From a virus, in the IMG/VR virus record IMGVR_UViG_3300042894_002964, positions 1 through 40,095 of that record: DNA of 40,095 bases, one strand, 5' to 3'. This document shows positions 1 through 40,095 of this stretch, piece by piece; the first letter of the stretch is position 1, and the number at the start of each line of letters is the position of its first letter. The notes under the pieces were generated by a model, which worked only from the letters and a program-made list of their open reading frames with translations, did not search any database and was not told the DNA's origin. A program made the position numbers and the translations under genes.

Positions 1-1550
1 TTGGCACTCACACAAAGCTATACGCAAGGCGGGCAGGGCAATTATATAATATCACTCCACTGGTGACTGTTGCCACTGCTACGCTTGGCAGTAATCCCCT
101 TGCGGTTGTTAATACCACGCCAACAATCACAGTGACATACACAGCGCACGGCTTGGCAGTTGGTGATAAAATTAAGCTAACTAGTGCAAGTGATACAGGT
201 GGAATATTAGCAGCTGCAATCAACAAAGAGCATGTTGTTGTTACCACGCCAACGGCTAACACATTTACAATCACGGCTGCAACAAATGCAACCAGCACAG
301 TAAGCGGTGGCGGTGCTGCGGTTCAAATATTCAAAGAAATTGCAGCGGGTGAAGCTGATGCAAATAGTTCTTATGGCGCATGGATTGGCACGCCTTGGAA
401 TACTTCAATAAATGCGTGGGTAGTGCAAGCTGATAGTAGTTTATTAACAATACCTCGCGTATGGTGGCAAGCAACATTTGGCGATACTTGGGTTGGAGGC
501 ACTGGCAACGGCGGGGGCGTGTATAAGTGGGAGGGTGACGAGACTGTTTCGGCTTCATTAATTGCAAATGCACCTAATGCAAATTGGGGTTGGGTTGAAG
601 ATGCTAGATTATGCTTACTTAAAGGTAATATTGTTTATAATAGCGCAACAGGCGATTTTACAAGCTGGACGCCTAGTAGTTCATCAAGCGCATATGAGGA
701 CGCAAAAGAGGACGCAATAAACCTCATTTCGCAAATTAACGTTGGCGGAATAAATTATGTGTTTGATGAATATTCAAATATATTTACGCTGCGCTGGGTT
801 GGTGGTTCGGTAAAATGGGTATGGCAACAAATAACCAATACAGTGGGTATTATTGCGCCTTATGCAAGGGTTGAGCGTGGTGGCATTGTGTATTTTATGG
901 GGCAGGATAATATTTATTATATGAATGGCAGCATTATTGAGCCATTGCCAAATAACACACTTTATAAATATATTTATAATGACATAAAAACCTCGCAAAA
1001 ACGCAAATGCTTTATGTGGTATAATGCAAAGTTTGATGAAATATGGGGGCATTATCCATCGGGCGGTGCAACCGAAAACGATAGATGTTTTATATTCAAT
1101 CTTAAGGAAGCAACTTGGAATAGGTTAACATCGCTAGACAGAACTGCTTATGATAGGGCTGGAGAAGTATTTGAAACGCCATTGCTTGCATCATCAAGCG
1201 GAGCGCTATATCAGCATGAAGTTGGCTATAATGACGGCGCAAATGCAATGAATAGCTGGTTTCAAGTTTCATATCAAGCTAATAGCGAAGGTAAATATTA
1301 CACAGAAATTGAAGGTATGGAATTAGATGCTATTTTAACAGGCAATATGACCATTTCATTATTTGGCAAGCATAGACAAAATCAAATTGGTAATGTGCTA
1401 GCTTCATTCAATGTAACTGAAAATACGCAAGCCGTGGATTGCATAAAAGAAACCCGCTATTTGTCATGGAAGTTTGAAAGTAATGTATTAAATGGCTATT
1501 TTAGAGTTGGTGGATATAAGCAATTTATTAATCGTGGAGGTGAATTTTAA
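1..1550 (+). CDS. Tail nozzle / packaged-DNA stabilisation protein (gp10-like), 3' part
   Basis: This is the main part of a gene that begins at ATG 40062 and crosses the record ends. The frame is open from base 3, so GTG 63 is not the true start and the whole product is about 527 residues. The C-terminal two thirds look like the beta-propeller nozzle/stabilisation proteins (P22 gp10, about 470 aa; SU10 nozzle) that close the portal after packaging; the RYLSWKFESN and YFRVGGY strands near the end are typical of this class. The N-terminal part is Thr/Ala/Val-rich and beta-type. It sits just after the adaptor gene, where a nozzle gene is expected. Family assignment is by pattern and position, not a search. 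Confidence 0.65.
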   Translation, partial: GTHTKLYARRAGQLYNITPLVTVATATLGSNPLAVVNTTPTITVTYTAHGLAVGDKIKLTSASDTGGILAAAINKEHVVVTTPTANTFTITAATNATSTVSGGGAAVQIFKEIAAGEADANSSYGAWIGTPWNTSINAWVVQADSSLLTIPRVWWQATFGDTWVGGTGNGGGVYKWEGDETVSASLIANAPNANWGWVEDARLCLLKGNIVYNSATGDFTSWTPSSSSSAYEDAKEDAINLISQINVGGINYVFDEYSNIFTLRWVGGSVKWVWQQITNTVGIIAPYARVERGGIVYFMGQDNIYYMNGSIIEPLPNNTLYKYIYNDIKTSQKRKCFMWYNAKFDEIWGHYPSGGATENDRCFIFNLKEATWNRLTSLDRTAYDRAGEVFETPLLASSSGALYQHEVGYNDGANAMNSWFQVSYQANSEGKYYTEIEGMELDAILTGNMTISLFGKHRQNQIGNVLASFNVTENTQAVDCIKETRYLSWKFESNVLNGYFRVGGYKQFINRGGEF

Positions 1551-1789
1551 TGGTTGAAGTTCCGAATAATATTCAGTATAATGGACTTGTTAGAATCGTT
1601 CAAGAATTAACGCAAAAAGTTGATGAGCTTGAAAGAAGAACTGATTTCAATATTGAAAATTGGCGTGGTGGCGTAACAAACGTAACCATAGATAGAGCAT
1701 ACGATGCAAATAGCACAACGCTAGATGAAATTGCAGATGTTCTAGGCACACTTATTAATGATTTACTTGAAGCGGAGGTTCTAAAATAA
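1550..1789 (+). CDS. Small virion-region protein, unknown
   Basis: A 79-residue protein starting with ATG that overlaps the nozzle stop by one base and is coupled to the next gene by one base. Residues 13-30 form a short heptad-like stretch (VRIVQELTQKVDELERR), and the C-terminus (DEIADVLGTLINDLLEAE) is another acidic amphipathic helix. This suggests an oligomerising tail or ejection accessory protein. No family is recognised. The overlaps and late-operon position make it a real gene. Confidence 0.7.
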   Translation: MVEVPNNIQYNGLVRIVQELTQKVDELERRTDFNIENWRGGVTNVTIDRAYDANSTTLDEIADVLGTLINDLLEAEVLK

Positions 1790-2364
1790 TGGTTGACCCA
1801 GTAACAGCATCGGCACTTATAACAGGTGGAAGTTCTATTTTAGGTGGACTTTTTGGCAAAAAGAAAAGTAAATCTACACAATCAACCGCACCAGTATTGC
1901 CCGAAAACGTGCAAAAAGGTTATGATTTACTTATTGGTAACGCCACAGATTTATCAAAGCAACCATATCGTGATATAACTCGCACACGTTATGAGCCAAG
2001 CGGAATGTATGGCGGCTTGTTTGATAATCCTGAAATGCAAGCATTGCAGCAAGCGAGCGATAGAGAGTATTTTGCTAATATGCAAGCACCCGCTCCCGCT
2101 CCCGCTCTACAACAACAACCCACTAATGCACAAGTTAATAATTTATATGGCATGATGCTTAAAAGTAAATTACAACCTGATAATCTTAATCTTGATGAGC
2201 AAGCCTATAATGAACTTGGTGAAAAATATGCAAAGGGCGAGTTTAAGCCAGCCGAAAGTAGGGGATTGTCATATTTAACCAGTGATAATCCTTTTGTTCT
2301 TAAATTATTACGTGATAGCCAACAACGTAATGCAGCTTTGCAAAACGCAAGTATGAGAGGCTGA
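1789..2364 (+). CDS. Putative internal virion / ejection protein (small)
   Basis: A 191-residue protein. The N-terminus (DPVTASALITGGSSILGGLFGKKK) is a Gly/Ala-rich hydrophobic segment followed by a basic patch, the usual opening of phage DNA-ejection proteins. The middle holds an Ala-Pro repeat (residues about 100-106, APAPAPA) and Gln-rich sequence. In P22 and SU10-like phages two or three ejection proteins follow the tail hub genes, and the next three genes fit that series. The role is inferred from composition and order. Confidence 0.55.
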   Translation: MVDPVTASALITGGSSILGGLFGKKKSKSTQSTAPVLPENVQKGYDLLIGNATDLSKQPYRDITRTRYEPSGMYGGLFDNPEMQALQQASDREYFANMQAPAPAPALQQQPTNAQVNNLYGMMLKSKLQPDNLNLDEQAYNELGEKYAKGEFKPAESRGLSYLTSDNPFVLKLLRDSQQRNAALQNASMRG

Positions 2365-2365
2365 T

Positions 2366-3466
2366 ATGGTGAACTTAAGCGCAGACCAGCAATTCGCTAC
2401 AAATTGGGGTAGAACTAACAATATTCTAAATGCAAATGAAACTGCAACAGGCGGATTGTTAGATAGCAGGCTAAAAAGCAACACGGCACTGAATAATACT
2501 TATCAATCAGAATTGGCTAAGTTTCGCAATACAAGCGGAGTGCGCCCGACATCTGTTGCAAGCCAAAACTCATATCAAAAAGATGCGCTTTATAATATGG
2601 GTAAGCAACCATCTTTTGACGCATCAACAGTTAATCCATATATACAAAAACAATCGGGCGCATTAGATGCTGCAAAAGGGGCGGTTGATAGATTAGGCAC
2701 GCCATATCAAGCGTATGACCAAAGCACTTATACGCAATTTATGAACCCTTATATTAAGGACGTAATAGAAAATAATGCAAATGAAGCAAGGCGCAGAGAA
2801 GCAGAACGCCGTAATGGAATTAATGAAAGTTTTGCGGAGGCTGGGGGTTTTGGTAGCACTGCATTAGGATTAGAACGTTCACGCAACGCAAGTGAAAGCG
2901 AGCGAGGTATATCAGAAATGGACGCACAGTTGCGAGCGCAAGGTTTTGATATGGCAACAGGGCGTAATATGCAATTATATGAAGGCAATAGAGCTGATGA
3001 CTTCGCACGCAAGCAAGGGCAAGTTGCTGGTTATCTTAATGTTGCTGGTGGTTATGGTTCTGGTGGGAACGAAGCGTTAAAAGTTGATGCTTATGGTAGA
3101 GAAGTCAATAATAATAATTTAGATAGAATGTTGTTTGCTGGTGATAGAGTGCAAGGGCAAAATCAATCAGAACTTGATGCTTTTTACCAACAGGACGCAT
3201 TAAAACGGCAATATCCATATACGCAAAACTCTTATCTTGCTGATATATTATCACGTTATCCAACTGGGCAGACTAGCACAAGCACACAACCGGGCGTTGG
3301 TATGGCGCAAGGCGCATTAGGTGGTGCGTTGGTTGGTAGTTCGTTTGGTGGTAAAGGCTCATTTGAAAGTGGAATAAGTAGCATTGGCAGTAGATTTGGA
3401 TTAGACCCATTAGGAGTTGTTCCTAGCCGTGGCACTGGTCCACAATTACCATGGTATGCGAGGTAA
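2366..3466 (+). CDS. Putative internal virion / ejection protein (mid-size)
   Basis: A 366-residue, Asn/Gln/Ser-rich, largely helical protein with no signal peptide. The middle is charged (residues about 140-200, with NEARRREAERRNGINESFAE), followed by a Gly-rich hydrophobic stretch near residues 315-335 (GMAQGALGGALVGSSFGG) that could insert in a membrane. Such a late membrane-active stretch is common in podovirus ejection proteins. It starts two bases after the previous stop. The function is inferred from order and composition. Confidence 0.55.
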   Translation: MVNLSADQQFATNWGRTNNILNANETATGGLLDSRLKSNTALNNTYQSELAKFRNTSGVRPTSVASQNSYQKDALYNMGKQPSFDASTVNPYIQKQSGALDAAKGAVDRLGTPYQAYDQSTYTQFMNPYIKDVIENNANEARRREAERRNGINESFAEAGGFGSTALGLERSRNASESERGISEMDAQLRAQGFDMATGRNMQLYEGNRADDFARKQGQVAGYLNVAGGYGSGGNEALKVDAYGREVNNNNLDRMLFAGDRVQGQNQSELDAFYQQDALKRQYPYTQNSYLADILSRYPTGQTSTSTQPGVGMAQGALGGALVGSSFGGKGSFESGISSIGSRFGLDPLGVVPSRGTGPQLPWYAR

Positions 3467-3470
3467 TTAT

Positions 3471-4556
3471 ATGGTATTTAATGCACTATTCAACCAGCAA
3501 CAACAATCACAAGGCGAAAGCCCCTATGCACGTTTGCTTGAAGACCCTAAGTTTGCATTAGGTTATGGCTTGCTAACCAGCCGTGAAAATCCATTAGGTG
3601 CTGCTGTGCAGGTGATGGGGCAGGGTGAAACGGCGAAACAAGCTAGAAAGCAAAACGAAATACAAAATATGCTATTACAAGCTAAATTGCAGAAATCAAT
3701 GGGTAATGGTAGCGCATTTGCAGGAACTTCAATGGACGCACAGGCAGCTAACCTTGCATATCAAGATGCACTTAATCAAGGTATGGACGATTTTTCAGCA
3801 AGAAAATATGCAGCAGATAAGATACGCACGAGCCGTATGGATTTGAGAATTAACCCACAAACTGGCACATTAGATAGCATTCCACGCAGTCCTATATTTG
3901 GGAATACAGCAACGCCCATACAACCTAACACACAACCGCCTCAACAACCTGATTACACGCCTAGTTCATGGGACGAAATATATAGCGAACCAGTTGCAGA
4001 TATGAATAATGGTACTGGGAAGAAATTAGGTGAAAGTCTTGCAAAAACATCTGGATTGTTGCAACAGGGGCAAATGGCACTTAGAGGAATTACCGCACCA
4101 ATAGACCAGCTTATTAAAGAAACCACGGGTTATAATTCTAATATGTCAGGTGCAGTTGGGGGAGAAGGCTTAGCGGGGGCTGACAAAGCAATCAATTTAT
4201 TTATAGAAGGTGCAGTTGCCGATATGATGGTTGGGCGTTCTGTCGATGAACAAAAGCGAAAAAGAGATTTATACTCTCCTAAATCGCCTTCACAGGAAGG
4301 CGCATTAGAAAAACTAACAACTATTGTTGATGATTTACAATCGCAAACAGACGCAGTTCAAAGACAGATTGATGCCACAACAAATATTAACGATAAAACC
4401 AAACTAAGGGTTAAGCAACTTATTCCATTACAAAAAAGACTTAATGAAGGTAGGGGCGCAATGCAATATTTGCAACAAGCCATTGGTGGGGGAGGGCAAC
4501 CGCAAAATAATGCATCACCTATTCCATCTGGTGGAAGATTTTTAGGATTTGAATAA
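3471..4556 (+). CDS. Putative internal virion protein, unknown family
   Basis: A 361-residue protein. The start chosen is ATG 3471, which follows GAGGTAATTAT and lies just after the previous stop; an upstream in-frame codon at 3417 would overlap the preceding gene by 50 bases. It is Gln-rich, with a region of predicted coiled coil near the C-terminus (residues about 280-345, DLQSQTDAVQRQIDATTN). The residue mix resembles the flanking ejection-type proteins. No enzymatic motif is visible. Confidence 0.55.
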   Translation: MVFNALFNQQQQSQGESPYARLLEDPKFALGYGLLTSRENPLGAAVQVMGQGETAKQARKQNEIQNMLLQAKLQKSMGNGSAFAGTSMDAQAANLAYQDALNQGMDDFSARKYAADKIRTSRMDLRINPQTGTLDSIPRSPIFGNTATPIQPNTQPPQQPDYTPSSWDEIYSEPVADMNNGTGKKLGESLAKTSGLLQQGQMALRGITAPIDQLIKETTGYNSNMSGAVGGEGLAGADKAINLFIEGAVADMMVGRSVDEQKRKRDLYSPKSPSQEGALEKLTTIVDDLQSQTDAVQRQIDATTNINDKTKLRVKQLIPLQKRLNEGRGAMQYLQQAIGGGGQPQNNASPIPSGGRFLGFE

Positions 4557-4557
4557 T

Positions 4558-7500
4558 ATGCCAATAGCACGCTTTGAAATGCCTGATGGTAAAATTGCAA
4601 GGTTTGAAGTTCCTGATGGAACATCACCTGAGCAAGCACAATCAATGTTTAATGCACAAATTTCTGATATTCAAAAACAAACTGCACCGCAACCAAAAAC
4701 ATCAGCTAGCGAAGCATTTATTAGTGAATTAGCAAATACAAGTTCTTTGGGGTTTGGAGATAATTTTATAGCTGGATTAACCGCAGGTGGGGCAGGGGTT
4801 ATTGGTGGTGCAATGCGCCTTGGTGGTTATGAAGGCGAATTGCCAAGCATGAGTGAGGTTTATAATAAGAAAAAAAGTGAAATATTAGATTATCAAAACC
4901 AAGCATGGCAAGAACATCCTTACGCATCTATAGGCGGAGTAGTTGCTGGTGCGTTAAATCCAGCAAACCCGCTAAATGTGGCGGGGCGTGCTATTAACGC
5001 AACAAAAATAGGTGGCAAAGTTATGCAAGCTAATATACCTTTAATAAAAGGGAAAAAACTGGTTAATTTACCTATAATAGCGGGGCGTGGTGTTGTTAAT
5101 GTTGGTAAAGGTGCTGTTGGCGGTGCAACTGGTGGCTTTATTCAAGGAGTTGGAGAAGGCGAGGGCAGTGCGTCTGAAATATTAGATAATGCTATCAATC
5201 AAGCTAAAACAGGGGCTAAGTTTGGAGCGGGTGGCACTGCATTAATAAAAGGCGTTCAAACAGCAGGTAAATACACACTAGGAGGACTTGCAAAAGCTGC
5301 GCTTCCTGCCAATAAAAAAAAAGCTGTAAATTATGCAGCTGAAGAGCTGCAAAAAATCACTGGCACAAATAGAGATGATGTTTTGAATGCGTTAGCAAGA
5401 GCTGATGATACAGTTAATTTGCGTGCTTCACAAATAACAGGCGATGTTGGTATTAATTCGCTTGAGCGTGAGTTGGCAAAAAATAATCCAAAATTAATGG
5501 GGCGTGCTTCGCAACAGGATATAGACAACTTAAATATTTTGCAAAACGAATATAATAAACTAGTAGCACAAGGTGCGCCTGAAAATGCAATCCAATTTAT
5601 AGCAGACAGAGCAAACGCAATTATTGCTAAATTAGATAATGCTGCAATGCAATCTAAGAGCAAATTAGATGATGTGATTAATAATAACGTGCCATCTGCA
5701 ACAGAGGGAGAAATTAGCTCTAAAGCGTATGATGTTGGTTTAGATAAGTTGCAATCATTTAAGACTGGAACTACTCAACCTGCTTGGGATAATGTCAACA
5801 AAGAAACTCCTATTGCACCAAAAAATATAACTGAATTGCAAAAATATAATCAAAAAAACTTAGAGGCTGCTTATTCTGATTTACCAGAAACATCATTAAT
5901 TGATAAAACATTAGGCACACAAAAAGATAGTGCAATTAAAGCAAAAGAGTTAATTGCTGCTCGCTCAAGAATTGAAGGTGAAATTAGGGCGGAAAAAACA
6001 GCAACCGCACCAAATCAAAATAAAATAAGATTATTAAAACAACAAGAGCAAGCAATCTTAAAAGATTTACAAGATGGCTTTACTAATGGCGAACTGGATA
6101 ACGCATTAAACGCAACTAAAACTCAAAAGCAATTATATGAAACTGGGGCTGTTGGGCGTGGATTGCGTGGGAAACCCGAAGCATATTTAGGGCAGGTTGT
6201 AGGTAATCAAAACATCAAAGGTTCACTTAGCACAAAGCAATTACTTGAAGGGCAACCTGAAAATAAACAACAGGTGGTTGATTATGTTATAAAGCAATAT
6301 GCTAAAAATATAGACCCCGAAAAAGGAGTTAATTTATTGGCAAGCAAACGTTTTTTGCGTGATAAAGCTGATTTGTTAAATGAATTACCTGAAGCAAAAA
6401 AAATTATCAACGATATTGAAAAAGCGCAAACTCAATTTACCAACAAAGCGCAAAGGCAAAAAGCTATAACTAATGCGCTTCAAGGTAAAGTTGAACCTTT
6501 GGTTACTGGAAGGCAAAAAATATCAATCGCCTCTCAATTTATTAATGGTGATGCTGAAAAATCTATTGAGCGAATTATAAAAAGTAATGACAAGCAAGCT
6601 GGTTTTGCCATTATGAAAATGGCTTCAAAAGACGCAACAGGGCAAGCGGCCGATGGTTTGCGTTCGGCAGCCGTTTCGCAATTAATAAAAGGAGATGTAT
6701 TAAAGACGTTTGAAAATCCTAAAACCATAGCAACAATAGCGCAAATATTGCCTAAAGAACAAATATTCAAAATAAAAAAACTTGCTGAAAATAAAGAGTT
6801 AATAACACGCAACTTAAAGGCTGCGGGAATTGAATTAACTGGTGAGCAAGGTGAGTTTTTAGGAAACACTATAGCAAGGGTGGGAAGTGCTGGATTGGCG
6901 GGCAAAGCTGGAATTACTAGTTTATCTGGAAAAGCTGCGGTGACTAATTTATCAAGTAAAACATGGCAGCGTATCGTTAATAAAAACAAACAAGCATCAA
7001 ATAAAATAATTGAAGATGCTATATTTGGTGACAATGAATTGTTGAAATCGTTACTTGAAAGAAAAATCACTCCCGATGGTAGTAAAGTTATAAAAGGTTG
7101 GATTTTTGCAAATGCACCACAAGGTGAAGATAATAATCAACCCGCCTTTGACACTCCAAACAATCCTGATGGCGTTTCACCACAGCAAGAGCCATTAACG
7201 CTTAATATAACTCCGCAATCATATAATACGCAAATGCAAGCCCCTCGTGGATTGCGCAACAATAACCCTGCTAACTTAAAAGGTAATGATTTATGGCTTG
7301 GTAAAACTGGGGTTGATGAGGGCGGGTTTATTCAATTCAAAACCCCACAAGCTGGATTGCGTGCAATGGCAATAAATCTAGCTAATCAAGAAAAAAAACA
7401 TGGCATAAACACAGTTTCTGGTTTAATATCAAAATATGCGCCTAATAGTGAAAATGACACTGTTTCGTATATTGAAAAAGTAGCTAATGATTTAGGTGTT

Positions 7501-7641
7501 AAGCCTAATCAAAAGATAAAATTAACAGATAAAAAAACCATGCTAAAGTTAATGAAAACCATGATTACAGTTGAGAACGGCAATCAACCATATTCTAATC
7601 AAGAATTATTGCAAGCAATTAATGCGGGTATAAGCAAATGA
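4558..7641 (+). CDS. Large internal virion / DNA-ejection protein with C-terminal muramidase-like domain
   Basis: A 1027-residue protein. It starts at ATG 4558, one base after the previous stop; a TTG at 4549 is an alternative. The N-terminus carries a doubled motif, ARFEMPDG and ARFEVPDGTSPEQA, often seen at the front of large phage ejection proteins. Residues about 80-260 are Gly/Ala-rich and partly hydrophobic, and the centre is long helical sequence. The last 130 residues (RGLRNNNPANLK, GGFIQFKTPQAGLRAMA, TVSGLISKYAP) match the virion transglycosylase-like domain found in internal proteins that open peptidoglycan during ejection. The size and position after the nozzle fit this role; catalytic residues are not assigned. 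Confidence 0.65.
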   Translation: MPIARFEMPDGKIARFEVPDGTSPEQAQSMFNAQISDIQKQTAPQPKTSASEAFISELANTSSLGFGDNFIAGLTAGGAGVIGGAMRLGGYEGELPSMSEVYNKKKSEILDYQNQAWQEHPYASIGGVVAGALNPANPLNVAGRAINATKIGGKVMQANIPLIKGKKLVNLPIIAGRGVVNVGKGAVGGATGGFIQGVGEGEGSASEILDNAINQAKTGAKFGAGGTALIKGVQTAGKYTLGGLAKAALPANKKKAVNYAAEELQKITGTNRDDVLNALARADDTVNLRASQITGDVGINSLERELAKNNPKLMGRASQQDIDNLNILQNEYNKLVAQGAPENAIQFIADRANAIIAKLDNAAMQSKSKLDDVINNNVPSATEGEISSKAYDVGLDKLQSFKTGTTQPAWDNVNKETPIAPKNITELQKYNQKNLEAAYSDLPETSLIDKTLGTQKDSAIKAKELIAARSRIEGEIRAEKTATAPNQNKIRLLKQQEQAILKDLQDGFTNGELDNALNATKTQKQLYETGAVGRGLRGKPEAYLGQVVGNQNIKGSLSTKQLLEGQPENKQQVVDYVIKQYAKNIDPEKGVNLLASKRFLRDKADLLNELPEAKKIINDIEKAQTQFTNKAQRQKAITNALQGKVEPLVTGRQKISIASQFINGDAEKSIERIIKSNDKQAGFAIMKMASKDATGQAADGLRSAAVSQLIKGDVLKTFENPKTIATIAQILPKEQIFKIKKLAENKELITRNLKAAGIELTGEQGEFLGNTIARVGSAGLAGKAGITSLSGKAAVTNLSSKTWQRIVNKNKQASNKIIEDAIFGDNELLKSLLERKITPDGSKVIKGWIFANAPQGEDNNQPAFDTPNNPDGVSPQQEPLTLNITPQSYNTQMQAPRGLRNNNPANLKGNDLWLGKTGVDEGGFIQFKTPQAGLRAMAINLANQEKKHGINTVSGLISKYAPNSENDTVSYIEKVANDLGVKPNQKIKLTDKKTMLKLMKTMITVENGNQPYSNQELLQAINAGISK

Positions 7642-10358
7642 CAGTTGATATTGCTATTAATCATATCATAAACAAAGCAATTAACGGCGTTATCGGAGGC
7701 TCGGGAGGAGAGCAATTTATGGCAAGTTTTAAGTCTACTATTGAAGTATCAGCGGAAAATTATACTATTATCAGCTCTAATAAAAACACGTTAATTAATG
7801 TAACGTCAACACGAGTGCAAACAGTGACAATTCCTAATGGGTTGCCTTTGCGTGACGGAGACGTTATAGGAGTTGCGTATAGTAATCGCTTATGTGAGAT
7901 TGTTGCGGGTGCTGGCGTTACCATTAACACAGTAATTGATGGCGTGGCAATAAGTCAAGTAGGCGCAAGGCGGTTTTACCCTATTGATGGCGGTGTTGCT
8001 TTAATTATCGCAAAAGGCAATAATGTATATCAACTTGAACAAGTGCGTCGTAGACCAACCACAGTTCGTGAAGCTGCTGATATGGCACTTGTTATTGATG
8101 GTGCGGTAGTAAATAACTGGACTGAAACTGCTGCGGGTAATGGTATTGTTGCTTCTTATCGTGATAGGGAAGCAAATAATAATGCTAATTTGCAACCAGT
8201 GCTTTCACGCTCAGCGAGTGGGACTGATATTTTATGGAATAGAACTAATGGCACATTCCAATTTCAAGCAGGGCGCACCTTGGTTGCATCTGGTGCTACA
8301 TTGGCTATGTTGCAAAAAGCCGTATCAGCGGGACAAGATTATACTATTATAACCATGGGCGAACATAATATAGAAGCGGACGCAACTAACGGGGCTGCAA
8401 TATGTCATTCGCATCTTGCTACTAATGATAGATTTATCATGCGCCAACAATCGCAACAAATTAGAGTTGGCAATTTTAACGGGACTGCCTATGCTAATCT
8501 TGCAGTATTTAATTTACCTGCTTATAATGCAACACATAATTTGCGTAGATGTTTAATTTCTTATACCAATATTGCAGCAAGCCCTTCAAGCAGAGAATTA
8601 CGCTTTAATGGTGGCGTGGTAACGGCAGCTGGCACAAATCCAGCTGGTCCTTCAACCACTGCTGGCTTTGCGATTGGTGGCGAAACAAATGGCACACGCT
8701 TATTCACTGGCACAATGTTATTTTTTGGAATATCCAAATACGCTCTTAATGAAGCGGAGATTATTGCGGTTAATGCTGCGATTGCAGACATTGAATATGT
8801 ATTTGGCGTTGGGCAATCTAATGAAGCCAATAAACATTCAACCACTTCACCATATTTCAGAGATGGCGCAAGGGGCTTGATGGATTATCGCAATGCGCAG
8901 AATAGGCGCAATGTTACTCATTATGTTAATACTGCGGTAAGTGGTTCTTCATTATCACGTCAAGCTAATGATGCGTTAGGATATGTTGCTAATAATTCTT
9001 GGGTTGATGACCGCACCGCAACGTTCGTTGATGATGTATTATTAACCAACGCAATTAGCACCATCACAACCACTTGGGGACTTAGCAAATATGAGAAGTT
9101 TAGCGTAAGTATTGGCAATTTAGAAAATGAATTATTCTGGTATGCTGCAACCCTTGATGCTGGATTGCGTGCTAAAATTAAGGCTGCATATAGTTATTTG
9201 CTAGATAGATTGCAAGCGGAATTTCCCAATGCAATATTCTACACCAGCGAAATAACTCGCCGTAATAATAATACGGGCTTGTCATTCCAATTTATTCGTG
9301 AAACTTTATATGAAATACGGGCTGATAATGCCAGTCGCTTAAATTATGGAGCTGATTTTTTCCTAGATAGATTACTTACTAAAGACCCGACACATTATGA
9401 CCCAGCTGCTTATTTTAACCAAATGCAACGCATGGGCGCAAGAATGTTTGATAGTATTTTAGCACCTCGCATTACGGGCGCAACGCTTTCGGGAAATAGC
9501 TTATCAGTAACAATAGATGACCCGCAAGGTATTGGATTTACTGCAACTGCTCCCAATATGCGTATTGCCACTAATTTACTTGCTAATGCAAGAGAATATG
9601 ACCTTTGGACGCAAGGCACTGGTGGCTCTACAACTGTTACGCCAAACACTCGCACAGATGTTCAAGGGGTTGCAATAGCTGATACAGTGGCAAAAACTAC
9701 CGCTGCTGCAACTGGATTGTCTGGTGGAATAAATCAAACTTTTACTGGCACAGCTGCTGATTATAATTTTAGTGTGTTTGTTGAAGCAAATAGCGTCACA
9801 AACGTAACCATTGGATTATCAGCAGATAGTGGCGTGACATACCGAGGCAGGGTTGAGTTTAGCTTAACTGGTAATGGAACTCAAGTCAACCGAGGCTCAA
9901 CTAATTTGGTTGGAACTCCTGTAATTGAGAAATTACCCCTTGCTTCAGATGGCACGCAAGTTTGGCGAGTATCTTTTGTAGCAACATTAACGGCTGCAAC
10001 TTACGCTGCATTTATTTATCCTGATGTGGCGGGCGGAGTAACGGCTGGTAGCATATATGTGGGAGGCGCGCAGGTTAGTTTAGGGGGAGATTTAAGAGAT
10101 TATGCACCGCAAGGTGGAAGTAGTGCTAAACAATATGTTCGGTTTTTTGATGGTGGGACGGAAGTTTTAACCACCAATACAGTCATCACGCCCACAGGAA
10201 TAACTTATACTTTGGCAAGCACTCCTGCAAGTGGTAGCGTAATGGACGTTGACGCACCTTTTGGTTCATTCCAAGATGGGCAACGACACACTATTCCTGT
10301 AAGCCTTGCTTCTGGATTAAACCTGCAACCAACCGCAATACGTTTTGTTGCACCATAA
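7638..10358 (+). CDS. Tail fibre/spike with SGNH-type carbohydrate esterase domain
   Basis: A 906-residue protein coupled by ATGA to the ejection gene. The N-terminal 140 residues are beta-rich and probably attach to the virion. Residues about 150-385 look like a lectin-type beta-sandwich. An SGNH/GQSN hydrolase fold follows: G392-Q-S394-N (nucleophile Ser), I-G493-N494-L-E-N (oxyanion Asn) and D583-P-T-H586-Y-D (catalytic Asp/His). Residues about 610-800 form a second beta-sandwich like carbohydrate-binding modules. GQSN esterases remove O-acetyl groups from sugars, so the likely substrate is acetylated capsule or O-antigen. It is the last large structural gene before lysis, a usual place for the receptor-binding protein. 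Confidence 0.7.
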   Translation: MTVDIAINHIINKAINGVIGGSGGEQFMASFKSTIEVSAENYTIISSNKNTLINVTSTRVQTVTIPNGLPLRDGDVIGVAYSNRLCEIVAGAGVTINTVIDGVAISQVGARRFYPIDGGVALIIAKGNNVYQLEQVRRRPTTVREAADMALVIDGAVVNNWTETAAGNGIVASYRDREANNNANLQPVLSRSASGTDILWNRTNGTFQFQAGRTLVASGATLAMLQKAVSAGQDYTIITMGEHNIEADATNGAAICHSHLATNDRFIMRQQSQQIRVGNFNGTAYANLAVFNLPAYNATHNLRRCLISYTNIAASPSSRELRFNGGVVTAAGTNPAGPSTTAGFAIGGETNGTRLFTGTMLFFGISKYALNEAEIIAVNAAIADIEYVFGVGQSNEANKHSTTSPYFRDGARGLMDYRNAQNRRNVTHYVNTAVSGSSLSRQANDALGYVANNSWVDDRTATFVDDVLLTNAISTITTTWGLSKYEKFSVSIGNLENELFWYAATLDAGLRAKIKAAYSYLLDRLQAEFPNAIFYTSEITRRNNNTGLSFQFIRETLYEIRADNASRLNYGADFFLDRLLTKDPTHYDPAAYFNQMQRMGARMFDSILAPRITGATLSGNSLSVTIDDPQGIGFTATAPNMRIATNLLANAREYDLWTQGTGGSTTVTPNTRTDVQGVAIADTVAKTTAAATGLSGGINQTFTGTAADYNFSVFVEANSVTNVTIGLSADSGVTYRGRVEFSLTGNGTQVNRGSTNLVGTPVIEKLPLASDGTQVWRVSFVATLTAATYAAFIYPDVAGGVTAGSIYVGGAQVSLGGDLRDYAPQGGSSAKQYVRFFDGGTEVLTTNTVITPTGITYTLASTPASGSVMDVDAPFGSFQDGQRHTIPVSLASGLNLQPTAIRFVAP

Positions 10359-10376
10359 TATTTAGGAGTATATTTT

Positions 10377-10679
10377 ATGACAGAATTAAACATTTATTAT
10401 GTAAGAGATGAATTGGCAAGAATTGCATTGCCTGATGATTTCGGATTGTTTTATATTCAACCAACGCAAGGGCAGATTGAAGCGGGGCAGGAAAATCCTA
10501 TATTTACTGATGTGTTAATCACTAGTGATGGGGTAAAGATTAGCCAGTTATTGGTTATTGCTGAAAATGAAACAATAGCACGTTCTTTATTCAATGATAA
10601 ATATGTGAATAAAGTTGAAGGATTAGCATTAAGTGAGCAACAATTTAATGGTAAAGTATTTATTGGATTGCATCAATGA
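10377..10679 (+). CDS. Hypothetical protein downstream of tail spike
   Basis: A 100-residue protein with a clear AGGAG ribosome site 8 bases before ATG 10377. It has no signal peptide or membrane segment, and the sequence alternates short beta strands and helices. It is coupled by ATGA to the membrane protein that follows. Position suggests a tail-fibre chaperone or accessory protein, but no family is recognised. Confidence 0.6.
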   Translation: MTELNIYYVRDELARIALPDDFGLFYIQPTQGQIEAGQENPIFTDVLITSDGVKISQLLVIAENETIARSLFNDKYVNKVEGLALSEQQFNGKVFIGLHQ

Positions 10680-11149
10680 TAGCCTTTATAATATACCTCA
10701 TTGTTGCTATTGTTATTGGGTGCTTTTTAGGGCGTAAGCTAAGAAAAATATTTATTCCTGATAAGTTCAAAGCTGATTGGTATGGGTTTTCAACTAACCA
10801 ACTTGCGCATTTTACTATAGGTGCTTTTTTAGTTTTATTGCAAATGAATATTCACTTATGGATAACAGGAGAATTTTTTGATAGATTATGCGCTTTTATA
10901 GTTATATTGGTTGGTTATACGTGCTTTGAATATTGCCAAAAGGGTAAAACTAGTGATATAATAGAAGATATTCTTTTTCTGGTATTTTTCGGCGCAGGTA
11001 GCATGTTATATGTGTTTAAGTGGTTTTATGGTAGTTATGTTTGTGGGTATAGCAATGAGTTCTTGCCAATCTTCTATGCGATGGCACTTGTATTGATTTA
11101 TGGTATTTTTAGAAGAGTGAAATATGCCAAATCCATCGCCAATATCTAG
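10676..11149 (+). CDS. Polytopic membrane protein, holin candidate
   Basis: A 157-residue protein with about five hydrophobic segments (near residues 2-19, 43-63, 70-86, 97-116 and 128-146), joined by short charged loops. It begins a run of membrane proteins just before the endolysin gene, so a role in lysis (holin or antiholin) is reasonable. It is longer and has more segments than most holins, so this is uncertain. ATGA overlap with the upstream gene and 26-base overlap with the next gene. Confidence 0.55.
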   Translation: MIAFIIYLIVAIVIGCFLGRKLRKIFIPDKFKADWYGFSTNQLAHFTIGAFLVLLQMNIHLWITGEFFDRLCAFIVILVGYTCFEYCQKGKTSDIIEDILFLVFFGAGSMLYVFKWFYGSYVCGYSNEFLPIFYAMALVLIYGIFRRVKYAKSIANI

Positions 11150-11399
11150 TGGTTGGGCTAGTTTTATTTTTACTATTCTTTGTGCTGGGGTTGTTACATA
11201 TGGCGTTTTTATTACTGTCCAAAATAAAGTTATAGAACTTGAAAAGCGAGTTGCAATAAATGAATTGGATATAAAAGAAGTAAAAACAGGACTTAACGTA
11301 ATTATAAGATTAGAAGTTGTAGTTGAGGGATTAACAAAAGCGGTTGAAGATTTGGAAGATGAAATAAAGCAATCAAACCAAAAAAAACAAGGTAATTAA
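11124..11399 (+). CDS. Single-span membrane protein with coiled coil, lysis-region
   Basis: A 91-residue protein with a membrane segment at about residues 12-31 (ASFIFTILCAGVVTYGVFI), followed by a charged coiled-coil tail (residues 35-82). The start at 11124 lies inside the end of the previous gene. The shape, one N-terminal span plus a soluble helix, is found among small holins and holin-like accessory proteins. It precedes the endolysin by one tiny gene. Function inferred from location. Confidence 0.55.
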   Translation: MPNPSPISSGWASFIFTILCAGVVTYGVFITVQNKVIELEKRVAINELDIKEVKTGLNVIIRLEVVVEGLTKAVEDLEDEIKQSNQKKQGN

Positions 11400-11401
11400 A
11401 T

Positions 11402-11524
11402 ATGGGTGAATTAGCGTTAATATGCTTTATTTTTATTATATGGTGCGTTGCTTGTGGCTTTAGCTGGTTAATAGAAAATATAGCACAGTTTATTATTGAT
11501 AAAATAAAAGAGGGGCGGTTGTGA
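11402..11524 (+). CDS. Tiny hydrophobic membrane protein
   Basis: A 40-residue frame between two certain genes. It has one strongly hydrophobic segment (residues 3-22, with two Cys) and a short amphipathic tail. ATG 11402 is two bases after the previous stop, and its TGA overlaps the GTG start of the endolysin (GTGA). This packing supports a real gene. It may be a small holin or antiholin. Confidence 0.5.
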   Translation: MGELALICFIFIIWCVACGFSWLIENIAQFIIDKIKEGRL

Positions 11525-12312
11525 AAACTTCAGAATATGGCAAATTATCCATTAGAAAAGATGAGGATTTTAGAAGTGTTGCTTATCAAATTAAACAAGG
11601 GCAGTTTATAGATAAATGGACTTATGGTTATGGCAGCACTACCAAGTTTGATGGTTCACCAGTGCAAAAAGGTGACACAATTACTGTAGAAGATGCAATT
11701 ATATTATTTGAGCGTGATATTGCTAGGTTTGAATTAGCCGTCAATCGTTTGGTGCAAGTGGAATTAACGCAAAACCAATTTGATGCGCTGGTTAGTTTTG
11801 TTTATAACCTTGGTGCTGGTGCGTTGGAAAAATCAACTTTGCTTAAAAAGTTAAATGCTAAAAATTATAATGGTGCTGCAAAAGAGTTCACTAAATGGAA
11901 TAAGGTTACGGACGCTAAAGGTAAAAAGGTTTCATTAGCAGGATTGACTGCAAGGCGGGAGAGAGAAAAATCATTGTTTTTGCGAGACTTTCAAGCAGTT
12001 CAAGGTTTTGTAATGCAAAATCAATTATTGCAACCAGATTCAAATAATATTCCAATACCAAATCATACGTTGCCAGTGCCAACGGCGCATCAAGAATTAG
12101 GCAAGCCGTTGCCTCCATCTCAAGTTAATCAGGGGGCAGTTGCTGGTGCGGGCGTAATTGCAACGGGCAGCATAGCAACTATTATAACCGACCCGCAAAT
12201 CATCACCCCCGCATTATCCTTTTTACAAAACGTTGATTATCGTGTAGGATTAGCAGTATGTGCAATAATTGCACTAACTGGTTTAGGTTATTGGTTGTGG
12301 AGGAGGAAATAA
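11521..12312 (+). CDS. Endolysin, GH24 lysozyme type, with C-terminal membrane segments
   Basis: A 263-residue protein with GTG start overlapping the upstream TGA. Residues 1-155 match phage GH24 muramidases: the probable catalytic Glu15 (KDEDFRSVAY), then WTYGYGS at 33-39 with Thr34 in the usual Thr position, Q-FDALVSFVYNLG at about 84-97, and AGLTARREREKSLF near 140-153. The catalytic Asp is not clearly placed because the loop between Glu15 and Thr34 is longer than in T4 lysozyme. Unusually, residues about 190-215 and 240-260 are hydrophobic and the chain ends WLWRRK, so the enzyme seems to carry its own C-terminal membrane hairpin. It cuts the glycan strands of peptidoglycan at lysis. Confidence 0.8.
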   Translation: MKTSEYGKLSIRKDEDFRSVAYQIKQGQFIDKWTYGYGSTTKFDGSPVQKGDTITVEDAIILFERDIARFELAVNRLVQVELTQNQFDALVSFVYNLGAGALEKSTLLKKLNAKNYNGAAKEFTKWNKVTDAKGKKVSLAGLTARREREKSLFLRDFQAVQGFVMQNQLLQPDSNNIPIPNHTLPVPTAHQELGKPLPPSQVNQGAVAGAGVIATGSIATIITDPQIITPALSFLQNVDYRVGLAVCAIIALTGLGYWLWRRK

Positions 12313-12470
12313 TGAATGCAAGCACGTTAGAATTAATTCTAAAAGTATGTGAATTAGCGGATAAACTGCCCGAAGAATTAAGAAAACAATTTTATAAAGA
12401 TAAAATTACTCCTATATTGGATATTATAATAACTGATACTTTAGCAGATATGAACAGGGGGCGGAAGTGA
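12312..12470 (+). CDS. Small hypothetical protein in lysis operon
   Basis: A 52-residue helical protein. ATG 12312 is preceded by GGAGGAAATA, a strong ribosome site, and overlaps the endolysin stop; the longer frame reaching back to 12258 would run inside the endolysin and is rejected. No membrane segment is present. The TGA overlaps the GTG of the next gene. No family is recognised. Confidence 0.6.
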   Translation: MNASTLELILKVCELADKLPEELRKQFYKDKITPILDIIITDTLADMNRGRK

Positions 12471-12682
12471 AGTGCGAAATACTCCCATTTGAAGGCGTTA
12501 CAGATTTACCAATAGAAGTTAGCAATGTTTCAAATGATATTCCAGATAACTTGCAATCATTAATATGGTTTGGAGTTAATGAAGATGGCGATTTTATTGG
12601 TGGAAGCAGCGTTAGTGTTGCTGATAGCATAGTTTTGTTAGAAAGAGCAAAAAACAAATTAATGAGGCAATACGATGATTAA
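12467..12682 (+). CDS. Small hypothetical protein in lysis operon
   Basis: A 71-residue acidic protein starting with GTG in a GTGA overlap. The second half (SSVSVADSIVLLERAKNKLM) forms one long amphipathic helix. It is soluble and has no recognisable domain. The tight coupling on both sides supports expression with the lysis genes. Confidence 0.6.
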   Translation: MKCEILPFEGVTDLPIEVSNVSNDIPDNLQSLIWFGVNEDGDFIGGSSVSVADSIVLLERAKNKLMRQYDD

Positions 12683-12827
12683 TAAAAAAACAAAACTTAT
12701 AAAGTGTAACAATTCTAAAAATCATGTTTTTGAAAGGGGCGTTATTTTTGAAAAGCTGGTTGATAAAAAAGTTACGCAAGATATTATGCGCAATATAGAT
12801 ATTTATAAAAGGTTGGCAGATAAATGA
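12675..12827 (+). CDS. Tiny basic protein in lysis operon
   Basis: A 50-residue frame, Lys- and Asn-rich, starting at ATG 12675 inside the previous gene's last codons and ending in an ATGA overlap with the next gene. The overlap pattern is the same as among certain genes here, which supports it. No domain is recognised. Confidence 0.5.
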   Translation: MINKKTKLIKCNNSKNHVFERGVIFEKLVDKKVTQDIMRNIDIYKRLADK

Positions 12828-13009
12828 TTGAAGGATACTATAAACATAAACGTGAAACAGAGCCGTATTCACCAAAGGAACCTTTAAGAATATTTGTGGA
12901 TAAGCCATCTATTTTTAACTATATGCTGAAATATTATGTTTTGGCAACTGGCAAGGAATATAAAATGTCTAATGCCGAATTAAAATTAGATTGGATAAAA
13001 GTTACATGA
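12824..13009 (+). CDS. Small hypothetical protein in lysis operon
   Basis: A 61-residue basic, Tyr-rich protein, coupled by ATGA overlaps both upstream and downstream (to the spanin gene). No membrane segment, signal or known motif is visible. It is retained because of its operon packing. Confidence 0.55.
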   Translation: MIEGYYKHKRETEPYSPKEPLRIFVDKPSIFNYMLKYYVLATGKEYKMSNAELKLDWIKVT

Positions 13010-13245
13010 TTAACCTATTCAACCTCAAGAACGAAATACTAGGCTGGATTGCAGCATTAAGCGCAATCATGCTTACGATATTCACCGCCTTCATGCGTGG
13101 TAAATCGCAAGGCAAGCAACAAGCGGAGGCAAAGCAGAATGAACAACAGTTGGAAGCAATTATCACAGTGCAGAAACGCATTCATGAAGCTGGTTATGTT
13201 AGTAATGATGATGTGCGTGATAGCTTGCGAAAAAACGAGTTCTAA
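13006..13245 (+). CDS. Inner-membrane spanin subunit (Rz-like)
   Basis: A 79-residue protein starting at ATG 13006 in an ATGA overlap; an earlier in-frame codon at 12991 is less likely. It has an N-terminal membrane span (about residues 12-30, GWIAALSAIMLTIFTAF) and then a charged helical periplasmic domain (KSQGKQQAEAKQNEQQLEA), the layout of i-spanins. A lipoprotein gene in another frame begins inside its 3' end, which is the Rz/Rz1 arrangement. Spanins fuse inner and outer membranes in the last step of lysis, so the host is Gram-negative. Confidence 0.75.
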   Translation: MINLFNLKNEILGWIAALSAIMLTIFTAFMRGKSQGKQQAEAKQNEQQLEAIITVQKRIHEAGYVSNDDVRDSLRKNEF

Positions 13246-13411
13246 CATTTATGTGTCATCGTGCCTGCCATTAGTTAAATATACACAAAAGCAACAGAAC
13301 GATGTTGCGGACGCAATGGACGCACAACCCAACGCTGCGTGGGTGCAAATGATTAATGATTATGGTAAATTACGCAAGCAAGCAAGGGCTGCATGTGGTG
13401 AAGATATTTAG
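13184..13411 (+). CDS. Outer-membrane spanin lipoprotein (Rz1-like)
   Basis: A 75-residue protein starting at ATG 13184 inside the Rz-like gene in another frame. The N-terminus is a short lipoprotein signal ending in the lipobox V-I-A-C, so Cys15 would be lipidated. The mature part has CLPLVKYTQKQQNDVADAM, like the C-PLVEYT-type opening of many phage o-spanins. It pairs with the upstream i-spanin. The frame can be read back to 13097, but the signal peptide fixes the start. Confidence 0.75.
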   Translation: MKLVMLVMMMCVIACEKTSSNIYVSSCLPLVKYTQKQQNDVADAMDAQPNAAWVQMINDYGKLRKQARAACGEDI

Positions 13412-13413
13412 AT

Positions 13414-13430
13414 GGTTACGTTTTGTAACC
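13414..13430. repeat. 17-bp inverted repeat after the late operon
   Basis: GGTTACGTTTTGTAACC is a perfect 6-bp stem with a 5-base loop, two bases after the o-spanin stop. A near copy with the same spacing lies after the dnaB gene at 27944. A second weaker hairpin follows (ACCGA...TCGGT, about 13428-13444). No U-tract follows on the rightward strand, so a standard intrinsic terminator is not shown. Confidence 0.5.
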
Positions 13431-13469
13431 GACTGATTATCGGTTTGCCGACGTCCGCAAAGTGATAAA

Positions 13470-13546
13470 TGGTCAGAGTGGTAGGATTTGAACCTACAAC
13501 GCTAGCTTCCAAAGCCAGAAGATTAACCAGATTTTCCCACACTCTG
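13470..13546 (-). tRNA. tRNA-Pro (UGG)
   Basis: Leftward gene with encoded CCA end. The acceptor stem CAGAGTG/CACTCTG pairs fully, with C1-G72 and A73 as expected for proline tRNA. The T arm is GTAGG-TTCAAAT-CCTAC, and the anticodon arm is CTGGC-TTTGGAA-GCTAG, giving anticodon UGG at 13511-13509. The D stem is short (about three pairs), and position 37 is A where proline tRNAs usually have G. It lies one base after the Met tRNA and is transcribed with it. Confidence 0.8.
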
Positions 13547-13547
13547 A

Positions 13548-13622
13548 TGGTGGCGGTAGTTGGATTTGCACCAACGACCTTTTGGTTATGAGCCAAACGA
13601 GCTACTGCTGCTCTATACCGCT
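13548..13622 (-). tRNA. tRNA-Met (CAU), initiator-like
   Basis: Leftward gene with encoded CCA. The D arm GAGC-AGCAGTA-GCTC, anticodon arm TTTGG-CTCATAA-CCAAA and variable loop AGGTC closely follow bacterial initiator tRNA. Initiator features present: no Watson-Crick pair at 1-72 (A1 opposite C72), the A11-U24 pair, and G-C pairs at 30-40 and 31-39 (the third, 29-41, is U-A). Odd features: a D loop two bases shorter than in E. coli fMet tRNA, and T loop TGCAAAT with G at position 55. An isoleucine (lysidine) reading of CAU is possible but the initiator D arm argues against it. Confidence 0.8.
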
Positions 13623-13707
13623 AAAAATTGTGATTAACTCATCTAGCTCATTAATCACGGTCAGGGACGCACGCTAGAATGGATTGCAATTAGCCTTGTA
13701 GAAAATC

Positions 13708-13735
13708 ATTATAGCTAAAATATTTTATTATGCAA
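13708..13735 (-). promoter_or_regulatory. Leftward promoter for the tRNA pair
   Basis: Read leftward: TTGCAT (13735-13730), a 16-base spacer, then TATAAT (13713-13708). This is a good sigma70-type match. It lies just beyond the leftward terminator and about 85 bases before the Met tRNA, so the tRNAs appear to have their own transcription unit. Confidence 0.65.
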
Positions 13736-13774
13736 CAAAAAAACCCCCACAATCGCAAATAACGAAAGCGGGGG
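13736..13774 (-). terminator. Intrinsic terminator of the leftward early operon
   Basis: Read leftward: CCCCC (13774-13770), an inner partly paired loop with TCG/CGA, GGGGG (13748-13744), then a run of seven T. This is a rho-independent terminator ending the operon whose last gene stops at 14036. Confidence 0.8.
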
Positions 13775-13874
13775 AGTAACACTTGACGCTAACCGACCGC
13801 AAAAAACAATCTAAAATTAGCGTAATTCAGGATATAGGCACATTTGCAACTGTGTTATTCCTATAGAGCCTATT

Positions 13875-14031
13875 AGCGATTGCGTTCCTAGTTTATATAA
13901 ATATAAAACTTGCACAGTATAACTGCCGTTTCAGTTCTCAATCTTTTTCAAGGAGCGATTGCGTTCCTAGTTTATATAAATATAAAACTTGCACAGTATA
14001 ACTGCCGTTTCAGTTCTCAATCTTTTTCAAG
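13875..14031. repeat. Perfect 79-bp tandem duplication
   Basis: Bases 13875-13952 and 13954-14031 are identical over 78 positions, separated by one G. Each unit contains an AT-rich imperfect palindrome (AGTTTATATAAATATAAAACT region), a small palindrome CAGTATAACTG, and GATTG...CAATC complementary segments. The pair lies between the stop of the last early gene (14036) and its terminator, so it would be in the 3' untranslated RNA. No coding frame is evident. The rest of 13623-13874 holds only the promoter and terminator. Confidence 0.9.
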
Positions 14032-14035
14032 TGTA

Positions 14036-14584
14036 TTATAAACCATTTTGGCGGGGTTGACAATATGGTTTTTGGTTGCTTTTATATTTATCAATATTTG
14101 TCAGATGCGGTTTGAACTCCAAAACCCAAACATAGGGGTTTGAAAGCCATGAGCCTGCACCATTGATAGAGTTCCATAAATCTCTATACCAAGTTATAGG
14201 GTTTGCGCCGTGTTGTATATTTGGGAATGGGCAGCCTTCCGCCATACAATCACCACGTGTAATATCCTGCAACCGCTCCACCTTAATATCAGTGATTTCC
14301 AGTGTAATTCGTGATGCGCTACGAGGCATAAATATTGATGGCTTCCATGGCAATTTTTTACAGAGCAACTCATTTTTCAAAATAAAATCATTTTCTGCAT
14401 TATCAGCTTTATAGGTTGTTGAAAATCGGGCATCTTGACAAAATGTTTCCCGCACCCACAATAAATCACCAATTTTGCCATAGGGGCATATCTCGCTTTT
14501 TTTAATTCGCCTTGTTTGAGTTTTCTGCCCCACAAGCAACGCCTGAACCATTGGGGTTGAAAACAATATTGGTTTATCTTTCAT
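14036..14584 (-). CDS. ASCH-domain-like phage protein
   Basis: A 182-residue protein. The start chosen is ATG 14584, which overlaps the upstream stop as ATGA; an in-frame codon at 14614 is less likely. The opening KPILFSTPMVQALLVGQKTQ followed by TRRI, then YGKIGDLLWVRETF, EITDIKVERLQDIT and SINGAGSWLSNPYVWVLEF, is the pattern of a widespread phage family related to ASCH domains (often listed as a morphogenetic protein). ASCH folds bind RNA or modified nucleotides; the role in phage is not settled. It is the last gene of the leftward early operon. Confidence 0.75.
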   Translation of the reverse strand: MKDKPILFSTPMVQALLVGQKTQTRRIKKSEICPYGKIGDLLWVRETFCQDARFSTTYKADNAENDFILKNELLCKKLPWKPSIFMPRSASRITLEITDIKVERLQDITRGDCMAEGCPFPNIQHGANPITWYRDLWNSINGAGSWLSNPYVWVLEFKPHLTNIDKYKSNQKPYCQPRQNGL

Positions 14585-14769
14585 AATCTTACCCATCTGT
14601 AAAGCGATAGCCAAACGTCTTGAAAATCATTTTTATCCCATTTAGTGGATTTGTCTTGTATCCAATCATTAGCATTGCCACATAGATAATCAGCGCACAT
14701 TATGCAGCACCATAATAGCCACAAAGGCAATATAATTATCGCTATTATTATTCTAAGAAATTTTTTCAT
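14581..14769 (-). CDS. Small membrane protein
   Basis: A 62-residue protein with a strongly hydrophobic segment at residues 4-25 (FLRIIIAIIILPLWLLWCCIM) after a short basic start, then a polar, Trp-rich tail. It probably spans the inner membrane once with the tail outside. It overlaps both neighbours. Function unknown. Confidence 0.6.
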   Translation of the reverse strand: MKKFLRIIIAIIILPLWLLWCCIMCADYLCGNANDWIQDKSTKWDKNDFQDVWLSLYRWVRL

Positions 14770-15151
14770 TGGTTGCCTTTTCTGTTGTAATTTGAGGCTT
14801 TAATACATTCCAAAGCTCAATTAATGATGTCTTGACATTACTTGCTGCAACGGAAATATAACTATTGGGATTAGCTTTTAATTCTAAAATTTGCAACTTA
14901 TCCCAAGGCGTTTTTTCAATCCGAAATTTACCTTCTTTGTCTGAAACAAAAACCATTGCAACATTATGTTCTTCATGCACTGTTAATCGCATATGCACGA
15001 AGCAATCTTCAATTAATATTGGGTATGGATACAATAAAGCTGGCGTTTCTTTGTTTTTTGATTGAATGGTATCAATCCATATTTTTACATCATTTGCAAC
15101 TTTCATAAAAGCAGTCACTTCTGCAACTCCTACACTAAATCCTTTACTCAT
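14753..15151 (-). CDS. Hypothetical early protein
   Basis: A 132-residue soluble protein. ATG 15151 is preceded by GGAGAGAAAAG, a ribosome site that belongs to a repeated 3'-gene fragment just upstream. The sequence mixes beta strands and helices (KIWIDTIQSK, FRIEKTPWDKLQILELKANP). No family is recognised. Confidence 0.6.
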   Translation of the reverse strand: MSKGFSVGVAEVTAFMKVANDVKIWIDTIQSKNKETPALLYPYPILIEDCFVHMRLTVHEEHNVAMVFVSDKEGKFRIEKTPWDKLQILELKANPNSYISVAASNVKTSLIELWNVLKPQITTEKATNEKIS

Positions 15152-15162
15152 CTTTTCTCTCC

Positions 15163-15208
15163 ATCTAAATGCTCCTTCATTGCCTCAATCGCTAATTCTG
15201 CGGTGGGT
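15163..15208 (-). pseudogene. Remnant copy of the 3' end of the gene at 15443-15619
   Basis: Read leftward this encodes P-T-A-E-L-A-I-E-A-M-K-E-H-L-D-G-E, the same C-terminal sequence as the intact 58-residue gene upstream, with only a few base differences from 15466-15510. Its frame is closed upstream by two TAA codons. The copy supplies the ribosome site for the gene starting at 15151. Confidence 0.7.
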
Positions 15209-15219
15209 GGTTTATGTTA

Positions 15220-15459
15220 TTAGTCATCGCTCTCTCCAGTTATTTTTTCTTCTTTTTCCTTAAAAATACCCTCTGAAACTTCAACAAAATATTCACCCAT
15301 TTTCATGGCGTGTTCGCAAAGGTTACTAAACTTTGTGTTGTTAATTGCATTAAATGCAACATTACTCATTTGCGCTGCTAAAAACACAGAAGCATAATGC
15401 TCAACTTTTTTATGGCGTTCCATCATAAAAGTTAAAATAATTTCATCTATTTCGTTCAT
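15220..15459 (-). CDS. Hypothetical early protein
   Basis: A 79-residue helical protein. ATG 15459 follows GGAGAGAGTG and is preferred over the in-frame ATG at 15471. It lies between two copies of a repeated gene end, as if inserted by duplication. There is no membrane segment; the C-terminus is acidic. Unknown function. Confidence 0.6.
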   Translation of the reverse strand: MNEIDEIILTFMMERHKKVEHYASVFLAAQMSNVAFNAINNTKFSNLCEHAMKMGEYFVEVSEGIFKEKEEKITGESDD

Positions 15460-15619
15460 CACTCTCTCCATCTAAATGCTCCTTCATTGCCTCAATAGCT
15501 AATTCTGCTGTGGGTGCATAGGTTTTAGTTATATCACCAGCCACGTTGTTGCTTGCGGTAAATTCGCCTTTCTTAATCTCGCTGACGATTATTAAGGCGT
15601 TATTGTGTTTTATTGGCAT
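15443..15619 (-). CDS. Small hypothetical early protein (58 aa)
   Basis: A 58-residue protein beginning MPIKHNNALIIVSEIKKGEF, with ribosome site GGGAG 7 bases before ATG 15619. The C-terminal part (TAELAIEAMKEHLDGE) is helical and is the source of the repeated fragment at 15163-15208. It overlaps the next gene by 17 bases. No family is recognised. Confidence 0.6.
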   Translation of the reverse strand: MPIKHNNALIIVSEIKKGEFTASNNVAGDITKTYAPTAELAIEAMKEHLDGESDERNR

Positions 15620-15620
15620 G

Positions 15621-15797
15621 TTATTCTCCCTTATTCGTAAAATTATGCACTTCTATAATTAGCTTAACTTTCTTGCCATCATCTTTATATTGAGAAAAAT
15701 AATGCAATGCTTCTCTGGTAGCTTGGATTTTACCCCCGCTCCCTTGCACTTCCACAATTCCATCAATGATGATTTTATATTCTACTGTATCTTCCAT
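15621..15797 (-). CDS. Small hypothetical early protein (58 aa)
   Basis: A 58-residue protein. ATG 15797 follows GGAGAGAGGAATAAT; the longer frame to 15869 would begin inside a duplicated segment and is rejected. The sequence (VEYKIIIDGIVEVQGSGGKI, then ATREALHYFSQY) suggests two beta strands, a helix and a strand. It is soluble and unknown. Confidence 0.6.
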   Translation of the reverse strand: MEDTVEYKIIIDGIVEVQGSGGKIQATREALHYFSQYKDDGKKVKLIIEVHNFTNKGE

Positions 15798-15833
15798 ATT
15801 ATTCCTCTCTCCGTTCGTGATATTCGCCTCTAA

Positions 15834-15989
15834 GGGCTTTGTCTGCATTACTTGACAAAATGATTGCAATGCGCTATCATAAGATAACTCCTAAATGCGC
15901 TATCATAAGATAACGCTTAGTTGCGCGCCCTAGTTGTTCTATAGCCTAAGAAACTAATAACAACAACAACTAGGGCTTTGTCTGCATTA
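15834..15989. repeat. 139-bp insertion-like segment between duplicated gene ends
   Basis: GGGCTTTGTCTGCATTA occurs at 15834-15850 and 15973-15989. Read leftward, both copies encode S-N-A-D-K-A-L in the frame of the gene at 15917-16123. After the second copy the frame continues R-G-E-Y-H-E-R-R-E-E then stop, which looks like the original gene end. The segment between holds a 12-bp perfect inverted repeat (GCCCTAGTTGTT at 15927-15938, AACAACTAGGGC at 15966-15977) and two 20-bp direct repeats. Confidence 0.65.
15869..15914. repeat. Two 20-bp direct repeats, 26-bp period
   Basis: ATGCGCTATCATAAGATAAC occurs exactly at 15869-15888 and 15895-15914. Each contains the small inverted repeat TATC-ATAA-GATA. 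Equal spacing and internal symmetry resemble protein-binding sites. They lie in the non-coding gap before the gene starting at 15797. Confidence 0.75.
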
Positions 15990-16123
15990 GATGACGATAA
16001 AGCATCGCCATACAATCTAATATTCCTTAAAGCCTTTTCATAAGCAATAACATCACGCTTATAGCCATGCAGAATATTATAAACTGGGCGGGTAATGTCG
16101 TCTTGGATTGGTTGCTTCCTCAA
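15917..16123 (-). CDS. Hypothetical early protein with altered C-terminus
   Basis: A 68-residue protein. The only reasonable start is TTG 16123, inside the end of the previous gene, with a poor ribosome site. Residues 1-50 (DDITRPVYNILHGYKRDVIA) look like a real folded helical protein. From A-L onward the sequence becomes VVVVISFLGYRTTRARN, encoded by one arm of a 12-bp inverted repeat; the likely original ending is found 139 bases further on. It may be an altered or broken gene. Confidence 0.45.
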   Translation of the reverse strand: MRKQPIQDDITRPVYNILHGYKRDVIAYEKALRNIRLYGDALSSSNADKALVVVVISFLGYRTTRARN

Positions 16124-16340
16124 TAATTTTTAATTTTTCAAACGCATCATTAAATGTTTTGCATGGATTATCTGCGCCTCCAAAATTTGTTATTTGCGTT
16201 ATACTTCCTGCGCAATCAACATCAACCAGCGTAACAAACCCGCCGTTGCAGTGGGTTAAAGTTACCGAGCCTATTAAATTATGCTGACTGCACCATATTA
16301 AAAAGCGGTTAAACTCTTCTTGGGTTATTAAGTTATTCAT
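16077..16340 (-). CDS. Hypothetical early protein
   Basis: An 87-residue soluble protein with AGGATTGATTT before ATG 16340. It contains three Cys and a beta-rich centre (GSVTLTHCNGGFVTLVDVDC), and then a helix (FNDAFEKLKIIEEA). Unknown function; it is clearly part of the leftward operon. Confidence 0.6.
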   Translation of the reverse strand: MNNLITQEEFNRFLIWCSQHNLIGSVTLTHCNGGFVTLVDVDCAGSITQITNFGGADNPCKTFNDAFEKLKIIEEATNPRRHYPPSL

Positions 16341-16361
16341 AAATCAATCCTTTAATGTTAG

Positions 16362-16697
16362 TCATTTTTTACCGCCCAAATATTGCAATAATTGATTTAA
16401 GGCTTGTTGTTTTTCTTGTTCTTTTCGCTGCTTAACAACATCTAAAGTTAAACTTTTTAATCTTTTCTTGGTATTTTCAAAAGGACATAAATCTTCAACT
16501 TTTGGATTATAGGGAAACCCAAAGGAATATGGATAATTCCAAGTCCACACCTGAATACCAGAAGGGTAAAACACGCAACTACAATCACCTTGCATTATAA
16601 GTTTTTCATTGTCAATTAACCAATTTAATTTTTTATCCCATTCTTTTTGCAACACATTTTTTAATGCAATTTCCTTAATCTTTTTCTTAAAAAACAT
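16362..16697 (-). CDS. Hypothetical early protein, Trp/Tyr-rich centre
   Basis: A 111-residue protein. ATG 16697 is preferred because GAGAGG lies six bases upstream; an in-frame codon at 16712 is possible. The N-terminus is basic and helical, the centre (VFYPSGIQVWTWNYPYSFGF) is aromatic and beta-type, and the end is a Lys/Gln-rich helix. No family is recognised. Confidence 0.6.
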   Translation of the reverse strand: MFFKKKIKEIALKNVLQKEWDKKLNWLIDNEKLIMQGDCSCVFYPSGIQVWTWNYPYSFGFPYNPKVEDLCPFENTKKRLKSLTLDVVKQRKEQEKQQALNQLLQYLGGKK

Positions 16698-16698
16698 A

Positions 16699-16860
16699 TT
16701 ATCCTCTCTCATGTGTATGTGTTAATTTCGGTTGCACTATTATTTCACCAATGTGTGAATTATCAACCACATGATTGGTTGGTTTCTCATGCACCCGAAT
16801 AGCAACTGCTACCAGCGTGACAACTGCTACTGTTCCTAGGGCTTGTGCGGTGAGGTTCAT
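16699..16860 (-). CDS. Small single-span membrane protein (53 aa)
   Basis: ATG 16860 overlaps the upstream stop as ATGA. Residues 3-21 (LTAQALGTVAVVTLVAVAI) form a membrane span, and the rest is a polar, His-rich tail (HVVDNSHIGEIIVQPKLTHTH). It ends two bases before the next ATG. Unknown. Confidence 0.55.
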   Translation of the reverse strand: MNLTAQALGTVAVVTLVAVAIRVHEKPTNHVVDNSHIGEIIVQPKLTHTHERG

Positions 16861-17060
16861 TCGTTGGTTTCCTCAAACAAATGAATATAAACATTATTTT
16901 TCTTGACGCTTATTTTCTCTAAATAAAGACCTGTGGTTGCATTTATTGCTTTACATACTTCATCATGCAAACCACAATAAGCAGAAAGTGCATCAACTAT
17001 TGTTTTTGCTAACACTGGTTTTGATACTATGCCAATATCTATAATAAACTTCTGTTTCAT
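16857..17060 (-). CDS. Small hypothetical early protein (67 aa)
   Basis: ATG 17060 is chosen because it follows GGTGGTGAT and lies two bases after the previous gene's stop; the frame extends to 17189, but that part is covered by the Cys-rich gene. The sequence (KFIIDIGIVSKPVLAKTIVD, then ISVKKNNVYIHLF) is alpha/beta. Unknown. Confidence 0.6.
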   Translation of the reverse strand: MKQKFIIDIGIVSKPVLAKTIVDALSAYCGLHDEVCKAINATTGLYLEKISVKKNNVYIHLFEETNE

Positions 17061-17061
17061 A

Positions 17062-17235
17062 TCACCACCACCCTTTATGTTTTTGTTCAAAACTATCGCA
17101 GTTTTCTTTATGCTCTGGATTAAAATATGTTCTATCTTCGTTGCTTGAATAGGTAAATCTTTTGCAATCCCCTTTTTTATTGCAAACAATATTGCAGCAA
17201 TTATATAGGTTAGGTGCAGGCATTGGCTTAATCAT
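17062..17235 (-). CDS. Cys-rich small protein, possible zinc binder
   Basis: A 57-residue protein starting at ATG 17235 (TGATG overlap). It has Cys at residues 13, 14, 18, 24 and 46 with nearby His, in NLYNCCNIVCNKKGDCKRF and HKENC, consistent with a small metal site. It ends KGWW. It overlaps a longer but poorer frame that is rejected. No known family. Confidence 0.6.
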   Translation of the reverse strand: MIKPMPAPNLYNCCNIVCNKKGDCKRFTYSSNEDRTYFNPEHKENCDSFEQKHKGWW

Positions 17236-17615
17236 CACTCACCCTCCAATTTCGCAATAGCTGCGGTTAGTGCTTTTTTAGAATAAGACAAATACAAATC
17301 TTGTTCTCTTTGATGTAAATCATCAAATTGAGTAATACTATCTTTTAATTTAGCATTATAAATAGCTGCTAATTTAGCACGCTCAGTATATATTTTATTT
17401 TTAATAGTTTGAACTATTTCAACAGCACCTGCTTCCACCACCTCATCGCTCAACAACTTAGCTTTAATTACTCTAATAAACTCTTTTTCAAGCGTTTCTA
17501 GGTTTAATTGAGCATCAATATTCAACAAGCCACTTTCTTCATTAATTGCAAAATAATCATGCCCATCACTTGCATTTTGCAACGCTTGTATAATCTCTTT
17601 TTTTAACTCGCTCAT
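17235..17615 (-). CDS. Hypothetical helical early protein
   Basis: A 126-residue protein. ATG 17615 follows GGGGAGTGAATAAT; a GTG at 17624 is the alternative. It is nearly all helical, with coiled-coil character at residues 60-120 (NKIYTERAKLAAIYNAKLKD). No family is recognised. Confidence 0.6.
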   Translation of the reverse strand: MSELKKEIIQALQNASDGHDYFAINEESGLLNIDAQLNLETLEKEFIRVIKAKLLSDEVVEAGAVEIVQTIKNKIYTERAKLAAIYNAKLKDSITQFDDLHQREQDLYLSYSKKALTAAIAKLEGE

Positions 17616-17616
17616 A

Positions 17617-17751
17617 TTATTCACTCCCCAATTCCGTTGCTAAATATTCTTCAAAAACAACCCGCATTTCTAGCAACTGCTGGTCTAGCAATTCGCAAAA
17701 ACCAAGCGTTACATTTGCGCTATCAATAGCGTTTTCGCATTCGTTAGTCAT
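17617..17751 (-). CDS. Small hypothetical early protein (44 aa)
   Basis: A 44-residue acidic helical protein with ATG 17751 in an ATGA overlap with the upstream gene; it ends just before the next ribosome site. It contains two Cys (residues 5 and 19). Supported by packing only. Confidence 0.5.
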   Translation of the reverse strand: MTNECENAIDSANVTLGFCELLDQQLLEMRVVFEEYLATELGSE

Positions 17752-18023
17752 ACAACCACCTCCATCAAATCAGTCCACCTATAACTAAATTGCTCTGCAA
17801 CGTAATATTCGTGCGTATTTTCTTGATTGCAGCCTAAAGCCTCAAGCATTGGGTATTTTATGCACTCAGAAATATGCTCTGCTAATTCCCCCCTGTAACG
17901 CTCATCTTCTGCGTGGTCAATTCCACGCTGTTTTAATAAAACTATTCCTTGTTTGAAAAACTCAACGCAAGTATCGTTAAGGTTATCTAATTCCGCATAT
18001 AACGGGTCATCTTGGTAATCCAT
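17748..18023 (-). CDS. Hypothetical early protein (91 aa)
   Basis: ATG 18023 is chosen: GGAGAATAAC lies just upstream and the longer frame to 18182 would sit inside the previous gene. It is acidic, with DPLYAELDNLNDTCVEFFKQ at the N-terminus and an aromatic C-terminal part (YYVAEQFSYRW). It is soluble and unknown. Confidence 0.6.
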   Translation of the reverse strand: MDYQDDPLYAELDNLNDTCVEFFKQGIVLLKQRGIDHAEDERYRGELAEHISECIKYPMLEALGCNQENTHEYYVAEQFSYRWTDLMEVVV

Positions 18024-18024
18024 G

Positions 18025-18333
18025 TTATTCTCCATTGATTGTTTGATGTTTAATATTTTTACATTGAGTAACTTTCCCAACCAAATGACATTTTTTTGAC
18101 TGCCATGATGTTGATTTTTTACTGTAATAAACCCTTTCATTTCTATCCCTACAATGGTCATGAACCCATAGTTCAACGCCATTGTTTAAAGATACCAACT
18201 TATCTTTTTTACATTCTGGCGTTTGATATTTAATTTCATGATATTCAGCTTTACCCAAAGTAATTGCAATTACCGCAACCACAAATATTATTATAAACAT
18301 TATCAAGCCCCAATCTTCAAAAAAACTCCGCAT
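18025..18333 (-). CDS. Membrane-anchored hypothetical protein
   Basis: A 102-residue protein; ATG 18333 follows GGAGGAG. Residues about 9-28 (LIMFIIIFVVAVIAITLG) are a membrane span. The rest is basic, with three Cys (ECKKDK, DHCRDR, KKCHL), and is probably outside the inner membrane. It may act at the cell envelope during infection. Unknown family. Confidence 0.6.
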   Translation of the reverse strand: MRSFFEDWGLIMFIIIFVVAVIAITLGKAEYHEIKYQTPECKKDKLVSLNNGVELWVHDHCRDRNERVYYSKKSTSWQSKKCHLVGKVTQCKNIKHQTINGE

Positions 18334-18334
18334 A

Positions 18335-18499
18335 TCACTCTCCTCCATAAATATCTGGTTGCGGTAATCCGTAATAACTAACCACATCATCACCTGCTAT
18401 TAATCTGTTAGTGTGGTTAATATTTGGCACTGCAAAAGTTGCAAATAGCACAGCCGTTAGTGCAAACATTAAAATTAGTTGGTTACTTAAACTAGTCAT
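18335..18499 (-). CDS. Small exported or membrane protein (54 aa)
   Basis: ATG 18499 follows GGAGAAAACCA and overlaps the previous stop. Residues 7-24 (QLILMFALTAVLFATFAVP) look like a signal or membrane segment; the remainder is polar. It ends two bases before the next ATG. Unknown. Confidence 0.55.
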   Translation of the reverse strand: MTSLSNQLILMFALTAVLFATFAVPNINHTNRLIAGDDVVSYYGLPQPDIYGGE

Positions 18500-18719
18500 T
18501 GGTTTTCTCCACTATGGTTTTAATATCGTATAATGCGTTATCCATTTTTGCAGAAATATAACCTAAGCAAAGATGCGGATTTTCTGCTAGATTTATTTTA
18601 TTAACCGAACTTTGTATAGCATTCCCTGCCACTTCCAACGCCTTTACTAATTTATCTATGGTTGCCCTACTATTATCAACCATAGATAAATTGATTAAGT
18701 TTTCTATTGCATCAATCAT
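18492..18719 (-). CDS. First gene of the leftward early operon, unknown
   Basis: A 75-residue helical protein. ATG 18719 is preferred, with GAGA upstream; TTG 18731 in the same frame would add four residues. The sequence (DAIENLINLSMVDNSRATID, KLVKALEVAGNAIQ) is amphipathic. It begins about 63 bases after the predicted start of the leftward transcript. Unknown function. Confidence 0.6.
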   Translation of the reverse strand: MIDAIENLINLSMVDNSRATIDKLVKALEVAGNAIQSSVNKINLAENPHLCLGYISAKMDNALYDIKTIVEKTND

Positions 18720-18732
18720 CTCAATTCTCAAA

Positions 18733-18747
18733 CGGGGTGTTACCCCG
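18733..18747. promoter_or_regulatory. GC-rich hairpin in the leftward operon leader
   Basis: CGGGGTGTTACCCCG is a perfect 6-bp stem with a 3-base loop, within about 15-30 bases of the first gene's start. It stands out in an AT-rich leader. It could affect translation or message stability; no T-run follows, so it is not a terminator. Confidence 0.5.
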
Positions 18748-18788
18748 AATGCCCCATGTTGGTTAAACCAGCCGTTGCTGATAAGGTG

Positions 18789-18817
18789 ATAATATATGCA
18801 ATTAATATTAATGTCAA
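18789..18817 (-). promoter_or_regulatory. Strong leftward early promoter
   Basis: Read leftward: TTGACA (18817-18812), exactly 17 bases, TATTAT (18794-18789). Five of six -10 bases and all -35 bases match consensus. Start expected near 18782. The perfect palindrome ATTAATATTAAT (18801-18812) lies in the spacer and touches the -35, a likely repressor site. Upstream AT-rich tracts (18818-18860) could act as an UP element. Confidence 0.8.
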
Positions 18818-18862
18818 CATTTATTTTTGTTTTTTTTTGCGCTTATTTTTTTGTTTTTTTAT

Positions 18863-18889
18863 TTGACATTTATACGCATATTATATAAT
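18863..18889 (+). promoter_or_regulatory. Rightward promoter of the HTH regulator, leaderless
   Basis: TTGACA (18863-18868) and TATAAT (18884-18889) with a 15-base spacer. Start would fall at about 18896-18898, on or beside the ATG of the regulator at 18898, so the message should be leaderless. The perfect palindrome ATTATATAAT (18880-18889) covers the -10 and, like the one in the leftward promoter, is followed by GTC. Confidence 0.7.
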
Positions 18890-18897
18890 GTCTTTTT

Positions 18898-19173
18898 ATG
18901 GACATATCTAAAAAACTAAACGCTTACATTGAAACAAACAATCTAACCGCAACTAAGCTGGCTGCATCGCTAAATGTTGCAGAAACAACTGTGCGCAACT
19001 GGCTTCATGGTGCGCCATTTGTTCGGCTAGATACTGCTGAATTATTAATTAAAAACTCTAATGGTTATTTTTCTTTGGAAGATTTTTTTGACAAAGTTAT
19101 TTTAGCAATAGCAACGCATGAGGCTGAAAAAGAATATTGGGAATATAAAGGAGATAAAAATGAGATTAAGTGA
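18898..19173 (+). CDS. HTH transcriptional regulator (Cro/CI-type)
   Basis: A 91-residue protein. Residues 15-40 form a helix-turn-helix (LTATKLAASLNVAETTVRNW) of the phage repressor type, followed by a short helical domain. There is no peptidase-like C-terminal domain, so it is closer in size to Cro or a short repressor. It lies at the divergent control region and probably binds the palindromes there to regulate both promoters, including its own. Its ATG has no ribosome site, in line with a leaderless message. Confidence 0.75.
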   Translation: MDISKKLNAYIETNNLTATKLAASLNVAETTVRNWLHGAPFVRLDTAELLIKNSNGYFSLEDFFDKVILAIATHEAEKEYWEYKGDKNEIK

Positions 19174-19327
19174 ATTAATAGAAGATAGTATAAGACAATT
19201 TATAAGCGATAATTATAGTCGCAGTGAGGTTGGGCTTATTTCGCATGAAATAAAAGAAATATCAGAGCAAGTGGCTATTGATTTAACAAATAATGGACTT
19301 GTGGTTATAGGAGTAGATAATGGATAG
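19160..19327 (+). CDS. Small hypothetical protein (55 aa)
   Basis: ATG 19160 follows AAGGAGATAAAA, a strong ribosome site, inside the end of the regulator gene. The protein is acidic and helical, then ends in beta strand (NGLVVIGVDNG). Unknown function, expressed with the regulator. Confidence 0.6.
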   Translation: MRLSELIEDSIRQFISDNYSRSEVGLISHEIKEISEQVAIDLTNNGLVVIGVDNG

Positions 19328-19604
19328 GCAGGAAGCGATTAAAATATTAACGGAATATAAGAAGTGGGAGTTGGATTGTAATCATTGTAAATCTGATTTA
19401 CATACTGCTATTCATTATTCATTAAATGAAGTGGCTGAAGCCATAGACACGCTGATTGCGCCCATACCCATCACCGATGAGATGGTGGAACGGGCTATTA
19501 ATGAGCATTTGAAGCACACGTCACTTATTTATCCAAAAGATAAATTCGGAGCAATGAAAGCAGCACTAACCGCAGCACTGGGGGGCGATGATGCAACTAA
19601 CTGA
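19320..19604 (+). CDS. Hypothetical phage protein
   Basis: A 94-residue protein with GGAG before ATG 19320. The N-terminal part has a possible metal pair (DCNHCKSD). The C-terminal part, PITDEMVERAINEH...AMKAALTAALGG, is a common ending of phage early proteins of unknown role. It overlaps both neighbours. Confidence 0.65.
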   Translation: MDRQEAIKILTEYKKWELDCNHCKSDLHTAIHYSLNEVAEAIDTLIAPIPITDEMVERAINEHLKHTSLIYPKDKFGAMKAALTAALGGDDATN

Positions 19605-19803
19605 CATAGAAAAAGCTATTGTGCGCAAGCACATTGAATATGCTGGAATGAAAGAAGATGCAAGGCGTAATCGCATTGCTATTGAGATGCAAGAGGCTAA
19701 GCATAGAATTGATACAATAATTAAAAACGCTATAAATAGCGGGCTTTACGCAGAACAAATTGCTTTTATGAAACAAGAAAGCAAATCTTATAAGCGGAGA
19801 TAA
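19588..19803 (+). CDS. Hypothetical protein (71 aa)
   Basis: Basic helical protein, starting at ATG 19588 after GGGGGGCG. It contains a long charged helix (KEDARRNRIAIEMQEAKHRI). A nucleic-acid-binding role is possible from charge only. No family is recognised. Confidence 0.6.
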   Translation: MMQLTDIEKAIVRKHIEYAGMKEDARRNRIAIEMQEAKHRIDTIIKNAINSGLYAEQIAFMKQESKSYKRR

Positions 19804-19813
19804 CAAACAGAAT

Positions 19814-19881
19814 ACCACCAGTTAATTCCTTTCTGGTGGTTGCGTGCGACGGCGGTGGATTTGTGAGAAAGTTACCACCGC
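19814..19881 (+). promoter_or_regulatory. Four-segment hairpin region, attenuator-like
   Basis: ACCACCAG (19814-19821) pairs with CTGGTGGT (19833-19840), and GCGGTGG (19852-19858) pairs with CCACCGC (19875-19881). The CCACC and GGTGG cores are interchangeable, so alternative pairings 1-3 and 2-4 are also possible. It lies between two genes of the rightward operon. No U-tract follows either hairpin. Confidence 0.45.
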
Positions 19882-19913
19882 TGGCGCATTTAACTTTAAC
19901 AATATGGGTGATT

Positions 19914-20099
19914 ATGAGTGTATTTGCGGTTGTTAAATTACGATATATAGATAATATAAGCGGTTATGAGCATTGGGCGGTTTATGAGCCTAATAAACAT
20001 AGAATTGATTGCCTTACCTATGATGATGCTATTGAATTATGTAAGCAGATTAATTTAGAAATTGAGAAAACATTAAATATTGGGGGATATAAATCATGA
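19914..20099 (+). CDS. Small hypothetical protein (61 aa)
   Basis: ATG 19914 follows GGGTGATT. The frame is open back to GTG 19863 and GTG 19836, which would add a hydrophobic stretch but cross the hairpin region, so the shorter start is preferred with some doubt. The fold looks beta-beta-alpha (AVVKLRYIDN, HWAVYEPNKHRID, YDDAIELCKQI). It is coupled by ATGA to the next gene. Confidence 0.55.
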   Translation: MSVFAVVKLRYIDNISGYEHWAVYEPNKHRIDCLTYDDAIELCKQINLEIEKTLNIGGYKS

Positions 20100-20650
20100 C
20101 TAGACAAAGTTCCAGTGCGATAGAGCGAGTTAAGTTTCTAAAAGAAGTAAATGCTTATAAAAAATTAGGATTTACTATTTCAAAATTATGTAATATTTTT
20201 GAAATAAAACATAAAAACAAATTTGTTTTTATATGGAATGCTTTTGAAGCCATTGATAATAATATGGCACAAATTGAAATAGTTGATAATTTAACAAAAA
20301 ATGAAATTGAAAAAGCCGTTTTAGCTTATTGCAGAGGCAAGGAATGGAATGAAATTATTGATGGGACAACAAAAGGGGAATTGACAACTTTATATTTTAC
20401 AGAATTGCATATTTCAAAAGAACATAAAAAATGCAGAAAAAACACAATGAGATTTATAAAAGAAAATCAATTAGATTGTGCGCCAATAATTGAGCCAATA
20501 CCCGAACCAGTCAAAAAAATAGAAAAAGAACTTTGGGATTTCAGTGATGATAATATTATTGAAACTAAACGCCCCGCATTAGTTCAATTTCATAGTAAGT
20601 CATCAGGATTAGGTTATGGTTGCGCTGCTAATATGTGTGCGGAGAAGTGA
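20096..20650 (+). CDS. Hypothetical protein, last gene of the rightward early unit
   Basis: A 184-residue Lys-rich protein. Residues 10-60 are helical with a possible HTH-like pattern (GFTISKLCNIFEIKHKNKFV); residues 95-135 are basic and helical. A Pro-rich linker (PIIEPIPEPVKKIEKE) precedes a short C-terminal tail. A DNA-binding role is only a guess. Its stop is one base from the convergent methyltransferase stop, without any terminator between. Confidence 0.55.
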   Translation: MTRQSSSAIERVKFLKEVNAYKKLGFTISKLCNIFEIKHKNKFVFIWNAFEAIDNNMAQIEIVDNLTKNEIEKAVLAYCRGKEWNEIIDGTTKGELTTLYFTELHISKEHKKCRKNTMRFIKENQLDCAPIIEPIPEPVKKIEKELWDFSDDNIIETKRPALVQFHSKSSGLGYGCAANMCAEK

Positions 20651-20651
20651 T

Positions 20652-21551
20652 TTATATTAGTGTTTCTTGCGTCATACGCTCTATTGTCGCTGGTTGCTCG
20701 GTGAACATATCAGCTTGCCTGTAAGCGTCCTCAATTCTTTTGCAACCAATGTTGAAGTATTCCTCATTAAGTTCTATTCCTATGAACTTGCGCCCCTCTT
20801 TAACGCATGCAACTCCAGTGCTAAAACTTCCTGCAAATGGGTCTAATATTGTTTGGTTTTGCTCACTTAGTAATAATATCAAGCGTGACATTAATTTAAT
20901 TGGTTTTGCGGTTGGGTGCGTATCAATTCCCCTTGACTTATCTACATCTGGCGTGAAACACCAAACATTAGTGATGTTGCAATTATCCTGATAGTGAGGG
21001 CGGGGTTTATCGCCTTTTATATATAAATATTCTTTTGTTTTGGGTTTGCCAATAGTTAATTTAACTCCAAAGCCTCCGTTTTGTTTTTCAGATAACGCTC
21101 TTTTTAAGCCATCAATATACTCAGGCATTGCATAAAGCAATTCAGCTTTATCGCTATATGGCATTTTAGTTTCAAAATATTTTGGCTTGCCTTTTTTATT
21201 TATCATTATGCTTTCATGACTACGTAAAATTGGTTGCATAATTGCGCCCACCCTACGTTTTACCCAACTTATATGGTCGCTATATTTGAATAATTTATTA
21301 ACTTCATTTTGCCAATCAATCAAAGTTGGCATCTGCCCAAAGTAAGCAAACCAAGCATCACTAGGCAATATGTTGTAAATATTATCAAGCACTTTCGGAA
21401 TATCTAACGTTTTATCCCATTCGCTTAAGTTTATTAAGTAAGGGGGATCAGTGATTACGCAATTAATTTTACCCAAAGTCGGCATCACTTCCAAGCAATC
21501 TCCTAATATTAACACGCAATCGCCTATTGTAACTTTTTTCTTATGTGTCAT
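20652..21551 (-). CDS. DNA methyltransferase (N6-adenine/N4-cytosine type, beta class)
   Basis: A 299-residue protein. The catalytic motif D35-P-P-Y38 lies near the N-terminus, and the AdoMet-binding motif (DPFAGSFSTGVA, about residue 236) near the C-terminus, the order of beta-class methyltransferases. THPTAKP precedes the latter, as in this class. It has no nuclease partner in the window, so it is an orphan enzyme, probably protecting phage DNA from host restriction or marking it. It is the last gene of the recombination/ATP-grasp operon, joined by ATGA. The target sequence cannot be read from the protein. Confidence 0.88.
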   Translation of the reverse strand: MTHKKKVTIGDCVLILGDCLEVMPTLGKINCVITDPPYLINLSEWDKTLDIPKVLDNIYNILPSDAWFAYFGQMPTLIDWQNEVNKLFKYSDHISWVKRRVGAIMQPILRSHESIMINKKGKPKYFETKMPYSDKAELLYAMPEYIDGLKRALSEKQNGGFGVKLTIGKPKTKEYLYIKGDKPRPHYQDNCNITNVWCFTPDVDKSRGIDTHPTAKPIKLMSRLILLLSEQNQTILDPFAGSFSTGVACVKEGRKFIGIELNEEYFNIGCKRIEDAYRQADMFTEQPATIERMTQETLI

Positions 21552-22336
21552 GATTTCATAATCTCTGGCAAAATGTTAATTGGGTGGTTGCCATAAAGCC
21601 CATAATTGCGGGTTGAGTTCACTTCTACAATGCTTGGCTTATCATCTATAAAACACAAATCTAGCACATATTCGGTTAATTCTGGCAATTCGTTCGTAAA
21701 ATCTTTGCATATTTGTTCGGCTGCATCAATCAATCTATCATCACATTGGTAATATTTTACGCAATCTTTATTGTTTAATGGCTTTATTTTTGCTTCAATC
21801 ATTGAACCACTAACAACTTTTTGATTAATCACAATAAACCTTGTTTCATCTTTAATTTCAACATAATCATAAATTAATACATCATTTGATTGATATTCTA
21901 AAAAATATCCTATTCCTTCCCAAATAGCTTCTTTATCTTGAGCATCACAATCAAATCTGAAACTTTCTTTAGATTGCGCTTGGTTTTTAATAAAAACTTT
22001 ATCACTAAACTTTGATGCAGCTTTAATAACTCCAACAACTCCTTGCTCATATCCAACAATCGCATAATTACGATTTAACCATTTACGATAAGATATTGTT
22101 CTTGGTAAATCCACCTGCGAAAGATTGATGCTTTTAGCATCTGGGTATATTGCACGTTTGAAAAAATCATTTCTTTTGAAGCCATTGCCAATAAATATTG
22201 CGGGTTCATATTCGTTGATATGTTTATGCACCCGCACATCTAAACCAAGTTCATAAGCTGCTGCTATCCAATAATGACTTTCAAGCATATGCTCTAAATC
22301 ATTATCATTGCGGGGCAGGTAATAAATATTTGTCAT
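21548..22336 (-). CDS. ATP-grasp protein (R2K-clade / former DUF4343 type)
   Basis: A 262-residue protein. ATP-grasp signs: K117 in KVFIK and K123 in QSKESF (nucleotide-binding strand), YVEIKDETRF with E164/R166, D226 in YVLDLCFID, and E238-V-N240 (metal-binding), followed by GLYGNHP. The N-terminal 90 residues form an alpha/beta substrate-side domain. ATP-grasp enzymes join a carboxylate, via acyl phosphate, to an amine or thiol. The likely class modifies proteins or peptides. It is coupled by ATGA on both sides to a CDC123-like gene and a methyltransferase. The substrate is unknown. Confidence 0.75.
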   Translation of the reverse strand: MTNIYYLPRNDNDLEHMLESHYWIAAAYELGLDVRVHKHINEYEPAIFIGNGFKRNDFFKRAIYPDAKSINLSQVDLPRTISYRKWLNRNYAIVGYEQGVVGVIKAASKFSDKVFIKNQAQSKESFRFDCDAQDKEAIWEGIGYFLEYQSNDVLIYDYVEIKDETRFIVINQKVVSGSMIEAKIKPLNNKDCVKYYQCDDRLIDAAEQICKDFTNELPELTEYVLDLCFIDDKPSIVEVNSTRNYGLYGNHPINILPEIMKS

Positions 22337-23037
22337 TTACTCACCTTATCCATTACGTTATATCTAAAAGTGACCTCGCTGCCGTCCATAGCGTTTAATT
22401 CATCATAAGTGAATAAGCAAGGGTCTGATAACCCATAAGGATTAAGCTCAAGCAGTCCTTTATCATAAATATCTTCGCCATAAACAATATCCATGACAAT
22501 ATCTTGCATTGGCAAATGTGACAAATATTGGTTTGCAAACGCAATAATTTTTTCTTTATTTGGCGCAAAATTATTAAAACCAATATTGTAAAAATATTGT
22601 GATATGGCAATTAATTTACCATCTTTTACATAGCAACGCCATTCATTTTGCGGTGGAATATAAACCCATGGCAAGATATGTAATTGTAATTGTGTGCCAT
22701 TTTGCATTGCTTTGTCTAAATCATCAAATATACGCATAGAGCAACCACCTAATGCGTCTTGTATATCTTCAATACGCTTCATTGGATATATTTCACCAAG
22801 CGAATTTGAAAAATAATCTTTTGGGGAGCGAGTTGATAATTTTGCAAAAAACCAACCAGAATAAAAACCCGTTAATGCTTGTTGTATTTTATTACAAATG
22901 TCTTCAGGTAACTCAATTCCATCACCTTTAATCCATGGTTCAATTTCAAGTGGTATGCTTAAAATTGGCTTTGCAATCAGCGCATTATATAGCTCTTTTG
23001 GCATATTTTCTATTGCACATTTCATTACGTCTTTCAT
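22333..23037 (-). CDS. CDC123-like ATP-grasp protein
   Basis: A 234-residue protein, much shorter than human CDC123. Matching family elements: FAKLSTRSPKD (K66, R70, K73), EWRCYVKDGKLIAISQYF (R134; the eukaryotic form is EFRCFVK...LIGISQR), D183 in VMDIVY, and E197-L-N-P-Y-G with LFTYDEL, matching DFNPFG...LFTWEEL. These are the ATP and Mg-binding positions. Eukaryotic CDC123 helps assemble translation factor eIF2; bacterial and phage members are predicted to modify proteins. ATGA coupling to RusA and to a second ATP-grasp gene suggests the two act on one pathway. Confidence 0.85.
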   Translation of the reverse strand: MKDVMKCAIENMPKELYNALIAKPILSIPLEIEPWIKGDGIELPEDICNKIQQALTGFYSGWFFAKLSTRSPKDYFSNSLGEIYPMKRIEDIQDALGGCSMRIFDDLDKAMQNGTQLQLHILPWVYIPPQNEWRCYVKDGKLIAISQYFYNIGFNNFAPNKEKIIAFANQYLSHLPMQDIVMDIVYGEDIYDKGLLELNPYGLSDPCLFTYDELNAMDGSEVTFRYNVMDKVSK

Positions 23038-23384
23038 GTTTTTTGCTCCAATATTATATCAATCGTTCTTTTCTCACCATTACCCCAATCTATGGTTATT
23101 GGTCTAAAATATCTATCATCAACCCCTATTGCTTGCGCTATTCCATCTAATGCAGCTTTGCAAGCTGATAAGCAACCATCTAAATCACGATTGCGCTTGT
23201 CTGGTGCGTTAAATAGCAATGTTATGGCAATAGGGGCTTGAACATATCCAGTGATATGATGCGCTAATAAATACGCTTCCTGCTTATAGGCTTTGAAGTG
23301 CTTAGCTTTGCCATAATGATGCACCCTAGTAAAATTAGGGTGCAATTCTTTAGGAAACCATGAGATAGTGATTTTATTTTTCAT
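23034..23384 (-). CDS. rusA: RusA-type Holliday junction resolvase
   Basis: A 116-residue protein; ATG 23384 follows AGGAAAATA, and the longer frame to 23462 lies inside the upstream gene. The core FNAPDKRNRDLDG (D67, D69), then K76 in CKAALD, and GVDD (D89, D90), is the RusA catalytic pattern; family length is about 120. It cuts four-way junctions made during phage recombination or replication so DNA can be packaged. Coupled by ATGA to the CDC123-like gene. Confidence 0.85.
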   Translation of the reverse strand: MKNKITISWFPKELHPNFTRVHHYGKAKHFKAYKQEAYLLAHHITGYVQAPIAITLLFNAPDKRNRDLDGCLSACKAALDGIAQAIGVDDRYFRPITIDWGNGEKRTIDIILEQKT

Positions 23385-23595
23385 TATTTTCCTGTAAAAA
23401 TAACTCCGCATTACCACCACCGCAATAATCACAACTCCATGATATAGTTGGTTCAATTTCACTCATATCAATATCTGAAAATTGACAATCGCAACAAGCA
23501 TTAGGTTCTTCAAAAGCATCAAAATAACCATCATAACTACTACCTTTAATGGTAAATGTGCTACCTGCCTTTGTTGAATATACGCCATCTTTCAT
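23374..23595 (-). CDS. Small Cys-rich protein, possible zinc binder
   Basis: A 73-residue acidic protein. Cys cluster CCDC (residues 34-37) and CDYCGGG (55-58) could form one Cys4 metal site. The N-terminus is beta-rich with many Gly and Ser. It overlaps the start of rusA by 11 bases. No family is recognised. It lies within the recombination operon. Confidence 0.65.
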   Translation of the reverse strand: MKDGVYSTKAGSTFTIKGSSYDGYFDAFEEPNACCDCQFSDIDMSEIEPTISWSCDYCGGGNAELFLQENNEK

Positions 23596-23632
23596 ATTTC
23601 TACATTGCCTTGCGTTGTTGTGTTCATGGTGG

Positions 23633-23848
23633 TTACTTCTTTGTTACAGGCAGGGCTTGCGCCCCGCCGTTGGTTAAATTGCCAATACGCCATATCATAC
23701 CTGTTTCACGCTCCCGAATGATATAACCGCCTTCTTCTGATTTAGTTTCAGCATACCATTCTGCATCTTTCTTAATAACAAAAGATGCAATAAATGGCAT
23801 TATGTCTTGACCTTGCTTGTTTTTACAAGTGCGATATAAGCTAAACAT
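23633..23848 (-). CDS. Hypothetical protein (71 aa)
   Basis: Soluble protein opening MFSLYRTCKNKQGQDIMPFI, with a beta-rich body (GGYIIRERETGMIWRIGNL). It follows SSB by 12 bases in the recombination operon. No ribosome site stands out. Unknown function. Confidence 0.6.
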   Translation of the reverse strand: MFSLYRTCKNKQGQDIMPFIASFVIKKDAEWYAETKSEEGGYIIRERETGMIWRIGNLTNGGAQALPVTKK

Positions 23849-23860
23849 AATTTTTTATCC

Positions 23861-24313
23861 TTAAAACGGAATATCATCATCAAGCTCTGGCGATTGATAA
23901 GCTGGGTCGGCTTTTTTATTTGCGTAACCGCTTGCTTTTTCTTGTGTGTTTGTTTTATTGCCATCATCTCCCTTGCCATCAAGCATGGTTATATTACCGC
24001 CAAAACTTTGAAGCACAACTTCCGTAATGTATTTTTCCCCCCCGTCTTTATCAGTCCATTTGCGGGTTTTACTTGCCCCCTCAATATATAAGTGACTTCC
24101 TTTCTTAATATATTGCTTAATGACTTTAACAAGTCCTTCATTAAAAACAACTATTTTGTGCCAATCAGTAATTGATTTACGCTCGCCTGAACTTTTATCT
24201 TTCCAACTTTCAGAAGTGGCAAGCGAAAAATTAGCAATTTCACGCCCGTCTTGAGTTGTTTTAATATCTGGGTCATTACCAACACGCCCAATTAAAATAA
24301 TTTTATTAACCAT
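23861..24313 (-). CDS. ssb: Single-stranded DNA-binding protein
   Basis: A 150-residue protein with an N-terminal OB fold (KIILIGRVGNDPDIKTTQDG, FSLATSESWKD, DWHKIVVFNEGLVKVIKQYI, GSHLYIEGASKTRKW) covering about residues 1-112, a Gly/Lys-rich linker, and the acidic tip DDDIPF that binds partner proteins. Length and tip are typical of bacterial SSB. It protects single strands during phage replication and works with the Rad52-like protein whose gene it overlaps. Confidence 0.95.
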   Translation of the reverse strand: MVNKIILIGRVGNDPDIKTTQDGREIANFSLATSESWKDKSSGERKSITDWHKIVVFNEGLVKVIKQYIKKGSHLYIEGASKTRKWTDKDGGEKYITEVVLQSFGGNITMLDGKGDDGNKTNTQEKASGYANKKADPAYQSPELDDDIPF

Positions 24314-24932
24314 TTAATCCCCCTGCTTTTAATTCGTTTTCTTTAGCTTGCAACTTAGCATCAACTTCAATCAACAATTCTGATTTAATTTCTTGCAAAT
24401 ATTTGTAATTATTTGAAGACATGATTTTTGAAATGTGGTCAAGTTGTGCAATTCTTTCTATTCCATTCATACAAACATTATATGCTTTTTGTTCATCTTC
24501 AGAAACTGGGGTTTTAACATTAACGTTGGCTTTGTCTTTATCATATAAAGCCAAGCCTAAAGGATAACCAAAAGTCATTAAAGCACGTTTTCCCGCATCG
24601 CTTTCCGCTTCTTTTGCAGCTCCTTCATGTGCATCTGCTTCCATCTTGGCAATTCCACTGCCAAACCCAACGCCCTCACGAATAACGCCATCAACAGTAA
24701 CCTTAACTTTTGAAATATATCCAATAATATGATTGCCGTTTTGATTTTTTTCTTTTGAAACACATTCAAGCAAAATTGTTTCTCTGCTCCAACCTAAATT
24801 GCCAAATATTCTATTTGCTTCCGCAATAACAAACCAGCTCTCCAAATAAGACAAATCAGCACCGCCTTTACTTCTGCTTTTTATATTTGCAGCATCAAGC
24901 GATTTCATTAATTCCTTTTCTGCATCTTTCAT
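24306..24932 (-). CDS. Rad52-family single-strand annealing protein
   Basis: A 208-residue protein. The stretch SYLESWFVIAEANRIFGNLG, GYISKVKVTVDG, and HEGAAKEAESDAGKRALMTF then GYPLGLALYDK is the Rad52/Rad22 signature, in the expected order over residues 27-130. The C-terminal part is variable and helical. Phage Rad52-like recombinases anneal complementary strands and work with SSB, encoded next. ATGA coupling to the upstream small gene. Confidence 0.88.
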   Translation of the reverse strand: MKDAEKELMKSLDAANIKSRSKGGADLSYLESWFVIAEANRIFGNLGWSRETILLECVSKEKNQNGNHIIGYISKVKVTVDGVIREGVGFGSGIAKMEADAHEGAAKEAESDAGKRALMTFGYPLGLALYDKDKANVNVKTPVSEDEQKAYNVCMNGIERIAQLDHISKIMSSNNYKYLQEIKSELLIEVDAKLQAKENELKAGGLNG

Positions 24933-25090
24933 AATTTTTCAATCCTTTCTAAAATGTTATTTAACGCATTTCTTGCCACAATCACATCACGAGTTTGCGA
25001 GGCGTTAAATTGAGTTTCTGACACACGTTGCAAAGCAAGAGCATCTTTCCAAAGCTGCGTTATTGTTGCTTCAAGTGTTTCATTATTCAT
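24929..25090 (-). CDS. Small protein, first gene of the recombination operon (53 aa)
   Basis: ATG 25090 follows GGGGGTGTAAAAATT; the frame back to 25156 is not needed. All helical (LEATITQLWKDALALQRVSE). It is coupled by ATGA to the Rad52-like gene. Unknown function. Confidence 0.55.
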   Translation of the reverse strand: MNNETLEATITQLWKDALALQRVSETQFNASQTRDVIVARNALNNILERIEKL

Positions 25091-25116
25091 AATTTTTACA
25101 CCCCCTTTATTTTTGC

Positions 25117-25156
25117 TTGCAATATCATTGATAACATGCTTATATTGAGAAATCAA
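25117..25156. promoter_or_regulatory. Overlapping divergent promoter candidates
   Basis: Rightward: TTGCAA (25117-25122), 18 bases, TATATT (25141-25146). Leftward: TTGATT (25156-25151), 17 bases, TATCAA (25133-25128). Both are moderate matches to sigma70, and they occupy the only gap between the recombination operon and the replication module. They overlap, so only one strand could be bound at a time. Confidence 0.4.
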
Positions 25157-25184
25157 CTATAAAATGAACAGGATTGAAAATAAA

Positions 25185-25385
25185 ATGGACATATCGCCAC
25201 AATATAGATTAACGCCCGAACAAATACGAGAAGCATTAAAGGACAGAAAATTAAACGAGGTAGCTGAACGAGTGGGTTTCAGTTATTCAACAGTAAGACG
25301 CTTTGCAAATGATAAAAATTACAGTCCACCATATCATATTTGGGTAAAAATGAATGATTATCTTGCGCCTAAAATTGAGGGGTAA
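25185..25385 (+). CDS. Small HTH protein in the replication module
   Basis: A 66-residue protein with a helix-turn-helix (LNEVAERVGFSYSTVRRFAN) at about residues 20-42 and a C-terminal helix. ATG 25185 is chosen, with AGGAT upstream; ATG 25164 in the same frame adds seven residues. It sits at the divergent gap before the recombination operon, so it may regulate that switch. The first four residues MDIS equal those of the regulator at 18898. Confidence 0.65.
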   Translation: MDISPQYRLTPEQIREALKDRKLNEVAERVGFSYSTVRRFANDKNYSPPYHIWVKMNDYLAPKIEG

Positions 25386-25387
25386 TT

Positions 25388-25471
25388 ATGGATAATTGGG
25401 AATTATTAGGCGATGTTGCAAAACGAATTATTGAGCAACTCCAAAGGCAACAACAAGAAAAGAAGGGGTGA
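25388..25471 (+). CDS. Tiny protein (27 aa) before the replication initiator
   Basis: ATG 25388 follows GAGGGGTAATT, the end of the HTH gene, and the frame ends in the ribosome site of the next gene. The sequence is an amphipathic, Gln-rich helix (NWELLGDVAKRIIEQLQRQ). Supported by spacing alone. Confidence 0.4.
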   Translation: MDNWELLGDVAKRIIEQLQRQQQEKKG

Positions 25472-25474
25472 AAT

Positions 25475-26428
25475 ATGAGCCATAGGCTTTTTCATGATTT
25501 TGATACACTAAGCCAACCTTGGTCATGCAATCCAAACACATTCGCATTATATCATCATTTTGTTTATAATGCGGTGCATTATGCTGATTATTATTCTGGT
25601 ATTTGGCTTGAAGAAGGGCAGTTGTTTTTTGGTAGGAATGAATGGTGCAGAAAAACTGGTATTTCTGAGCAATCTTTGAGAACTTCCATCAACTCGTTAA
25701 AATCAACCAACCATATAACCATCAAATCAACCAACAAAGGAAGCATCATAACCCTTTGTAATTACAGGAAAAAGCAAGAATGGAATTACAAGCCTAACCA
25801 GCAAACTAACCAGCAGCTAACCAGCAATCAACCAGCAGCTAACCAGCAGCTAACCACAATCTATGATAAAGAATATACATCTGATACATCTGATACATCT
25901 GATACAAAAAACACAGCTAGCCAGCTAGCTTGCGCAAAAAATGAAAATCAAGATAGTGAGCATGAAAAAATAATAGATTATGCAATCAATAATGGTTTTG
26001 GTCATATTCTCGGAACTGATAGTTCGTCTATTGCAATTAGCTTGAAAAAGGGTAGCAATGCAGATGATTGGATTATTGCAATGAATGGGATATCCAATAA
26101 ATTAACAGTGAAAACTTGGTATTGGTTATCTTTCAAAGCTGAAAAAAACACTTCTAACCGCCTTGCTGGACTTCCACCACCTGCAACAACAAGAAGCAAC
26201 AAACATGATAACCAAACCTACCAACCATCACCACCGAAGCGCACAGTTGCAGAAAATGAAATCATTGCATCATTGGCAAGAAGGCGTGAACTGCATGGCG
26301 AAGGCACTTTGAACTTTCTTGAAAAAAAGCAACTTAGTGACTGGGAAGCAATCCATGGCAAAGCCGAATGGGAAAGAATTAACGGAATAAATTATTTGAA
26401 AGGACATGAAAATAATGAGCATAGCTGA
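25475..26428 (+). CDS. O-like replication initiation protein
   Basis: A 317-residue protein. ATG 25475 follows AAGGGGTGAAAT. Residues 20-110 form a winged-helix domain like that of replication proteins of the lambda O/DnaD type (PNTFALYHHFVYNAVH, then GRNEWCRKTGISEQSLRTSI and SIITLCNYRKKQ). A low-complexity Asn/Gln/Thr stretch (residues about 108-145) is encoded by short direct repeats that look like origin iterons. The C-terminus probably binds DnaB, encoded next with a 14-base overlap. It would melt the origin and load the helicase. Confidence 0.75.
   Translation: MSHRLFHDFDTLSQPWSCNPNTFALYHHFVYNAVHYADYYSGIWLEEGQLFFGRNEWCRKTGISEQSLRTSINSLKSTNHITIKSTNKGSIITLCNYRKKQEWNYKPNQQTNQQLTSNQPAANQQLTTIYDKEYTSDTSDTSDTKNTASQLACAKNENQDSEHEKIIDYAINNGFGHILGTDSSSIAISLKKGSNADDWIIAMNGISNKLTVKTWYWLSFKAEKNTSNRLAGLPPPATTRSNKHDNQTYQPSPPKRTVAENEIIASLARRRELHGEGTLNFLEKKQLSDWEAIHGKAEWERINGINYLKGHENNEHS
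25796..25861. repeat. Iteron-like repeats inside the initiator gene, origin candidate
   Basis: AACCAGCA-type units begin at 25796, 25808, 25819, 25830 and 25841, with a partial sixth at 25852; the unit is 11 bp (the first is 12), with AACCAGCAGCT the most common form. Iterons within the O gene define the lambda origin, so this is the main candidate for the phage origin. The period is close to one DNA turn. Confidence 0.6.
25875..25906. repeat. Three 9-bp repeats beside the iterons
   Basis: ATACATCTG is repeated three times in register (25875-25901) plus ATACA, encoding Thr-Ser-Asp repeats. It lies just right of the iterons, followed by A-rich sequence that could melt. It might be part of the origin or only a protein linker. 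Confidence 0.55.
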
Positions 26429-27854
26429 TTTTAACGAAAACGAAATACATGGAATATTTCAAAGCTCACAAATTAAACAAGCCCCGCATAGTCTTGAAAT
26501 TGAGCAAATATTGCTTGGCACGATATTTTGCAATAATAACGCCCTGAATAAGATTGATGAACGATTACGCCCTGAGCATTTCTATGAACCATTGCACCAA
26601 AAAATATTCAGAGCAGTTTTGCATTTTCATGACCGAGGCAATAACGCTAACCATGTCACACTGCAACCATATTTCAGACAAAATGGCGTGAATGTTGAAA
26701 ACGAATATATGGCAAAGCTAGCCATAGCAGCTGTCACAGTGATTAACGTCAAGGAATATTCAAGCGCATTGGTGGATTTGCACGCTAAACGTGAGTTAAT
26801 CTCAATCGCTGAAAATCTGATAAATGAAATCCATAGCGCAAAAATTGATGTGGATAGCAACCAGTTGCTTGAACGCACTGAACAAAAATTATTTAACCTT
26901 GCCGAAACTGGTTCAACCACAAAAACCTTAACGCCATTCAAAACTATAAGCAAAGCAACGCTAGAAATGGCGGAGCGGGCGCATAAACATAAAGGCGAAG
27001 TCGTGGGAGTATCAACTAGCTTGCAATCGCTAGATGTTTTACTGGGTGGATTGCAGAACTCAGATTTAATCATACTGGCAGGTCGTCCATCAATGGGTAA
27101 AACCGCACTTGCAACCACAATCGCTTATAAAGCTGCAAAAAACTTCCAGCGTGAAGCTGGTGAAACAAAACCGCAATCAGTAGCGTTTTTCTCGCTTGAA
27201 ATGTCATCTGAGCAATTATCAACTAGGATTTATGCAGCCGAAAGCGATTTGAACTCTTCCAGCATAATGCGTGGCAATTTAAGCGATAGCCAATTTGATA
27301 ATTTGATGGCAACCAGCAAGCAAGTGGAAGATATGGCTTTATTAATTGATGATACGGCTGCATTGAGCATATCATCATTGCGCACAAAGGCGAGAAGGTT
27401 TAAGCGCACAAACAACATAGGCTTGATTGTGATTGATTATTTACAGCTTCTCACTACCAGTGGCAATAAGAACTTCAACCGAGTTCAAGAAGTATCTGAA
27501 ATCACACAAGCGTTAAAAGCACTTGCTAAAGAGCTAAATGTTCCAGTGATTGCATTATCTCAACTTTCAAGGGCGGTGGAAGCACGAGAAGACAAGCGTC
27601 CGCAATTATCAGATTTGCGTGAAAGCGGAAGCATTGAGCAAGATGCTGACGTGGTAATGTTTGTTTATCGTGAAGAATATTATTTGGAGCGTATCAAGCC
27701 TGACCGACAAAGTCCGAAGTTTGCAGCATGGGAGGAGGAATACGATAAAGTTGTTGGCAAAGCTGAGATTATTATAGCCAAACAACGCCATGGCGCAATC
27801 GGAACTGTAAATATGGCGTTTGAGGGCGATAAAGCGAGGTTTAGGGATATGTGA
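26415..27854 (+). CDS. dnaB: Replicative DNA helicase, DnaB type
   Basis: A 479-residue protein; ATG 26415 is chosen, with AGGA 12 bases upstream, inside the end of the initiator gene. The N-terminal domain (PHSLEIEQILLGTIFCNN to about residue 150) is the DnaB collar. The RecA-like domain has Walker A GRPSMGKT, FFSLEMS, Walker B IGLIVIDYLQLL, VPVIALSQLSR and RPQLSDLRESGSIEQDADVV, with the C-terminal AKQRHGAIGTVNMAFEG. Length is standard. It unwinds DNA at the phage fork and is loaded by the O-like protein. Confidence 0.95.
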   Translation: MSIADFNENEIHGIFQSSQIKQAPHSLEIEQILLGTIFCNNNALNKIDERLRPEHFYEPLHQKIFRAVLHFHDRGNNANHVTLQPYFRQNGVNVENEYMAKLAIAAVTVINVKEYSSALVDLHAKRELISIAENLINEIHSAKIDVDSNQLLERTEQKLFNLAETGSTTKTLTPFKTISKATLEMAERAHKHKGEVVGVSTSLQSLDVLLGGLQNSDLIILAGRPSMGKTALATTIAYKAAKNFQREAGETKPQSVAFFSLEMSSEQLSTRIYAAESDLNSSSIMRGNLSDSQFDNLMATSKQVEDMALLIDDTAALSISSLRTKARRFKRTNNIGLIVIDYLQLLTTSGNKNFNRVQEVSEITQALKALAKELNVPVIALSQLSRAVEAREDKRPQLSDLRESGSIEQDADVVMFVYREEYYLERIKPDRQSPKFAAWEEEYDKVVGKAEIIIAKQRHGAIGTVNMAFEGDKARFRDM

Positions 27855-27913
27855 TGCCACCCGCTCCCATTTTGCCATAAAAACATGGTTTGCGGGCGAT
27901 TAAACCCATATAT

Positions 27914-27938
27914 AACTGGTGACAATCCGTCACCAGTT
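27914..27938. repeat. Perfect 10-bp hairpin after dnaB
   Basis: AACTGGTGAC, loop AATCC, GTCACCAGTT. It starts 60 bases after the dnaB stop and has no T-run on either side. It may help end or stabilise the dnaB message. The first 60 bases after the stop hold nothing I can identify. Confidence 0.6.
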
Positions 27939-27943
27939 GAAGC

Positions 27944-27960
27944 GGTTACATTTTATAACC
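27944..27960. repeat. 17-bp inverted repeat matching 13414-13430
   Basis: GGTTACATTTTATAACC. It differs from the 13414 copy at two positions only, one on each side of the TTTT core. Both copies follow the end of a rightward operon that faces a leftward one. Confidence 0.5.
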
Positions 27961-27969
27961 AGTTCACAC

Positions 27970-27999
27970 AAAAAAAAGAGGGTAGCAACAGCACCCTCT
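27970..27999 (-). terminator. Intrinsic terminator of the leftward 30569-28023 operon
   Basis: Read leftward: AGAGGGT (27999-27993), 9-base loop, ACCCTCT (27983-27977), then seven T. This is a clear rho-independent terminator 24 bases after the last gene's stop. Confidence 0.85.
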
Positions 28000-28022
28000 A
28001 TTAAATTAAAATATTCATAATT

Positions 28023-28235
28023 TTATCTACTTACCTCATTTATTAATTGTCCTATTGCATCAGTTTTCTCAATATCAGCTTCAAAGTTTGATGGAGTTAG
28101 TTTTATATCGTTATGTCTAACCTCCATATAACCTCGTTGATTTGGTATAACTAACTGCTGCGTTGTTACCATATAGCTATAACAAATGGCTATAAAAGCA
28201 ACCCAACCTAAACTTGTGACTAAAAAACATTTCAT
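28023..28235 (-). CDS. Small membrane-anchored or exported protein
   Basis: A 70-residue protein with a hydrophobic segment at about residues 4-22 (FLVTSLGWVAFIAICYSYM) after MKC, followed by a polar domain (PNQRGYMEVRHNDIKLTPSNF). It is probably an uncleaved anchor. It is the last gene of its operon. Unknown. Confidence 0.6.
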   Translation of the reverse strand: MKCFLVTSLGWVAFIAICYSYMVTTQQLVIPNQRGYMEVRHNDIKLTPSNFEADIEKTDAIGQLINEVSR

Positions 28236-28250
28236 AATTAAATCCTCTTT

Positions 28251-28505
28251 TTATGGATAACTTTCGTTAATATCTTTATTGGTAAAATCACATGCAAGCA
28301 TTGCACTTAATCCAAGTCTTGCTATACTGCGGTATGTATGCCAATATGGCGTTCCATCTTCATTTTTTTTACGTTCGTTTTTTTCATTAATCCTGCAAAG
28401 ATTTTTAGCAACAAAATCAACTAATTTATCCTCATATTGTATCATCGCATCAGTGCAAGTATAGGGTATATTTAATAATTCATAGTTGCGGTTACGTTCT
28501 TTCAT
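28251..28505 (-). CDS. Hypothetical early protein (84 aa)
   Basis: ATG 28505 follows GGGGAGGTGGTAG, the stop of the preceding gene; the frame to 28544 is rejected. Basic N-terminus, several Cys, and an ending with ARLGLSAMLACDF. Unknown function. Confidence 0.6.
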   Translation of the reverse strand: MKERNRNYELLNIPYTCTDAMIQYEDKLVDFVAKNLCRINEKNERKKNEDGTPYWHTYRSIARLGLSAMLACDFTNKDINESYP

Positions 28506-28509
28506 AAAA

Positions 28510-29061
28510 CTACCACCTCCCCTTAAAATATCGTTCCGCATCATCGCCTAATATTTGCTTATGTGCTTTGCGACAACTTTCTGTAGATGCGAAACGTGGT
28601 AATGCGCTATAAATACAATCATCATATCGTTGCACAGCTATTTCATCAATGTCCGTATCCCAACTTGCTTCAAACCAATCACCACTTACCCAATCAGCAG
28701 CGTCCCACAACGCCGTTTCATATTTCCTGCGTGTGACTTGCTCCCAGATGGCTTGTTCTTTACCTTCTTCTGTGTATGGATAGCAGTTGCCAATATCGTA
28801 GCGGTGGTTGTCATATTCTTGATTAAGGTATGTTTTTTGTTCCCAATAACCACCAGCACTTATAAAGCCGTATGTTTCACCGCATTCAGGCTTCCAGCGT
28901 TTAGTTTTAGCCTCCGCTGCAGGATTTACCGCTTCGGGTTCATTCTTGAAAATAATAATTTCACCAGTGTTTGGATTGTGAACTGTTATTTTTTGCCCTA
29001 ACTCAATTCGTGGTAGGATTATGTTGACGTGCGGGGTGGTTTCTAATTTTATCGTGTTCAT
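28510..29061 (-). CDS. Hypothetical phage protein, Trp-rich
   Basis: A 183-residue soluble protein. Notable parts: RWKPECGETYGFISAGG, TEEGKEQAIWEQVTRRKYET and ALWDAADWVSGDWF. The W-K-P...G-E-Y pattern occurs in phage proteins of unknown role. The last part is acidic with two Cys. It is the largest gene of this leftward operon. Confidence 0.65.
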   Translation of the reverse strand: MNTIKLETTPHVNIILPRIELGQKITVHNPNTGEIIIFKNEPEAVNPAAEAKTKRWKPECGETYGFISAGGYWEQKTYLNQEYDNHRYDIGNCYPYTEEGKEQAIWEQVTRRKYETALWDAADWVSGDWFEASWDTDIDEIAVQRYDDCIYSALPRFASTESCRKAHKQILGDDAERYFKGRW

Positions 29062-29063
29062 GA

Positions 29064-29351
29064 TTATTCTCCATCAGTATAAATTATGGTTAAATTACTA
29101 TTTCTATCAACTGGTAAATATTGCTTGCTTTTTAATTTATATATTGCTCTTGCATATATTGCTTGCCTAAAAGTTTCGCTAATATAATACAAAATGTAAG
29201 GCACGGATTTTTGTGGATATTTTGATAAATCATCATCTGTAAAACCTTCAAATGAAATCCCTAGATAAGCCGATAATTCAAGTTGTTTTGTGATTTCAAG
29301 CTCCAGTAATTCCGCTTGCTGTTTTTCTGTTAAATCTGTGTAGTTTTTCAT
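29064..29351 (-). CDS. Hypothetical early protein (95 aa)
   Basis: Helical, with a Glu-rich N-terminal part (TEKQQAELLELEITKQLELS) and an aromatic centre (PYILYYISETFRQAIYARAI). ATG 29351 follows GGGAGATATT. There is no membrane segment. Unknown. Confidence 0.6.
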   Translation of the reverse strand: MKNYTDLTEKQQAELLELEITKQLELSAYLGISFEGFTDDDLSKYPQKSVPYILYYISETFRQAIYARAIYKLKSKQYLPVDRNSNLTIIYTDGE

Positions 29352-29360
29352 AATATCTCC

Positions 29361-29519
29361 CTATTTTAATAAATCTTTAAGTTGTTTAATTTGACTTTCT
29401 AAATCGCTGATTTGCTTCCGTTTAGAGCTGCCATCAACTAATTTATCTTGTTTAGCTTTAATCTCAAGCAAGGTTTTTTTAGCTTTTGTAATAGCTACGT
29501 TTATTTCTTTCTCCGTCAT
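29361..29519 (-). CDS. Small coiled-coil protein (52 aa)
   Basis: ATG 29519 lies one base after the previous stop. The product is one continuous charged helix (KAKKTLLEIKAKQDKLV, then LESQIKQLKDLLK), probably a coiled coil. Unknown function. Confidence 0.55.
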   Translation of the reverse strand: MTEKEINVAITKAKKTLLEIKAKQDKLVDGSSKRKQISDLESQIKQLKDLLK

Positions 29520-29520
29520 T

Positions 29521-29793
29521 TTACCCATGTTGTTTCTCCACTAATTCCAATTCAATAACTCTAGCTTCAGGGTTTTCTAACCACCATGAATGCGGTTTAT
29601 GATCTTGTGCTTCTTCTTTAATCAAGTTGATGCTATGTTCAATTAGTTCACCATTTGTAATTATTACAAATAACTTCAATGGTGATGGATTTTCTATAGG
29701 CTCATAAACACTAAATAATGGATGTTTTTTCTGATTATTATTGTGAAAAACCGCATATTTTATTTTTTCAAATATTGTTTTTGTAATTTTCAT
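29521..29793 (-). CDS. Hypothetical early protein (90 aa)
   Basis: A basic N-terminus, then an alpha/beta part (PLKLFVIITNGELIEHSINL) and HSWWLENPEARVIELELVE. AGGAGAAAAATT precedes ATG 29793. The preceding gene overlaps its start by 26 bases. Unknown. Confidence 0.6.
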   Translation of the reverse strand: MKITKTIFEKIKYAVFHNNNQKKHPLFSVYEPIENPSPLKLFVIITNGELIEHSINLIKEEAQDHKPHSWWLENPEARVIELELVEKQHG

Positions 29794-29881
29794 AATTTTT
29801 CTCCTGTTTAATTTTTAATAACTTCCACACAAAGCGGGCTTCAATTTCTTCATTCGTTGGGCGTGGTGGTGATTTTCTCAT
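29768..29881 (-). CDS. Tiny protein (37 aa)
   Basis: ATG 29881 sits in an ATGA overlap with the upstream gene and follows GGGGGAGAT, a strong ribosome site. The sequence is basic (MRKSPPRPTNEEIEARFVWK) and ends inside the next gene. Supported by signals, not by homology. Confidence 0.45.
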   Translation of the reverse strand: MRKSPPRPTNEEIEARFVWKLLKIKQEKNYENYKNNI

Positions 29882-30111
29882 ATCTCCCCCCGCTCAATAG
29901 CTGCGTTGATAAGAGCGTAATTACAAGCTGCCAATCTATCCCTGCTTTTGTCTTTTAGTGCATTTATAATCGTTTCTTCAGCTTTTCCTGTTGCATTCAT
30001 TAAAAATAAAACAATATCAGTTTTAGCGTGCAATTTATCATGCAAAGTTTTATGTTCTGCTAATTTATTAGCAACCCATAATTGCAATGATTTATAATCT
30101 GTGATTATCAT
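29878..30111 (-). CDS. Hypothetical early protein (77 aa)
   Basis: An all-helical soluble protein (LQLWVANKLAEHKTLHDKLH, then KSRDRLAACNYALINAAIER). ATG 30111. No motif is recognised. Confidence 0.6.
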   Translation of the reverse strand: MIITDYKSLQLWVANKLAEHKTLHDKLHAKTDIVLFLMNATGKAEETIINALKDKSRDRLAACNYALINAAIERGEI

Positions 30112-30115
30112 CGTG

Positions 30116-30307
30116 TTATGCTCCTAATCTATTAATGCACTTTTTACTTAACAATGTTTTGTATATTTTCCCTGTAAAGCAACATTGTAAATGATTTTTT
30201 CTTATTATTTTGCAAATTTTATTTTCTATTGCAAAACTTACACACATAACACCATCATAGGTTCTTATTAAATTGTTTGATGATAATCTATTTTGATAAG
30301 TTTCCAT
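30116..30307 (-). CDS. Small basic protein (63 aa)
   Basis: ATG 30307 follows GGAGAAAGAA; ATG 30319 is an alternative. Basic, with five Cys (VMCVSF, NKICKII, LQCCF, KKC). It may bind nucleic acid or metal. Unknown. Confidence 0.55.
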   Translation of the reverse strand: METYQNRLSSNNLIRTYDGVMCVSFAIENKICKIIRKNHLQCCFTGKIYKTLLSKKCINRLGA

Positions 30308-30353
30308 TTCTTTCTCCATGTTAGCAGTTTATGCACTTGCTTAGGTGGGTGGT

Positions 30354-30569
30354 TTATGCTGTTAATGGGGTAAATATTTCTTTAACTATTTCACTGTATT
30401 CTTTGCAGTTAGTTGGTTGACTTTCATTTAATTTTCTACCATTACTGCATTGCAGTCCAATCCATTTTTTAGATTTTTTATCTAATGGTATAAATTCAAT
30501 TATTGCAAAACTTTCACTATATTTATTTGCCAATGATTGCGCTTGTTGTTGTTTTTCTAAATAATCCAT
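30354..30569 (-). CDS. First gene of the leftward operon (71 aa), unknown
   Basis: ATG 30569 follows GGAGATTAGAAA. Residues 20-50 (FAIIEFIPLDKKSKKWIGLQ) look beta-type, flanked by helices. Start of transcript expected near 30604, giving a leader of about 35 bases. Unknown function. Confidence 0.6.
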   Translation of the reverse strand: MDYLEKQQQAQSLANKYSESFAIIEFIPLDKKSKKWIGLQCSNGRKLNESQPTNCKEYSEIVKEIFTPLTA

Positions 30570-30610
30570 TTTCTAATCTCCGTTTTTAGCTTCATTGCTG
30601 CCTTAAAATG

Positions 30611-30639
30611 AATATAACCTAAAATAGAATGTAAATCAA
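30611..30639 (-). promoter_or_regulatory. Leftward promoter of the 30569-28023 operon
   Basis: Read leftward: TTGATT (30639-30634), 17 bases, TATATT (30616-30611). The 14 bases AAAATAAATGTTGA covering the upstream region and -35 are identical to those of the leftward early promoter at 18812-18825. Confidence 0.65.
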
Positions 30640-30668
30640 CATTTATTTTGCATTCTAATTACATTTCT

Positions 30669-30689
30669 TGTGCATAACTCTGTGGATAA
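30669..30689. promoter_or_regulatory. Two consensus DnaA boxes
   Basis: TGTGCATAA (30669-30677) and TGTGGATAA (30681-30689) are the complements of TTATGCACA and TTATCCACA, both exact matches to TTATNCACA, in the same direction with a 12-base step. This arrangement occurs in bacterial origins. It lies between divergent promoters and could serve as a second origin or as a DnaA switch. Confidence 0.65.
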
Positions 30690-30697
30690 AATAATGC

Positions 30698-30725
30698 TTG
30701 CAAAATAGTGGGGATTTAATATAAT
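30698..30725 (+). promoter_or_regulatory. Rightward late promoter, leaderless
   Basis: TTGCAA (30698-30703), 16 bases, TATAAT (30720-30725). Start is predicted at about 30732-30733, the ATG of the terminase small subunit, so the message should be leaderless. No ribosome site precedes that ATG. It is the only promoter I can see for the late module. Confidence 0.65.
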
Positions 30726-30732
30726 TAAGATT

Positions 30733-31119
30733 ATGGAAAAATTAACTGCGAAACAAGCTGATTTTTGCAGATTTTATGTAGTAAATAACAATGGTTTAGA
30801 AGCGGCAATAAAAGCAGGATATAAACCTAAGAATGCAAAAGTAATCGCTAGCCAAAACTTAACCAAACTTAACGTAAAACAATATCTTGATGAACTTATG
30901 TTAGAAAAGCAAGAGCGCACTAAAATTGATGCTGATTGGATTACAGAGCAATATCTTGAAAATATGAAAATGGCTAAAAAGCAAGGCGATACAAAAAGCA
31001 TAAACACGGCACTTAAAAATCTTGCTGAGTTGGTGGGGGCGAATGAAGCTAAGAAGTTGGATTTGAACGTTAAACAATCATTAGCTGATATTATAGGGAA
31101 TATTAATGCACAACGATGA
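30733..31119 (+). CDS. terS: Terminase small subunit
   Basis: A 128-residue protein. LTAKQADFCRFYVVNNNGLEAA, then IKAGYKPKNAKVIASQNLTK and NVKQYLDELM, is the pattern of the terminase_2 small-subunit family, with an N-terminal HTH that recognises phage DNA; residues 70-110 are the helical assembly part. It is followed by the large subunit with a 14-base overlap. It selects phage DNA for packaging. Confidence 0.9.
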   Translation: MEKLTAKQADFCRFYVVNNNGLEAAIKAGYKPKNAKVIASQNLTKLNVKQYLDELMLEKQERTKIDADWITEQYLENMKMAKKQGDTKSINTALKNLAELVGANEAKKLDLNVKQSLADIIGNINAQR

Positions 31120-32638
31120 TGTTTTGCAATTATTAGCTGATAAAGAATGGCGCATGTCACATTTGTATTATATTGTGAATGCACATGGTGAAAAAGTGCT
31201 TTTTAAGCGAAATCATGAACAAGCACAACTTGCTGATGCTAGAAAAAAACATAAAAAGCACATAATATTAAAGGCTCGTCAAATTGGTTTTACCACTGAT
31301 ATTGTGTTAGATATGTTTGATGAAATATTAACTAATAGCAATAAACATGCTCGCATTATTACGCATGGACTTAAAGAAAGTGAAAAAATAATGCTTGGTA
31401 AGATACATTTTGCTTATGATAATTTACCACAAGAAATAAAGGATTTTTTACCAGTAATTAAGCGCAACACAGAAGAATTTGTTATCGGTCATACTAACGG
31501 AAAAAGCCCATCAAGTATAAGCGTTGGAACTAGTGGACGTTCTGGCACGTTCCAAATGTTGCATATATCTGAGTTTGGTAAAATATGCGCAAAATATCCT
31601 GAAAAGGCACGAGAGATTATTACAGGCGCGCTGCCCGCTGCTGAAAATGGACAGATATTTATTGAAAGCACTGCTGAAGGTCAAGCGGGGCGGTTTTATG
31701 AAATCACAATGCAGGCATTGAGTAATCAAAGGCAATTAAAGCCACTTAATCCGAAAGACTATCAATTTCATTTTTATGATTGGCACAGTCATAATGGTTA
31801 TTCGCAAGCTGAACCTGAAAGTATATCCAATGAACAAAGTTTATATTTTGAGAAATTGCGCACTGAGCATGGAATAAATCTAACTGAGCAACAAAAATAC
31901 TGGTATATTGCAACTGAAAAGCAATTACAAAACGATATGAAGCGTGAATATCCATCATATCCTGAGGAAGCGTTTGAGCAAGCGGTTGAAGGTGCGGTTT
32001 ATGGCAAGCAATTTGCGGAGCTGGATAAAACACAGCGCATATTAGACATAGCGCATCATGCAACATCACCAGTCTTTACGGCTTGGGATATTGGGCGTTC
32101 AGATGACACCGCAATATGGTTTTATCAAATTAAGCATGGTGGTTGGATTGATTTTATAGATTATTATGAAATGAATAAAGCAGACCCTAATCATTATGCT
32201 GCTTTAGTGCTTAGCAAGCCATATCGTTATGGCAAGCATTATTTGCCACATGATGCAGAAAGCGAAAAAGCCGACACAATTAAAGATTATCGCTCTCAAT
32301 TAATTGCTGCTGGATTAAAAGACACTTGTATGATACCAAGAACTTCATCAGTTACTTCTGATATTGCATTCGTGCGCACCCATTTTGCACAGGTGCGATT
32401 TAATAAAAATAATCCTATGGTTATGCAGGGTCTTAAACATTTGCGTAATTATCAATATAAATGGAATGACAAACATGGTGTATGGAGTGATGAACCTGCT
32501 AAAAACGGCGCACAACATGCAGCAGATGCGTTTAGGTATGCTATTGTTAGCCTGCCTAAAGATTTGCAAATGCTAACTAGTTTTGCGCCAGTTGCTTATG
32601 TTAAAAATCCTAATTATAATCCTCGGAGAAGAGTGTGA
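31106..32638 (+). CDS. terL: Terminase large subunit
   Basis: A 510-residue packaging motor. ATPase domain: KARQIGFTT at 56-64 (Walker A type), LHISEFGK about residue 150 (Walker B with catalytic Glu), IFIEST coupling motif about 182. Nuclease domain: AWDIGRSDDTAIWF about residue 322, with HDAESEKADT and HAADAFRYAI later, the RNase H-like acidic set. It pumps DNA into the head and cuts it. GTGA overlap with the portal gene. Confidence 0.95.
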   Translation: MHNDDVLQLLADKEWRMSHLYYIVNAHGEKVLFKRNHEQAQLADARKKHKKHIILKARQIGFTTDIVLDMFDEILTNSNKHARIITHGLKESEKIMLGKIHFAYDNLPQEIKDFLPVIKRNTEEFVIGHTNGKSPSSISVGTSGRSGTFQMLHISEFGKICAKYPEKAREIITGALPAAENGQIFIESTAEGQAGRFYEITMQALSNQRQLKPLNPKDYQFHFYDWHSHNGYSQAEPESISNEQSLYFEKLRTEHGINLTEQQKYWYIATEKQLQNDMKREYPSYPEEAFEQAVEGAVYGKQFAELDKTQRILDIAHHATSPVFTAWDIGRSDDTAIWFYQIKHGGWIDFIDYYEMNKADPNHYAALVLSKPYRYGKHYLPHDAESEKADTIKDYRSQLIAAGLKDTCMIPRTSSVTSDIAFVRTHFAQVRFNKNNPMVMQGLKHLRNYQYKWNDKHGVWSDEPAKNGAQHAADAFRYAIVSLPKDLQMLTSFAPVAYVKNPNYNPRRRV

Positions 32639-34761
32639 ATAAACAAGTAAAAATGACCGAGCAAGATTTAAGCCTATTCTTACAAGCTGAGATTGAAAAC
32701 TGTATAGGCTATAATGATAGCAATGAGATTGTGACGCAACGCAAAGAAGCATTAAAGTTTTATCGCAATGAGCCTGATGGTAGGGAGCAAGAGGGTAAAT
32801 CCAAGGTGCAAGATAGCACTGTTCACGATGTTGTAGAGGCTGCATTACCTCCATTGCTTGCGCCTTTTATATCAAATGATGCAATGGTTGAGTTTGCGCC
32901 TCGTGGTGAAAATAATAATTTAGATGAGGCGAAAGAACAGACAACGCTAGTTAATCATGTGTTAATGGTTGATAATAACGGCACTGAAATATTATATCAA
33001 TTCGCAAAAGATGGATTATTACAAAAAAACGGTTTTCTTTATGCTGATTGGGTAGAAAAAAAATGCACCAATATTAGAATGCAAAAACTAAATTATGCAC
33101 AACTATTGGAGTTACAAAAAGATGAAAACAATGAAATCTTAAAGATTGCAGTCCAGTTGCCTGACAATTCTTTTGTTGAGCCAAAGCAGGAATTGCAACC
33201 AGAGATATTAATGCAGTCTAATTTTGAAGTGCAATACAGGCAGTCAAAAACAATAGGAATGGTTAAGATTAACAATATTCCACCTGAAAATATGCTGGTG
33301 CATGAAGAGGCAAAATATGGTGAAACTCCTAAGATTATTGGTTGGCAGGAAAAAACCACGATTAGTAATTTGCGAGCTGAGGGCGTTTCAGAGGAAAAAA
33401 TAGAAGAGTTGTTGAAGTTTTGTGATGAGGATAGCGATTATAATGGCGAAACTCAGCAAAGGCAGAACTTACAAGGCAATAGGAATGACAAAGAAACATC
33501 AATCAATCCTTATGATAAATCAAGCACTATTGTTTGGCGAACAATTATATTTTGTCATGTTGATTTTGATGGTGATGGTTATGCGGAATATCGCAAAATA
33601 ATTCGTGCTGGTGGAATAAGAAATAGGCAATCAATTATCATATACAATGAGGAAGTTGATATATGCCCGATTGTTACATGGACACCTTGCATTATGCCCC
33701 ATGAATATTTTGGTAGGGGTTTAGGTGATATGGCTATGCCGATACAGGAAATAACAACATCATTGTTGCGTGTGATAATGGATAACGCCTATAATTTGGA
33801 AAATAAATATGCAATAAATAGTCGTGAAAATGCGCTTGCTATTGAAGGAATGCGTAATTTACATGAAAATGATGTTGTTTTATTTGATGACATTAATAAC
33901 ATGCGGTTGCTTAATGAAGTCAAGCCAAACCCTGCTGAGTTAATAAACCTCATGGAAATAGCGGAACGCATGAGGGAGAAAAGAACTGGAATTACAAGAC
34001 AAATGCAAGCGATTGACCCTGATGTGCTTAATGATAAAACCGCAACTGAGGCAACCATACAAAGCAATGCTTCGGCACAGAGGCAGGAATTACAAATAAG
34101 ACTATTTGCGCTTGGCGTTAAGGATTTATGCGTTGTTATTCAAAAGTTATTGATTAAAAACCAAACAGAGCCTCGTTGGTTACGCATCACTCAATCGGAA
34201 GAGCCAATTTCAATAAATCCTGCTTATTGGGATAGCGAAATGGACGTTAATGTTAAGGTTGGTTTGGGAACTGGAACAAAACAACAGCAGATGCAAAGTT
34301 TAATGACAATTAACGAATTGCAATTAAATGATTTGCAAATGCAGCAAGGCAATGTTACGCCTGAAAATCGCTTGAATTTCTATGAGCAATTAGTTGCATT
34401 AACTGGCTTAGGTAACTCAAGTATTTATTTCGGCTCTGGCAACAAAGATGATGCGCAACAGAAAGTAATTCAAGATGCGCAGGCGAAAGCTTTTGAGGAA
34501 GGCAGACAGGCAGGGGCGCAAGAGGCAGCGCAACAATTACAAGCTGAGGATAAGCAACGTCAAGCGCAAAAAGACCAGTCTGATGTGGCACTTAAGCAAA
34601 TGGATATGCAACAACGCCGTCAAGAGCATAACGACAAAATGCAGCTTGAATTTGCAAAGGAAGGTAATAAAGCTAAATTTGAGCAATCCAAAATTGACAT
34701 TGAAGCACTAAAATTCTTAAAGGAGGGCAGTAATAATGATAATGGAATACGAGAAAATTAA
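32635..34761 (+). CDS. Portal protein, P22 type
   Basis: A 708-residue protein with GTG start overlapping the terL stop and GGAG six bases upstream. Length and features (an early acidic helix, SKVQDSTVHDVVEAALPPLL, IIFCHVDFDGDGYAEYRKII, PHEYFGRGLGDMAMPIQEIT, TGITRQMQAIDPDVL) match the P22 gp1-like portal family. The C-terminal 120 residues are a long Gln-rich helix, the barrel-type end. It forms the ring through which DNA enters and leaves. Confidence 0.92.
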   Translation: MNKQVKMTEQDLSLFLQAEIENCIGYNDSNEIVTQRKEALKFYRNEPDGREQEGKSKVQDSTVHDVVEAALPPLLAPFISNDAMVEFAPRGENNNLDEAKEQTTLVNHVLMVDNNGTEILYQFAKDGLLQKNGFLYADWVEKKCTNIRMQKLNYAQLLELQKDENNEILKIAVQLPDNSFVEPKQELQPEILMQSNFEVQYRQSKTIGMVKINNIPPENMLVHEEAKYGETPKIIGWQEKTTISNLRAEGVSEEKIEELLKFCDEDSDYNGETQQRQNLQGNRNDKETSINPYDKSSTIVWRTIIFCHVDFDGDGYAEYRKIIRAGGIRNRQSIIIYNEEVDICPIVTWTPCIMPHEYFGRGLGDMAMPIQEITTSLLRVIMDNAYNLENKYAINSRENALAIEGMRNLHENDVVLFDDINNMRLLNEVKPNPAELINLMEIAERMREKRTGITRQMQAIDPDVLNDKTATEATIQSNASAQRQELQIRLFALGVKDLCVVIQKLLIKNQTEPRWLRITQSEEPISINPAYWDSEMDVNVKVGLGTGTKQQQMQSLMTINELQLNDLQMQQGNVTPENRLNFYEQLVALTGLGNSSIYFGSGNKDDAQQKVIQDAQAKAFEEGRQAGAQEAAQQLQAEDKQRQAQKDQSDVALKQMDMQQRRQEHNDKMQLEFAKEGNKAKFEQSKIDIEALKFLKEGSNNDNGIREN

Positions 34762-35017
34762 GCATTTCCTTAATAGGAAAGCCAAATTAGAAAAAACAAT
34801 TAAGTTTTTTGAAAGCCATGAAATTAAAACAATGTTTGATGCCATAGAGGCTGATATTTGCAGTAAAATAAAAAAAACATCTAGTGATAATGAGGCTTTA
34901 AAAATATCATTATCTAATGAATTGCGTGCAGTTGATATGGTGCATAGCAAGTTAAACACAATGTTTAATGAATTAAACACAATCAATAACCAATTAAAAA
35001 AAGAAGGTGAATTATGA
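34736..35017 (+). CDS. Small coiled-coil protein between portal and scaffold
   Basis: A 93-residue helical protein; ATG 34736 follows AAGGAGGG, and ATG 34742 is also possible. Heptad patterns run through residues 5-90. It overlaps the portal and is coupled by ATGA to the scaffold gene. It may be a head-assembly helper; no family is recognised. Confidence 0.65.
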   Translation: MIMEYEKIKHFLNRKAKLEKTIKFFESHEIKTMFDAIEADICSKIKKTSSDNEALKISLSNELRAVDMVHSKLNTMFNELNTINNQLKKEGEL

Positions 35018-35994
35018 ATGATATGTTTTTAGATGATACAGATTTAGGTGGAATGATTGAATCAGTTGATGCGGTTAGCAGTGAGCCTGAAATAACAGTT
35101 GACAAGCCCGAAGAAATAAGCAATAATGAACCAAGCGAACCGCCTGAGCATCAAGAGGATAACGCTAATATAGATGAAACGGAACAATCTGTTGAGCAGA
35201 ACTCCGAAGTCGCAAAAACTACCGATGCACCGCCACAAGCTGAAGAGCGTTATATTGAGATTGAAACTCCTGAGGGGGTTGTTAAAGTAAATGAGCAAGA
35301 ATTAAAGCAAAGCTATTTTAGACAATCTGATTATACTAGAAAAACGCAAGAATTAGCTCAAGCTCGTATGCAGCAAGAGGGTGATTTTTTAGCTCAAACA
35401 ACGGCAATTATTGAAAAATATTCTCCATTAACGCAATTAGAGGCAAATCGCAATCATATATTAGCTCAAGCAAAAGAAGCATACGAAATTGGTGATAATG
35501 AAACGCTAACCGCACGCCGATTAGATTTGAGGGACATAGATGATGCTATTAATTCAACTAAGCAAGAAATAGACACGTTGCTTAAAGCGAAACAATGGCA
35601 CGATGAGCAAATAAGTGCGCAACAATTATCCGCTGAGCGTGAAAAACTATTAAATGCTATTCCAGAATTAAAAAACCCTGAAAAGCAAAAAGAGTTCCAA
35701 ACGTTAACATATGAAGCATTATCTAAGGTTGGCTATTCTCCCGATGATATGGCAAATATGACTAAGAAAGTGGACGCTAGGCAAGCGCAACTTGCTTATT
35801 ATGCTGGGAAGTATTTTGAAATGCAAAATAAAGCTCCTGAGGTAGCTAAAAACATTCAAGACAAAATCGTTAGCGTAAAACCTAGCGCAACAAAAACTAA
35901 CAACAAACAAAGTGAAATCCAATCTTTACAACGAGATGCTGCTAATGGTGATGATTATGCTATTGGTAGATTGATGGAATTACAACAACAATAA
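35014..35994 (+). CDS. Capsid scaffolding protein
   Basis: A 326-residue protein with a very acidic, disordered N-terminus (residues 1-90, with EISNNEPSEPPEHQED), then a helical body (SDYTRKTQELAQARMQ) and a basic C-terminus. YFRQSDYTRKTQEL is seen in many phage scaffolds. It lies directly before the coat gene, the usual place. It would guide shell assembly and then leave. Confidence 0.85.
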   Translation: MNDMFLDDTDLGGMIESVDAVSSEPEITVDKPEEISNNEPSEPPEHQEDNANIDETEQSVEQNSEVAKTTDAPPQAEERYIEIETPEGVVKVNEQELKQSYFRQSDYTRKTQELAQARMQQEGDFLAQTTAIIEKYSPLTQLEANRNHILAQAKEAYEIGDNETLTARRLDLRDIDDAINSTKQEIDTLLKAKQWHDEQISAQQLSAEREKLLNAIPELKNPEKQKEFQTLTYEALSKVGYSPDDMANMTKKVDARQAQLAYYAGKYFEMQNKAPEVAKNIQDKIVSVKPSATKTNNKQSEIQSLQRDAANGDDYAIGRLMELQQQ

Positions 35995-36007
35995 TGGAGA
36001 ATTAAAC

Positions 36008-36976
36008 ATGGCTGCTGAAACCAATAGTATTGAAACATACGACCGAGTTAATAACAAAGAAAGCGTAACTGAAAAGTTAAAGCTATTTGAACGTGAAGAA
36101 ACCCCTGTTTATGGTAGTGCAAAAAAAGTTGCAGCAAGAAATCTTTATGAAGAATGGCTGGAAGATAGTATGAATGCAGTGCCTTCAAATACTGCTATTT
36201 TACAAGGTGATGAAATTGGTGCTGCAGAAGCGCAAACATTACCTTCACGCCGTGGCAATCATACGCAGATTTATAAAAAAACTTATTCAGTGTCACGTTC
36301 GGCGCAGCAAGTTGCGCCTTATGGGTACGACAACGAGTTAGTGCGCTTACGTGGGAAAGAAGTTAAAAACATGAGACGAGCCATTGAGCAATCTTTGGTT
36401 GGTAATTCTGCATCTCAAGCATCTGCTGGGGGAACTGGTGGTTTAATGGCTGGATTAGAAAGTATTATTAGCACTAATGCTTCTCGTGGTGCTGGTGGTG
36501 CTGGAACTGGTTGGAATAGCGGAACTAAATTATTCGCTGCACCAACAGACGGAACTCAACGTGTTTTAGATGAAACAACTGTTTTTAACGATGTGATTAA
36601 ACTTGCTTATGACAATGGCTATCCTATTAAAAATGGACGTATGATTATGGGTAATTCTGCTGTCGTTGATAGGATTTCTAAAACTTTCACTGGTAATCAG
36701 TCACGTCAAACAGAAGATAAAAACAAAGTCAATAATTATATTGACATGATACAATCAACTATGGGCGATACGTTTATTGTTAAGCGTAATCCTCGTGTGC
36801 GTCAAAGAACATTGTTGATTGTGGATATGTCTGAAATTGAATTGCGCACAGTGCAGGATATTAAATATAAAACCTTACCTATGACGCATGATGCGGAACG
36901 TGAAACCTTAATTGCTGAGTTGACGATGATTTGCCGTGAAAAAGCACAAATCGTTATTGCAGATTTAACAACTTAA
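36008..36976 (+). CDS. Major capsid protein, SU10/DUF5309 type
   Basis: A 322-residue protein with AATGGAGAATTAAAC before ATG 36008. ETPVYGSAKKVAARNLYEEW, AILQGDEIGAA, YSVSRSAQQVAPYG and NMRRAIEQSL are the pattern of SU10-like (DUF5309) coat proteins of HK97 fold. The C-terminal part (DTFIVKRNPRVRQRTLLIVD) also fits. An intrinsic terminator follows directly, as after many coat genes. The pairing of a P22-type portal with this coat is worth noting. Confidence 0.88.
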   Translation: MAAETNSIETYDRVNNKESVTEKLKLFEREETPVYGSAKKVAARNLYEEWLEDSMNAVPSNTAILQGDEIGAAEAQTLPSRRGNHTQIYKKTYSVSRSAQQVAPYGYDNELVRLRGKEVKNMRRAIEQSLVGNSASQASAGGTGGLMAGLESIISTNASRGAGGAGTGWNSGTKLFAAPTDGTQRVLDETTVFNDVIKLAYDNGYPIKNGRMIMGNSAVVDRISKTFTGNQSRQTEDKNKVNNYIDMIQSTMGDTFIVKRNPRVRQRTLLIVDMSEIELRTVQDIKYKTLPMTHDAERETLIAELTMICREKAQIVIADLTT

Positions 36977-36986
36977 TTATCATGAT

Positions 36987-37010
36987 GGGGGGATTTCTCC
37001 CCCCTTTTTT
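36987..37010 (+). terminator. Intrinsic terminator after the coat gene
   Basis: GGGGGGA, loop TTTC, TCCCCCC, then TTTTTT. It lies 11 bases after the coat stop and is followed within 12 bases by the next gene's ATG. It probably reduces, rather than stops, expression of downstream tail genes relative to coat. Confidence 0.92.
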
Positions 37011-37022
37011 ACAGAGGGTTTT

Positions 37023-37802
37023 ATGTCAATAATTGAAAGAACAAATAGTAACACAATAGATTATAAAGATGGCGCAACTTCGCTTTTCAAAATCACATCA
37101 CGCAGCGGTGGCTTTACTGACCCGCAGGATTATTCGCAATATTATGATGATTTTTTAGGGGATGGCTTGCATGGTTATTATAGCGGTGCAAAAGGTTCTG
37201 ATGCTCAAGCTGTTGCGCCAACTGTTGCAACTACAGGAGCATTTAGAGCTAGGGGGCATATGTTAATGACTTGTGGTGACACAACAGTTGTTGCCGAAAG
37301 CTTATCATCATTAACTAAAGGGTTAAATTACAATCCTTCGCATGGCACAATTTACATGAAAACGGCAATCGTGTTAGATGCAATCACAAACGTTTCTGTT
37401 AATGTTGGTTTTTCTGACACATTAGCAACCACTACACTTGAAGAGCCTTTCAGCATATCAGGAACTACTATAACCAGTAACGCAACTGATGCAGTATGTT
37501 TTGTGTTTGATACGGCGCAAACAAATGATTTCTTTCATACTCAAGGCGTGAAGGCTGATGTGGATACTGCAATTTTCAACACTGGAATTGCACCAGTGGC
37601 AAACACAACTATAATTTTAGAAATTGAGATTGATACATCTGGTAACGCTAAGTTCTGGATTAATAATGCGTTGGTTCGCACTGTTGCAAATGCAGTGACT
37701 GCCACGGCTTTATTAACTCCAATTATTACTATAATGGCTCGCACAACAGCGGTTCGCACATTATACGCTGATTATATCTTTATCACACAAAAACGCACAT
37801 AA
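37023..37802 (+). CDS. Virion beta-sandwich protein, head decoration/fibre candidate
   Basis: A 259-residue protein with AGAGGG before ATG 37023. After about 45 residues (YYDDFLGDGL), the body is a beta-rich lectin-like domain (VSVNVGFSDTLA, ATDAVCFVFDTAQTNDFFHT, TIILEIEIDTSGNAKFWINN). Similar proteins follow coat genes in marine and gut podoviruses and are thought to decorate the head. No enzyme motif. Role inferred from fold type and order. Confidence 0.6.
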   Translation: MSIIERTNSNTIDYKDGATSLFKITSRSGGFTDPQDYSQYYDDFLGDGLHGYYSGAKGSDAQAVAPTVATTGAFRARGHMLMTCGDTTVVAESLSSLTKGLNYNPSHGTIYMKTAIVLDAITNVSVNVGFSDTLATTTLEEPFSISGTTITSNATDAVCFVFDTAQTNDFFHTQGVKADVDTAIFNTGIAPVANTTIILEIEIDTSGNAKFWINNALVRTVANAVTATALLTPIITIMARTTAVRTLYADYIFITQKRT

Positions 37803-37814
37803 GGAAGTATTAAC

Positions 37815-38309
37815 ATGACAAAAAAAACATCAAACTTAATTAAAGCAAATAATGATGGTGTGGTTTTAGGATTAAAAAACGCAGGTGCTTTATATTCTGA
37901 AACCGCTGCTTTAAGTGCAACAATTAACCCGCCTAGATGGCGTCCATTTAAAGCTGATTTTAGCAATGCAAATGTGTTTGAGCAATTAAACGCTTTAAGT
38001 GGCGCATCTAATTCGGGGCAGAACACATTTATTAATATTGATTTTTCAGGGTCTAATTTTACTAATGCTGATTTTACTTATTTTGCAAATGAACAGGCAA
38101 GAAATTCTGGTATTTTAAGTGGCTTAATAATGCAGGGTTGCAAATTTCATGATTGTGCATTTGATAATGCAATTATGGCTTACACTGATGTGCGTTGGAG
38201 TGATTTTACTGGTGCAACAGGCTTGGAAACTGTCGTAATTGCTGAATATATAGATGGCAATGCTAAATCTGGGTCTGTTGCTTATAGATTTGGTTGTGTG
38301 GGGCTATAA
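37815..38309 (+). CDS. Pentapeptide-repeat-like virion-region protein
   Basis: A 164-residue protein. Residues about 75-135 have pentapeptide-type repeats with central Phe or Ile/Leu: IDFSGSNFTNADFTYF, MQGCKFHDCAFDNAIM and WSDFTGATG. Such repeats fold into a four-sided beta-helix. It lies between head genes, so it may be a surface decoration; pentapeptide proteins also mimic DNA and block gyrase. GGAAG precedes ATG 37815. Confidence 0.7.
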   Translation: MTKKTSNLIKANNDGVVLGLKNAGALYSETAALSATINPPRWRPFKADFSNANVFEQLNALSGASNSGQNTFINIDFSGSNFTNADFTYFANEQARNSGILSGLIMQGCKFHDCAFDNAIMAYTDVRWSDFTGATGLETVVIAEYIDGNAKSGSVAYRFGCVGL

Positions 38310-38312
38310 TCT

Positions 38313-38666
38313 ATGCTTATAGACAAAACGATTAGCGAAAGTGGCTTGGTTCGGGAGTATTATCAAGAAGGTGATACGATTGTTGCAGCAGTTTTGCGCA
38401 ACCGCCCTAATGAGCAAAAGCACATGAAGTTATGTGCTGAATTGAAAAATTCATTTGATATTCACGCCATGAAAAATCAAACTTTCACTATCGCTAGAAT
38501 ACCAGAGGATATTTGGATTAAAATATTAAATGACGCTGGTATTGTTGAGCCATTTAGTGAGGAAGCAATAAATTATGTGCAAGGCGTTATATTAACCAAC
38601 GATGATTACGCTGCATTTAGAACTGCCCCTGAGAAAGTAATTAGCCATCAAACAAAATGGGTTTAA
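38313..38666 (+). CDS. Hypothetical late protein
   Basis: A 117-residue soluble alpha/beta protein (SGLVREYYQEGDTIVAAVLR, then FTIARIPEDIWIKILNDAGI). It has no signal or membrane segment. It starts four bases after the pentapeptide gene. Possibly a head-completion protein by position only. Confidence 0.6.
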   Translation: MLIDKTISESGLVREYYQEGDTIVAAVLRNRPNEQKHMKLCAELKNSFDIHAMKNQTFTIARIPEDIWIKILNDAGIVEPFSEEAINYVQGVILTNDDYAAFRTAPEKVISHQTKWV

Positions 38667-38667
38667 C

Positions 38668-39003
38668 ATGAGAGAAGCCACACAAATAAGCAGTGAAACT
38701 GCAACTATAGCAACAGGGCAGACAAAAACTGGTAATATAGCCACTTGTAATAAATTAATTGGCTTAATTGTCCCTAGCACATGGAACGGCACTAATTTGA
38801 CATTTGAAGCAGCAACTTCAGCAGGTGGGACTTATTATCCAGTGCGTCAACCTGATGATATAGGCGATTTAGTGACTATTGCAGCAACCGCAAGCACGTA
38901 TATTCCCTTTAACGTAACTGAGATGTTTGCCTTTCAATATTTTAGGCTGGTTAGTGATACTGTTGCAGCAAGTAATATTGTTTTTACCTTAATTTATAAG
39001 TGA
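38668..39003 (+). CDS. Small beta-sandwich virion protein
   Basis: A 111-residue protein whose pattern (KLIGLIVPSTWNGTNLTFEA, ATSAGGTYYPVRQPDD, FQYFRLVSDTVAA) recalls small beta-sandwich head or tail proteins that follow capsid genes in many phages. Located immediately before the adaptor gene. Family uncertain. Confidence 0.6.
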   Translation: MREATQISSETATIATGQTKTGNIATCNKLIGLIVPSTWNGTNLTFEAATSAGGTYYPVRQPDDIGDLVTIAATASTYIPFNVTEMFAFQYFRLVSDTVAASNIVFTLIYK

Positions 39004-39007
39004 TTTT

Positions 39008-39628
39008 ATGATTGCAAACTACAATGAATTGGTGGATAAATTAGAAACATGGCTAAGACGTGATAATTTAGCAGCTGATATTCCAACGCTAATTCGTTTC
39101 GGTGAGCAGCAATTAATGTTTCAGCTTAAAGTTCCTGAAATGATTTTGCGAACTTTTGTTGGTTTGGGTGCGGGTAGCGATACGGTGGCTTTACCTACAA
39201 ACTTTATTGCTATTCGTTCGTTATCCAATGGTGATATTGTTATGCGCAACAAAACCACTGCAAATATGATGCGTGATGATGATGGCGTAACTAGTGGCAT
39301 TCCACTAGATTATAGTATTAATGGCAGTAATTTATTAGTGCGCCCTATTGCAAACGGCACTGTTAGTTTGTTGCTTGAATATTGGGGCTTTCCTGCGTTT
39401 TTATCCCCTAGTAATCAAACCAACTCTATTTTAACAAAATACCCTAGCTTGTATTTATATTCAGCTTTAACCTTTGGTTATAGTTTAGTGCGTAATGGTG
39501 ATCAGCTTAAATCTACAATGTTTCATTATAATACGCAACTTGGATTAGCTAACAATATGGCAAATTACATGCTAAATGGCAACCCACAAGCGTCACCGCA
39601 AAGTAATAAAAGGAGATATATACCGTAA
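39008..39628 (+). CDS. Head-tail adaptor protein (SU10 adaptor / gp4-like)
   Basis: A 206-residue protein. The N-terminus (YNELVDKLETWLRRDNLAAD, then IPTLIRFGEQQLMFQLKVPEM) and the middle (VALPTNFIAIRSL, PLDYSINGSNLLVRP) match the adaptor proteins that bind under the portal in SU10-like and P22-like phages. The ending (KYPSLYLYSALTFGYSLVRN) is helical. It precedes the nozzle gene. Confidence 0.75.
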   Translation: MIANYNELVDKLETWLRRDNLAADIPTLIRFGEQQLMFQLKVPEMILRTFVGLGAGSDTVALPTNFIAIRSLSNGDIVMRNKTTANMMRDDDGVTSGIPLDYSINGSNLLVRPIANGTVSLLLEYWGFPAFLSPSNQTNSILTKYPSLYLYSALTFGYSLVRNGDQLKSTMFHYNTQLGLANNMANYMLNGNPQASPQSNKRRYIP

Positions 39629-40065
39629 TGACTGTTAATATTCCATATATCAATAAAAATGTGTTGACGGCAAATGAAAGCGGTGATTGGTTTCAAACCG
39701 AGTTTGATGTAAAAGAAATATTAGCGCAAGGGTTCGGTAGGTTGCAATTATCATTGCCAATTCAATCGCCAACGGATAGCACTGCATATTTGCCGTTAAT
39801 GAATACCCGATTTCCATTGACTATAAAAAGCCTAACCGCAAAAACAGATGCGGGGACATGCACAGTTGCAATTAAAATTAACGGCACAAATGTTACCAGC
39901 CTTAGTGCGGTGGCAGTGACAAGCACAGAGGCAACCACGGCTGCAACTGCTGCAAATACCATGGCGATAGGTGATGATTTAACTATTACGCCTAGCAGCG
40001 TTTCTGGGGTTGGTTGGCTTTATATTAATATATGGTGCGATAGAACTGGTGCGGGGACTGCATGA
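39628..40065 (+). CDS. Hypothetical tail-region protein, Ala/Thr-rich
   Basis: A 145-residue protein; ATG 39628 overlaps the adaptor stop and follows AAGGAGATAT. Beta-rich sequence (PLTIKSLTAKTDAGTCTVAI, WLYINIWCDRTG) suggests a structural protein. ATGA overlap with the junction-spanning nozzle gene. A minor head or tail protein by position. Confidence 0.6.
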   Translation: MTVNIPYINKNVLTANESGDWFQTEFDVKEILAQGFGRLQLSLPIQSPTDSTAYLPLMNTRFPLTIKSLTAKTDAGTCTVAIKINGTNVTSLSAVAVTSTEATTAATAANTMAIGDDLTITPSSVSGVGWLYINIWCDRTGAGTA

Positions 40066-40095
40066 GTGGATTTGTTAGTTTGGGTGGTGGTGGTA
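40062..40095 (+). CDS. Tail nozzle / gp10-like protein, 5' part
   Basis: ATG 40062, in an ATGA overlap, starts MSGFVSLGGGG; the last base joined to bases 1-2 gives ATT, and the frame continues without stop to 1550. This is the N-terminus of the gene described at 1-1550 and shows the record ends are adjacent in the real molecule. Confidence 0.85.
   Translation, partial: MSGFVSLGGGG

Follow-up and report, generated by a model that had tools for sequence, protein, structure and literature searches.

A phage-encoded initiator-type tRNA-Met with A18 and G55 in place of the canonical elbow bases

A virus record of 40,095 bases carrying phage structural, lysis and replication genes, analysed here at its full length (the window), encodes an initiator-type tRNA-Met in which the canonical G18 and U55 of the tRNA elbow are replaced by A18 and G55. 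This matched exchange recurs in other phage tRNAs as well as in cellular bacterial initiators, and we consider it probable that the window tRNA works as a phage initiator, with A18-G55 as an alternative contact in the elbow, and starts translation in infection. The kind of tRNA itself, a phage initiator-type tRNA, is already known. As far as our searches go, however, there is no description of A18/G55 tRNAs as a natural class, of the strict coupling within it or of their status as the apparently sole initiator of some bacteria.

The tRNA gene and its neighborhood

ARAGORN called the gene as tRNA-Met(cat), with the 5' end of the tRNA at 13622 and the 3' end at 13548, which agrees with the coordinates of an earlier sequence-only reading and places the gene on the minus strand (Table 1). 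In Sprinzl order, the tRNA reads AGCGGTA TA GAGC AGCAGTA GCTC G TTTGG CTCATAA CCAAA AGGTC GTTGG TGCAAAT CCAAC TACCGCC ACCA, and all of its stems are intact, as judged from the sequence and from model alignment. The features that had been listed in the sequence-only reading are all present, namely A1 opposite C72, A11:U24, U29-A41, a D loop of 7 bases (9 in E. coli), A18 and G55. While the canonical G18 with U55 is absent, the remaining elbow bases G19, C56, U54 and A58 are all kept. One base downstream on the same strand follows a tRNA-Pro(UGG) gene, the D and T loops of which are ordinary.

Table 1. Features of the tRNA region of the window. Positions are those of the window.
Feature	Position	Strand	Basis
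Initiator-type tRNA-Met(CAU) gene, CCA encoded	13548..13622	-	ARAGORN; Rfam RF00005, 63.2 bits; own models R1 (86.4 bits), R3 (96.7 bits) and elongator R2 (64.9 bits)
7-base D loop AGCAGUA, A18 = 13606	13603..13609	-	sequence; identical D loop in 12 viral loci
T loop UGCAAAU, G55 = 13569	13564..13570	-	sequence; identical T loop with CAU tRNA in 41 viral loci
Anticodon arm UUUGG-CUCAUAA-CCAAA; U-A at 29-41, G-C at 30-40 and 31-39	13581..13597	-	sequence
D arm with A11:U24 (initiator and formylation determinant, PMC7949028)	13599..13613	-	sequence
Neighboring tRNA-Pro(UGG), G18/U55-type loops, CCA encoded	13470..13546	-	ARAGORN; Rfam, 56 bits
Possible promoter of the tRNA pair, TTGCAT, 16 bases, TATAAT	13707..13739 (approximate)	-	by eye; weak first hexamer; absent from consensus scan
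Terminator-like hairpin with U-rich tail, downstream of tRNA-Pro	13291..13308	-	consensus scan; weak, count equals chance expectation

To one side of the tRNA pair are late genes pointing rightward, and to the other are genes pointing leftward. The TATAAT of the possible promoter is found about 85 bases upstream of tRNA-Met, and a better promoter-like site, with 11 of 12 matches in the consensus scan, is located farther upstream at 14063-14035; in the same scan, the numbers of promoter-like and terminator-like sites around the tRNA region do not exceed chance. On its downstream side, this site is followed by an exact tandem duplication of 78 bases (13875-13952 and 13954-14031) and by a strong terminator-like hairpin with seven T. 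The minus-strand region 13735-14063 is without a clear ORF and possibly gives rise to a separate short noncoding transcript upstream of the tRNAs.

Initiator identity

In order to classify the tRNA, we built two covariance models without any sequence of the window, the first on 44 initiator-type tRNAs of viruses, all with normal loops, and the second on 21 elongators with a CAU anticodon. The window tRNA scored 86.4 bits with the initiator model versus 64.9 bits with the elongator model, and 96.7 bits with R3, a model of the A18/G55 class that was likewise built without the window. On the initiator model, patescibacterial initiators (see below) reached 84-92 bits, compared to at most 77 bits for the other tRNAs of those genomes. 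The features that a review associates with formylation are an unpaired 1-72 end, G2:C71, C3:G70 and A11:U24 (PMC7949028), and all of them are present in the sequence of the window tRNA, where A1 opposite C72 leaves 1-72 without a Watson-Crick pair. A11:U24 was furthermore found in all 52 members of set A3. Three consecutive G-C pairs at 29-41, 30-40 and 31-39 were not found, the corresponding pairs being U-A, G-C and G-C. However, all three are scarce even among ordinary viral initiators (25 of 108 with G18/U55), and this feature is therefore not defining in the phage setting.

A CAU anticodon is common to initiators, elongator tRNA-Met and tRNA-Ile2 (with a lysidine-modified CAU), and the missing first G-C pair of the initiator anticodon stem would fit an elongator Met or Ile2 identity. 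Yet the initiator model is ahead by 21.5 bits, A11:U24 is a purine-pyrimidine combination and thus the opposite of elongators, which have a pyrimidine at 11 and a purine at 24, and 1-72 is unpaired rather than paired. We dropped this identity on the model scores and regard it as highly improbable; the comparison of models on which the sequence-only reading had let the initiator identity depend supports that identity. By its sequence, the window tRNA is of the initiator type, and it is filed as such and not as a proven fMet initiator.

In comparison to E. coli tRNA-fMet (metY/metZ), 59 of 77 aligned columns are the same, and the likeness extends to A11:U24, the CUCAUAA anticodon loop, the AGGUC variable loop and the unpaired 1-72. 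The E. coli tRNA differs in having C1/A72, G18 and U55, whereas the window tRNA has A1/C72, A18 and G55 as well as U29-A41 and a 7-base D loop. Ordinary phage initiator-type CAU tRNAs, such as those of crAss-like cr60_1, Mycobacterium phages Myrna and PegLeg, Caulobacter phage CcrColossus and Pseudanabaena phage Pan5, differ from it by U55 in all cases and by G18 where the D loop is shown. A18/G55 is shared by the CAU tRNAs of EBPR siphovirus 2 and Phage CBW1004C-Prop1; however, both have the anticodon loop UUCAUAC, and the former has C11:G24.

Most of the traits for which the window tRNA had been called unusual turned out to be frequent among the 108 viral initiators with G18/U55. A U-A pair at 29-41 followed by two G-C pairs was found in 20 of them, a 7-base D loop in 23 and A1/C72 in 6. 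Within the viral A18/G55 initiators, U-A/G-C/G-C is even the commonest combination (18/43), and among 39 parsed A18/G55 initiators from bacterial genomes, 3 have all three G-C pairs. U29-A41, the 1-72 mismatch and the short D loop were consequently dropped as special traits on the grounds of their frequency in phage initiators, and it is the combination of A18 with G55 that remains remarkable.

Coupling of positions 18 and 55

The sequence-only reading had suspected that the contact between positions 18 and 55 may have co-varied. This co-variation is real and far above chance, as seen in selected samples, in non-CAU tRNAs and in tree contrasts. Viral contigs were scanned in three ways, two of which yield biased samples, selected for the G55 T loop or for the A18 D loop, while the third is neutral to positions 18 and 55. 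The scan for the G55 T loop together with a CAU anticodon loop left the D loop free and returned 41 viral loci; A18 was found in 29 of the 30 distinct parsed initiators chosen in this way, and in the remaining one (L035, D loop AGTATTA), position 18 is ambiguous. Conversely, the scan for the A18 D loop with a free T loop returned 12 viral loci, all 12 of which have G55. The swap was absent from all 101 distinct viral initiators of the neutral scan, and A18/G55 is therefore rare.

Among the ARAGORN calls in the fetched loci, the non-CAU tRNAs provide a sample that was not selected for base 18 or 55. They comprise 455 tRNAs with G18/U55, 25 with A18/G55, at most 1 (doubtful) with A18/U55 and none with G18/G55 (Fisher p 7e-41, with tRNAs counted without correction for relatedness). 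The 25 A18/G55 tRNAs represent about 17 anticodons from 8 loci. Two phage tRNA arrays hold many swapped tRNAs: in L053 (1-2381, part of a 225 kb phage), 7 of 8 non-CAU tRNAs carry the swap, and in L178 (1-9138), it is found in 10 of 33.

A tree of 174 initiators was calculated with the D and T loops left out; having only 50 columns, it is weak by itself. All 7 supported independent contrasts at position 18 also change at position 55 (sign test p 0.016); the whole tree holds 47 contrasts, supported or not. The coupling is clearly broken in one case, the initiator of a Chthoniobacter assembly (L189), which has G18/G55. L205, with the D loop AGCCAGGTA, looks like another exception but is readable as A18, and U18/G55 was observed in two tRNA-His.

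In the A18/G55 initiator class, 99.3% of stem cells are paired, and 239 double-sided changes compare to 62 in shuffles. Judged by these stems, the class is evidently under selection as tRNA. Besides these initiators, four A18/G55 CAU tRNAs (L188, L196, L044 and L251) are otherwise initiator-like but carry C11:G24, so that one determinant of formylation would be weakened.

The swap in Patescibacteria

Initiators of some Patescibacteria, which are bacteria with tiny genomes (Saccharibacteria, Kaiserbacteria, Kerfeldbacteria and others), share A18/G55 and the 7-base D loop with the window tRNA; they differ in being cellular genes and in having mostly C/A, A/A or C/U at 1-72. In 24 patescibacterial genomes, mostly metagenome assemblies, of which 18 had been picked by G55 and 6 by A18 in the initiator, the A18/G55 tRNA was in every case the single initiator-grade match. 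While a missed second initiator is conceivable in individual genomes, it is not plausible in all 24. With the sole initiator-grade tRNA of these genomes carrying A18/G55, the swap is probably functional, and it seems compatible with initiation. In a spread sample, the A18 pattern was found in 7 of 286 Patescibacteria.

TruB was detected in 14 of the 24 genomes with an A18 initiator versus 15 of 20 controls without one (p 0.34), and loss of TruB as a cause of the swap in Patescibacteria is therefore unsupported. At four patescibacterial loci (L209, L217, L225 and L233), the swap affects a CAU tRNA of the elongator type (GCUC AGGUAGUUA GAGC, T loop UGCAAAU) and not the adjacent initiator, which retains G18/U55. 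This adjacency indicates that the swap arises tRNA by tRNA.

Genome, relatives and host

When set against a related contig, the window proves to be a linear excerpt from a genome that is circular or permuted; about 1.2 kb of that genome is absent at the junction of ends 1 and 40095. The terminase is nearest to those of phages of Moraxella and other gammaproteobacteria (about 40% identity), the capsid to those of alphaproteobacterial phages (30% identity) and the helicase to those of Caulobacter and cyanobacterial phages. A patescibacterial host, as might be suggested by the shared swap, was dropped, since the swap occurs in many kinds of phage contigs and in 7 of 286 Patescibacteria, and since the nearest terminases are those of gammaproteobacterial phages.

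Three near relatives were identified by terminase; their contigs stop short of the tRNA region from both sides and do not cover it. In a distant relative, L006, an A18/G55 initiator tRNA is encoded directly upstream of the terminase gene. Initiator-type tRNA genes adjoin the terminase large-subunit gene in L249, L290, L291 and L296 as well, and the phages with this arrangement include unrelated ones (crAss-like cr60_1, three Mesyanzhinovviridae and L006). Elsewhere in the window, two adjacent ATP-grasp-type proteins are encoded on the minus strand beside a DNA methylase (21548-22336 and 22333-23037), with R2K_2 (PF18299) and D123-family (PF07065, 62.9 bits) domains. ATP-grasp-type ligases are unusual in a phage.

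Discussion

Suppressor tRNAs from randomized D and T loops, selected in vivo in E. coli, were reportedly described by Doyon, Zagryadskaya, Chen and Steinberg (J Mol Biol 2004), and are said to follow a 'specific purine trap' rule in which G55 goes with A18 and U55 with G18. The rule attributed to that work is the same as the one found here, but those tRNAs were artificial elongator suppressors and not natural initiators; in the literature that we searched, no description of A18-G55 or of a purine trap in natural tRNAs was found. In the ordinary elbow, base 18 is inserted between bases 57 and 58 of the T loop and touches base 55, the exposed pair on the outside is G19-C56, and pseudouridine 55 has been called universally conserved (PMC4810234). 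Furthermore, a study cited in that review (Pan 2006) links, by its title, the 18-55 pair in the P site to rapid translocation.

In the window tRNA, the contact between the D and T loops would be switched from G18-U(psi)55 to a matched A18-G55. An A at position 18 instead of G would require another partner at position 55, and G is the one observed. From their co-variation, A18 and G55 may be proposed to form a base pair in the folded tRNA, the geometry of which we infer. With U54-A58 and G19-C56 retained, the elbow would be kept and, with it, the L shape and the behavior in the ribosomal P site. We propose that the tRNA would be made, charged with Met, formylated and used alongside or instead of the host initiator, and its most likely role may be that of an extra initiator when phage mRNA floods the cell.

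The swap also removes the sites for pseudouridine 55 (TruB) and 2'-O-methyl-G18 (TrmH), as by established chemistry neither G55 can be converted to pseudouridine nor A18 to Gm18. It could thus be adaptive by putting the tRNA out of reach of host enzymes that recognize the elbow or modify it, be it TruB, TrmH or a defence that cuts or modifies tRNA and is directed at the initiator, so that the phage initiator would survive when that of the host is disabled. Besides the closure of both bases to modification, the recurrence of the swap in phage tRNAs of many specificities (7/8 and 10/33 non-CAU tRNAs in L053 and L178) is consistent with this explanation, and escape from tRNA-cutting defences has been proposed for phage tRNAs (PMC10264068). 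However, the escape changes proposed there affect the anticodon loop, and this loop is unaltered in the window tRNA; the swap also occurs in cellular bacterial initiators, most of which are accompanied by TruB (see above), and the adjoining tRNA-Pro is without it. Moreover, we know of no defence that reads the elbow. We therefore consider evasion of such enzymes an unlikely explanation. A similarly low probability is assigned to a broader proposition, according to which the swap would be a repeatedly evolved alternative elbow that keeps the shape without pseudouridine 55 and Gm18 and escapes host control there; phages would employ it in their initiator and some large ones in a great part of their tRNAs.

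Replacement of a host tRNA that is cut or depleted, as put forward in the sequence-only reading, is possible. The anticodon loop, where known nucleases cut, is without an escape change; phage tRNAs in general have been proposed to evade defences that disable host initiator tRNA by means of changes in this loop, and phages tend not to encode tRNA-fMet where a nuclease targets its anticodon (PMC10264068).

The same reading had considered a diverged initiator that biases start-codon selection. Two G-C pairs instead of three could indeed relax selection in the P site, given the role of the three pairs (PMC7949028), and thereby tilt the choice of start codon, or the fidelity of initiation, in favor of phage mRNAs. 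Yet the anticodon loop is the standard CUCAUAA, the change at 29-41 is usual in phage initiators, and with all three pairs in just 25 of the 108 ordinary viral initiators, the trait is not tied to the window tRNA. The proposal was therefore not upheld; altered start-codon choice appears unlikely from these bases, and such a shift has very little to recommend it as an account of the tRNA. Finally, a decaying or non-functional gene with loop changes due to drift might explain the short D loop and the changes at two normally near-invariant positions, but we dropped this reading as most improbable, since the stems are intact, CCA is encoded and the changes are the exact matched pair of dozens of other tRNAs, whereas drift would leave unmatched changes.

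We thus favor a functional phage initiator whose elbow is held by an alternative contact of A18 with G55. Bases 18 and 55 are commonly described as forming an invariant contact, and the class described here is a natural one in which both bases are changed, including in apparently sole cellular initiators. It opens a test of whether the pair itself or the modified bases are what the ribosome and the fold need, and it likewise opens to direct test the question of whether a phage gains anything from the swap.

Follow-up and report, generated by a model that had tools for sequence, protein, structure and literature searches.

A small tailed phage carries a gene that, by its profile matches and conserved residues, encodes a genuine member of the CDC123 (R2K.1) family of ATP-grasp proteins, and in related phages this gene is kept independently of the second ATP-grasp gene, the rusA gene, and the DNA methyltransferase gene to which it is chained. 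The CDC123-like protein most likely uses ATP to modify a host protein, or to remodel one in the manner of CDC123, and its ATP-grasp neighbor, an R2K_2 protein, is probably separate cargo rather than the other half of a two-step enzyme pair. The phage is represented by a window of 40,095 bases (the whole stretch of DNA analyzed here), an IMG/VR virus record with a GC content of 37%, which contains structural genes (terminase, portal, scaffold, and major head) together with genes of replication and recombination (DnaB helicase, SSB, and a Rad52-type annealing protein). Because the nearest relatives of its DnaB in the genome collection come from alphaproteobacterial assemblies, the best being from Rhodospirillales at 50-52% identity, the host is probably an alphaproteobacterium.

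The four genes lie on the minus strand in the order rusA, CDC123-like, R2K_2, and DNA methyltransferase, with ATGA at all three junctions, and the open reading frames, coordinates, strand, and overlaps agree with the arrangement described in the earlier note.

23034..23384, minus strand, RusA-like Holliday junction resolvase (phrog_34, E 3.7e-13)
23034..23037, minus strand, ATGA stop-start overlap between rusA and CDC123 (sequence reading)
22333..23037, minus strand, CDC123-like (R2K.1) ATP-grasp protein, 234 aa (PF07065, 62.9 bits; residues; dN/dS)
22333..22336, minus strand, ATGA stop-start overlap between CDC123 and R2K_2 (sequence reading)
21548..22336, minus strand, R2K_2-type ATP-grasp protein, 262 aa (PF18299, 28.8 bits; phrog_7313)
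21548..21551, minus strand, ATGA stop-start overlap between R2K_2 and the methyltransferase (sequence reading)
20652..21551, minus strand, beta-class N6/N4 DNA methyltransferase without an evident cognate nuclease (PF01555, E 4.1e-34)

The identities given earlier to the outer two genes also hold, RusA through its phrog_34 match and the methyltransferase through PF01555 and a DPPY motif that precedes the FxGxG-type motif and so places the enzyme in the beta class. Translation of rusA probably begins not with the GTG at 23462 but with an internal Met near 23384.

The upstream ATP-grasp protein (gene 1) had been recognized as CDC123 from its motifs, and profile searches bear this out. It matches Pfam D123 (PF07065) at E 3.7e-17, scoring 62.9 bits where the cut-off is 24, and scores lower on other R2K profiles (R2K_3, 28.6 bits; R2K_2, 21.0 bits). 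A phmmer search with gene 1 found the solved human CDC123 structure 8phd at E 4e-11, and a 14-member profile, comprising gene 1 and 13 relatives, matched CDC123 structures alone, again with 8phd as the best (E 4.3e-29). Its RAGNYA basic residues, Lys-66 and Lys-73, have the +7 spacing of Lys-104 and Arg-111 in the human protein, and the ExR, Asp, and ExN motifs are all kept as E132xR134, D183, and E197xN199. Across the 14-member alignment Lys-73, Glu-132, Arg-134, Asp-183, and Asn-199 are invariant, and the first RAGNYA position, that of Lys-66, is either Lys or Arg. Gene 1 resembles human CDC123, an eIF2 assembly chaperone, in its D123 match, its +7 basic pair, and its ExR, D, and ExN motifs. 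With a dN/dS of 0.16 between the window and its relative L002, CDC123 is under purifying selection; the same comparison gives 0.13 for SSB, 0.26 for Rad52, and 0.03 for DnaB. The fold assignment of both ATP-grasp proteins rests on sequence profiles, because the AlphaFold models are too poor for use (gene 1, two-sequence input, pLDDT 44 and pTM 0.38; gene 2, single-sequence input, pLDDT 29.7); a Foldseek search with the poor gene 1 model ranks Cdc123 structures first, at an E-value of only 0.05. PADLOC and NCBIfam gave no match for either protein.

For the downstream protein (gene 2), all of the residues named in the R2K-type assignment (Lys-117, Arg-166, Asp-226, Glu-238, and Asn-240) were found, and its predicted ATP/metal motifs are kept as E164xR166, D226, and E238xN240. 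It narrowly passes the 26.2-bit cut-off of Pfam R2K_2 (PF18299; 28.8 bits, E 1.3e-6) and matches phrog_7313 at E 5e-19. The spacing of Lys-117 and Lys-123 is +6, the same as seen by eye in the large-phage relatives L020 and L021, and when the R2K_2 and CDC123 sets are compared by hhalign, the probability is 90% over the ExR-to-ExN core. These matches identify gene 2 as an R2K_2 protein that is more divergent from its family than gene 1 is and is distantly related to gene 1; a search for a near orthologue did not find one. The phages that encode R2K.2 proteins (DUF4343; phrog_7313) are mostly large ones, Ochrobactrum OC, Agrobacterium Atu_ph07, and Xanthomonas XacN1 among them, with 37 records matching the large-phage type protein of L020, and R2K proteins in jumbo phages have been predicted to modify host proteins (PMC7824862). 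Gene 2 shares with them the R2K_2 profile match, the +6 lysines, and the ExR, D, and ExN motifs, although its genome is only 40 kb and its pairwise similarity to them is weak (best E 5e-3); it is otherwise an ordinary addition to the known phage R2K.2 proteins.

The closest relatives of the window, the IMG/VR contigs L002 and L003, carry a CDC123 protein that is 91% identical and lies in the same place, yet nucleotide homology to the window stops at the gene borders or only a few bases from them (22329-23060). The place of R2K_2 is taken in these relatives by two open reading frames of 53 and 49 codons, and the rusA slot of L002 holds an unrelated endonuclease (phrog_93). Of the methyltransferase gene, only the first 38 bp and the last ∼85 bp are common to the window and L002, and at this position L002 has a 100-aa open reading frame (6996-7298, plus strand) in which the first 13 and last ∼15 residues of the window methyltransferase flank an unrelated middle, a chimera from recombination inside the gene. 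L002 keeps CDC123 with its methyltransferase gene gutted, and the lineage of the window can dispense with the methyltransferase. The relatives also have a sliding-clamp-like gene (phrog_947; L002 4974-5663, plus strand) that is missing at that place in the window.

The earlier note had proposed that the two ATP-grasp genes form a working pair, possibly acting in successive steps, and had called for a neighborhood survey of the pair; this proposal did not survive that survey. CDC123 and a separate R2K_2 gene occur together in none of the two nearest relatives, none of seven other CDC123 contigs, and none of five plasmids, and a whole-record R2K_2 search of those contigs and plasmids gave weak matches only, all of them inside the CDC123 gene itself. 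Among the records examined, the window alone has both genes. Because the relatives and the seven contigs keep CDC123 without a separate R2K_2, we regard it as a stand-alone accessory gene, and it is independent of R2K_2, RusA, and the methyltransferase. The suggested coupling to the latter two stands as far as the overlaps in the window are concerned, but it is not conserved, with a different endonuclease in the rusA slot and a gutted methyltransferase in the relatives. The phage-type CDC123 loci have no neighbor family in common; what recurs is limited to occasional matches between two loci, for example a distant RusA and a transposase-type open reading frame.

The family is rare. Among 50,697 catalogued phage records, pairwise tblastn with three different queries found no CDC123 homologue. 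Whole-genome D123 surveys were negative in 385 and in 399 bacterial genomes, although the search used for them detected seven of seven known carriers. Distant IMG/VR members were missed by single-protein scans and were recovered by scanning with a DNA pattern of the ExNPYGxSDPCLF motif and with the alignment, which yielded the seven further contigs and brought the IMG/VR total to eight lineages with an intact CDC123 plus one remnant; as pattern scans catch only pattern-matching members, these counts are lower bounds. The remnant (L024 698-892, minus strand) is a truncated or decayed 64-aa frame that has only the C-terminal CDC123 motif and lies beside an HNH-like open reading frame. We left out L015, which shares only Rad52 with the window. 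An IMG/VR record can be incomplete, and not all of them need be phages: terminase was found in 5 of 10 records and was strong in only four, the phage status of L028, L030, and L033 is taken from IMG/VR (and for the last two also from integrase or transposase genes), and L032 may be a plasmid, having a long open reading frame that resembles a MobF-type relaxase by eye. In L030 (5501-7814, plus strand) a Mom-like gene, CDC123, a small open reading frame, and a queuine tRNA-ribosyltransferase-like gene (phrog_887) are followed by an integrase. In L031 (5500-6783, plus strand) a 427-aa open reading frame joins a YspA/cpYpsA-type SLOG domain (PF10686, E 1e-15) to CDC123 (PF07065, E 1e-14), a fusion seen in this one contig that may reflect a lost stop codon.

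The CDC123 plasmids of Methylobacter, Sagittula, a Rhodobacteraceae bacterium, and Sinorhizobium have the order HNH/WHH nuclease, SUKH, and CDC123; the last three also carry VgrG or PAAR genes. The phage protein has a homologous core with these CDC123 proteins of T6SS polymorphic toxin loci (24-29% identity); however, in contrast to the SUKH-CDC123 loci, no HNH toxin or SUKH immunity gene lies beside the window copy, near which neither a SUKH protein nor a toxin nor any T6SS part was recognized, its neighbors being RusA, R2K_2, and the methyltransferase. On an Aneurinibacillus plasmid (L008 3458-5618, plus strand) a WGR-PARP_reg-PARP gene precedes CDC123 by ∼74 bp, possibly as an ADP-ribosylation operon, and on an Arthrobacter plasmid (L019) an R2K_3 gene adjoins a SLOG gene. 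In the tree the CDC123 proteins stand apart from R2K_2 (84/90), five phage-type lineages are grouped (100/97), and the T6SS-type plasmid members, with their common HNH-SUKH-CDC123 order, form a group of their own; the tree gives no firm place to the window lineage, L032, L034, or the Aneurinibacillus protein. R2K.1 has been described in eukaryotes, NCLDVs, and bacteria (T6SS, Legionella), with phage members given for R2K.2 (PMC4431377). Unlike those R2K.1 members, gene 1 is carried by a small tailed phage whose DnaB resembles those of alphaproteobacteria, and we found no report of R2K.1, or CDC123 proper, in tailed phages in the open-access literature. With the set assembled here, the range reported for the family comes to include tailed phages.

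That both ATP-grasp enzymes act on proteins, as previously predicted, is backed by their profiles and by the published analysis of the R2K clade, which lies within a group of ligases that form peptide-like bonds and is itself predicted to act on proteins (PMC4431377). Because of this position we prefer ligation to a host protein, and because the phage-type loci have no common neighbor we favor a protein that acts by itself on a target permanently available in the host. According to PMC8844851 no enzymatic activity had been identified in Cdc123, and for CDC123 ATP binding and hydrolysis have been shown and a chaperone role described (PMC12860950); the literature surveyed gives no demonstrated ligase product for an R2K enzyme (cf. 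PMC8844851, PMC12860950). For the activity, the kind of bond, and the host target, we infer the following. The CDC123-like gene would be an accessory gene in a mosaic early/recombination module, its enzyme binding ATP-Mg and most likely activating a carboxylate as an acyl phosphate, from which an amino acid or peptide would be joined to a host protein that is thereby altered during infection or lysogeny. R2K_2 would be a cargo gene that was acquired separately and whose product, though similar in its predicted chemistry, has a target of its own, and the ATGA chain would reflect translational coupling in a polycistronic module and not a common pathway. We consider this account, of a stand-alone ligase with R2K_2 as independent cargo, about equally probable to be right or wrong.

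The main alternative to ligation is CDC123-style remodeling, in which the protein would bind a host translational GTPase (EF-Tu, SelB, or IF2, which are relatives of eIF2γ) and ATP binding or hydrolysis would change its assembly or conformation without a covalent bond. The sole family member with known biology acts in this way on eIF2γ (PMC12860950, PMC8844851), and the ATP-contacting loop is kept, human Arg-111 corresponding to Lys-73. However, the similarity to CDC123 covers the ATP-grasp core, and bacterial CDC123 genes are found in toxin-immunity loci or beside PARP, not among translation genes, and we judge remodeling to be possible but unlikely. Rather improbable is a link to NAD/ADP-ribose chemistry, with CDC123 and other R2K enzymes acting on ADP-ribosylated proteins or nucleotide-derived signals. 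The SLOG fusion in L031, the PARP gene upstream of CDC123 in Aneurinibacillus, the SLOG gene next to R2K_3 in Arthrobacter, and published R2K.2-ADP-ribosylglycohydrolase-R2K.3 operons (PMC4431377) all point toward it, but each association is a single locus, and no such gene was recognized beside the window CDC123 or in most phage loci.

Successive action of R2K_2 and CDC123 on one substrate is very unlikely and largely refuted: the genes adjoin and overlap by 4 bases, and other bacteria have R2K.2/R2K.3 operons (PMC4431377), yet the pair is missing from the closest relatives and every other CDC123 contig examined, and R2K_2 has been cleanly replaced while CDC123 was conserved. Highly improbable, too, is that the ATP-grasp enzymes decorate a modified DNA base together with the neighboring methyltransferase. 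A DNA-modification gene does lie near CDC123 in three of the eight lineages (the window methyltransferase and, directly upstream of CDC123, a C5 methyltransferase in L028 and the Mom-like protein in L030), but these enzymes are of three unrelated kinds, none was recognized adjacent to CDC123 in the other five lineages, and L002 keeps CDC123 despite its gutted methyltransferase gene; DNA-modification genes are moreover common in phages.

Eukaryotic CDC123 is essential, and the phage homologues could help to explain its need for an ATP-grasp active site. A broader idea, to which we give only a slim chance, is that CDC123 was at root a weapon of phages or mobile elements against bacterial translation GTPases, or against ADP-ribosylated host proteins, from which eukaryotes recruited an eIF2 assembly factor; if true, the phage copies would still act on bacterial relatives of eIF2γ. 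The eight mobile-element lineages, the SLOG fusion, and the PARP neighbor lead to concrete hypotheses on R2K.1, and the compact phage homologues, which stand alone with the active site kept, offer a simple system for learning its function.
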